Virus record (IMG/VR): IMGVR_UViG_3300044591_000979
Location: 1-36,767 of that record
DNA length: 36,767 nucleotides
Source: a virus
Reading direction: 5' to 3' (one strand)
In this document: in pieces, positions 1 to 36,767 of the stretch
How the letters are laid out: every line of letters starts with the position of its first letter
Numbering within the stretch: the first letter of the stretch is position 1
Notes under the pieces: generated by a model
Database searches by the model: none
What the model was told of the DNA's origin: nothing
The model's input: the letters and a program-made list of their open reading frames with translations, nothing else
Program-made: the position numbers and the translations under genes

Positions 1-127
1 CAATGAAGATCAGCTTTAAGACTTTCCTCAACTCTATTTAACATAATATCTTTATCCCTATTGTACTCTTCCTCTTCTATCTCAATATTATTATTAAATT
101 CATTAGTAACTCTCCTATAAGTCCTGA
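1..127. repeat. Terminal direct repeat, left copy
   Basis: These 127 bases are identical, base for base, to the last 127 bases of the window (36641-36767). A leftward reading frame continues without interruption across the join, so the two copies are one piece of sequence seen twice. A 127-base overlap is also the usual largest k-mer of common short-read assemblers, so this most likely marks circular closure of the contig. A genuine short terminal redundancy in the virion DNA cannot be excluded from sequence alone. Confidence 0.95.
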
Positions 128-371
128 AAAACTTTCCCTTCTGGAATATCATCTTTTGCACTATACCTGTGGCAAAATACATAATCTGTTTATTCTTGCT
201 CAGTTCAATGATTTTGGCTTCAGGCTGATTGCAAAGTACTAAAAATAATTCAGACTTCAAATCTTCATTACCTGCACCTGCATCGAACTTGTTCAGCATT
301 TCATCAAGTTCACGGCTCTTGAACAGATCCGTTAATATTTGATTTTTGGTGTATGCAACCGAATGATTCAT
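1..371 (-). CDS. Sigma-like transcription factor, N-terminal part (gene crosses the circular junction)
   Basis: This is the first half of a 237-residue protein whose remainder is at 36298-36640. The ATG at 371-369 begins MNHSVAYTKNQ and lies inside the end of the upstream zinc-protein gene (62-bp overlap); the two are in different frames. The N-terminal half contains a helical stretch with L-K-S-E-L-F-L-V-L-C near residue 40 and a Y-F-A-T segment near 65, followed by an acidic linker (E-rich, residues 95-105). This layout resembles the region 2-like half of small sigma-like proteins common in Bacteroidota phages. The product would bind host RNA polymerase or late promoters; that role is inferred, not shown. 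It heads the long leftward late gene block. Confidence 0.72.
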   Translation of the reverse strand, partial: MNHSVAYTKNQILTDLFKSRELDEMLNKFDAGAGNEDLKSELFLVLCNQPEAKIIELSKNKQIMYFATGIVQKMIFQKGKFFRTYRRVTNEFNNNIEIEEEEYNRDKDIMLNRVEESLKADLH

Positions 372-561
372 CGAATTCAATGTTTTTATGGTTTAAAAAT
401 AATATTTGTTCTTCACCTTTCCTAACATGAAATATTTGATCCCTTACAACTGGATTCATGCAATACCCTAAATTAGTTTTGTAATGCACCCCATTGATAA
501 GGCTCTTTGTCCTTTCCGCTGCCATAATCCAAAAAACGCAGTTCCTGCATTGTTTTTCCAT
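310..561 (-). CDS. Small four-cysteine (zinc-binding) protein
   Basis: An 83-residue product starting at the ATG at 561-559. A longer in-frame extension upstream is lysine- and isoleucine-rich and reads through an AT-rich regulatory region, so I prefer the internal start. The four cysteines are C5, C8, C34 and C69, in the order CRNC, GYC and FGC. This spacing is typical of small phage zinc-ribbon or zinc-knuckle proteins, where two CxxC-type half-sites hold one metal ion. No enzymatic motif is visible. It is the first gene of the leftward late block, begins just downstream of a 16-bp palindrome at 566-581, and its 3' end overlaps the sigma-like gene. A regulatory or accessory nucleic-acid-binding function is plausible but unproven. 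Confidence 0.65.
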   Translation of the reverse strand: MEKQCRNCVFWIMAAERTKSLINGVHYKTNLGYCMNPVVRDQIFHVRKGEEQILFLNHKNIEFDESFGCIHQKSNINGSVQEP

Positions 562-565
562 AAAG

Positions 566-581
566 TAAGTAATTTTACTTA
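566..581. promoter_or_regulatory. Perfect 16-bp palindrome, operator candidate
   Basis: The arms TAAGTAA and TTACTTA flank a TT centre. The palindrome sits 4 bp upstream of the ATG of the zinc-protein gene, where a bound dimer could block transcription or translation initiation of the late block. Confidence 0.45.
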
Positions 582-723
582 TTTTTTTATTTATTTCCCA
601 TTTTCCTGCATTTTTTCTCCTACTTATATATATATTATATAGCACCCTATTATTATATATATTTTTATTTATTTATTTTTATTAGTAAAATAAAGTAGGA
701 AAGTAGGAATAAAGATATAAGAC

Positions 724-738
724 CATTGATTATCAATG
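724..738. promoter_or_regulatory. 15-bp palindrome, operator or origin element candidate
   Basis: Seven-base arms CATTGAT and ATCAATG surround a single T. It lies about 110 bp downstream of the primase-helicase stop codon, between copies of the GTAGGA hexamer. Dimeric regulator binding is the simplest reading; an origin element is also possible. Confidence 0.4.
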
Positions 739-849
739 CCTTTGATATTCCTACTAATTTTTTTTAGCATAGTTTCAAAAGTTGGAAGGTAGGAAATTGC
801 TATTTTCCCAACATTTGATTTTTGCCATATTTTTCCCACTTCCCACATT

Positions 850-3330
850 TTAAAAATAGTTTTCCGTAAAATCAATATCACTTTTTTGGATTGAATTTAC
901 CTGATCAGGCCATGAAATAAATCGATAAGACCTGCCTGTATCATTGCCTCTTTTGTAGCTTAAATCAACTTCTACGTTCCTAACCTGCGCCCATTTTTTA
1001 ATCCATTTTGTAAGCATAGTTTGAGTTATTTTATTGTTATTACATTCCTTATGAATATACTCAAGTACTTTCTGCTTTGATTCAACAATGTAATAATCTG
1101 GGTTATCGGCTGCCTCTTTATATTGCTTTACGTTTATTGCGTTTGTAACCAATTTGCCGCCTATTGTCACGCGATCGTTTTTAAGTACATCAGGTGCAAA
1201 CTTAAAAAAGTTATTCTGCAACTGATCATCCATCCATTCAACAAAGGCTTTGTCTGTATCATTGATAAGATTACGGTCTATTGAGTTTGAAGTTCTTACA
1301 GTTATTTTTCCACGGTCTGCAAGCATCAAGTATTTTTGAGCACAGGAGATCATAAAGTTGTCAAATTTTGACCATTCCATAGAATCCCAGTCAATAAAGA
1401 ACGCCCTTTTAAATTCATCTATAGGTTTGTAATTAGATGTAAAATGCTTCACAACAGGGAACTCAAATTTCCTATCGTATGTACTTTCATCCATTTCACC
1501 TACGGCATAATTTGAGGTTATAATAATCTTAGGAGAAGTTTCATAAGGTATTATAATCTTTGCCTTATTCTTTGCGTTTATTTCAATACCTTCCGTTATC
1601 TGACTGAATAGCTTTGTGAATCTGAAAGACTTTTCCACATCATCAATAAAGATTAAGTTAGTATCCATTTGAACGGACTGCCATAAAAAGGTATCGCTAA
1701 AATTCATGGTCTTTCCGTTTATGTAGCTGGTCTTTCTAAACTCCTTTATGAATTTAACAAGTACCCCTTTACCGGATCGCCCCTGACTTTCACCCTCTGA
1801 TTCAGCGGATACGTCTTCCATTATTACCGTAGACTTTGAGATAAGCGGATCTTTGTATCGGCTTAGGTTGTAACCTATTATCTGATTAAGCTGCTCAACG
1901 TCATTGCCTCCTAAGATATTTATAAATCGTTCAGCGTCACAGCCTTTGTATTCTGTTGGTTCATATCTTCTTTTAATGATATTTTCTTCCCATACTAAAC
2001 CATTTATTTCATTGTAAAGGATCGGCTCACATGATTCATTAGTAACCTTTACGGCGCAATTTGTAAAGAAAAACCATGTTTCATTTTTTGTATCTCTTAC
2101 AAATTCACGGGTTAAATTTGTTAAAAGTCCCTGCATAAGTCCGCCGCTTTCCTTAAATATTATCGGCACTTTCTCGATCATGTCATCTAAAATATCAGGT
2201 TCAACTTCATTCAGGAAAGCTTTAATAAGATCGGCGGTTTCTGCAATGCGGACTTTATTGTGGATAACCTGAACCAATTGATTATCATAAAAATAGTAAC
2301 CGATTGACTCAAGCCATGCAGCCAATTCAGTATACTTTATTTTTATCCGCTTATGTTCTTTTTTCCAAAATTGCCCTTCATCGGTTATATTAACACCTAT
2401 ACCCTCTGATGCTAATTGCTTTGATGCATTGTGAATATTACCATCATGATAAAAGTGAGCGTAAATACCGAATGAAGTATATCCCTTACCTGCTTCAAGT
2501 TCACTACCTGTTGAGAATAAATAAAGTACGTTGCTATCTTTAAATATGCTTCCTGAGTGGCGTGATGTGGCATCAGGCCGCTTTACAACCACGCGATCAT
2601 TAAGCTCCATTACTACCTTCCAATTCCTTTCAGTCAGTTCATCTAAAATATAACGCCAATTCTTTTGCGAATTAAATACTTTCCACGGGCTATCCTCACG
2701 TACAATATCTTTTTTCTTTACTTCATAAACGGGAGTTTGATCGTATGACTTCATTACAGCCATAAGCCAGCCGCGCTCTTCCATATCAAGTTTTGGTAGT
2801 TCGCATGGGTTGCCTTGTATGTAAAAATACCCTGCGGATGGTGCGGTCTTAATGTATTGCTTATTCGTTTCATCAATACGTTCGATAACAGTAAGCGGGT
2901 GAGGCGAGGCTTCAACGCGTGCCAATACTGGATCGCCTCCTACCTTTTCGGCAAAGTATTCTATGTGCGCACCTCCGGTAGGTGTTGTACAAATTACCAA
3001 TTTTTGGTAAAGCTCGGGCCATCCCTGTTCGATTGTGTTAAGTATCTTTTTGGTTATGCCTTTGCAGTTCTTTTCATCAATATCGATAACTTCCATGCCA
3101 CGTTGCAGCATAATGCCAATGTCGCAATCTTTATCAAAATAAAAGCTAACATTATGCAGATTGATAGGATGCTTTACAATGTCATTAATTCTTTTAATAT
3201 TTGAGGTGGGGCGCTTTTCGCCTTTATCAAGTGGGATCACATGATGCCCCACACCGATAAGCTCCTGCGCTGCTATGTAGGATGCTTTGTCGATAATTTC
3301 CCCTTGTTCAAGGTATTCGTAAATGTTCAT
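850..3330 (-). CDS. Bifunctional primase-polymerase / SF3 helicase
   Basis: An 826-residue replication protein. The first ~180 residues fit the PrimPol (archaeo-eukaryotic primase) family: a VIPLDKGEKRP motif near residue 31, the catalytic acidic pair in VIDIDEKN (D83, D85), and the GGAHIEYF motif with H122. A middle region (residues 200-450) links to a superfamily 3 helicase with Walker A QGRSGKGV at about 516-523, Walker B LIFIDD ending at D564, and a sensor asparagine in TSN near 607. In this family the protein both primes and unwinds DNA. No separate DNA polymerase gene was seen in the genome, so PrimPol activity or host polymerase must copy the DNA. It follows a 73-residue gene with one base between stop and ATG. 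Confidence 0.9.
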   Translation of the reverse strand: MNIYEYLEQGEIIDKASYIAAQELIGVGHHVIPLDKGEKRPTSNIKRINDIVKHPINLHNVSFYFDKDCDIGIMLQRGMEVIDIDEKNCKGITKKILNTIEQGWPELYQKLVICTTPTGGAHIEYFAEKVGGDPVLARVEASPHPLTVIERIDETNKQYIKTAPSAGYFYIQGNPCELPKLDMEERGWLMAVMKSYDQTPVYEVKKKDIVREDSPWKVFNSQKNWRYILDELTERNWKVVMELNDRVVVKRPDATSRHSGSIFKDSNVLYLFSTGSELEAGKGYTSFGIYAHFYHDGNIHNASKQLASEGIGVNITDEGQFWKKEHKRIKIKYTELAAWLESIGYYFYDNQLVQVIHNKVRIAETADLIKAFLNEVEPDILDDMIEKVPIIFKESGGLMQGLLTNLTREFVRDTKNETWFFFTNCAVKVTNESCEPILYNEINGLVWEENIIKRRYEPTEYKGCDAERFINILGGNDVEQLNQIIGYNLSRYKDPLISKSTVIMEDVSAESEGESQGRSGKGVLVKFIKEFRKTSYINGKTMNFSDTFLWQSVQMDTNLIFIDDVEKSFRFTKLFSQITEGIEINAKNKAKIIIPYETSPKIIITSNYAVGEMDESTYDRKFEFPVVKHFTSNYKPIDEFKRAFFIDWDSMEWSKFDNFMISCAQKYLMLADRGKITVRTSNSIDRNLINDTDKAFVEWMDDQLQNNFFKFAPDVLKNDRVTIGGKLVTNAINVKQYKEAADNPDYYIVESKQKVLEYIHKECNNNKITQTMLTKWIKKWAQVRNVEVDLSYKRGNDTGRSYRFISWPDQVNSIQKSDIDFTENYF

Positions 3331-3331
3331 A

Positions 3332-3553
3332 TTAATATTGTTTGAAAAATTCTTTAAATTCTTTTTCTATCATTTCTACACTTTCATCACAAATAATTTC
3401 TAATCCATTTGATAAAAGTATTTTAGCATAATTATCAAATAAATCAGACCCTTCTTTTTCAACCCAATAATCAGTAATTGTGACAACATGATCAATATTG
3501 ATATGTATTATTTCAAGGTCACTTCCTAATTTGCAAACTGTAATAAATTTCAT
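3332..3553 (-). CDS. Conserved small protein of unknown function
   Basis: A 73-residue protein lying just upstream of the primase-helicase gene in the same leftward unit. It begins MKFITVCKL, and the sequence alternates short beta-like segments (IIHINIDHVVTI, KILLSNGLEIIC) before an acidic and lysine-rich C-terminal helix ending FKEFFKQY. There is no signal peptide, transmembrane segment or metal-binding motif. The beta-rich pattern with 'I-x-x-D-x-V' resembles small FlbD-like or sensor-of-position folds, but I cannot assign a function. It is probably co-transcribed with the 45-residue basic protein upstream and the primase downstream. Confidence 0.7.
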   Translation of the reverse strand: MKFITVCKLGSDLEIIHINIDHVVTITDYWVEKEGSDLFDNYAKILLSNGLEIICDESVEMIEKEFKEFFKQY

Positions 3554-3564
3554 AAAATAATTTT

Positions 3565-3702
3565 TTAATTTGAATACTTTTGTTGAATTAATTTAGACTC
3601 TTCTTTTGCTGCTTTGTAATGCTTTTGCTTTACATAAAACTGCACTACTTTCTTTTTTTCTGATGCTGGGATTGGCTTTCGGCCTCTTGTTTCTTTTTTC
3701 AT
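3565..3702 (-). CDS. Small basic protein, possible DNA-binding
   Basis: A 45-residue product starting MKKETRGRKPIPASEKKK. It carries the 'GRKP' AT-hook-like tetrapeptide followed by 'A/P-S-E-K-K-K', a combination often found at the N-terminus of small phage DNA-binding proteins. The remainder is a predicted basic helix. It is the first gene of the leftward early unit, 11 bp upstream of the next ATG, and is preceded by a TATTTTTG promoter element at 3719-3726. Its position and charge suggest a transcriptional regulator or an accessory replication protein; this is inference only. Confidence 0.6.
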   Translation of the reverse strand: MKKETRGRKPIPASEKKKVVQFYVKQKHYKAAKEESKLIQQKYSN

Positions 3703-3718
3703 AATTTATAATTTTTTA

Positions 3719-3726
3719 CAAAAATA
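3719..3726 (-). promoter_or_regulatory. Leftward host-type promoter -7 element
   Basis: On the minus strand this reads TATTTTTG, matching the Bacteroidota -7 consensus TAnnTTTG. It sits 16 bp upstream of the ATG of the 45-residue basic protein. The -33 position carries TTTT rather than TTTG, so the promoter may be weaker than the divergent one. Confidence 0.5.
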
Positions 3727-3736
3727 AAAAAATAAT

Positions 3737-3766
3737 TTTGTATTTAAAAAATCTTTTTTATATTTG
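3737..3766 (+). promoter_or_regulatory. Rightward early promoter, Bacteroidota type
   Basis: TTTG at 3737-3740, an 18-bp spacer, and TATATTTG at 3759-3766 match the Bacteroidota housekeeping promoter (-33 TTTG, -7 TAnnTTTG). Transcription would begin about 3772, roughly 14 bases before the nuclease ATG at 3786. It faces away from the leftward promoter element at 3719-3726, making this the divergent early control region. Confidence 0.75.
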
Positions 3767-3785
3767 CATTCTAAACGTTAAGCTT

Positions 3786-4523
3786 ATGTATCAAATCAAC
3801 AACAAACAACTGACTTTCCTCGACAGTCGTTTTTATTCCACAGAGGACGGGGGATACGTTCCATCCGTGACAACTATTTTAGAATGCTACCCAAAGGGCG
3901 CGGCCTATTACAACTGGCTCAAAGAGAACGGCAAAGATGCCGACGAGATCCGGGACGAAGCCGGGCGCCGCGGCTCAGTGGTCCACAAGCTTACTGAATT
4001 TTATGATGCAGGTTATGAGGTGAATTTAGTAAACCCACAAGGGCAAATCGAGTACAAGCTCAATGAGTGGGCAATGTTCGAAAGGTATGTCGAATTCCGC
4101 AGTCGGTTTCAATTTGTAACCGATTCAATCGAGATGAATATTATCAGCAAGGAGTTAGGATATGCGGGTACGATTGACAGGATTATTGATATGGATGGCG
4201 AAAAGATATTACTGGATATTAAAACCTCAAACGCTATTTATCCATCGTATTGGTTGCAGCTTGCCGCTTACCGTTCTTTATTAATGAATGAACATGGTAT
4301 AAGAGTCAACAAGGTTGCTATACTTTGGCTTAATGCCAAAACCCGCACGGAGGGTAAAAAAGGAGATATACAAGGCATAGGATGGCAATTATTAACGCGT
4401 GACGATAGCAGCAAAGATTTGGAGTTATTTAACGCCACGCATAATTTATGGGCCGCCGAGAATACAACGAGCAAACCAAAATCTTTAACTTATCAAATTA
4501 CCCACAAATGGAATGCACAATAA
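3786..4523 (+). CDS. RecB/Cas4-like PD-(D/E)XK nuclease
   Basis: A 245-residue protein. I choose the ATG at 3786 because the 16 upstream in-frame codons overlap the promoter at 3737-3766. The nuclease core is visible in order: R-x-G-S-V-V-H (the N-terminal RecB/Cas4 histidine motif), G-T-I-D-R near two-thirds of the protein, L-L-D-I-K-T-S carrying the D-x-K catalytic pair, and the Y-W-L-Q-L-A-A-Y motif (Q-x-x-x-Y). These are the signatures of PDDEXK_1 exonucleases that process DNA ends in recombination-linked replication. It opens the rightward early operon, and its last 16 bases overlap the next gene. A role in phage recombination or host DNA degradation is likely. Confidence 0.8.
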   Translation: MYQINNKQLTFLDSRFYSTEDGGYVPSVTTILECYPKGAAYYNWLKENGKDADEIRDEAGRRGSVVHKLTEFYDAGYEVNLVNPQGQIEYKLNEWAMFERYVEFRSRFQFVTDSIEMNIISKELGYAGTIDRIIDMDGEKILLDIKTSNAIYPSYWLQLAAYRSLLMNEHGIRVNKVAILWLNAKTRTEGKKGDIQGIGWQLLTRDDSSKDLELFNATHNLWAAENTTSKPKSLTYQITHKWNAQ

Positions 4524-4792
4524 CATATACTGCCATTATATTAGGTCAGGAATTAGATATAGAATTTACGGCAGATTGCTGCATGGATAATACAGGTATT
4601 GGATCGTATGAGTACATGGGGTTTAATGGATATGATAAAGGATATGAATATGCTGATCTTAATTCATCTGTAAGCTGGGATGAAAGCCTTTATAATACGT
4701 GGCAGAATGCTGAAATAAAAAAGTTATCTGAAAGCAATAATGTTATTAATCAAATTTTAAAAACATACGAGTATGAAAAATCAAACTATTGA
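4508..4792 (+). CDS. Small acidic protein of unknown function
   Basis: A 94-residue protein starting at the ATG at 4508, overlapping the nuclease gene by 16 bases in another frame. An earlier in-frame ATG at 4448 would create a 76-base overlap and a first segment out of keeping with the rest. The product is acidic and rich in tyrosine and glycine in the middle (GSYEYMGFNGYDKGYEYADL), with two adjacent cysteines in FTADCC. No catalytic or binding motif is recognised. Its tight placement between the nuclease and SSB genes suggests a replication or recombination accessory protein. Confidence 0.6.
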   Translation: MECTITYTAIILGQELDIEFTADCCMDNTGIGSYEYMGFNGYDKGYEYADLNSSVSWDESLYNTWQNAEIKKLSESNNVINQILKTYEYEKSNY

Positions 4793-4964
4793 GATGGCAA
4801 AATTAATAGGCCATGCAGAAGGTCTTTTTAAATGTATACTTATTGATATAAAGTATAAAGGCATATTTGAGACAGATGCTGAATTAATTGAAAAGATAAG
4901 GCAGATGTGTGAGAATAGTGCAACCGATATAAACCAAAGATTCAAAGAAATAATTAAAGATTAA
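4773..4964 (+). CDS. Small helical protein of unknown function
   Basis: A 63-residue product, mostly predicted helix, that begins MKNQTIEMAKLIGH and overlaps the preceding gene by 20 bases in another frame. It lacks membrane segments and recognised motifs. It is 32 bp upstream of the SSB-like gene and is likely part of the same transcript. Confidence 0.55.
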   Translation: MKNQTIEMAKLIGHAEGLFKCILIDIKYKGIFETDAELIEKIRQMCENSATDINQRFKEIIKD

Positions 4965-4971
4965 AACCGCA

Positions 4972-4990
4972 CCGGGCTACGGTTACCCGG
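4972..4990 (+). promoter_or_regulatory. Short GC-rich hairpin in the SSB leader
   Basis: CCGGG at 4972-4976 pairs with CCCGG at 4986-4990 around a 9-base loop. The structure ends 6 bases before the SSB-like ATG and stands out in an AT-rich region. It could limit access to the start codon or bind the SSB product; it lacks the T-run expected of a terminator. Confidence 0.35.
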
Positions 4991-4996
4991 CTAATT

Positions 4997-5533
4997 ATGG
5001 GCTTATCCAATAACACAGGTAGCATTACCTACCTAAACATGAAGCAGGGCAAATTTGCCCGCAAAAGCGCTAACGGCGATATCGAGCTTTTCGACTCAGT
5101 TAGCGGCGTTATTAAGGATGTTCGTTTTGAGAATGACGAATATCAGGGCAGTAAATTTAGAAAGCTGCTTTTAACTTTGGAAGATGCTGGCATTAAGTAC
5201 CTTGTACAGGTGCGCACCGACTCAGGCTACTTCCGCGGCCTGACAAACAGCATCGCAAATGCTGACGTAAGTCAGGAGGTTAAGCTGATCGCGAACAGCA
5301 AACAAGGTGACAACGGCAAACCGCAAACCACGATCTTTGTTAATCAGAACGGCAAAGCTTTGAAATGGAAATGGTCAAAGGACAATCAGGGTGAGCTGCC
5401 TGAATTAGAAAAGGTAAAGGTCAAAGGGCAATATGTTTACGACAACAGTAAGCAGCTTGAGTTCTTTGAAAAGTTTTGGACAAAATTAGTCCAATCTGAA
5501 AAGCAAACGGTTGAGGAGGATGCTCCGTTTTAA
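4997..5533 (+). CDS. Single-stranded DNA-binding protein-like
   Basis: A 178-residue protein. The body is beta-rich with alternating basic and hydrophobic residues (KFARKSANGDIELF, KFRKLLLTLEDAGIKYLVQV), as expected for an OB-fold. It ends in an acidic tail, EEDAPF, closely resembling the D-D-x-I/P-F tail through which bacterial and phage SSBs recruit partner proteins. Its position between a recombination nuclease and an SF2 helicase supports a role coating single-stranded DNA during replication. Direct sequence identity to a named SSB family was not established here, so the assignment rests on the tail, size and context. Confidence 0.65.
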   Translation: MGLSNNTGSITYLNMKQGKFARKSANGDIELFDSVSGVIKDVRFENDEYQGSKFRKLLLTLEDAGIKYLVQVRTDSGYFRGLTNSIANADVSQEVKLIANSKQGDNGKPQTTIFVNQNGKALKWKWSKDNQGELPELEKVKVKGQYVYDNSKQLEFFEKFWTKLVQSEKQTVEEDAPF

Positions 5534-5546
5534 TATGTAACCTTAT

Positions 5547-5618
5547 TCACCCCTCGCATTAATTCTTAATCGGTTAGTACGTTAATAATTATCAAAGTGG
5601 GCGGGGGGTGATTTTTTT
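5547..5618 (+). promoter_or_regulatory. Long structured leader or conditional terminator ahead of the SF2 helicase
   Basis: An 11-bp outer stem pairs 5547-5557 (TCACCCCTCGC) with 5601-5611 (GCGGGGGGTGA), with a single T-G wobble. Inside it, 5561-5569 and 5582-5590 form a second stem with one mismatch (AATTCTTAA with TTAATAATT). Seven T residues follow at 5612-5618, and the helicase ATG is at 5626. The GC-rich outer stem plus T-run resembles an intrinsic terminator with an unusually long internal region, as in attenuators and riboswitch-like leaders. A simple terminator between the SSB and helicase genes is the alternative. Confidence 0.5.
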
Positions 5619-5625
5619 AAAATTT

Positions 5626-6861
5626 ATGCAGCCACGTGATTACCAAATATCAATAAGCGATAAAGCCGCCAACATTATACGCAAACACGGTTTAGTGTAT
5701 TTAGCGATGCAGGTACGTTGCGGTAAGACCGTCACGGCTTTATTAACCGCAGATAAAATAGGTGCAGGCGTTATTTTATTTTTAACTAAGAAAAAGGTAA
5801 TAAGCGGCATATTGGATGATCATAAGCAGTTAGGATTGAATGCGGATATTATTGTAACAAACTATGAGAATCTGCACCACGTGAAGCAGCCTTTTGACAT
5901 TGTTATCTGTGATGAAGCGCACGGGTTGGGGCAATATCCTAAGCCAGCGCAAAGGGTTAAAAAGCTAAAAGAATTATGCAAAGGCAAACCTATTATCTAT
6001 TTGAGCGGCACGCCAACGCCGGAAAGCTATTCTCAAATCTTCCATCAATTTTATATCAGTTCTTTTTCGCCGTTCAAAGATTACATTAACTTTTACAAAT
6101 GGTCGCATGACTATGTAAACGTAAGCAAAAAAAGATATTCAGCATTAGTAGTAAACGACTACTCAAACGCAAATCAAACAAAAATCAAACAAATGACAGA
6201 TCATTTAATTATCCCTTTCACTCAGGCAGAAGCCGGGTTTAAGGCTCAAGTTGATGAATTAACCGTATCGATCAAAATGGAGCCATCCACGTACTTTCTG
6301 GCGGATCGACTTAAACGCGACAGGGTTTACATAGGTAGGGACAATAACGTAGTATTAGCCGATACAGGGGCAAAGCTACTCAGTAAGCTGCACCAAATTT
6401 ATACTGGAACAGTAATAGATGAAAAGAATGAGGGTCTTGTCTTTGACCGCTCAAAGGCTTACTGGATAAAGGAAAACTTCAAAGGCAAAAAGATAGCCAT
6501 TTTCTACAAATACAAGGCGGAGGAAATCATGCTTTATCTTACCTTCGGATATGACAGGTTTACGACCGATCCACAGGAGTTCGCAGGTAGTGATTCTAAG
6601 TGGTTTCTTTCGCAGATACAATCCGGGCGTGAAGGTATTAACCTAAGCACAGCGGACGCGCTAATAATGCTTAATATCGACTTTAGCGCGGTTAGTTACT
6701 GGCAGGCGCGGGCGCGGATGCAGAATAAAGATCGGGAGGAGGCATCAAAAGTATACTGGCTATTTGCGGAGGGCGGCATTGAGGAGAAGATATACAAGGT
6801 TGTGAAGGATAAAAAAGATTACACTTTGAGCTATTTTAGGAATGATTACGGGATTGAATAA
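5626..6861 (+). CDS. SF2 (SNF2/DEAH-like) DNA helicase
   Basis: A 411-residue protein. The ATG at 5626 is preferred over an in-frame GTG at 5608 that lies inside the leader hairpin. It begins MQPRDYQ, the Q-motif region, followed by Walker A M-Q-V-R-C-G-K-T, the DEAH box in I-V-I-C-D-E-A-H-G-L-G, motif III L-S-G-T-P-T, and a late motif VI-like W-Q-A-R-A-R-M-Q-N-K-D-R. This set defines superfamily 2 helicases of the SNF2/RecQ-like type found in many phages, often beside VRR-NUC nucleases. It probably translocates on DNA during replication, recombination or replication restart. It is the last gene before a 271-bp stretch that carries a tRNA-like element and a new promoter. Confidence 0.85.
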   Translation: MQPRDYQISISDKAANIIRKHGLVYLAMQVRCGKTVTALLTADKIGAGVILFLTKKKVISGILDDHKQLGLNADIIVTNYENLHHVKQPFDIVICDEAHGLGQYPKPAQRVKKLKELCKGKPIIYLSGTPTPESYSQIFHQFYISSFSPFKDYINFYKWSHDYVNVSKKRYSALVVNDYSNANQTKIKQMTDHLIIPFTQAEAGFKAQVDELTVSIKMEPSTYFLADRLKRDRVYIGRDNNVVLADTGAKLLSKLHQIYTGTVIDEKNEGLVFDRSKAYWIKENFKGKKIAIFYKYKAEEIMLYLTFGYDRFTTDPQEFAGSDSKWFLSQIQSGREGINLSTADALIMLNIDFSAVSYWQARARMQNKDREEASKVYWLFAEGGIEEKIYKVVKDKKDYTLSYFRNDYGIE

Positions 6862-6957
6862 ATTGCTTATAACTATTTGTGTATATATGCAGTTTATACC
6901 CTATGTGGTATTATATATCATTCATTAACTATAATTATACCCAATAAGGTATTGGTC

Positions 6958-7047
6958 GGCCGCTTGGCGTAAGTGGGAATAAATACCACCTTGGGATAGC
7001 GTCCCTGTTAAGTCAGGGAGATGCGGGTTCGAATCCCGCAGCGGCTC
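6958..7047 (+). tRNA. Unusual tRNA-like element (isotype unresolved)
   Basis: Ends 6958-6964 (GGCCGCT) and 7040-7046 (AGCGGCT) form a 7-bp acceptor stem with one G-T wobble. A perfect T arm lies at 7023-7039: stem GCGGG/CCCGC around TTCGAAT. CCA is not encoded. The interior is odd. One hairpin spans 6971-6992 with a 9-base loop and a bulge, and a second spans 7002-7019 (TCCCTG/CAGGGA) with a 6-base loop. Neither gives a standard 7-base anticodon loop with T33 flanking a clear anticodon, and the D arm is not canonical. At 90 bases it is long. I do not assign an amino acid. A degenerate tRNA, a tRNA mimic or an attachment-site relic are alternatives. The 96 bases upstream hold nothing I recognise. 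Confidence 0.5.
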
Positions 7048-7080
7048 AAAAAAATAATTTTAAAAAAATATTAAAAAAGT

Positions 7081-7111
7081 TTTGCACTTTGTGGAAAAGT
7101 ATTTAATTTTG
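7081..7111 (+). promoter_or_regulatory. Rightward promoter, Bacteroidota type
   Basis: TTTG at 7081-7084, a 19-bp spacer, and TAATTTTG at 7104-7111 match the -33/-7 consensus. It would start a transcript near 7118, about 15 bases ahead of the ATG at 7133, driving the two membrane peptides, the VRR-NUC gene and the DnaA domain IV-like gene. Confidence 0.75.
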
Positions 7112-7132
7112 GGAACACAAAACAATTAAACC

Positions 7133-7225
7133 ATGCAACAAAAATCATTTGACCTCACCAAAAGACAATCTTACATCTTTATTGCGATCATTGTTATTTT
7201 AGGATTAATCGCTAATAATTTTTAG
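7133..7225 (+). CDS. 30-residue single-span membrane peptide
   Basis: ATG at 7133, stop TAG at 7223-7225. The peptide begins MQQKSFDLTKRQ and is followed by one hydrophobic span, YIFIAIIVILGLIA, ending NNF. It is directly downstream of a clear promoter and one base before the next ATG. Its placement and form suggest a real early membrane peptide, possibly acting on the host envelope or a host membrane enzyme. Function unknown. Confidence 0.55.
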   Translation: MQQKSFDLTKRQSYIFIAIIVILGLIANNF

Positions 7226-7226
7226 T

Positions 7227-7478
7227 ATGGAATCCAAAATACAAGCCAACATTAAGGCACGCTTTGAGCGGGCTGGATGGATAGTAGTTAAACTGATCCA
7301 AACGAACTGCAACGGCATACCTGATTTAATGTGCCTCAAGAACGGCAAAACCATCTTTGTTGAGGTGAAGCAGCCGGGCAGGGAGCCAACGGAATTGCAG
7401 AAATACCGACACACACAGTTAACACAAAGCGGCTTTCAGGTCTTTACATTAACAAGCGAAAAAGATATAATAATATGA
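7227..7478 (+). CDS. VRR-NUC domain nuclease
   Basis: An 83-residue protein that is almost entirely the VRR-NUC fold. Key features are G-I-P-D-L (the catalytic aspartate), then a strand ending in V-E-V-K-Q-P-G (the E-x-K pair), and a C-terminal T-x-x-Q-x-x-x-H-x-x-L-x-x-x-G-F motif. Stand-alone VRR-NUC proteins of about 80-100 residues are common in phage genomes next to SF2 helicases and are thought to resolve or trim branched DNA. The stop overlaps the next gene's ATG (ATGA, 7475-7478). Confidence 0.85.
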   Translation: MESKIQANIKARFERAGWIVVKLIQTNCNGIPDLMCLKNGKTIFVEVKQPGREPTELQKYRHTQLTQSGFQVFTLTSEKDIII

Positions 7479-7567
7479 AAGATTTAATAATCATAAACCT
7501 CGCAGCAATTATCTGCATCCTTGCTACATCTTTGTACATCGTAATAAAAGAACAGAATAAAAAATGA
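7475..7567 (+). CDS. 30-residue single-span membrane peptide
   Basis: ATG at 7475 overlaps the VRR-NUC stop, and its own TGA overlaps the next ATG at 7564, so it is translationally coupled on both sides. It starts MKDLIIINLAAIICILATSLYIVI and ends KEQNKK: one transmembrane segment with a short basic tail. The two flanking four-base overlaps are strong evidence that it is translated. It has the same length as the peptide at 7133 but no obvious sequence similarity. Function unknown. Confidence 0.6.
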   Translation: MKDLIIINLAAIICILATSLYIVIKEQNKK

Positions 7568-8010
7568 CAACTGAACAAGCGGTAAAAGCAATAGAATCAC
7601 ATCTTATACAATACTTTGATGAAGTGCCTGAAAGGTTATTAGTAAAGATTAAAGACATAATAAACCAAACCCGAACCATAATAAAAAAAGAGATTATCTG
7701 TGAAAACTTAAAAGATGAAAAGCCCGACCTTAAAAAAGAATGGGCCGAAATATGTAAGCTATATGATCTCGACCCTGTGAAAGCTAAAAAAGGAAGGCAG
7801 GCAAAAAAGGTATCTGCTAAGGCTCACTTTGTACGAAAAATGATTTTAACCTATAAGCTGGTAACATTGATAGACTTAAAAGAATTTTTAGAATTTGGCG
7901 ACCATAGCAGCATTATTAATTTACGCGACTGGTCTAAGGCTGAATGCCCTATTCCACCATTTTACGGAAAGAAAAGATATATTATTGCCGCTCCGGCAGA
8001 TCACGTATGA
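7564..8010 (+). CDS. DnaA domain IV-like DNA-binding protein
   Basis: A 148-residue protein. The N-terminal half is helical and charged. The C-terminal half reads K-A-H-F-V-R-K-M-I-L, then a short helix, then F-G-D-H-S-S-I-I-N, which mirrors the DnaA C-terminal domain pattern (A-R-x-x-A-M-x-L, then G-x-R/D-H-S/T-T/S-V/I). In DnaA this helix-turn-helix and the D-H-S/T-T motif bind DnaA boxes. No AAA+ domain is present, so it would bind DNA without ATP-driven opening, perhaps recruiting the primase-helicase to the origin or regulating transcription. It ends the rightward operon and converges on a leftward gene, with a 29-base overlap at the stops. Confidence 0.6.
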   Translation: MTTEQAVKAIESHLIQYFDEVPERLLVKIKDIINQTRTIIKKEIICENLKDEKPDLKKEWAEICKLYDLDPVKAKKGRQAKKVSAKAHFVRKMILTYKLVTLIDLKEFLEFGDHSSIINLRDWSKAECPIPPFYGKKRYIIAAPADHV

Positions 8011-8191
8011 TGCGCTGCAATTTACGAAGGCAAAGATTAATCGTATTATAGGCGTTTTTCTTTGCCTTTATTTGATCTTCTTGTTCTTCATCATAGTTAT
8101 TGTAAGATGCTTCCTCAACTGTTGTAATGACCGTTAGGGCGCATTCTATAACCATTGTAAGATCATATTCCTGATTTTGTTCTTCACTCAT
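7982..8191 (-). CDS. Small acidic helical protein
   Basis: A 69-residue protein coupled to the metallophosphoesterase by an ATGA overlap (8188-8191). It is acidic in the middle (DEEQEDQ) and ends with a leucine- and arginine-rich helix, LCLRKLQRIIRDL. It contains no recognised domain. It is the last gene of the long leftward unit and its 3' end overlaps the convergent DnaA-like gene. Confidence 0.6.
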   Translation of the reverse strand: MSEEQNQEYDLTMVIECALTVITTVEEASYNNYDEEQEDQIKAKKNAYNTINLCLRKLQRIIRDLPERQ

Positions 8192-8916
8192 AGGATTTTG
8201 CCTTTGTGGATGCGGTAATTACGCACGTGAAAGTCTTTATCATTTTCTGCCAAATCAACTATGGCAAATCCATGTGACCATTTGTTGATAGGCAGATAGG
8301 CCGGGTTAAGCTCGCAAAGGCAGCCTAAACTCCACGTTGTCGTAATTTCGCCGTTCATATTGCTTTCTGTGTGTTCACTTACAGCGTGATTGTGGCCTTG
8401 CATAGCGCTTACCTTGCCCCTCAAAAATAATCCCCTCGCTACGTTTACGGGACTAAATATGGACTGACCGAACTCATGACCATGTACAATATTCAAATTA
8501 TTGGCCTTTATAATGCGTTTATCGCCGATTAAATCAATGCCACGTGCATCTAATCCTAAAAGATGCTTCAGCTCAAATTCTCGCACCCCTAACAGCTCAG
8601 GAGCTACCCTCATTAAATAGTGTTCATATCTTTCCTCATGATTGCCTATTTTAAAATAAATCTTCGCTCCGAACTGACTAAGCACATCCAAAAAATCACG
8701 CGTTGCCTGTAGCTCATGCGCGACTGATCTTTTGCGGGGGTCTTTCATGAAACGACTTAATCCATAAAAATCAATAGTATCACCATTTAATAAGATCGCA
8801 TCCGGCTTTTCATCTTGTATTTTAAATAAGCAGGAATTAAGAGCATCGACGCTATGGTAAGGGATGTGTATATCACTTAAAACTACAATTTTTTTTGCTT
8901 TAATAATAAAAGGCTC
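8188..8916 (-). CDS. Metallophosphoesterase core, lacking an in-frame ATG after an amber codon
   Basis: The 242 residues after the TAG at 8919-8917 contain the whole calcineurin-like metallophosphoesterase motif set: L-S-D-I-H (D-x-H), N-G-D-T-I-D (G-D-x-x-D), F-K-I-G-N-H-E (G-N-H-E), V-H-G-H-E and G-H-N-H. The first ATG in frame is at 8748, which would remove the D-x-H motif and most of the second motif, so that start would give an inactive product. The region before it is in the same frame as the 88-residue ORF at 8917-9183, and known Bacteroidota phage relatives carry both parts in one protein. So the gene is either read through the TAG, started at a non-ATG codon, or broken. Confidence 0.75.
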   Translation of the reverse strand, partial: EPFIIKAKKIVVLSDIHIPYHSVDALNSCLFKIQDEKPDAILLNGDTIDFYGLSRFMKDPRKRSVAHELQATRDFLDVLSQFGAKIYFKIGNHEERYEHYLMRVAPELLGVREFELKHLLGLDARGIDLIGDKRIIKANNLNIVHGHEFGQSIFSPVNVARGLFLRGKVSAMQGHNHAVSEHTESNMNGEITTTWSLGCLCELNPAYLPINKWSHGFAIVDLAENDKDFHVRNYRIHKGKIL

Positions 8917-9183
8917 CTATTTTGTTTCCTCAGATTCAGGCAGTTTCCAAGGGTTTCGTGGGCGTTCTTCTGTCATATATAAGCTTTTATCTTTTATATA
9001 TTTTCTATTATGTGCGCCTGATTTTCCTTCAATCGTTCTAAGCACATTCCTTGCATGATCTATACTATTAAACGCCTCTTTGTTTTCTTTATACATAATT
9101 CTGGCAAGTGTTAGCGTTGGCATCTGCATGCCATACTTTTCCCTGTATTCCTTTGCTATGCCTATCTTGCTGAATTGTTGCAT
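8917..9183 (-). CDS. N-terminal part of the metallophosphoesterase gene, ends at in-frame TAG
   Basis: An 88-residue ORF starting with a TAATG overlap at the amidase stop. It reads Y-R-E-K-Y-G-M-Q-M-P-T-L-T-L-A-R-I-M-Y then H-A-R-N-V-L-R-T-I-E-G-K-S-G, a conserved N-terminal helical module that precedes the phosphoesterase domain in relatives, and ends L-P-E-S-E-E-T-K before TAG. The following codons (E-P-F-I-I-K...) continue in the same frame into the phosphoesterase. The module resembles a small HTH-like DNA-binding or partner-binding unit, but its function is not settled. Confidence 0.75.
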   Translation of the reverse strand: MQQFSKIGIAKEYREKYGMQMPTLTLARIMYKENKEAFNSIDHARNVLRTIEGKSGAHNRKYIKDKSLYMTEERPRNPWKLPESEETK

Positions 9184-9608
9184 TATATATTTTTATATTC
9201 TTCCTTAGCATCAAAGCATGGGCAAGCCTTTGATACATTCGGGAAATCTGTGTGGCCTTGTATAATTGGAAAAAACCTCTGTTTTAATACGACCTCATTT
9301 CTTACCTTCTTAATCGTTTCTATTAATGCTTTCTTTTGCGCATCCGTTCTATTATCCACAGGCTTACCATTCTTATCAACGCCGCCTATATATGATATAT
9401 GAATTGACTTTGTATTATAACCAGCGACGCCATTTGTAGGATTTTCAATATCAGATAATTTAACCACATTACCATTAGATTCAATTATATAATGATAACC
9501 TACATTCCGCCATTTTAAAACATTCTTCCAGTAATTTTTTATAGAGTCTATCTTTGTATTGTGAGGAGTAGCCGTGCAATGGATTACGATATATTCAATC
9601 CTTCTCAT
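9183..9608 (-). CDS. N-acetylmuramoyl-L-alanine amidase (endolysin)
   Basis: A 141-residue type 2 amidase, the size and style of T7 lysozyme. It opens R-R-I-E-Y-I-V-I-H-C-T-A-T with zinc ligand H10, then Y-H-Y-I-I around 38-42, the second ligand H119 in Q-G-H-T-D-F-P, and a cysteine ligand (probably C129) in K-A-C-P-C-F-D. It cuts the bond between muramic acid and L-alanine in peptidoglycan. It has no signal peptide and would need a holin to reach the wall. It is coupled to the spanin (ATGA at 9608-9605) and to the next gene (TAATG). Confidence 0.92.
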   Translation of the reverse strand: MRRIEYIVIHCTATPHNTKIDSIKNYWKNVLKWRNVGYHYIIESNGNVVKLSDIENPTNGVAGYNTKSIHISYIGGVDKNGKPVDNRTDAQKKALIETIKKVRNEVVLKQRFFPIIQGHTDFPNVSKACPCFDAKEEYKNI

Positions 9609-10138
9609 AAAACAATTTTAGCTATCTGTTTACGAAAAATAAACATTAATAGTAAGATTATTATTATCCATAGCCAATTATTACAGACTATTAACTTCGC
9701 ATTTTTATCTTTGATTTCTTGTAATTCAGTCGCATTTTTAGTATTGATTTGCGACAAATCATTTATTTTTTTATCGCAACCATCAATTATAACCTGTTGC
9801 TTCGCTGTATTTTCTTGCGTTTTAATGATGTATTTCGTTTCAGGTTTGCAAGGTATTTTTTTAATAACCTCTTTAATTTTTTCAATATGTACCGTATCGC
9901 AGTTTGCTGACAGTAAACTATCAATCATTTGAGCCATGTAATTTAACTCCACTTCGTATTGATGCAAAAGCGCCGTATCTGTTACGGTTATCGTTTCGAT
10001 TGTTTCGTTTATAGGATATCTTTCAGAGCATTCTTTGGCAGATGCTTCAGGTAAATTATCCATCATGCGATGTAACTTTTTAGGGTTGGCACATGATACC
10101 AAAAGGTATAATACTGATAAGTATAAATATTTAAGCAT
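9605..10138 (-). CDS. Unimolecular spanin candidate (lipoprotein with C-terminal membrane anchor)
   Basis: A 177-residue protein starting MLKYLYLSVLYLLVSC, a lipoprotein signal with lipobox L-V-S-C16. The middle (about residues 45-150) is charged and helical with heptad-like spacing, and the C-terminus has one strong membrane segment, NNWLWIIIILLLMFIF, followed by basic residues. An outer-membrane lipid anchor plus an inner-membrane C-terminal anchor in one chain defines a unimolecular spanin such as T1 gp11, which fuses the two membranes at the end of lysis. Its position beside the amidase and holin candidates supports this. It would replace a two-gene Rz/Rz1 system. Confidence 0.8.
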   Translation of the reverse strand: MLKYLYLSVLYLLVSCANPKKLHRMMDNLPEASAKECSERYPINETIETITVTDTALLHQYEVELNYMAQMIDSLLSANCDTVHIEKIKEVIKKIPCKPETKYIIKTQENTAKQQVIIDGCDKKINDLSQINTKNATELQEIKDKNAKLIVCNNWLWIIIILLLMFIFRKQIAKIVL

Positions 10139-10209
10139 AGCGTAAAAGTAAATAAATAGTTATTGATAAAATAAGGATCAACATATAAAGCGTTAATTCT
10201 ATTTTATCA

Positions 10210-10443
10210 TTATTCGGACTCATTTTTTTTGTCTGTTTTAGTGGCCCCGAAATAATAACCAATTACACCTGCAAGAGCGCCACCAAATATAAAGCCACCT
10301 GTTGTTAATACAAGATCATGGTTTTGTTCAGGGATCGGCCTAACCTGTAAAAGATACATTAATACAAAACATCCCACAACTACAATAATAGCAATAGAAT
10401 TGCGAATATCAGTTTTTGTTAGCCTTTTTAACCATTCGGGCAT
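10210..10443 (-). CDS. Holin candidate, two membrane segments
   Basis: A 77-residue protein starting MPEWLKRLTKTD. It has two hydrophobic segments, IAIIVVVGCFVLMYLL near residues 18-33 and FIFGGALAGVIGYYFG near 52-67, separated by a short polar loop and followed by a charged tail (KTDKKNESE). This is a class II holin layout. It lies between another small membrane gene and the spanin-amidase pair, where the holin is expected. It controls the timing of inner-membrane permeabilisation if correct. The 66-residue membrane protein just upstream is the other candidate. Confidence 0.65.
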   Translation of the reverse strand: MPEWLKRLTKTDIRNSIAIIVVVGCFVLMYLLQVRPIPEQNHDLVLTTGGFIFGGALAGVIGYYFGATKTDKKNESE

Positions 10444-10609
10444 AGATTTTGATTTTTAATTGTTTTATATTATAAACAGCTCCGGGTAAATTTTTAACTG
10501 CAAAAATTATCTGAGCTATTACAGATATACTAAATAAAAAGTCATGCTTCGACAAAAAACCGATAATACTCATTATCGTTAATACCGCATATTCAAACTT
10601 TACGCTCAT
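10409..10609 (-). CDS. Small membrane protein, lysis cassette
   Basis: A 66-residue product with a hydrophobic N-terminal half (AVLTIMSIIGFLSK and FSISVIAQIIFAV), a short turn with prolines, and a strongly basic C-terminus ending RMVKKANKN. It overlaps the gene upstream by 17 bases and the gene downstream by 35 bases, both in other frames, so it is tightly packed in the lysis cassette. It could be a holin, an antiholin or a pinholin-type partner of the 77-residue protein. Confidence 0.55.
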   Translation of the reverse strand: MSVKFEYAVLTIMSIIGFLSKHDFLFSISVIAQIIFAVKNLPGAVYNIKQLKIKIYARMVKKANKN

Positions 10610-10949
10610 GATTGACAGCCTTTTTTAAATGGTCTTTTTCTATAATATTTAATAATAAACCAACCTTCTTACCTAAATACGTTAAAGTTTTCATTTCGGC
10701 ATTTATTCCTAATACAAAGCTGATCGTCTTATCCATATCTCCAAACTTGTAACCTTTCCTTTTTATCAAAGTAAGGTTAAATAATTCAGCACAAACCAAA
10801 TTCCCATGCTGGTCTATTGACTTTGCTATTTGGAAAAGATAGCTGTCTATTGACCTGAATAGCGTTGCAATTACTTGAAAAGTAAACCCGATCGGTAGTA
10901 AAACCACCGATAAAACCAAAGCAATTATAAGTAGTATAAATCCTCTCAT
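10593..10949 (-). CDS. Membrane protein with N-terminal anchor, lysis or tail-end cassette
   Basis: A 118-residue protein coupled to the adhesin gene by ATGA (10946-10949). The first ~30 residues, MRGFILLIIALVLSVVLLPIGF, form a membrane anchor without a lipobox or clear signal-peptidase site. The rest is a mixed, charged domain rich in lysine and leucine, with one cysteine near residue 53. No family is recognised. Its location between adhesin and holin candidates suggests a lysis-related or superinfection-related membrane protein. Confidence 0.6.
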   Translation of the reverse strand: MRGFILLIIALVLSVVLLPIGFTFQVIATLFRSIDSYLFQIAKSIDQHGNLVCAELFNLTLIKRKGYKFGDMDKTISFVLGINAEMKTLTYLGKKVGLLLNIIEKDHLKKAVNHERKV

Positions 10950-12238
10950 TTCTTAAACGCCTCCATAAGCTCCCCAAGTATCATAGGAGTGCAAAGGTTT
11001 TGCATCCTTACAGCTACAGGTACAGTGCTTGAGGATAGTTCTGTTAGAAATAGGGATGTTGTGAATAGGGCTGTTCCTGTTGTTCCATTGTCATATACAA
11101 CCCCACTTCTTGTATCAGCAGCAGCAGGCATTTTAAGAGTGCCTGTTAACCCACTTCCAGGACCATAAACAATGTTATTCCTTGTATCCGCTTCAGCAGG
11201 CATATTAGGGAATGTGTCCTCTGAATATAGTGTTCTTGGACTACCTCCACTTGTAAAGAAGGATGCTGTTGTTGTTCCTGTTCTGTCAAGCCAAACGATA
11301 GGAGCGTAAATAGCCATCTTACCGTTGTTATTCACCATGTTGCCATTTAGATACACCTGACCATTTGCGTTTGTGGATTGTACAGCTGGAGCTGTTGCAG
11401 ATGCTGTTACAGTTCCTGTTATGTTTATGATGTTGGCTGAGTTGGAAAAAATAGCTTCTGCATTTCCTCCTGTTACACTTCCTGTTACATTATTTATAGG
11501 AGCAGAAGAATTTATTGCAACAGCTCCTATTCCACCTAATAAAGTACCATTTACTGTTAATGATGTTCCTGAAAATAAAACACCTTGATTTGAGCTTGTT
11601 GACTGACCACCTGTTACATTACCTGTAATAGTAAGTGTTCCTGCTGATTGGTTTACTCCTCTATGACTACCACCTGCACCTATACCTCCTGTAACATTGC
11701 CTATTATTACAGTGTTGCCGTTTGTAGAAACAAATGCTTGAGCTCCCGCAGCACCTCCACCATTTCCACCATTTACATTTCCTGTAATTGTTATTAAACC
11801 AGCAGAAGTTTTATTTATACATGTTGATGCTGATGAAGTCAATCCATTAAAATTAGTTCCAGTTATATTTAAGTTACAGTTACCACTATAATTTATTAAT
11901 ACATCACTTGCAGCATTTCTTGGAGCAACATTCCCACCCAAACTAATCGTAACAGTTCCTGTTGTTGCTGTCACCTGAATAAGATTTGTAGCACCTGGTA
12001 CTAATGGAGATGATGAAGTAACAGTTCCTGTAACACCTGCTGTATTGAAGTTGAAAGAACCACCTGCTGTAATACCAGTTCCTGCTGTACTTCTAAGCGT
12101 TAATACAGTAAAGCTAACATCTACGTTCACTGTAAATGTATTGCTATACACATCATCAGCAGCAGTAGGAACAGTTCCTGTGTTCCATGTTGCTCCTGTA
12201 TTCCAGTTCCCATTTGCTACCGCACGAACATCTGCCAT
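10946..12238 (-). CDS. Adhesin-like tail protein, beta-helix repeats (paralogue B)
   Basis: A 430-residue protein paralogous to the gene immediately upstream. It shares the opening pattern (R-A-x-A-x-G-N-W/F-x-x-x-A-T-W-N, x-T-A-A-D-D-V-Y/F-x-N-x-F-T-V), the G-G-S-F-N-F-N-T-A-G-V segment, repeated G-N-V-x-G-G units through about residues 145-290 that suggest a beta-helix or beta-solenoid, and a C-terminal P-A-A-A-D-T-R-x-G-V-V-Y and L-T-G-T-L-x-x-P repeat seen in phage and cyanobacterial tail proteins. Unlike its neighbour it has no discoidin domain. It is coupled by TAATG (12238). Likely an adhesin or tail appendage binding the host surface. Confidence 0.75.
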   Translation of the reverse strand: MADVRAVANGNWNTGATWNTGTVPTAADDVYSNTFTVNVDVSFTVLTLRSTAGTGITAGGSFNFNTAGVTGTVTSSSPLVPGATNLIQVTATTGTVTISLGGNVAPRNAASDVLINYSGNCNLNITGTNFNGLTSSASTCINKTSAGLITITGNVNGGNGGGAAGAQAFVSTNGNTVIIGNVTGGIGAGGSHRGVNQSAGTLTITGNVTGGQSTSSNQGVLFSGTSLTVNGTLLGGIGAVAINSSAPINNVTGSVTGGNAEAIFSNSANIINITGTVTASATAPAVQSTNANGQVYLNGNMVNNNGKMAIYAPIVWLDRTGTTTASFFTSGGSPRTLYSEDTFPNMPAEADTRNNIVYGPGSGLTGTLKMPAAADTRSGVVYDNGTTGTALFTTSLFLTELSSSTVPVAVRMQNLCTPMILGELMEAFKK

Positions 12239-14121
12239 TATGAATTATTATATTGTGAGATAATATTTCCTGCTGTTGTATCTGTCAGGGTGTTCTTCAG
12301 TCTTACAGCAAGGCTGTCTGAGCTTGCGTTAATACCACTTATTATGTCAGCACTTGTCAGCTCTCCTGTTCCCACTGTGTTGTCTGTAGGCACATCCTTT
12401 CTTGTGTTAGCAGCACTTACTGTCACCATTGTTCCTGTCAAAGATAGAGCAGGTCCAAAAGTTGTTCCAAACCTTACATCTGTTTGAGGAGGAAGGTTAG
12501 GCGTAGAATCTGCTGAATATAGGAACTTGTAATTTCCACCTCCTGTGTCCATTCTCCAAAGAGTTGTTGCTGTATTAGAGATGAATACGTTAGGACACCA
12601 TATAGCCATTCTTCCAAGTGTGTTGTACATATTTCCTGTAAGGTTCACCACTTGTGTTCCTGTGCCTATTAGTGCTATTCCTACTTGTGTTGTAGAAGCA
12701 TATACATCTCCTGTTACTATAATGGTGAAAGAGTTGTTGCTACCTCCTACACCAATACCAGCAGCTACACCTCCTGCAAATACATTTCCTATTACCGTAC
12801 TATTTGCAGCTATTGCTATTCCATTTGCAACATTACCTATAACATTACCTGTTACATTCACCCCACCTGTAGAAGTATTAACCCCATGAGCAGCACTACC
12901 ACCACCTCCAGTAACATTACCATTGACAGTCCCTAATGTACCACCAAAGTTAATACCATTAGCATTTAAACCACTACCACCTCTCACATCCCCATTAATA
13001 GTGAATTGTGATGCTGCTCCTGTTAGTGATATGCCATGAATGTTTGCACCTGTACCACCTGTAACATTTCCTGTAACTGTTATGTTTCCTGCTGATTGGG
13101 ATATTCCTAAACCAGCTGCTGTACCAGATACATTCCCTATAACAACTGTATTCCCTGCTGTTGAGTTTAAAGCATTAGCACCCCCAGTTGTACCACCAAT
13201 CAAATTACCTGTAATACTTATAGTTCCAGTAGATGATTTAGTTATACAAACAGAACCACTGCTAGTACTAGCGTTAAAATTATTACCTGATAAATTAAAA
13301 TTGCAAGCTCCTGTATAACTAAATAATTGAGAAGAAGCTATTGCAGCTGCTGTCACACTACTCCCCAAACTCAATGTTACAGTTCCTGTTGTAGCAGTGA
13401 CAGTAATAAGGTTTGTAGCACCTGCACTTAATGATGCTGATGTACTCGTAGCACTAACAGTAACACCTGCTGTGTTGAAGTTGAATGAGCCTCCTGATGC
13501 TAATGCTGCTGTGCCTGGTTGGTAGAGTTCGAGTTCTGCTATATTTACAGCACCAGCACCACCATTTAATGATATGTTTACTCTATAATACCTATAAGAT
13601 GTTGTATTGCCTATTGAAGCTACTGAATAAGTGCTTGAGCCTCCTATTGCAGATGGAAGTGTTACTGTTTGTAATACAGTCCATGTGCTGTTATTATTAC
13701 TTCCTTCAAATGTCCAGTTTCGAGGATTTTCTGTCTGTGTAGTTCCCCCTGCTATGGTATAACCGTCTATAACAATAGCACTTCCAAAGTCCATTGAAAT
13801 CCATCCTGTTGGAGAACCACCTGGTGTTAACCACCTTGTTGATGTAGTTCTATCAAAAGCTAAAAATGGTTGCTGTGAAACTGCACTCGCAGCAGCAACA
13901 TAAGGACTCGGAGCATTGTTAGCAGTCATCTGTGGCGTAGCAATATCCCTTGCCCTTGCACTATTATTCAAACTATTTACAGTAGCATTCGTGTCCATAG
14001 CAACTGTGAAGCTGTTTGTAAACACATCATCTCCAGTTGTAGGAATACCAAGCACCCCACCATCATTCCATGTTGCTGTACTGCTAAAGTTACCCGATGC
14101 TATTGCCCAGCGAATTGCCAT
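12238..14121 (-). CDS. Adhesin-like tail protein with F5/8 type C (discoidin) domain (paralogue A)
   Basis: A 627-residue protein. Residues 60-205 form an F5/8 type C (discoidin-like) carbohydrate-binding domain, with A-F-D-R-T-T-S-T-R-W, G-W-I-S-M-D-F-G, F-E-G-S-N-N-N-S-T-W and Y-R-Y-Y-R-V-N as markers. On both sides of it the sequence matches the paralogue at 10946-12238, so the domain looks inserted. The remainder carries repeated G-N-V-x-G-G and G-N-I/L units of a beta-helix and ends with the D-V-R-x-G-T and L-T-G-T repeat segment. The protein likely recognises host glycans. It sits in the fibre gene block and is coupled to the next gene by TAATG. Confidence 0.8.
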   Translation of the reverse strand: MAIRWAIASGNFSSTATWNDGGVLGIPTTGDDVFTNSFTVAMDTNATVNSLNNSARARDIATPQMTANNAPSPYVAAASAVSQQPFLAFDRTTSTRWLTPGGSPTGWISMDFGSAIVIDGYTIAGGTTQTENPRNWTFEGSNNNSTWTVLQTVTLPSAIGGSSTYSVASIGNTTSYRYYRVNISLNGGAGAVNIAELELYQPGTAALASGGSFNFNTAGVTVSATSTSASLSAGATNLITVTATTGTVTLSLGSSVTAAAIASSQLFSYTGACNFNLSGNNFNASTSSGSVCITKSSTGTISITGNLIGGTTGGANALNSTAGNTVVIGNVSGTAAGLGISQSAGNITVTGNVTGGTGANIHGISLTGAASQFTINGDVRGGSGLNANGINFGGTLGTVNGNVTGGGGSAAHGVNTSTGGVNVTGNVIGNVANGIAIAANSTVIGNVFAGGVAAGIGVGGSNNSFTIIVTGDVYASTTQVGIALIGTGTQVVNLTGNMYNTLGRMAIWCPNVFISNTATTLWRMDTGGGNYKFLYSADSTPNLPPQTDVRFGTTFGPALSLTGTMVTVSAANTRKDVPTDNTVGTGELTSADIISGINASSDSLAVRLKNTLTDTTAGNIISQYNNS

Positions 14122-14123
14122 AT

Positions 14124-14426
14124 CTAACTATAAACGTGAGTTAAGTAATTTATCCAATCAGTTCCACCAGCAGGCTGTGCTGTTGCTGTTGCACTAACAC
14201 TCCCATCTGCTGCTATTGTTAATCTTATAATAGTCCACACAGTTGCACTTTCACTACTTCCTGACAAAGCTGTTCCACAATATAAATACACACCTGAAGA
14301 AGCAAACCTCCTTATTGTATTGTAAGGATTGAAAGCATCCCAAGCATAACCGTTCCACTTCCAAGAGATGCCTCCTGAAGTGTAAACCTGATTAAGGACT
14401 GGGGATGATGGGAAGTCTAATGCCAT
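14124..14426 (-). CDS. Small tail or fibre-associated protein
   Basis: A 100-residue protein beginning MALDFPSSPVLNQVYTSGG. The S-W-K-W-N-G-Y-A-W pattern near residues 21-29 is a common N-terminal motif in small tail proteins that precede fibre genes in phages of Bacteroidota and cyanobacteria. It has no signal peptide. It starts in a TAATG overlap with the gene upstream and ends two bases before the discoidin adhesin start, so it is part of the fibre block. Role: attachment or assembly of the fibre, by context. Confidence 0.65.
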   Translation of the reverse strand: MALDFPSSPVLNQVYTSGGISWKWNGYAWDAFNPYNTIRRFASSGVYLYCGTALSGSSESATVWTIIRLTIAADGSVSATATAQPAGGTDWINYLTHVYS

Positions 14427-14968
14427 TAAATGTCTATTGAATAAGCGTTAACAAATATGTCATCCACCTCTTGGTTAGTTAGGCTTAATACAGCTTGTAT
14501 CATGCTTACTGTTGGACTTGTTCTTTCAATGTGATTAGAATAATCCCAAGCATATTGTGCTTTAATCTTAAACTCCTGCTCCTGCTGTGTGCTGTCAGGA
14601 AGTGCATTGATAGCAGCTGTTACATTTGCCTCAAGGTTCTGAATAGCAAGCTGTGCTCTTAACTGCCACCTTGTAACTCTTACAGGAACACCATCCACCA
14701 CATCCTGTACAAGCGGATGAACCAGCTTACCCTTAGCATAGTTGTCTATTCCTAAAGATAGAAGGATGTTAAGGATGTAAACTCTTTCATCTTCAGACAG
14801 AGTTGTTTCTGATGTATCAGCAAGCTCTTCAGCTACTCTTGATTCTAAAAGAGGCTTGTCAGAAGACACTCTTGTATAAAGAATATCGCTGATGTACTTA
14901 GCTGCCTTATCGCTTGTTAGGTAAGGGCTGCCATCCTTTTCAATGTTAAAGTCAAAATTGTATGTCAT
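14426..14968 (-). CDS. Tail or fibre module protein of unknown function
   Basis: A 180-residue, mostly helical protein. It begins MTYNFDFNIEKDGSPYL, contains a long region with E-x-x-x-L-S spacing (DTSETTLSEDERVYILNILL), and a second helical section ending IQNLEANVTAAINAL. There are no cysteines and no recognised domain. It lies inside the fibre gene block between the LamG-like protein and the small tail protein, so a virion or assembly role is likely. Confidence 0.6.
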   Translation of the reverse strand: MTYNFDFNIEKDGSPYLTSDKAAKYISDILYTRVSSDKPLLESRVAEELADTSETTLSEDERVYILNILLSLGIDNYAKGKLVHPLVQDVVDGVPVRVTRWQLRAQLAIQNLEANVTAAINALPDSTQQEQEFKIKAQYAWDYSNHIERTSPTVSMIQAVLSLTNQEVDDIFVNAYSIDI

Positions 14969-14970
14969 AG

Positions 14971-15930
14971 TTAATATATCTTATAGTATTGATTTATGTT
15001 GTTTTCTATTAAAGACCTGTTTTCAAATTGATTATTAGAGTATATTATCAGTTCATGTATGTTGACATTTGCAAGGTTTGTAAGTGTTCCTCTATATAGT
15101 CCACCAACACCAAATTGTGTTGGAGTCATTACTCCAGTGCTTATATCTCCATTTGCAGCATATACATTATCAACTATAAGATTTGCAAATGAGCCAAATT
15201 GATACGCATTAAGCATTCTTAATGATGTAGTATTTGCACCTATAGTAGATATTACACTAGGTATAGCACCTCCACCAGCGTCTTGTCTGTTACCGTAAGA
15301 GTAAGCTGTTGTACTAAGTAAGAAATTTAACCCAAAATAAATGATTGGACTGTTCGCTGGAGCTCCAATAGAAACAATAACTGCTCCAGCTGTAACAGCA
15401 TTAAACTTATGTACACAAATAAAAGACTTTGATATATTTGTACCTATAAATTGAGATGCGATAGAATTATTGAACAAAAGGTCATCTACACCATCAAAAT
15501 TTATTATAGGTTTACCCTTTTCTTTAACTATAACTCCTGAAGATGCTATTCTTGGCTGTTGAGTTGTGGTAGATTGTGATATGTTTCTTGACCTTCCAGA
15601 TTGGTCATACCACACGCTTACAAAACCATCAGAATTATTTAAAAATCCTAATAAAGAGCTTTCATCTAATTCTCCGTATTTATCAAATCCTATGTCAAGC
15701 TCTGTATTATCTGATGACCTTCTAACTCTTATACATGGACCAGTATATGAATTTGATAATTTTCTAATAGAATAAGCAACAATTACTTCATTTTTAGCTG
15801 CATCAATTATGTAAAGTTTAGGATTTACATCATTACCAACTAATCCAGCACGAGCACCACCATCAGTGCCATCATAGACACCCATAGCAGCACCTGCATC
15901 CAATCCATTATATAGTCCGTTTGCGTTCAT
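14971..15930 (-). CDS. LamG/concanavalin-like tail protein
   Basis: A 319-residue protein with the ATG at 15930 in a TAATG overlap (an earlier in-frame ATG at 15972 adds 14 residues that overlap the previous gene). The core signature of concanavalin A-like laminin G domains is clear: V-S-V-W-Y-D-Q-S-G-R-S-R-N, a strand ending P-I-I-N-F-D-G-V-D-D-L-L-F, and a long beta-rich stretch after it. These domains bind glycans and are common in phage receptor-binding and tail proteins. It is likely an adhesin or part of the fibre tip. Confidence 0.75.
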   Translation of the reverse strand: MNANGLYNGLDAGAAMGVYDGTDGGARAGLVGNDVNPKLYIIDAAKNEVIVAYSIRKLSNSYTGPCIRVRRSSDNTELDIGFDKYGELDESSLLGFLNNSDGFVSVWYDQSGRSRNISQSTTTQQPRIASSGVIVKEKGKPIINFDGVDDLLFNNSIASQFIGTNISKSFICVHKFNAVTAGAVIVSIGAPANSPIIYFGLNFLLSTTAYSYGNRQDAGGGAIPSVISTIGANTTSLRMLNAYQFGSFANLIVDNVYAANGDISTGVMTPTQFGVGGLYRGTLTNLANVNIHELIIYSNNQFENRSLIENNINQYYKIY

Positions 15931-16388
15931 TATGGAGCTAAGTAATCTAATCCTGAAGCCTGAATAAAGCAAGATGTACCTGCTGAAAGGTTTGCCAAAG
16001 TTGTTGCTCTAAGCACATCACCACCTAAAAGAGGAATGTATTGCCTTCCTGTGTTATCCAATGGTAATCCTGGAATGTTCGTACCATTCAGAAAATCCAC
16101 AGCAAACCTTGCTGCATTCGTGTTACCACTTGAAACAGGTACGTTCACAAGCCCCAAAGGAATCACCGTACTACCACCTCTTAAGATGTAAATAAACACG
16201 TTAATAGTAACAGTGTCATTTGTTGTGGCTGTAAGGCTGATAATCCTTGTGCCATACGTTCCTGCTGTCTCAATGGTAGTACCATTCGTATTACTTCCCA
16301 ATGTACCTATTGTTGTACCTGTAAGCACCGCAACACCACCATTGGGCTGATTTGCAACTCTTACTAAACTTCCTGCTGGTAAACTCAT
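15930..16388 (-). CDS. Beta-rich tail or fibre protein
   Basis: A 152-residue, strongly beta-rich protein. It is rich in Thr, Gly and Val (V-L-T-G-T-T-I-G-T-L and V-T-I-N-V-F-I-Y-I-L), with a C-terminal segment that includes two cysteine-poor loops and a single C near 143. This resembles fibre or knob domains, but no family is recognised. It starts 4 bp after the collagen-like fibre's stop and its own stop is coupled by TAATG to the LamG-like gene. Confidence 0.6.
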   Translation of the reverse strand: MSLPAGSLVRVANQPNGGVAVLTGTTIGTLGSNTNGTTIETAGTYGTRIISLTATTNDTVTINVFIYILRGGSTVIPLGLVNVPVSSGNTNAARFAVDFLNGTNIPGLPLDNTGRQYIPLLGGDVLRATTLANLSAGTSCFIQASGLDYLAP

Positions 16389-16392
16389 AATA

Positions 16393-17943
16393 TTAAAAAT
16401 TAAATAGTAATCTTTGATTTGTCATTATCGCATAATCCACATCATCAGCAAAGTTATCTAAATTAGTTTTCACTAAGTTATTTGTTGGATATTTTGTTGA
16501 AGATGTATCTAATGTAACATTCTCCTTATTAGCCACATTCTCAGGAGTAAACCCTAATTCTGTAGCAACTGTTGTAGCACTTATTGTAGCACCATTACCC
16601 TTTAACAGCCCATTAAATGTTGTGGCTGTTGAGCTGTTTATTGTGTTTGTGCCACTTGCTCCTTGAGGCCCTTGTGGGCCTAAAGGCAATGTCTCCTGTA
16701 CCCATTGGTAAGTATTGCCATCGTTGAAATACGTGTATTGAATACCGCTGTTTGTATGAAACCATAAAGAGCCAGTAGGTATGCTACTCGTTCCGCTTCC
16801 AGTAGGTGTAGTGTTCTGATTGTAAGTTCTTGGAGGAGTGTAACCAAGTACTGTAGATATAGACGCTGGCTTCCAAAGATTAGGAGAAACCGTAGTATCT
16901 CTATACAATACATCCTTATTTACAGCCCCCTGAGACTGAACATCATGAAGCTCATCCATCTCATAACCGTTCACGCAACGGACATATATCTGACCGTTTC
17001 CTGCGTTTGCCCTCTCCACTATACCAACGTACACCAGATGATTAGGAGCATAAGGCTTTGTAGCTGTAAAAGAGCCAGGAGTTGCACCTAAGTACAACGT
17101 ATCTCCTGCGTTATAAGCTCCTAAGTTAAGGTTCTGAATAACGCCTTGAGTGATGATAAAACCAGTCCCGTTAGCCGCTATTGACGTACTAAACACAAGA
17201 CCTATTGTCTTTGCAGACGTAGCATCACCTGTATTGTTCGCCAGCTTAACAGACATCCTATCCCCTGAAGCTCCAAAAGCATACACCACCTGCCCCTTGT
17301 TAATCGTTACGCTGTCAGCATTTGTAACATAGGCAAACATCTGATTAGGCTTAATACCAAGCATCTGGAAGTTTGTACCATCGTAGATGATGATAAACTC
17401 CTGACCTACCTGAATATCGCCACCTGTAATGATAACATTGTTATTCTTTACAAGCTCCTTAGCACCTAATCCATTTATATTTATAGTAGCTCCATTCGAA
17501 TTAGCTGTATTAAACTTAATAACATAAGCATCATTAACAGCATATCCCGTTACCCCTGTAATGGTAGTTGTGTAAACATCTGTAACAGCAGCAGTAGCAA
17601 TACCTGATTTCAACCCTCCAGCACCTGAACTTAATACTCCATCTTCTAAGGTTAATCCATCTCCTATTGTAACCTCTTCAATATTAAAACCATTTCCATA
17701 AATAAGTCCTGTAATACTTGTAGATGTATCCTGATCTATAAAGTTAGGCCCAGGTTCACCAGGTTCACCAGTAGCACCAGTAGCACCAGGAGGGCCTTGA
17801 GTTCCGTTTATACCAATATTGTATGGGGTTGGATCAACAACCTCAATAGTATAAGAAGGAGTAGGCGTTGCATTTATTACATAAGCCGGTAATAAAGTAA
17901 CCGTCACCTCATAAACACCATCTTGTACTATTTCTATACTCAT
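16393..17943 (-). CDS. Collagen-like tail fibre
   Basis: A 516-residue protein with two Gly-X-Y collagen-like stretches: G-P-P-G-A-T-G-A-T-G-E-P-G-E-P-G-P near residue 52, and G-P-Q-G-P-Q-G-A-S-G further on. It also has repeated tail-fibre motifs such as G-L-I-Y-G-N-G, E-L-G-F-T-P-E-N-V-A-N-K-E-N and T-S-S-T-K-Y-P-T-N-N-L-V-K-T. The collagen-like part trimerises fibres, and the rest is a typical shaft. It is coupled to the BppU-like gene upstream (ATGA 17940-17943). Probably a receptor-binding fibre or its shaft. Confidence 0.8.
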   Translation of the reverse strand: MSIEIVQDGVYEVTVTLLPAYVINATPTPSYTIEVVDPTPYNIGINGTQGPPGATGATGEPGEPGPNFIDQDTSTSITGLIYGNGFNIEEVTIGDGLTLEDGVLSSGAGGLKSGIATAAVTDVYTTTITGVTGYAVNDAYVIKFNTANSNGATININGLGAKELVKNNNVIITGGDIQVGQEFIIIYDGTNFQMLGIKPNQMFAYVTNADSVTINKGQVVYAFGASGDRMSVKLANNTGDATSAKTIGLVFSTSIAANGTGFIITQGVIQNLNLGAYNAGDTLYLGATPGSFTATKPYAPNHLVYVGIVERANAGNGQIYVRCVNGYEMDELHDVQSQGAVNKDVLYRDTTVSPNLWKPASISTVLGYTPPRTYNQNTTPTGSGTSSIPTGSLWFHTNSGIQYTYFNDGNTYQWVQETLPLGPQGPQGASGTNTINSSTATTFNGLLKGNGATISATTVATELGFTPENVANKENVTLDTSSTKYPTNNLVKTNLDNFADDVDYAIMTNQRLLFNF

Positions 17944-18287
17944 ACAGTTATTTGTTTTGTAACATCAAAAGAGCCTCCTAAAAATGTCACAACTGAATTA
18001 TCAGAATACGTACCCTGTAAATCATATTCATAACAGCCTTTTTCTACATTTATGATACTATTAAATACCACAATATTAGGAAGCGTTACTGTTATATCCA
18101 CATCTTGAATTAATGTCTGCATCAAAGTTCCGTCTTTTTTTCTTATCTGCATTTTAAAAACAACATCAGTAAAATCAAGTGGATCTTCATTATCATCAGT
18201 AAAAGTAAGAGTAGGAGAAAATGTATCACCTTGATACGCTTTTATATTTCCTTCGGCCCTTCTTATTGAATTGATTACAGTTGACAT
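17940..18287 (-). CDS. BppU N-terminal-like tail protein
   Basis: A 115-residue protein with the pattern A-Y-Q-G-D-T-F-S-P-T-L-T-F-T, then F-T-D-V-V-F-K-M-Q-I-R, and G-C-Y-E-Y-D-L-Q-G, which fits the small beta-sandwich (BppU N-terminal) that anchors fibres to the tail tip in many phages. The protein has just this domain. It precedes the collagen-like fibre in the same unit and is coupled to it, consistent with an adaptor between tail tip and fibre. Confidence 0.65.
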   Translation of the reverse strand: MSTVINSIRRAEGNIKAYQGDTFSPTLTFTDDNEDPLDFTDVVFKMQIRKKDGTLMQTLIQDVDITVTLPNIVVFNSIINVEKGCYEYDLQGTYSDNSVVTFLGGSFDVTKQITV

Positions 18288-18309
18288 CTTATTTTATTAT
18301 AATAAATTA

Positions 18310-19011
18310 TTAAATATATACTTTAACATTTTCACCATTATTTACACCACCGTGTATTGTTATTGTTTTACTACCTAAATTAAAAGAAATATATCTATTA
18401 TCATTTCGTACTTTATATGTTAAAATATCTCCATCTATAAATACCAAAGGATACACAGTTAGGCTATTATTGGTAAATGTAGTATCACCCTGCTCCATTA
18501 AAGCTCCGTTTCCAACTATAAAATCAGATATTTTAGTTAATTGAGTAGTATTTATATATATTACATTGCTATCAGGTAGCTCATAATTACTTGGCAGATC
18601 GCAAACATCATAAAGGAACGGCACCTCTAAATCAATGCTAAATGTAACCCCCGCCACAATGTCTTCAAACTTATCTTCAAAAAATTCAAAGGTCGTGGAT
18701 CGAGTAAACCGCCACGGTTGCTTTTCCCATCCTATCTGACCCACCAAATCATTAGCCACCTGTTCCATATCGCTCTGCACCTCCAGCTCCGTTGTGTGAA
18801 GCACAATATCCGCTACAGTTACCTGTACCGTATGGGTCTTTATTTTACCCTCTGTTGCGCTGTTGCCCATAGTCATAAACACAGCCGGATAGGTAACATC
18901 CTTTACCTCATTATGCAGGAAGTAGTCAGGGTTTACCACCTTTGCCGTCCTTACCTGCCTGTGGTCGGTTGCTATCCTTTTTAGTTGTATTGCTATTTGG
19001 TTTCTGGTCAT
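18310..19011 (-). CDS. Neck or tail-completion protein
   Basis: A 233-residue protein. The first half has the pattern expected of tail terminator/neck proteins in Bacteroidota siphoviruses: V-T-Y-P-A-V-F-M-T-M-G, then V-Q-V-T-V-A-D-I-V-L and W-R-F-T-R-S-T-T-F-E-F-F-E. The second half is beta-rich with a tail module ending in G-G-V-N-N-G-E-N-V-K-V-Y-I. It lies between a connector-like gene and the BppU-like gene, which fits the head-tail joining region. Assignment rests mainly on position and length. Confidence 0.55.
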   Translation of the reverse strand: MTRNQIAIQLKRIATDHRQVRTAKVVNPDYFLHNEVKDVTYPAVFMTMGNSATEGKIKTHTVQVTVADIVLHTTELEVQSDMEQVANDLVGQIGWEKQPWRFTRSTTFEFFEDKFEDIVAGVTFSIDLEVPFLYDVCDLPSNYELPDSNVIYINTTQLTKISDFIVGNGALMEQGDTTFTNNSLTVYPLVFIDGDILTYKVRNDNRYISFNLGSKTITIHGGVNNGENVKVYI

Positions 19012-19060
19012 GCTTTGCGAAATAATCTTTTAATTTTTTGATAGTTTTTTTACTATACAT
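18926..19060 (-). CDS. Short lysine-rich ORF, uncertain
   Basis: A 44-codon ORF starting MYSKKTIKKLKDYF and ending KDGKGGKP. It overlaps the last 8 bases of the connector-like gene and the first 86 bases of the tail-completion gene, in a different frame. Its basic composition may be real, as small basic ORFs sit in this place in some phages, but the overlap is large and there is no independent support. Confidence 0.25.
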   Translation of the reverse strand: MYSKKTIKKLKDYFAKHDQKPNSNTTKKDSNRPQAGKDGKGGKP

Positions 19061-19625
19061 TTTTGAATGGTTTTTGACAGTCTTCACAGTTCTTAAATTC
19101 ATCATAAGGCATACCCAAATAAATACCTGGGAAATATGCATCACGCTTTGGGACTACCGTATCCGCACGGCTACCGGGATTAATATATAAAGGGAACTTT
19201 GCATTATTGCTTTCCTCAACTAAATACTTCACCAACCTTTGCCCGTAATATTCCGCACGGCTTTTAAACTTATTTTTTAAATCAATAAGCTCACTCATAC
19301 TTACATTTTCGCTCCCTTCATTCGTCTTTTTAAGCACGCCTTTATTCCAATATTGATGGGTAAGGGTATCGGTAAGCTCCGCCACCACGTAATAGATAAG
19401 ACAATCTCTTATATAACTTTTAAGTAATATTTCTTCTTCATCATTTAAACATTCTTCCTCGATCCCTATTTGCAAACGTTCGTACAATCCAGACCCTAAC
19501 AAAGGCAGTATATACATATCCTGACAAACCTTTATTTCAGGAACGATCATTTTGCTATCTATGTTTGAGTGTATTTGTGTACGCTCATAAATATTTTCAG
19601 GACTTATAAATAAAGTATCTCTCAT
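19053..19625 (-). CDS. Head-tail connector (gp6-like)
   Basis: A 190-residue, largely helical protein. It has I-V-P-E-I-K-V-C-Q-D-M-Y-I-L-P-L-L-G, the start of the gp6/DUF6712-like connector family, then a long helical region ending R-A-E-Y-Y-G-Q-R-L. The protein directly follows the portal gene, which is where the first connector is found. It stops with TAG immediately followed by TAA. Head-completion (stopper/adaptor) function by family and position. Confidence 0.65.
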   Translation of the reverse strand: MRDTLFISPENIYERTQIHSNIDSKMIVPEIKVCQDMYILPLLGSGLYERLQIGIEEECLNDEEEILLKSYIRDCLIYYVVAELTDTLTHQYWNKGVLKKTNEGSENVSMSELIDLKNKFKSRAEYYGQRLVKYLVEESNNAKFPLYINPGSRADTVVPKRDAYFPGIYLGMPYDEFKNCEDCQKPFKNV

Positions 19626-19628
19626 TTT

Positions 19629-21587
19629 TTATTTTTTACGAATAACAAAATTTTGCACCCAACGATGTCTGCATGATGGAGACCGGTCACCGCTTGGCTT
19701 AGTCCACCAACCGCCGCGCCTATCCCATACGCTATATCCTAATCGCATACTCATTGTTTCAATATCAGAGCGTGAAAAGAACTTATTCATAGTTAAAAGC
19801 CTACGGCAAAAATCCCTATTCCTGCTATCCTGCGGTCCTTCATAACTATACATTATTTTTTGCTCTAAGGTGCGCGGCTTTTTATCGGTTAAATCTTTTA
19901 AAGGTTCCGGAATGGTACGCTCAATAATTTCATCAACGCCAATTTTTTTAACGGATGCTAAAATCAAACCGCCTTCGGCAAGGGTTTCAATAATGCTTAC
20001 AACCTCATCAACAGGCATTTTTAATGCACGACCGATAACTTCAGGCGTTATTCTCTTATCCTTTTTGATAAGATCGAGAATATTTACTTCGGCCTGTGTT
20101 AGCTCTTCCTGAAAGTTATAACGGGCACGGGATGCAATTATATTAAAATTATCTTTGTTTTCCCCATGCTGCGCAAATTCCGCTAATAAAAGTTCTTCAT
20201 TATCCTGTGCACTAAATTCCATGTCGTTATCTATGGAAAGCATCACATTAATTTCGTCATCGGATAAACCAAGTGAAGATTTTAGTAAAAGTTTCGCCTG
20301 CTCCTTATTAATTCTGCCTTTCTCGAAATTGCGTATAATACGATTAACGCCCTGCCATTGCCGCCCGGTAAGGTTTTTAAGATTCTCGTTTACCTGTGCA
20401 GAAGGTTGTACAGGTTGTCCAGTAGGTTGCATTTCAGGTTGTGCAGCTTCAGGATACTTTGTTAAATCAATACCAATCTTTTCAAGTATCCACGCTTTAG
20501 GTGCAAATTCTTTTATAGTAGCCTCGCTAAACTCAAATCCTATAGGCTCAATCGGGGCAATTACCATTTCACCCTGCATCCCAAATAAATTGCTTATCTC
20601 AGTAAACAAACCTTCTAAGGCTCTTTGTTTGTCATTAATGTAGGTATTTTTGAAGATTTCATAAGCGTCACGCATTTCAGTACGCCCGCCTAATTGCCCT
20701 TCGGTTTTTATACCCATTAAAACTGGGGAAGTAATTTGATGTCCGACAAATATCTGTTGTTCGGTTGTCTTATTAAGTATATCGAAATGCTTGTCAAGAT
20801 CAGTATTTGACAAATCTAACACGGTCGGGGCCTTTGCAGGATCATCGCTAAACGATAACACAATACCGCCCGCGTTTTCGCTTCCAGTGAATTTCTTTTT
20901 GAATTTTGTCTCAACTACCTGCTGCTCTTCAGGTGAAGGCTTACCCTCATTGAAATTAATTAGCTTGCTGCTAAACATACCATTTTTGATAGTGCTTAAA
21001 TGGTATTTAGAAAGCTCTATATCGATCTCGATCCAGTTAAGCGCACCAATATAACCCGGATAAGAATAGACCTCTAATCCCGGTCTGTATTCTTTATAAA
21101 ACAAAATCTGCTTACCCTCTTTCACCGCAGGGTTATAAGCCGCTACAATCTCAGGTTGCGTGCGTGTCGATTGCGTCCAGTCTTTAATATAGTATTGAGT
21201 GTTGTCTTTATTTGTACGTACCTTATGATAAGGCACATGATACACCGCGCCAACATTGCCCAAAGCGTTATAATGCAGCTCAATATACACACCACCAAAA
21301 ATCTCAATATCTGTAGAAACCTTTTTGAGTAAATCATTTATGGTTTCATTCTTATTCGGTACTAACTCCTTTGCGCTCTCATCTTTATACGATATGCCAT
21401 TACCTATGATGTAATTCACCTTACCCAACACAATACCGTTATGCTTACTGCTTTTGTTCAATTTCTCCAAAAGCATATTAGGGTAAAGATTATCTTCACC
21501 GAATTGCACATACCCTTTGCCGGGTAGCTCAACCATTTCAGGCAGTTTTACATCTGCGAACTTTATAAAACTTATATTAGGATGCAT
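19629..21587 (-). CDS. Portal protein with extra C-terminal domain
   Basis: A 652-residue protein. The first ~430 residues match the portal fold of Bacteroidota siphoviruses: G-K-V-N-Y-I-I-G-N-G-I-S-Y, an I-E-I-D-I-E-L-S-K-Y-H-L-S-T-I-K-N-G-M-F segment (clip/crown), and Q-I-T-S-P-V-L-M-G-I-K-T-E-G. Residues 470-580 are helical with a winged-helix-like pattern, D-K-R-I-T-P-E-V-I-G-R. The last ~70 residues form a separate module: C-R-R-L-L-T-M-N-K-F-F, R-R-G-G-W-W, and a final S-C-R-H-R-W-V. This terminal module recurs fused to portals or minor capsid proteins in many phages. The portal docks the terminase and connects head and tail. Confidence 0.85.
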   Translation of the reverse strand: MHPNISFIKFADVKLPEMVELPGKGYVQFGEDNLYPNMLLEKLNKSSKHNGIVLGKVNYIIGNGISYKDESAKELVPNKNETINDLLKKVSTDIEIFGGVYIELHYNALGNVGAVYHVPYHKVRTNKDNTQYYIKDWTQSTRTQPEIVAAYNPAVKEGKQILFYKEYRPGLEVYSYPGYIGALNWIEIDIELSKYHLSTIKNGMFSSKLINFNEGKPSPEEQQVVETKFKKKFTGSENAGGIVLSFSDDPAKAPTVLDLSNTDLDKHFDILNKTTEQQIFVGHQITSPVLMGIKTEGQLGGRTEMRDAYEIFKNTYINDKQRALEGLFTEISNLFGMQGEMVIAPIEPIGFEFSEATIKEFAPKAWILEKIGIDLTKYPEAAQPEMQPTGQPVQPSAQVNENLKNLTGRQWQGVNRIIRNFEKGRINKEQAKLLLKSSLGLSDDEINVMLSIDNDMEFSAQDNEELLLAEFAQHGENKDNFNIIASRARYNFQEELTQAEVNILDLIKKDKRITPEVIGRALKMPVDEVVSIIETLAEGGLILASVKKIGVDEIIERTIPEPLKDLTDKKPRTLEQKIMYSYEGPQDSRNRDFCRRLLTMNKFFSRSDIETMSMRLGYSVWDRRGGWWTKPSGDRSPSCRHRWVQNFVIRKK

Positions 21588-21960
21588 CGTACATTTTAAA
21601 TTTAACGTCCTGTGAATATTGCGTGTAGCTTATGTTTGTATTATCGTCCAAAAACATCAATCCACTCTCTAATAACCCTAAACCCGTAGAGTTTACATTC
21701 GTTGAGCTTGTCTGCTCATAAATATCGTAACGCCACCAACCCTCTTTATAATTTGCAAAATACGTATTTACAGGGATACTAAACTCATTCCATCTATCTT
21801 TATTTGTAGATACGTCATGCAGATAATCCTTTATAAAAGTAACCACGTCATTCGTTCCCCTATTTGTAAACACAAATAAATAGTAGGGGCTTTCAATAGT
21901 CTGCTTCTCCTTAAGAGTGCAGATAATTGTCGCGGTCGTTCCTTTGATAAATTTAAACAT
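21577..21960 (-). CDS. Small virion-associated protein
   Basis: A 127-residue beta-rich protein starting MFKFIKGTTATIICTLKEK. Its middle has G-W-W-R-Y-D-I-Y-E-Q-T-S-S and ends in T-G-L-G-L-L-E-S-G-L-M-F-L, a pattern seen in small tail or neck proteins of Bacteroidota phages. It overlaps the portal gene by 11 bases and is separated from the tail tube gene by an 80-base gap holding a terminator. Virion role by context; precise place unknown. Confidence 0.55.
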   Translation of the reverse strand: MFKFIKGTTATIICTLKEKQTIESPYYLFVFTNRGTNDVVTFIKDYLHDVSTNKDRWNEFSIPVNTYFANYKEGWWRYDIYEQTSSTNVNSTGLGLLESGLMFLDDNTNISYTQYSQDVKFKMYDAS

Positions 21961-21983
21961 ATCTATTATAAATACCTATAAAC

Positions 21984-22011
21984 AAAAACCCCGCCCAAGA
22001 AGTGGGCAGGG
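21984..22011 (-). terminator. Intrinsic terminator after the tail tube gene
   Basis: On the minus strand, CCCTGCCCA pairs with TGGGCGGGG (9 bp with one T-G wobble) around a 5-base loop, and five T residues follow. It lies 30 bases past the tail tube stop and ends the scaffold-capsid-tail tube group, probably reducing but not abolishing transcription into the portal gene. Confidence 0.8.
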
Positions 22012-22040
22012 CAAAATCAAACCAAACAAACAAAACAAAA

Positions 22041-22568
22041 CTATGGTACCACTGGCGCTGTCTCAAGTGCGCTTGCCACACTGCTATCTACTTCAAGCAT
22101 AGGCTCTGGCTCGCTGCCTGAGAAAGTTAAATCAAATCCGCTTCTATCTCCAAAGGCAGTCCCTGTTCCGAGTGTTCCGGTTGTAAAGTCTACACCGCGA
22201 GTGCGACCTACTAACCAATATTTTCCATTATTATCTTTAGCAACTGCGATAAGAGTATTTTGTGCTAATAATTTGATTTCATTACGAACAGCAACGTTCA
22301 ACTTATTAACTACTAATTTCAATTCAGAAGCATAAAATACAGTACCGTTTTGTACATTACCTGTCATTGTTTCTGTAAGCGATCCAGTTTCTTTAGGAAG
22401 CTCATACTTCCAAAATCTTTTACCGTCTGCTTTTGTTAAACCAGTAACAACTCCATCATCTTCTGATATTGATAAAACATTGCCTTTTTCAATAAAGTAA
22501 ATTTCAACTAAACCACCGCTGCTGTCTTTACAGTCTAATGTGTATCCGGATGTGAGCGCACAACTCAT
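22041..22568 (-). CDS. Major tail tube protein candidate
   Basis: A 175-residue beta-rich protein beginning MSCALTSGYTLDCKDSSGG. Features are V-E-I-Y-F-I-E-K-G-N-V, then T-L-I-A-V-A-K-D-N-N-G-K-Y-W-L-V-G-R-T-R-G, and a C-terminal G-F-D-L-T-F-S-G-S-E-P-E-P. This length and pattern, and its place directly after the capsid gene, match the major tail protein of Bacteroidota siphoviruses. It is likely one of the most abundant virion proteins. A hairpin at 22591-22614 lies in front of it. Confidence 0.65.
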   Translation of the reverse strand: MSCALTSGYTLDCKDSSGGLVEIYFIEKGNVLSISEDDGVVTGLTKADGKRFWKYELPKETGSLTETMTGNVQNGTVFYASELKLVVNKLNVAVRNEIKLLAQNTLIAVAKDNNGKYWLVGRTRGVDFTTGTLGTGTAFGDRSGFDLTFSGSEPEPMLEVDSSVASALETAPVVP

Positions 22569-22590
22569 TGTATTAAATTTTTATAAGTGA

Positions 22591-22614
22591 AAGGGGGGAT
22601 TTTACGCCCCCCTT
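22591..22614. other. Hairpin between capsid and tail tube genes
   Basis: AAGGGGGG at 22591-22598 pairs perfectly with CCCCCCTT at 22607-22614 around an 8-base loop. It has no long T-run on either side, so it is more likely an mRNA stability or processing element, or a weak attenuator setting the capsid to tail tube ratio. Confidence 0.6.
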
Positions 22615-22619
22615 ATAAA

Positions 22620-23600
22620 TTAGGCTTCGAACTTCGATATTTCGTCTACAAAAGCGAACTGTATTCCAATTTTTGTACGAATTGTCACCTTGATGTTCTC
22701 ATCATCTTCAGACCAACGAATCCAGAATTTGTTTTCTTCGTCAAGTAAATCAGTACCTAAGAAGATATTGCTCATTCTGAAAGCGTATAAACAAGCATCA
22801 GCATCAGCAGAATCCAAACCATGTACAGGAATTACTTTGTAATTTGTACCCGGTACGGTAAACACTGCATTATCATCATCCCATTTTGCATCAGGAGCAT
22901 AGTGGAACAAATTTTGATCTACGTAAGCTTGAATAAGATAAGAGAAAGTTCCCCATCCGCAGAAGATACGAACGTCTGATTTACCTTGGATTTTAGCAGG
23001 CAAAGACTTAATCAAAGCCAACACCGCATTTTTAGCGATTGTAGGAGTGTTGATAGTAGTTGCAGGCGTACCATAGAATCCGGTAGTATTTGCATTGATA
23101 ACTGAACCACCAGCGGCAGTAATTATAGTTTTGATACCATCGAACTTATTTTGCAATCCGTTAGTACCAGCTGAACCAGTGCTATTAGCAGTCCACAAAG
23201 CAACCTCAAGAGCTTCAGCAACTTTCTTAGCTTTTAGATCTGAGTAGTCAGCAGCAAAAGCAGCAGTATCATATTGACCACCTGCTTTTAAAGCTTGTTG
23301 TGTGTAGTAAGGCTCTAAATCCTTATCGCAAAGGATTTCATTTACCTTCACTGGTTTTACTACAAGCGATCTCTGAGTAAAGGTCGTCGTGCCACTTGCA
23401 TTAAACCCGCAAGAGCTATCATCCTGAAAAAACACATCGGTATCCATACGACCGATAGCTTCAGAAGATTTAACACCCACGCGAACGTTACCGAGCGCAA
23501 GGATTTCCTTTTGTGTTCTGGCTTCGAAAACTGAGTTCTTAACCAGCAGATCTACGTTTTGCTTAGTATATGCGGCTAAGCCCGTTACATTGTATGCCAT
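22620..23600 (-). CDS. Major capsid protein
   Basis: A 326-residue protein starting MAYNVTGLAAYTKQNVDLLVK. Motifs include R-V-G-V-K-S-S-E-A-I-G-R-M-D-T-D-V-F-F-Q-D, L-V-V-K-P-V-K-V-N-E-I-L-C-D-K, and a C-terminal I-G-I-Q-F-A-F-V-D-E-I. The pattern and the upstream scaffold gene fit HK97-fold capsid proteins of Bacteroidota phages. The start codon follows the scaffold stop by 6 bases. Its stop lies just ahead of the 22591-22614 hairpin. Confidence 0.85.
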   Translation of the reverse strand: MAYNVTGLAAYTKQNVDLLVKNSVFEARTQKEILALGNVRVGVKSSEAIGRMDTDVFFQDDSSCGFNASGTTTFTQRSLVVKPVKVNEILCDKDLEPYYTQQALKAGGQYDTAAFAADYSDLKAKKVAEALEVALWTANSTGSAGTNGLQNKFDGIKTIITAAGGSVINANTTGFYGTPATTINTPTIAKNAVLALIKSLPAKIQGKSDVRIFCGWGTFSYLIQAYVDQNLFHYAPDAKWDDDNAVFTVPGTNYKVIPVHGLDSADADACLYAFRMSNIFLGTDLLDEENKFWIRWSEDDENIKVTIRTKIGIQFAFVDEISKFEA

Positions 23601-23606
23601 TTTTAC

Positions 23607-24185
23607 TTATTGTTTAAAAAGGTTAATAAGACTATTTAATTTTTCTTCTTTGCTTTCCACTTGCTTACCGAATTTGAATCCGCTTTTTACAGGCTCTGTA
23701 GGTTCAGTTGTAGGCTCTTTTACAAGCTTCTCAACTAATTCAAACAGCCCTTTGATAGCATCTTCAGACTTAGCAAAAGCAGCTTTCAGGTTTGCGTTTT
23801 CTGTTTCCAAAGCAGCGAACTTGGCATCGTAAGCAGAGAATTTCTCTTCGTACTTTTTGCCCATGTCTTCAGCTTCAGGAGCAGGTGCAGCCTCAGGAGC
23901 GGCAGCAGGTTTTACTTCACTGATAACACCACCCTCGCCAACTACGATAACGGTGCCGTCTGCAAGCTCATGCTCACCAACAGGAGCAGGTGCCATAGTT
24001 TCCTTTTCAATAGAAACCACACCACCAACCTCTAACTTATCAATGTAAACCTCTGTGCCATCCTTAAGCATATAACCGCCAAATTCTTTTTTTGCAGGAG
24101 CTTCAGGCTCAACCGCAGGAGCAGCAGGCATTTGATCTTCAAACACCAACGCTTTAACTTTTTGTAATAATTCGATCGGATTCAT
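23607..24185 (-). CDS. Capsid scaffolding protein
   Basis: A 192-residue, very acidic and alanine/proline-rich protein. The central section (about residues 15-105) has the runs P-A-A-P-A-V-E-P-E-A-P-A and A-A-A-P-E-A-A-P-A-P-E, and residues 110-160 form a coiled coil (F-S-A-Y-D-A-K-F-A-A-L-E-T-E-N-A-N-L-K). The end is basic. This layout and the position directly ahead of the capsid gene match scaffolds. It stands just after a terminator at 24256-24284, so its transcript probably needs its own start. Confidence 0.75.
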   Translation of the reverse strand: MNPIELLQKVKALVFEDQMPAAPAVEPEAPAKKEFGGYMLKDGTEVYIDKLEVGGVVSIEKETMAPAPVGEHELADGTVIVVGEGGVISEVKPAAAPEAAPAPEAEDMGKKYEEKFSAYDAKFAALETENANLKAAFAKSEDAIKGLFELVEKLVKEPTTEPTEPVKSGFKFGKQVESKEEKLNSLINLFKQ

Positions 24186-24255
24186 ATCACATAAATACCA
24201 AAGCGCATATTTATGGATATTTTATTTTGTAACTTATTGATAATTAATAAGATAT

Positions 24256-24284
24256 AAAAAACCCCCACTTAAAAAAGCAGGGGG
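24256..24284 (-). terminator. Intrinsic terminator ahead of scaffold-capsid genes
   Basis: On the minus strand CCCCC pairs with GGGGG, extended by CTT with AAG, and is followed by TTTTTT. It ends the transcript of the glycosyltransferase gene and isolates the scaffold-capsid-tail tube unit. I see no TAnnTTTG promoter between it and the scaffold ATG, so either readthrough or a phage-type promoter drives that unit. Confidence 0.75.
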
Positions 24285-24304
24285 TAAACACTAAACTAAA
24301 AAAC

Positions 24305-25300
24305 CTATGAGAGCAAACTTTGAAAGCACAATTTACGCTTTTCATTTATCTTATCAAAATTGTAATGCTGATTGCAATATTCAAAAAGTTGCCTACCTTT
24401 TGCCTCCCTTAAATCCTTATCTTCAACAAGCGCCCTAATATTTTTATCCCAGTCCTCATAATAAACCACATCTTCAGGAAAACCCAAATAAGGGTCTACC
24501 TTTGAAACAATTACAGGGATACCCTTACCCGCTGCCTCTAATATTTTTAGATTTGATTTATACCCATTGAATGTACTTTTGCGAAGGGGGATTAATTTAA
24601 TATCAGATTCTAAGTACATCTGATAATACTCAAATACAGGCAAACCCCTATAAGCCATATTTTGCAATAAAGCATCTGCCGTAAAGTAGCTGACCATTTT
24701 TTTCCATATCGTTTCCTCTCTGATATTGCTATCAGAATACCCCCCAACTACCGTTTTTACTTTATCTTTTAAATCGCTTTTAAGTAACCGCTTCATTACA
24801 GGCTTAAGTATTTTTAAATCCTCTTCATGCGATATGCCACCAGCCCAAAATAAACGCACCAAATCCGATGCGTTCCGCTCACTTGTAAATTGATTCTGAC
24901 CATAAGGTATTGCGTTAGGTAATATCTCAACATTTTTATTATGATGATATACCTTTTCTGCCAGCCGCTCATGGGTGCAGGTAACTAAATCTGCCTCTTT
25001 CAAATGTCTTATAATTCGTGCGTCAACATTATGCGCATTGTATGTATCAAAATCTAAATGCCAGTTGTCCAAAATCCAAAAGTCATCCACATCGACAACT
25101 AATTTAAACCCGTGCTTTTTGCGAAGCTCTATAAGATCATCTTTGGGCCACAGCCTGTTGATATTTACAATGTCATAATCAAAATCTTCAGGTAAAACAT
25201 CCGTAATACGTGCTTTCTCTTTTTGCATTAAAGAGATAGGAAGCATTAATCTGTGATAACCGCATCCGCTAAAGGATTGCGTTAATACTAAAATTTTCAT
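24305..25300 (-). CDS. GT4-like glycosyltransferase
   Basis: A 331-residue protein with the GT-B fold of glycosyltransferase family 4 (group 1). It begins MKILVLTQSFSGCGYHRLML. The acceptor half has D-D-F-W-I-L-D-N-W-H-L, and the donor half has E-I-L-P-N-A-I-P-Y-G, L-F-W-A-G-G-I-S-H-E-E-D, and the C-terminal S-N-L-K-I-L-E-A-A-G-K-G-I-P-V-I (the E-x7-E type motif region). It sits between the scaffold-capsid genes and the XkdF-like protease, in the virion block. It may glycosylate capsid or tail proteins or alter the host surface. Confidence 0.8.
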   Translation of the reverse strand: MKILVLTQSFSGCGYHRLMLPISLMQKEKARITDVLPEDFDYDIVNINRLWPKDDLIELRKKHGFKLVVDVDDFWILDNWHLDFDTYNAHNVDARIIRHLKEADLVTCTHERLAEKVYHHNKNVEILPNAIPYGQNQFTSERNASDLVRLFWAGGISHEEDLKILKPVMKRLLKSDLKDKVKTVVGGYSDSNIREETIWKKMVSYFTADALLQNMAYRGLPVFEYYQMYLESDIKLIPLRKSTFNGYKSNLKILEAAGKGIPVIVSKVDPYLGFPEDVVYYEDWDKNIRALVEDKDLREAKGRQLFEYCNQHYNFDKINEKRKLCFQSLLS

Positions 25301-25319
25301 GTTTGTTTGGTTTGTTTTG

Positions 25320-25670
25320 TTATAAAGGTATGTAATAAGATAATATATGAAATCTAAATGTTAACTTGTACTGTGCGTAAATTAATTCAATAACTTCTAA
25401 ATCATTTAATGTAAAATCATCAGCACCATCTATTGTAGATGTTCCTGGATCAATTAAAATAACATCACCACTAACATTCTTTATTTTAAATATTTTTCCT
25501 GGTGTTATTATTGACGGATCAAATATTACATTAACATCATTATCTATAATAATAACTTGATCGGTATTTATAACATTATAATCTGTTGCTTCATCCCAAT
25601 ATGTTACATTTTGAGGAGTCTCATTAAGTCCTATTAAACCGCCAGGTATTACCTGTAAATTATCCGACAT
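25320..25670 (-). CDS. Small virion-associated protein, beta-rich
   Basis: A 116-residue protein beginning MSDNLQVIPGGLIGLNE. Its middle has I-I-I-D-N-D-V-N-V-I-F-D-P and G-D-V-I-L-I-D-P-G-T-S-T-I-D-G, as in small capsid-decoration or fibre domains. It overlaps the end of the protease gene by 11 bases and lies upstream of the glycosyltransferase. Likely a virion protein; no family assigned. Confidence 0.55.
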   Translation of the reverse strand: MSDNLQVIPGGLIGLNETPQNVTYWDEATDYNVINTDQVIIIDNDVNVIFDPSIITPGKIFKIKNVSGDVILIDPGTSTIDGADDFTLNDLEVIELIYAQYKLTFRFHILSYYIPL

Positions 25671-26277
25671 CTTTTAATAAATCTTTTAACTGATCAATGA
25701 TAACTTTGGCTGCCGTTTCCTCTGACATCTTTATCGACATTTTAATAGGCATCATATCAAACATACCCTCAACGCTAAATCCTTTGAAAGTGCCATCTTT
25801 TACTTTTGCCCACGCTTCGTCCGAATTAACCTTTGCACCCAAAAACCATGTCCCATCAGGCAGGCTTTCAAATTGCTTCATTTTCGGAATGCCTTTGCTT
25901 TCATCTGCTATCCATGATTGAAAAAAAACCATATCAACGGGCTTTGAGCTATCATGCATCTCGTTGCCGTTATTCTGGAATCCTTTGCGGTAAAACTTTT
26001 CAGCAATAGTGCGTATAGTATCTTTTGTAAAAAATACTTCATATTCTGTTCCATCTTCATCGCGCCTGAATATTTTTTTATCTGGTATCATTGCAGGGCC
26101 GATAACAACGCGCTCCTCTTCATTCACCACCGCAAAAGCTTGCATTTGCTGCTCATTAAAAGCATAAAAGCCCACCCCGATGGCAGGCATATCTACAAGT
26201 GCAACAGCATCTACTTCTACTGTGCTATCTACATTCTCGTTAATTGTCAGTTTATATACCGGTAAAGTCTTTTCCAT
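25660..26277 (-). CDS. XkdF-like prohead protease
   Basis: A 205-residue protein of the XkdF/S78_2-like phage protease family. Key features are G-F-Y-A-F and M-Q-A-F-A-V near residue 40-50, I-G-P-A-M-I-P-D-K-K-I-F-R-R near 60, the M-H-D-S motif with its histidine and serine near 105, and M-V-F-F-Q-S-W-I-A-D-E and G-T-F-K-G-F-S-V-E-G. These motifs mark the family, though the family catalytic set is not fully pinned down here. It processes scaffold or capsid during maturation. Unusually it lies downstream of the tape measure gene, not directly next to the capsid. Confidence 0.75.
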   Translation of the reverse strand: MEKTLPVYKLTINENVDSTVEVDAVALVDMPAIGVGFYAFNEQQMQAFAVVNEEERVVIGPAMIPDKKIFRRDEDGTEYEVFFTKDTIRTIAEKFYRKGFQNNGNEMHDSSKPVDMVFFQSWIADESKGIPKMKQFESLPDGTWFLGAKVNSDEAWAKVKDGTFKGFSVEGMFDMMPIKMSIKMSEETAAKVIIDQLKDLLKDVG

Positions 26278-26287
26278 TTATGTAAAA

Positions 26288-28303
26288 TTAAGGATTACCT
26301 ATTGATGCATTCCTATTTATATACGCGTTTCTCTGTTCAGCGTTCTGAATGTCAGAGTTCAAAACATATGCCCTCGTTGCCTGATTGCCTAACTGATTGA
26401 CGGCAGCCGTATTAACCTGCGTTGCTCTAACTTGTGTACTTAACTGCGGATTCATAGGCGCCGCCGTAGATATAGATGGCCTGCTAACACCGCCGCCACC
26501 AGTCATTCCGGGTGCTTTTACTTTAGAAATTTCATCTATATTTTTTAACCCCGCAGCAACGGCTAAAGCGGCACTAATGGGAGCCAATACAGGCCCCACA
26601 TAAGGAATACCTATCATGGATTCATAAGCCTTTTGAGCAGATGTAATCATTGATATAGTTGCGCTTGCAATAGCTAACGCTTTCCCTGCCTCTGTTTCCT
26701 CACCTAACACCTGCGAAGCATTTGCTAAAGTATTTGCAACAGCATCGGATGCAGCTATTAAAGCGTTTTTTTCTGCTTCTGCTATCTGTTGTCTTGCATC
26801 TGAATTAGCCCTAATAGCATCTGTGTATTGTTGTTCTGTTATTAATTTATTTGCAAATTGTTCATCAATGATAGCTTTCTCTTGACTTAAATATTCTCTT
26901 TGTAAATCAAAGTTTAATTGTAAATTATCCCTTTTTTTAGATATTTGTTCTAATTCACTATTTAAACCGGTTTCAATTATCTGCCTATCTAATTGCTGAC
27001 CTTGTATGGCTAATTCTGATTTCTTATTTGCCAGTTCTATTTCGGCTGCAATACGTGCCTCAGTGCCGGCATTAGTAGAATCAACAACACCCTGCAATCT
27101 TGCAATCTCAATTTTACTTTCTTCCTCAAATATTTTCTTTTTAGCAGCAAGTTTATCGTTTTCATTTTTTATTAACTCAGCCGTTGCCTTTTGCTCATTT
27201 AATAATCTTTGATTAGTTGCCTGCGCCTCCTGTTTTCCAAGCTCAATTTTTATTTTTGCAAGACCAACGGCATTAACTTTTTGCTCAGATAATAATCCGG
27301 TAATTTGCGCTTCTACACCTGCAACATTATTCTTTGCCTCAATAACCGCCTTTTGCAGTTGTATATTTGACTTATCAGCATTAGCCTCTGCCTGTGCAGA
27401 TGCGAGTATTGCTTGAGCTTGTTTTAATTGCGCATTTCTTTGTTGATCTAATATTTTGCCAAGTTCTTCATTTGCCTTTATCCTATCATCTATGCTTTTC
27501 GTTTCATCATCTCTTATCTGTCTTTGCTGTTCCGCCTGCCGATCATATTTCTCAATAAGGCCAGCCAAAGTAGCGGCAGCAAGTTCCGCATTGTTTTTTA
27601 ATCTTACAATGGCTTTTTGTTGCTGAAATGTAGCCGCAATATCTATTTTTTTTACGCCATCAATGGTGCCAGATACTACGTCACCTATACTCTTTGCAGC
27701 ATCAATAAAATTAGTCGCAATATCTTTTCCTGCATTTATCGCATCATTTCCAGTTTCAGCTAAAGAATCCTTTGTTTCATTTATGCTTTTTGTAAGTTCC
27801 TTTATTTTAGTTTGATCTTTATCACCAAAGAAAGAATCTTCCCATGCTAATTGTATTTCTTCTATTACTAATTTAATTCCAAAAAAAGCCAACTTAAAAG
27901 GTGTGAGCGCTAAAGTTAATATTCCACTTAATACTTTTCCAAGCGCATCAAATCCATTCGTGCTTTTGCTTACCCTATCGATGACGCCACCTATAATATC
28001 GATCAGTTGCGTCATTATGGATGCAATGGTACCAGTAACAGCCGCAAACGTATCCGCTACCTTTTGATTCTTAAATAAAGCATCCTTTAATACACCGAAC
28101 ACACCGGCAATAACAGAAACAATGCCTAAAGCTTTAATTGCATTGCCAAGGCTTGCAAATCCACCAGATCCTTTCTTCGCATCCTCCCCGGCTTTCTTTG
28201 CTGATTTCCCGGTATCATCGACACCTTTCTTGAGTTTTTCAACATCATCCTGCGCGCCTTTTGTATCGACCGTAATCTTAATTGGTACTTCCTGCTTAGC
28301 CAT
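26288..28303 (-). CDS. Tail tape measure protein
   Basis: A 671-residue protein beginning MAKQEVPIKITVDTKGAQDD. Residues 8-45 show the typical start of tape measure proteins (V-D-T-K-G-A-Q-D-D-V-E-K-L-K-K-G). Two hydrophobic regions, about residues 55-75 and 125-150, and a long coiled coil rich in A, E, Q and K (about 230-510) follow, then a C-terminal section with I-N-R-N-A-S-I-G-N-P. At the usual ~1.5 Angstrom per residue, this predicts a tail of about 100 nm. The gene begins in an 8-bp overlap with the tail-tip gene upstream. Confidence 0.9.
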   Translation of the reverse strand: MAKQEVPIKITVDTKGAQDDVEKLKKGVDDTGKSAKKAGEDAKKGSGGFASLGNAIKALGIVSVIAGVFGVLKDALFKNQKVADTFAAVTGTIASIMTQLIDIIGGVIDRVSKSTNGFDALGKVLSGILTLALTPFKLAFFGIKLVIEEIQLAWEDSFFGDKDQTKIKELTKSINETKDSLAETGNDAINAGKDIATNFIDAAKSIGDVVSGTIDGVKKIDIAATFQQQKAIVRLKNNAELAAATLAGLIEKYDRQAEQQRQIRDDETKSIDDRIKANEELGKILDQQRNAQLKQAQAILASAQAEANADKSNIQLQKAVIEAKNNVAGVEAQITGLLSEQKVNAVGLAKIKIELGKQEAQATNQRLLNEQKATAELIKNENDKLAAKKKIFEEESKIEIARLQGVVDSTNAGTEARIAAEIELANKKSELAIQGQQLDRQIIETGLNSELEQISKKRDNLQLNFDLQREYLSQEKAIIDEQFANKLITEQQYTDAIRANSDARQQIAEAEKNALIAASDAVANTLANASQVLGEETEAGKALAIASATISMITSAQKAYESMIGIPYVGPVLAPISAALAVAAGLKNIDEISKVKAPGMTGGGGVSRPSISTAAPMNPQLSTQVRATQVNTAAVNQLGNQATRAYVLNSDIQNAEQRNAYINRNASIGNP

Positions 28304-30896
28304 TATTTATAACTTTTAATAGTTCTACTTTTGTTAATTCGCCATTTGTTGCATCGTAATCCATGATCTTATTAATCCGCCACAACACCCCATCAATAAA
28401 TACCGGTTTGCTGAAATCCAACTGTGCGATGTCCATTTCAGTAAGATACACATGGCAAGTTAATAGCTTACTATCCTTATCGGCTATCTCAGCAATATAT
28501 GCGCTCCAATAATCATTAAATAAATTATTAGTAGGATAAACATTCGGAGCAAAATATATCTCAGAAGCGGCCCCAAAATTAATATCCTTTGTAGGATTCA
28601 CAGGGTCGTCAAAATGACCCGCGTATCCGTAAGTGGTTAAGGCAGCGCCTAAATTACCGCCAGATCCTGATATGTCATTATTGCGGATATACCAACTCGC
28701 CACCCCTGTTATTTTCTTTGCCATTAAAATTCTAATATTGCTATCCATTCGCTCTTCCTGATCGACAGCATTACCTGATGACTTTTTGTAAATTGCGGGT
28801 ACTACTTTATCCCTGCCTTCATATTGTATTAATGGCGTTGGTGAAAATCCTATGTCAACAGTTTGTTTATCCTTTGCAAATTGGAAAAAGGTATCTTCCA
28901 AACGTGATCCGTATGGTAGGTTGTATTTCTTTTTATAAGCTTCATTATAAAAATCATTATCCTCTTTATATTTATATTCAAAAAATCTACCATTTAGCAT
29001 TCCCATTGGTTTAATGTTCCATGCTTTATCCCTTGCAGCCTTATATGTCCAATCAATAGGCTGGTCTAAATTCCAGTAATCAACATACGGCTCTATATAT
29101 AAAACATCACCAGTAGTATCAGGATCCTTTTTATATATCTCAAAACTTGAATAATTTATAACTGATTGAGGAGTGATTTTATTTACAGGCAAATTATATG
29201 TAAACATATAGACATCACCATTTTTTACATTTTCAACGAAATTCAAACTTAGATCAACATTTAATGTTTCATTAGGTGTTGCAACAATTTGAGTTTCAGA
29301 TACAGTAGTAGTAACTCCATTGCGTAGTCTTGTTACTCTTAGATAAAAAATAAACCAATTTGCACTATCCGCAGGCCTAAATTCCCTTATATAAAAAACA
29401 CCTTTTATATTAGCTTTAAAACTAAGTTTTAAATTTTCTCCGGTATATTGATAGCCCCCATTATTATAATTAGTAAAGTTATTTAAAATTAAATCAGTCC
29501 AGGGGAAAGGGCTTGTTTCTAACAATCCAGAACTATTATATGGTGCATTTTGTGGACCGTTAACTACGGCAGATAAAAAATAATTAATTGGTTTAGATGA
29601 ATTGTCCAAAATTGGTTTCTCAACTATATATAAATTGAACATTTTTACTAACCATATAAAAAAATCTTTTTGAAGAATATTTTTAGGTATGATTTTATCA
29701 AATAATATTTGATCATTCAATTTTAAATCTGCTGCTATTGGATTTCTTGATACAACCGAAATCGATGATGATTCTATTGATGTAGGAGTTCTATCACCTG
29801 GATTCCATGTGTTAAACGCTTCTATTAAAATATAAACTGTATCGTTGGTATCTAATATTGCACTTGTAGTTATTGATTCATTAAAAGGAAAAGATAAAGT
29901 ATTAGTATAACTATAAAGTTTTGAAAATTTAATTTCACCTCCAGCAACTAAGGTTATATTTAAAAAACCATCTTGATTATAAAGAGTAACATGCCCTTTT
30001 ATATTAAATTTTATTTCAACTTCAGTTGGTGCGCCAGTATATATAAAGCTCGGATTTCCATTACCAGTAAAGTTATTCGTTAAATTAATATTTGTATATT
30101 GTAAGTTATATTCGCCAAAGGAATTTCTTGAATCAGGTATAATAAATCTTGCACTTCTTGTAGCTTGTAATAAATCTGTTACAGTTTTGATTAGTTTAGC
30201 AACATTACAAGGCATTATTAATTTCTTAAAGAATGCACTATTAAAAAATTCACTTTCGTAAGTATAACCGCTATTTTCAAATATTTTGTCAATATATTCT
30301 TTTATAAAAAGAGCTGGCCTAAATGTTCCATAATCATAATCCTTTTTTACTCTTCCTGAGTTTTTTTCAGGTGTTGAATATGTCCCATAATCAATTAATG
30401 GATAATAGTACCCATACCCATTTACGGTATTCCAACTATTCACTATGTTATTCCGAGTATACGTATGATCATATTCGCTAAAATCCAGTTCCTCTAATTT
30501 ACCTGCCCCGATCGCTGCAATAAAGCCGCCTAATTCACCGAATAAATTACCTTCGTATTCAATATGTCCTTTATCATGAATGATACCCGTAAGCCTAAAA
30601 ACACCCTTTAAAAGCAAAAGACCATTTGCCCTTAATTCAGCTTTAGTAGTTTGGGCTGGGTTGAAATTAGAATTTATATTTGGCGAACCATTAGCATAAG
30701 GATTATTACTCCCCAACTCACCAACAAACCCCAATAGCTTATTATTTTTTGCAGTACCGGGCAATACTATCGTTTTACTAAATGATGTATCGCGGCTACC
30801 GTATTTATTAACATCATCAATATTATAGCTCAACTGCATCCCCAAATCCTGCCGGATGTCTGCAAGCTCACCCTCCAAAAATAATTCGTAGATCAT
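28296..30896 (-). CDS. Tail-tip or baseplate hub protein
   Basis: An 866-residue protein whose N-terminal 160 residues are typical of large Bacteroidota siphovirus tail-tip proteins (Y-N-I-D-D-V-N-K-Y-G-S-R-D-T-S-F-S-K-T-I-V-L-P-G-T and L-L-K-G-V-F-R-L-T-G). The middle is beta-rich, and the C-terminus holds D-I-A-Q-L-D-F-S-K-P-V-F-I-D-G. It is coupled to the gene upstream by ATGA (30893-30896). It likely forms the hub that connects the tail tube with fibres. No lysozyme or peptidase domain is recognised. Confidence 0.75.
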   Translation of the reverse strand: MIYELFLEGELADIRQDLGMQLSYNIDDVNKYGSRDTSFSKTIVLPGTAKNNKLLGFVGELGSNNPYANGSPNINSNFNPAQTTKAELRANGLLLLKGVFRLTGIIHDKGHIEYEGNLFGELGGFIAAIGAGKLEELDFSEYDHTYTRNNIVNSWNTVNGYGYYYPLIDYGTYSTPEKNSGRVKKDYDYGTFRPALFIKEYIDKIFENSGYTYESEFFNSAFFKKLIMPCNVAKLIKTVTDLLQATRSARFIIPDSRNSFGEYNLQYTNINLTNNFTGNGNPSFIYTGAPTEVEIKFNIKGHVTLYNQDGFLNITLVAGGEIKFSKLYSYTNTLSFPFNESITTSAILDTNDTVYILIEAFNTWNPGDRTPTSIESSSISVVSRNPIAADLKLNDQILFDKIIPKNILQKDFFIWLVKMFNLYIVEKPILDNSSKPINYFLSAVVNGPQNAPYNSSGLLETSPFPWTDLILNNFTNYNNGGYQYTGENLKLSFKANIKGVFYIREFRPADSANWFIFYLRVTRLRNGVTTTVSETQIVATPNETLNVDLSLNFVENVKNGDVYMFTYNLPVNKITPQSVINYSSFEIYKKDPDTTGDVLYIEPYVDYWNLDQPIDWTYKAARDKAWNIKPMGMLNGRFFEYKYKEDNDFYNEAYKKKYNLPYGSRLEDTFFQFAKDKQTVDIGFSPTPLIQYEGRDKVVPAIYKKSSGNAVDQEERMDSNIRILMAKKITGVASWYIRNNDISGSGGNLGAALTTYGYAGHFDDPVNPTKDINFGAASEIYFAPNVYPTNNLFNDYWSAYIAEIADKDSKLLTCHVYLTEMDIAQLDFSKPVFIDGVLWRINKIMDYDATNGELTKVELLKVINNG

Positions 30897-32020
30897 CGGT
30901 ACTGCGTATTTTGTTTGTAAATATCAATGTTAATATCCAGCGTTTCAGTCTTATTCTGTAGGCTGTTCTTCATGTCGTAATTACTATCAGTAATCTGAAC
31001 GGGATGAAATAGGTTGTTTGCTTTATCCCATAGATAAACAAGAGGCGATACCATCAACTCGAATAACCATATATATTCTTCAGTATTTAATACATCGGTC
31101 GTTAGCTTCATCTTTGTTTTAAACTCTACACCATAGGTTCGCATTCCTTCATACATTACCTTGCCGTTCTTATTGACCATGTTAAATCCGTTAAGCCTAT
31201 ATTCCATCTGCTCAAATTTCTTTTTCTCACTATCGGTCATGACATTGCCGTTAACAAAGGTAAAGCTATCCCATGCGCCGTAAGCATTCAGAAAAACCAA
31301 AGTATACGGAGTATATTTAGAGCATCGTTTTCTTAATATTTTTGTTTCACCAAGTGGATCGCCATCTGCATCTGATATGTACATACTTATGTCTCCAGTT
31401 AATCCATTTAAACTGAAATAATGAAACCCATCCACAGTTTCAAAGCAATACTCACCCTCAGCATATTGGAAACACATACCAGTACCGGGTGCTAATCTTT
31501 TCCCGTTGATACTTATTATAATAGATTCACCTTCGTAAAAATAACTCTCAGCAGGTCTATTGCTTAAAAATGTTAACCCTGTACTTAAAGCGGGGCCTGC
31601 ATTATGAAGCGGGTGCCTGTTGTAAGTATTATAAACACGATATGTGCCGGACGCATCATTTGTTGTAATTGCAGTTCCACATACCTCCCCATATCTTACA
31701 TCATATTCACCCCACCAAAAATCAGCACCGGCCGTTAATATAGGGAAAGTCTCAAAATAAGGCGTTGACATATCCAAATCTGCAAGCGTATCCACAGCGA
31801 CCGTTGATCTAACAATATTGCCGACATTAATAACCCCATAGTTATCATTACCGTATGGGCTGTTCTTAACCCTTGTAAGCAGCTGCCCCCCTTTGTAAAT
31901 ATCAAAAAGGTATTTAAACCCTATAACATTTTTGTTAGTGCTATCCACTACGTGCCATACATCTTCATTCGCCGATACAAAGCCAGACGCCTGTGGTGCG
32001 CTCTTAATTGTGATTGCCAT
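30893..32020 (-). CDS. Distal tail-like protein
   Basis: A 375-residue beta-rich protein starting MAITIKSAPQASGFVSANED. It has K-Y-L-F-D-I-Y-K-G-G-Q-L-L-T-R-V, G-R-L-type turns, and a C-terminal domain ending L-N-I-D-I-Y-K-Q-N-T-Q-Y-R. It lies directly upstream of the hub gene and after the tail-completion gene, a place filled by distal tail or adaptor proteins in related phages. It begins in a TAATG overlap with the preceding gene. Confidence 0.65.
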   Translation of the reverse strand: MAITIKSAPQASGFVSANEDVWHVVDSTNKNVIGFKYLFDIYKGGQLLTRVKNSPYGNDNYGVINVGNIVRSTVAVDTLADLDMSTPYFETFPILTAGADFWWGEYDVRYGEVCGTAITTNDASGTYRVYNTYNRHPLHNAGPALSTGLTFLSNRPAESYFYEGESIIISINGKRLAPGTGMCFQYAEGEYCFETVDGFHYFSLNGLTGDISMYISDADGDPLGETKILRKRCSKYTPYTLVFLNAYGAWDSFTFVNGNVMTDSEKKKFEQMEYRLNGFNMVNKNGKVMYEGMRTYGVEFKTKMKLTTDVLNTEEYIWLFELMVSPLVYLWDKANNLFHPVQITDSNYDMKNSLQNKTETLDINIDIYKQNTQYR

Positions 32021-32652
32021 TATCTGCTTTTTATTTCTTTAATTAATTGATCAAAATTAGTTCTTATATTTAATCCTGTCACTTCCGCCAATTTAACATC
32101 TAATCCCTTAAAGGTTTGCTCAAAGCTACGTTCCCAAAAACCAGTGTAAGGCAACCCGCGCTGCTGTATCTTACGAGCAATAAGGAAAGCTAAAGTTTGG
32201 GGTTTTAACTTTTTTGCTGCTGCTCTTAACGACCGGCTCGACTTTTGCGCCTTACTTAACTTCCGCTTTTGATCTTCAGCACTCGCCTTTAATGACCCCT
32301 TTTGACTTATCCATTTAAGAATCTCTTTTATAGGAGGCATCTTGTCCCGATACTTATACGGCGAAGTTTTGTTTTTACTATTTGGCCCCGCACCCCTTAC
32401 TCCTTTATCTACAAATTTATAGTAATCTAATACCTTTAATGCAAGTTCATAACCTTGCCCAGTATCTGTAACTTCAAAACTAATCGAATCCTCAAGCTTA
32501 CCAGTGCTTATTTTATTGGCCCTGCGTAATTGTGCAGATGCCATCTTTTGAAACTGCTTTGCGTAATCAAACAACACCTCCTCAACCCCGGATAAATCCA
32601 ACGGTTCAAAGCTGCTACTGCTTTCACCTAATCCTGCTAACGCATCTGCCAT
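32020..32652 (-). CDS. HK97 gp10-like tail-completion protein
   Basis: A 210-residue protein. It reads A-K-Q-F-Q-K-M-A-S-A-Q-L-R-R, then Y-Y-K-F-V-D-K-G-V-R-G-A-G (the core motif of HK97 gp10-like tail-completion proteins), then S-P-Y-K-Y-R-D-K-M and a C-terminal R-K-I-Q-Q-R-G-L-P-Y-T-G-F-W. It is likely a tail-tube terminator or head-tail joining protein. An intrinsic terminator lies in front of it, so its expression may depend on readthrough. Confidence 0.75.
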   Translation of the reverse strand: MADALAGLGESSSSFEPLDLSGVEEVLFDYAKQFQKMASAQLRRANKISTGKLEDSISFEVTDTGQGYELALKVLDYYKFVDKGVRGAGPNSKNKTSPYKYRDKMPPIKEILKWISQKGSLKASAEDQKRKLSKAQKSSRSLRAAAKKLKPQTLAFLIARKIQQRGLPYTGFWERSFEQTFKGLDVKLAEVTGLNIRTNFDQLIKEIKSR

Positions 32653-32666
32653 ATCTTTAAATACCT

Positions 32667-32701
32667 AAAAAACAAAACCCCTGCCTAAGAATAAGCCGGG
32701 G
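32667..32701 (-). terminator. Intrinsic terminator inside the tail gene block
   Basis: On the minus strand CCCC-G-GCTTA pairs with TAGGC-A-GGGG (4 bp, one mismatch, then 5 bp with a T-G wobble) around a TTCT loop, followed by TTTTG and TTTTTT. It lies between the frameshifted chaperone gene's extension stop (32726) and the tail-completion gene, and would restrict downstream tail gene transcription. Confidence 0.65.
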
Positions 32702-32725
32702 ATGTATGCTTGCCATGAAAAACAA

Positions 32726-33007
32726 TTATTTTATTTTATACTTATTATTAAGTTCTTCCATCATTTTTCGCTCATTCTTTTGCTTTTCATTTATGTAAAC
32801 CAAATCATTCAAATATTGTAAAGTGCTTAGGTCATAGGCCTGTTCTAATGTTATACGCTCAAACTCGGCCACTTTCTCTGTAGCAAATATCCATCCGTAA
32901 TATTTTGTAAAATTATCGTTTCCGCTTTCTTCAGTATTTTCTTCGTCTTTTTGTTTTTCTTCATAAAGGGAAGGGAATTTTTTGTCAAAGGAGCTAATTT
33001 TAGATAA
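32726..33007 (-). CDS. Tail assembly chaperone C-terminal extension (-1 frame)
   Basis: A 93-residue open frame starting at the T9 tract and ending at TAA 32728-32726. It begins L-S-K-I-S-S-F-D-K-K, has an acidic section (Y-E-E-K-Q-K-D-E-E-N-T-E-E), then K-Y-Y-G-W-I-F-A-T-E-K-V-A-E-F and A-Y-D-L-S-T-L-Q-Y-L-N, ending in a basic helix. It has no start codon of its own. Its patterned, tail-chaperone-like sequence and exact fit behind the slippery tract suggest it is made by a -1 frameshift, giving a total product of 247 residues. Confidence 0.75.
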   Translation of the reverse strand, partial: LSKISSFDKKFPSLYEEKQKDEENTEESGNDNFTKYYGWIFATEKVAEFERITLEQAYDLSTLQYLNDLVYINEKQKNERKMMEELNNKYKIK

Positions 33008-33468
33008 AAAAAAACCAATGAATTATAGCAGTCAATAAAATTAGCGCTCTGCATATCTTTAGCATAAAACCCGTGATTCACAGCTTCGTACTTAGCATCC
33101 ACAAATCTAAACCATTTTCGCTTTATAGGGACAATAGCTGAAGCCATAATCATGTGCATATTGTTAACAAAATCACCACCCATAAAAGCCTTTATCTCAA
33201 CGTACCTTGCCGCCGGCATCTTATCTATGTCGTAATTAAATCGATACCACCTTCCGCCAACATTAAACCGCTTCATTGCTTTAGGTTTAATATCCATCTG
33301 AGACAGGAAAGCATACTCATTAATTTTACGCTTTAAATCACCTGCTGTGCATTCCTTACCTTCAAGTTCCATTATTATTTGCTGTATCTTACTTTCATCA
33401 GATATATCGCTTGTAATAATTGGGTATATCATTTGATACTGCCCCACCGTTAAATCATTCCATGTCAT
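32851..33468 (-). CDS. Tail assembly chaperone (short product)
   Basis: A 205-residue product starting at the ATG in the ATGA overlap with the terminase (33465-33468); an earlier in-frame ATG at 33516 would lie inside the terminase gene. It begins MTWNDLTVGQYQMIYPI and is largely helical, with P-A-A-R-Y-V-E-I-K-A-F-M. The zero-frame tail after the T9 tract is low-complexity and lysine-rich (K-K-N-K-K-T-K-K), unlike the patterned -1 frame. Known siphoviruses express short and long tail chaperones in fixed ratio through this kind of shift. Confidence 0.7.
   Translation of the reverse strand: MTWNDLTVGQYQMIYPIITSDISDESKIQQIIMELEGKECTAGDLKRKINEYAFLSQMDIKPKAMKRFNVGGRWYRFNYDIDKMPAARYVEIKAFMGGDFVNNMHMIMASAIVPIKRKWFRFVDAKYEAVNHGFYAKDMQSANFIDCYNSLVFFYLKLAPLTKNSLPFMKKNKKTKKILKKAETIILQNITDGYLLQRKWPSLSV
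33006..33014 (-). other. T9 slippery tract, -1 frameshift site candidate
   Basis: In the zero frame the minus strand reads GTT TTT TTT TAT, so it contains the heptamer T TTT TTT, an ideal X-XXY-YYZ slippery site. A -1 slip there joins residue 154 of the short product to the 93-residue extension. A single missing T in the assembly (T10) would also restore one open frame. Confidence 0.7.
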
Positions 33469-34628
33469 ATAAAAACGTATTTTACATCGTGTTTCCTTTC
33501 CATAAATTGCGCCCATGCTAAGGCTAAGGCATTCACGCAGTCATCATGCATTCCCGTTGGTGCATTGAACCTAACCCCCGTTCGCGTGTATTCATATTCA
33601 AAGCTTTCCAATTCCTTTGTAATAATACCTTCAGGGAAGCCAACCTTCCTTTGATGTATTGCCGATTGCAAACCCTCCATTAGTTGCTGCTTTGAGCTTG
33701 CCGAATATTTAAACCCAAATACATTGGGCCGCTGCCTTTGCAGATCCTCAACAATCGGATCGCCCACGCCCGTACTATCGACTTTAATCGGTGCCTTTGG
33801 TAGTTGCGTAACTATCTGCTTCGTTATATTCCAGTCCTTTTGAAAGCGCTCCAAATAGCTTACCTGCCCGAATCTATCCAAACCAATAATCACCGTCCAG
33901 TCAAATGACTTTGCCAAATCCACACCAAAGCATACAGGAGGCTCCGTACTCATGGGCATCGTGCATTGTTTGATGAACTGGAAGCCAAACGGATTCGCTA
34001 CGTTATCGTTAAACTCTGCAAGGTACTCCTGCTTAAATGCCAAAGCAGGCAAATCCTTTTCGGCTGAATAAATCTCCGATATATCAATAAAAGGGTTTGT
34101 ACTTGTCGGCATCTGCCAGCTTGCCCATCCCTCTTCCCCCGTCTGCCCACGCATCCACAATTTATAAAAATCGTTCTTCCCTTTCGGGGTACTCATAAAC
34201 CACGCCCCGCCCTTCATGTCCGTTAAGGTAGGTCTAATGCTTTGTGTCCACGCTTCCCAAAGGTCTTTCACAAATGCCGCTTCATCCACAATCGCAACCT
34301 TGTATTTCCTCGACCTGCCCGCGTTCGGATTATCCAAACTCCAAAACTCAATAATCCCACCCGTAACCAATTCAATGAATTGCTGATCGTGCTTTCGCTT
34401 TATTACCTGTTCTAAGGCGTTAAAACACTCTTTAAACGTACCCTCTAATAGTTTGTACGTCGGAGCAAAATAGCCCACAGGATAGCCATCTAATGCGCCC
34501 TCGACCAAAAGATTAACGCTCAACTTCGACTTGCCCCACCGCCGGCCGCAGTCAAGGACGTTGAAGCGCTTAGACTCCTGCCTTATTTTCTTCTGGTTCG
34601 TGTGAAGTTCCGGGAGCCGCACTAACAT
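33465..34628 (-). CDS. terL: Terminase large subunit
   Basis: A 387-residue protein. The ATG at 34628 is chosen over an in-frame TTG at 34634. ATPase: Walker A C-G-R-R-W-G-K-S at about residues 27-34, and Walker B V-A-I-V-D-E-A-A with D115-E116. Nuclease: C-F-G-V-D-L with D237, V-D-S-T-G-V-G-D with D284, and M-H-D-D-C-V-N-A-L with D362/D363. These define the Terminase_6-type motor that packages DNA and cuts it. It overlaps the small subunit by 59 bases and the chaperone gene by 4. Confidence 0.95.
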   Translation of the reverse strand: MLVRLPELHTNQKKIRQESKRFNVLDCGRRWGKSKLSVNLLVEGALDGYPVGYFAPTYKLLEGTFKECFNALEQVIKRKHDQQFIELVTGGIIEFWSLDNPNAGRSRKYKVAIVDEAAFVKDLWEAWTQSIRPTLTDMKGGAWFMSTPKGKNDFYKLWMRGQTGEEGWASWQMPTSTNPFIDISEIYSAEKDLPALAFKQEYLAEFNDNVANPFGFQFIKQCTMPMSTEPPVCFGVDLAKSFDWTVIIGLDRFGQVSYLERFQKDWNITKQIVTQLPKAPIKVDSTGVGDPIVEDLQRQRPNVFGFKYSASSKQQLMEGLQSAIHQRKVGFPEGIITKELESFEYEYTRTGVRFNAPTGMHDDCVNALALAWAQFMERKHDVKYVFI

Positions 34629-35025
34629 ATTCAACGGTTATTTTGTTTGTATTGTCTGTTTTTGAATCTACTTTATCAGTCATACCAAGTCTATTCTTTG
34701 CGTAGAAAATACCTTTGCCCTCGTTCGCTACAATATCTTCTGCAACTGAATCAAAATATTCTCTTATCTTTTTTAATGTGTCAGATATTGGATGTTTTTC
34801 ATCTTTCAAAGCATCATAAAAATATTGCCTCGTATAAAAACTAAAGTCTTGTTTTTTGAGCCATTGCATTACAAAGTACTTAATAGTAGGCAAATTCCTT
34901 TCTTTAAAAACAACAGCACCTTTTGCAGTTGGAGCTTCCTTTTGATTAGATAAGCATTCATCTACATAATCTTCAGCTAATTTAATAAGCTGTTCTTTAT
35001 CAATATCTCTATACTCGTTTGCCAT
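34570..35025 (-). CDS. terS: Terminase small subunit
   Basis: A 151-residue protein starting MANEYRDIDKEQL at the ATG at 35025 (an in-frame TTG at 35031 is less likely). The helical N-terminal part would bind DNA; the C-terminal half has I-V-A-N-E-G-K-G-I-F-Y-A-K-N-R-L-G-M-T-D-K-V, the recurring phage small terminase ending just before the large subunit, and N-K-I-T-V-E-Y-V. Its place directly upstream of terL supports the call. It recognises phage DNA for packaging. Confidence 0.75.
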   Translation of the reverse strand: MANEYRDIDKEQLIKLAEDYVDECLSNQKEAPTAKGAVVFKERNLPTIKYFVMQWLKKQDFSFYTRQYFYDALKDEKHPISDTLKKIREYFDSVAEDIVANEGKGIFYAKNRLGMTDKVDSKTDNTNKITVEYVSAAPGTSHEPEENKAGV

Positions 35026-35197
35026 TATCAAATACTGTTTTAGCTTCTTTACTAAATATATTCCTTAGTTTTTCTTCTTTCCAATACGAATTACAAACGG
35101 CGTATCGTTGCTCAGGATCGTACTTCTGCATTTCACTACTTCCCATGCAGCGTTGAAGATAATCGTCTTTCGTTTCGTTTTTATTCGGTAGTGGCAT
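35009..35197 (-). CDS. Small conserved virion-cluster protein (PLPNKNE motif)
   Basis: A 62-residue protein starting MPLPNKNETKDDYLQRCM, then P-E-Q-R-Y-A-V-C-N-S-Y-W. The M-P-x-P-x-K-x-E...R-C-M...Q-R-x-A-V-C pattern is widespread in phages, usually in small proteins or domains near portal or protease genes. Two cysteines (C17, C35) may pair or bind metal. It overlaps the terS start and begins in a TAATG overlap with the upstream gene. Function unknown, probably packaging or capsid assembly. Confidence 0.65.
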   Translation of the reverse strand: MPLPNKNETKDDYLQRCMGSSEMQKYDPEQRYAVCNSYWKEEKLRNIFSKEAKTVFDNGKRV

Positions 35198-35403
35198 TAT
35201 AATCCAAATTTAATTATTAATCTACGAATAGCATCATAGTAACAGGCTTTACACCACCTATTAGGAAGCCAGTTAATATCTATTTCCTCTTTATAAATAC
35301 GCTCAACCTCATTCTTACATTCCATTGTTAAATCCCTTAGAAATCCAGTACGAACGGTCATCCATTCGTTTTCATATTTTACAAATGATTCTTTGTTACT
35401 CAT
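35197..35403 (-). CDS. Small protein of unknown function
   Basis: A 68-residue protein starting MSNKESFVKYENEWM. The C-terminal part has W-C-K-A-C-Y-Y-D-A-I-R-R-L-I, a CxxC motif followed by a basic amphipathic helix. It sits between the GT9-like gene and the PLPNKNE gene in the packaging cluster with TAATG coupling. A metal-binding accessory role is possible; no family recognised. Confidence 0.55.
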   Translation of the reverse strand: MSNKESFVKYENEWMTVRTGFLRDLTMECKNEVERIYKEEIDINWLPNRWCKACYYDAIRRLIIKFGL

Positions 35404-36089
35404 ATATTTACAACTTTTTCACGTTCTACAAATAGTGTTGAGCAGGTATGATTAGGTGCCTGAACAAGTCGATAATTAACCCCTAATCCTTGTGCTATCG
35501 TTGCAAGGCATGAATATCCACCTGTGAACATAGCAGCATTTTTTATAAGATATGCAGCGCTTAAAAAGTCACAATCATGGAACTTTGCCCATGTTTTAAA
35601 TTTATCCTGAAACATATCGTACTCATGCTGATAGCCTAAAAAATAACAGTTGGGAGCTAAAGTCATTAGATAGTTTACTTCTTCTTTCCAGTCGAAGTTA
35701 GGATCATCGTAATTTGTTGTTCTATTTATTATCGTGTATGGTTCCTCTATAAAAGGATTATCATTAGGTAAAGTAAGCCAAGGCTCTTTAAATGAATTAT
35801 CAAATGGCTTTTTAAATGCAGTAAAATGAGCTTGTATTAAATTTGAATGATACCCTGCATGCTGCCTAAATAAATCTAAATTAACGGCATCTTCAGGCGC
35901 TGCAACGCCAACATAAACCTCACCGATATAATCCTGTACCCTTAAAAGTTTAGCAATAGACTCAGCCCTTTGTGGATGATAATTTGCAATGTACATATTA
36001 CCGCCACCCATATGCTTTAAAAGTGGCAATGAAAAAATTATATCCCCTGATGCCCCTGAATGTTTAAAGTTTATTTCTTTGTTCCCCAT
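35400..36089 (-). CDS. GT9-like glycosyltransferase
   Basis: A 229-residue protein starting at the ATG at 36089, which overlaps the membrane gene's end by 19 bases; an earlier in-frame ATG at 36185 would add hydrophobic codons that belong to the neighbour's coding sequence. It opens I-N-F-K-H-S-G-A-S-G-D-I-I-F-S-L-P-L-L and ends F-T-G-G-Y-S-C-L-A-T-I-A-Q-G-L-G-V, the N- and C-terminal markers of GT9 (ADP-heptose:LPS heptosyltransferase-like) proteins. It is short for that family. It may act on host lipopolysaccharide or on a virion protein. Confidence 0.65.
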   Translation of the reverse strand: MGNKEINFKHSGASGDIIFSLPLLKHMGGGNMYIANYHPQRAESIAKLLRVQDYIGEVYVGVAAPEDAVNLDLFRQHAGYHSNLIQAHFTAFKKPFDNSFKEPWLTLPNDNPFIEEPYTIINRTTNYDDPNFDWKEEVNYLMTLAPNCYFLGYQHEYDMFQDKFKTWAKFHDCDFLSAAYLIKNAAMFTGGYSCLATIAQGLGVNYRLVQAPNHTCSTLFVEREKVVNI

Positions 36090-36301
36090 ACTGATAGGAT
36101 TGAAGCGGCAAAGCCTGTGAATAATACTTTGACAAAGATAGGAGGCACCAACCATAAAAGCAAAGCCACCCAAAAGGATAAACAAAGATTGCAGTTAAAA
36201 GGTTTACGGTATAATATTTTCGGCCACCGCTCTGGTACTCTAAGTACCTCAATGAAATGAAAAGCAAACAATGCAGCCGTAATCGGAATGATAAATATCA
36301 T
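36071..36301 (-). CDS. Small membrane protein with CxxC motif
   Basis: A 76-residue protein with an N-terminal membrane span (MIFIIPITAALFAFHFIEV) and a second, W-V-A-L-L-L-W-L-V-P-P-I-F. Between them is N-C-N-L-C-L-S-F-W, a CxxC plus S-F-W pattern shared with DUF1360-like small phage membrane proteins. It is coupled to the sigma-like gene (ATGA 36298-36301) and overlaps the GT9-like gene. It could anchor that enzyme at the membrane or block a host surface process; this is inference. Confidence 0.65.
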   Translation of the reverse strand: MIFIIPITAALFAFHFIEVLRVPERWPKILYRKPFNCNLCLSFWVALLLWLVPPIFVKVLFTGFAASILSVWGTKK

Positions 36302-36767
36302 ATTATTCGTTTTAGTTTAATTGGTTTGATTTCTTTGATATAGTTGTCAATAGCGTTAGAAGGTATCTTAGTTCCTGTAACCCGGTAGTTAATATACTCC
36401 CAAGCCTCTTCAAGAATGTCATTTATATTGTCAGGACATACTGATTCATTTATATCAAAAATAATATCCATACTCGCCACCACGTAGTTACCCACGGTCT
36501 TACCGTTTATAGCATTATCTATCTTTGTTCTTGCCGCTTTCATAATCTTTTGCACCTGCTTAAAAGGCATCTTAACATCTTCGCTTATTTTAGTCATTGA
36601 CCCCTTATCTAAATACAAAGAAACCATTGCCCGCTCCACCCAATGAAGATCAGCTTTAAGACTTTCCTCAACTCTATTTAACATAATATCTTTATCCCTA
36701 TTGTACTCTTCCTCTTCTATCTCAATATTATTATTAAATTCATTAGTAACTCTCCTATAAGTCCTGA
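36298..36767 (-). CDS. Sigma-like transcription factor, C-terminal part (continues from position 1-371)
   Basis: Continuation of the 237-residue gene that starts at 371. Bases 36641-36767 duplicate the left end, and the unique part ends with TGA at 36300-36298. The segment after the join reads W-V-E-R-A-M-V-S-L-Y-L and then M-T-K-I-S-E-D-V-K-M-P-F-K-Q-V-Q-K-I-M, followed by A-A-R-T-K-I. This matches the helix-turn-helix pattern of sigma70 region 4: a hydrophobic helix, a short turn, and a recognition helix ending in A-R-x-K-I. The stop overlaps the start of the next gene (ATGA, 36301-36298), showing translational coupling. A generic HTH regulator is the alternative. Placement at the head of the late block supports a role in switching on virion genes. 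Confidence 0.72.
   Translation of the reverse strand, partial: RTYRRVTNEFNNNIEIEEEEYNRDKDIMLNRVEESLKADLHWVERAMVSLYLDKGSMTKISEDVKMPFKQVQKIMKAARTKIDNAINGKTVGNYVVASMDIIFDINESVCPDNINDILEEAWEYINYRVTGTKIPSNAIDNYIKEIKPIKLKRII
36641..36767. repeat. Terminal direct repeat, right copy
   Basis: Exact second copy of bases 1-127. It makes the unique circular genome about 36,640 bp. It lies inside the sigma-like gene, not in an intergenic region, which argues for an assembly overlap over a functional packaging or attachment site. Confidence 0.95.

Follow-up and report, generated by a model that had tools for sequence, protein, structure and literature searches.

In the viral stretch of DNA analysed here (36,767 nucleotides, IMG/VR record IMGVR_UViG_3300044591_000979; referred to below as the window), a gene that fuses an N-terminal helical module to a metallophosphoesterase (MPE) is interrupted by an in-frame TAG codon, and the most likely explanation is that this is a recent nonsense allele. 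The gene is intact and fused in relatives, which carry a tyrosine codon at the site; the rest of the frame is undecayed and TAG is a normal stop in this genome. A real base, loss of the protein and a dispensable gene are inferred. Nothing here represents a new kind of system. As it stands, an ordinary nonsense allele or an error in a metagenomic phage matters chiefly for annotation, in which one interrupted CDS should be recorded, neither two genes nor recoding. Evidence that the second half yields a product would point to a one-step gene fission or a recoding event, either of which would carry greater weight.

The interrupted frame and its two domains

The interrupted gene lies on the minus strand at 8188..9183 as a single 331-codon frame in which TAG (8917..8919, minus strand) is codon 89. 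The N-terminal module (8920..9183, minus strand) consists of 88 codons from the ATG at 9183 and corresponds to a predicted three-helix domain plus linker. The MPE half (8188..8916, minus strand) consists of 242 codons followed by TGA at 8190-8188 and contains the D-x-H, GD, GNHE, GHE and GHNH motifs. In the ORF listing the region appears as 8917..9183 (88 amino acids) and 8188..8748 (186 amino acids, from the first ATG). This ATG, at 8746..8748 on the minus strand, is the first in frame past the TAG and is residue 57 of the MPE half; no ATG, GTG or TTG was found in frame between the two. The first metal-binding motif, read as D-I-H in the translation and alignment (8866..8874, minus strand), lies 5' of it. 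A product begun at 8748 would lack two metal-binding motifs, D-x-H and GD. The original prediction had described an 88-residue ORF closed by TAG at 8919-8917, a frame that stays open beyond it with the full set of MPE motifs, and a first ATG located past D-x-H; translation of 8188-9183 on the minus strand bore out all of this, with D15-x-H17 and G45-D46 both preceding residue 57.

The MPE half was matched by Pfam Metallophos PF00149 (E = 8e-9, 36.6 bits; cut-off 21.5) and by PHROG 221 (E = 1e-41, profile positions 111-340). The motifs D15-x-H17, G45-D46, G91-N92-H93, G146-H147 and G174-H175-N-H177 were invariant across 13 aligned sequences and lie in one frame. On these profile and motif grounds the half is classed as a calcineurin-like metallophosphoesterase. 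The split frame is not a chance reading, because the MPE half matches both Pfam and PHROG 221 and relatives fuse both halves.

In the predicted structure of an intact relative (L005), the three-helix domain spans residues 1-57 and the first MPE strand begins at residue 95; the tyrosine equivalent to the TAG is placed at the end of a low-confidence interdomain linker. A sequence search of the PDB returned no matches. Fold comparison using the predicted model (mean pLDDT 71) gave LpxH, Mre11 and Vps29 as similar structures, as expected for the superfamily.

State of the codon in relatives and selection on the frame

An IMG/VR scan for the MPE half found 80 contigs carrying a relative, at identities from 92% down to 66%. 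All 78 relatives that span the site have one open fused frame of about 320-331 codons. The expectation that homologues carry the N-terminal module and the MPE in one protein was thus confirmed, both in these 78 contigs and in annotated phages. At the position of the TAG, the codon alignment of the 78 relatives gave TAT in 50, TAC in 27 and TTC in one, so the residue is tyrosine in 77 of them and phenylalanine in the other. By this comparison the site is a well-conserved tyrosine, and TAG is one substitution away from TAT or TAC, with the third base changed. The original prediction had named CAG and AAG as examples of a sense codon at this site; the relatives have tyrosine codons instead. The original prediction had also proposed looking for the same TAG in related phages; it occurs in none of the 78, and IMG/VR scans for TAG in the same context, both exact and degenerate, found none (records very near the window possibly fall outside these scans). 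A second copy of the same phage population was not found; a real mutation is therefore indistinguishable from a consensus error.

Pairwise dN/dS between the MPE half of the window and its nearest relatives was 0.08-0.11, within the relatives' own range. For the window's branch, dN was 0.048 and dS 0.57, giving a dN/dS of 0.084 (bootstrap 0.036-0.143), and for the branches of four intact relatives dN/dS was 0.05-0.10; these branch rates are three-point estimates from pairwise distances and so less exact, and the dS of a fifth relative was negative owing to saturation and is meaningless. The neutral share of the window's branch is at most about 8%, an upper limit with the background taken as 0.065. 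Residues found in no relative numbered four in the MPE half and two in the N-terminal module, none of them at metal-binding positions. A pseudogene formed by long-standing decay was excluded, since the MPE half is without relaxed selection. Given full purifying selection, either the stop arose very recently, or the consensus is wrong at this base, or ribosomes still read through the frame's second half.

TAG use, genome integrity and a tRNA-like RNA

Stop codons were counted for 44 ORFs (TAA 25, TGA 14, TAG 5). TAG ends the ORFs at 19053, 22041 and 24305, the three sites named in the original prediction, and also those at 14124 and 35009; its claims that TAG is a plain stop elsewhere and that global reassignment is unlikely both held. 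The TAG at 19053 is a stop in three close relatives as well. At 19053-19055 (minus strand) the conserved TAG is directly followed by an in-frame TAA, forming a tandem stop. Set against nine related records, the window's ORFs showed no further interruptions, and no other conserved gene had an in-frame TAG. A second broken gene was suspected at 25660-26277/25320-25670, where the longer frame of the relatives suggested a frameshift, and was rejected because the C-terminus is complete. Compared with its relatives, the ORF at 25660-26277 (minus strand) is shorter by about 100 internal residues, which they carry after about residue 48; a module has been inserted or lost.

The window ends in an exact 127-base terminal repeat (positions 1-127 and 36641-36767), which makes it probable that the contig is a circular assembly, complete at about 36.6 kb. 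An Amidase_2 endolysin (9183-9608, minus strand) adjoins the interrupted gene on its upstream side. None of the nine related records matches it, which points to an apparent exchange of the lysis gene. Relatives sought in bacterial genomes yielded one distant match, on a contig binned as Taylorbacteria and uninformative about the host.

An unannotated tRNA-like RNA was located at 6958..7047 on the plus strand (Rfam general tRNA family, 31 bits; the only Rfam match). It has the acceptor stem, D-stem and T-arm of a tRNA, with bases at the U8, A14, G18-G19 and A21 places, and a hairpin NNGG-GAAURAAUA-CCNN inserted in the D-loop. The anticodon-arm place is taken by a variable hairpin of 14 to 53 bases, including a 3' linker, with a loop constant neither in length nor in sequence. 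A role for this RNA as a suppressor tRNA was rejected, as it has no CUA and no regular seven-base anticodon loop.

In a set of 13 phages, found via a neighbouring gene, pairing holds in 98.1% of cells, and both sides have changed in 18 of 25 pairs; when the partners were slid as a control, pairing fell to 37-49%. The D-loop core is kept in 12 of the 13, and in the remaining one (L028) the stem bases differ with pairing maintained. A search with the core pattern retrieved at least 119 IMG/VR stretches, in which the invariance of the D-loop core is partly built in, since the pattern required it. A covariance model recovered a full-length copy in all 72 new loci tested (63-113 bits; the longest contig 167 kb). 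Runs of weaker matches resembling ordinary tRNAs also occur on several of these contigs. Across the aligned matches, 97.6% of cells pair, in an alignment that was fitted to the structure and includes the weaker matches. Besides the copies in the 72 loci, counterparts lie at L083:11947-12036 (minus strand), L084:5576-5664 (plus strand) and L072:5472-5559 (plus strand). A DNA similarity search of the annotated phage collection gave no match. In L012 a second tRNA-like gene (4674-4746, minus strand) directly adjoins the first, and ARAGORN reads a two-base anticodon in it; L163 carries tandem copies (4545-4655 and 4766-4876, minus strand), and in both the arm in the anticodon place is 38 bases long. 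We conjecture that this may be a non-decoding RNA of tRNA shape encoded by phages, perhaps acting as a decoy or regulator. Widespread in phages, it may hold more interest than the interrupted gene.

Competing explanations and comparison with known systems

In the favoured explanation, a single base change at the third position of a tyrosine codon would have created TAG in this phage genome alone. Translation would end with the N-terminal module of 88 residues and produce no useful quantity of the MPE half, the next ATG yielding only the product deprived of its first two motifs. The mutation would be tolerated, the gene probably being accessory and dispensable in some hosts. What speaks against a nonsense allele is that continued translation would likewise leave selection on the MPE half unrelaxed. 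A distinctly less probable, though still serious, explanation is that a base-call or assembly error, or a mixture of strains, put the TAG into the metagenomic consensus and that the population's gene is intact. The window is an IMG/VR record whose exact repeat is typical of assembler output on circular contigs, the TAG is the sole interruption found in the genome, and the intact relatives and full purifying selection on the remaining frame agree with such an error. On the other hand, the site is not a homopolymer and the rest of the genome has no sign of poor sequence; in a short-read consensus substitution errors are rare and nonsense ones rarer. The original prediction had left readthrough, a non-ATG start and decay open, and it is decay, as a young nonsense allele, or else a base-call error that the evidence favours. 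Local readthrough, in which a suppressor tRNA of host or phage or programmed recoding would yield mostly the free N-terminal module and a small amount of the full-length fusion, agrees with a frame that is open and constrained 3' of the TAG, yet is very improbable: the stop is not conserved in any relative and is an ordinary one elsewhere in the genome. No stimulating structure was found 3' of the TAG (fold z-score +1.33, with 187 of 200 shuffles folding at least as well). ARAGORN called no tRNA in the window, and the single Rfam tRNA match, the tRNA-like element described above, has no CUA; furthermore, in L014 the tRNA-like element shares this arm where an anticodon would be, and the MPE codon is TAT. 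That TAG encodes an amino acid throughout the genome, the situation of some crAss-like phages, has a negligible probability. This reading could call on one in-frame TAG and no more, and is refuted at the level of this genome, where such a codon occurs in only one conserved gene, no suppressor tRNA was found and TAG closes five of 44 ORFs, relatives sharing the position of some of these stops.

A non-ATG start deserves separate mention. The last two bases of the TAG together with the next codon read AGGAG (8914..8918, minus strand), and ATT ATT (8902..8907, minus strand), six bases past it and still upstream of D-x-H, provides the only plausible non-standard starts near this motif. One substitution would thus have produced both a stop and a Shine-Dalgarno motif, and terminating ribosomes would reinitiate at ATT (8907 or 8904) to make a complete free-standing MPE. 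AUU, however, is a very weak start codon. The AGGAG is a suggestive feature, but this reading is unlikely. It accords with intact selection on the MPE half, with the place of the TAG at the end of the predicted linker between the two domains and with the free-standing MPEs of this type known in mycobacteriophages (PMC12287305). Against it, AGGAG is half-expected, GAG being the next codon in most close relatives and only TAG or TAA being available as a stop here. Moreover, the phage's starts are without Shine-Dalgarno enrichment (a five-base match in three of 41, versus about 9% of other ATGs), which makes initiation at AUU unlikely. Bacteroidia ribosomes do not recognise the Shine-Dalgarno motif (PMC9976891, PMC6847099), and the missing enrichment fits a Bacteroidia host, itself only inferred. 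Gene fission by a single base, with a stop and AGGAG at the domain boundary giving two coupled cistrons, the second from AUU, appears more doubtful still. Reinitiation after stops is described in a eukaryotic case (PMC4648390), and the literature on it and on AUU starts left the ranking unchanged.

The interrupted gene can be set beside three known systems. TAG-reassigned phages (crAss-like, phAss-1; PMC12386605, PMC10607447) likewise have an in-frame TAG within a conserved gene, but they have many such codons and a suppressor tRNA, whereas the window has one TAG, no such tRNA and TAG as a stop. The MPEs of cluster A mycobacteriophages (relatives of Bxb1 gp47; A10ZJ24 gp48) are 30.6% identical across the whole MPE half and are separate genes by design, with no stop inside a fused frame. 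For gp48 of A10ZJ24, phosphodiesterase activity has been demonstrated, and growth on M. smegmatis does not require it (PMC12287305); by analogy with this remote homologue (about 31% identity), the interrupted gene may be dispensable too. Closer are the PHROG 221 phage MPEs (e.g. those of Chryseobacterium phages MA9V-1/2, Microcystis phage Mvi-JY20 and Verrucomicrobia phage P8625), which are 44-46% identical to the MPE half and have about 85-100 further residues at the N-terminus of the same protein, as here (annotated CDS of 326-335 codons). The annotated phages that have the extension and the MPE together are those of Chryseobacterium, Microcystis and a Puniceicoccales bacterium. In these phages the gene is whole; in the window a stop separates its two parts.
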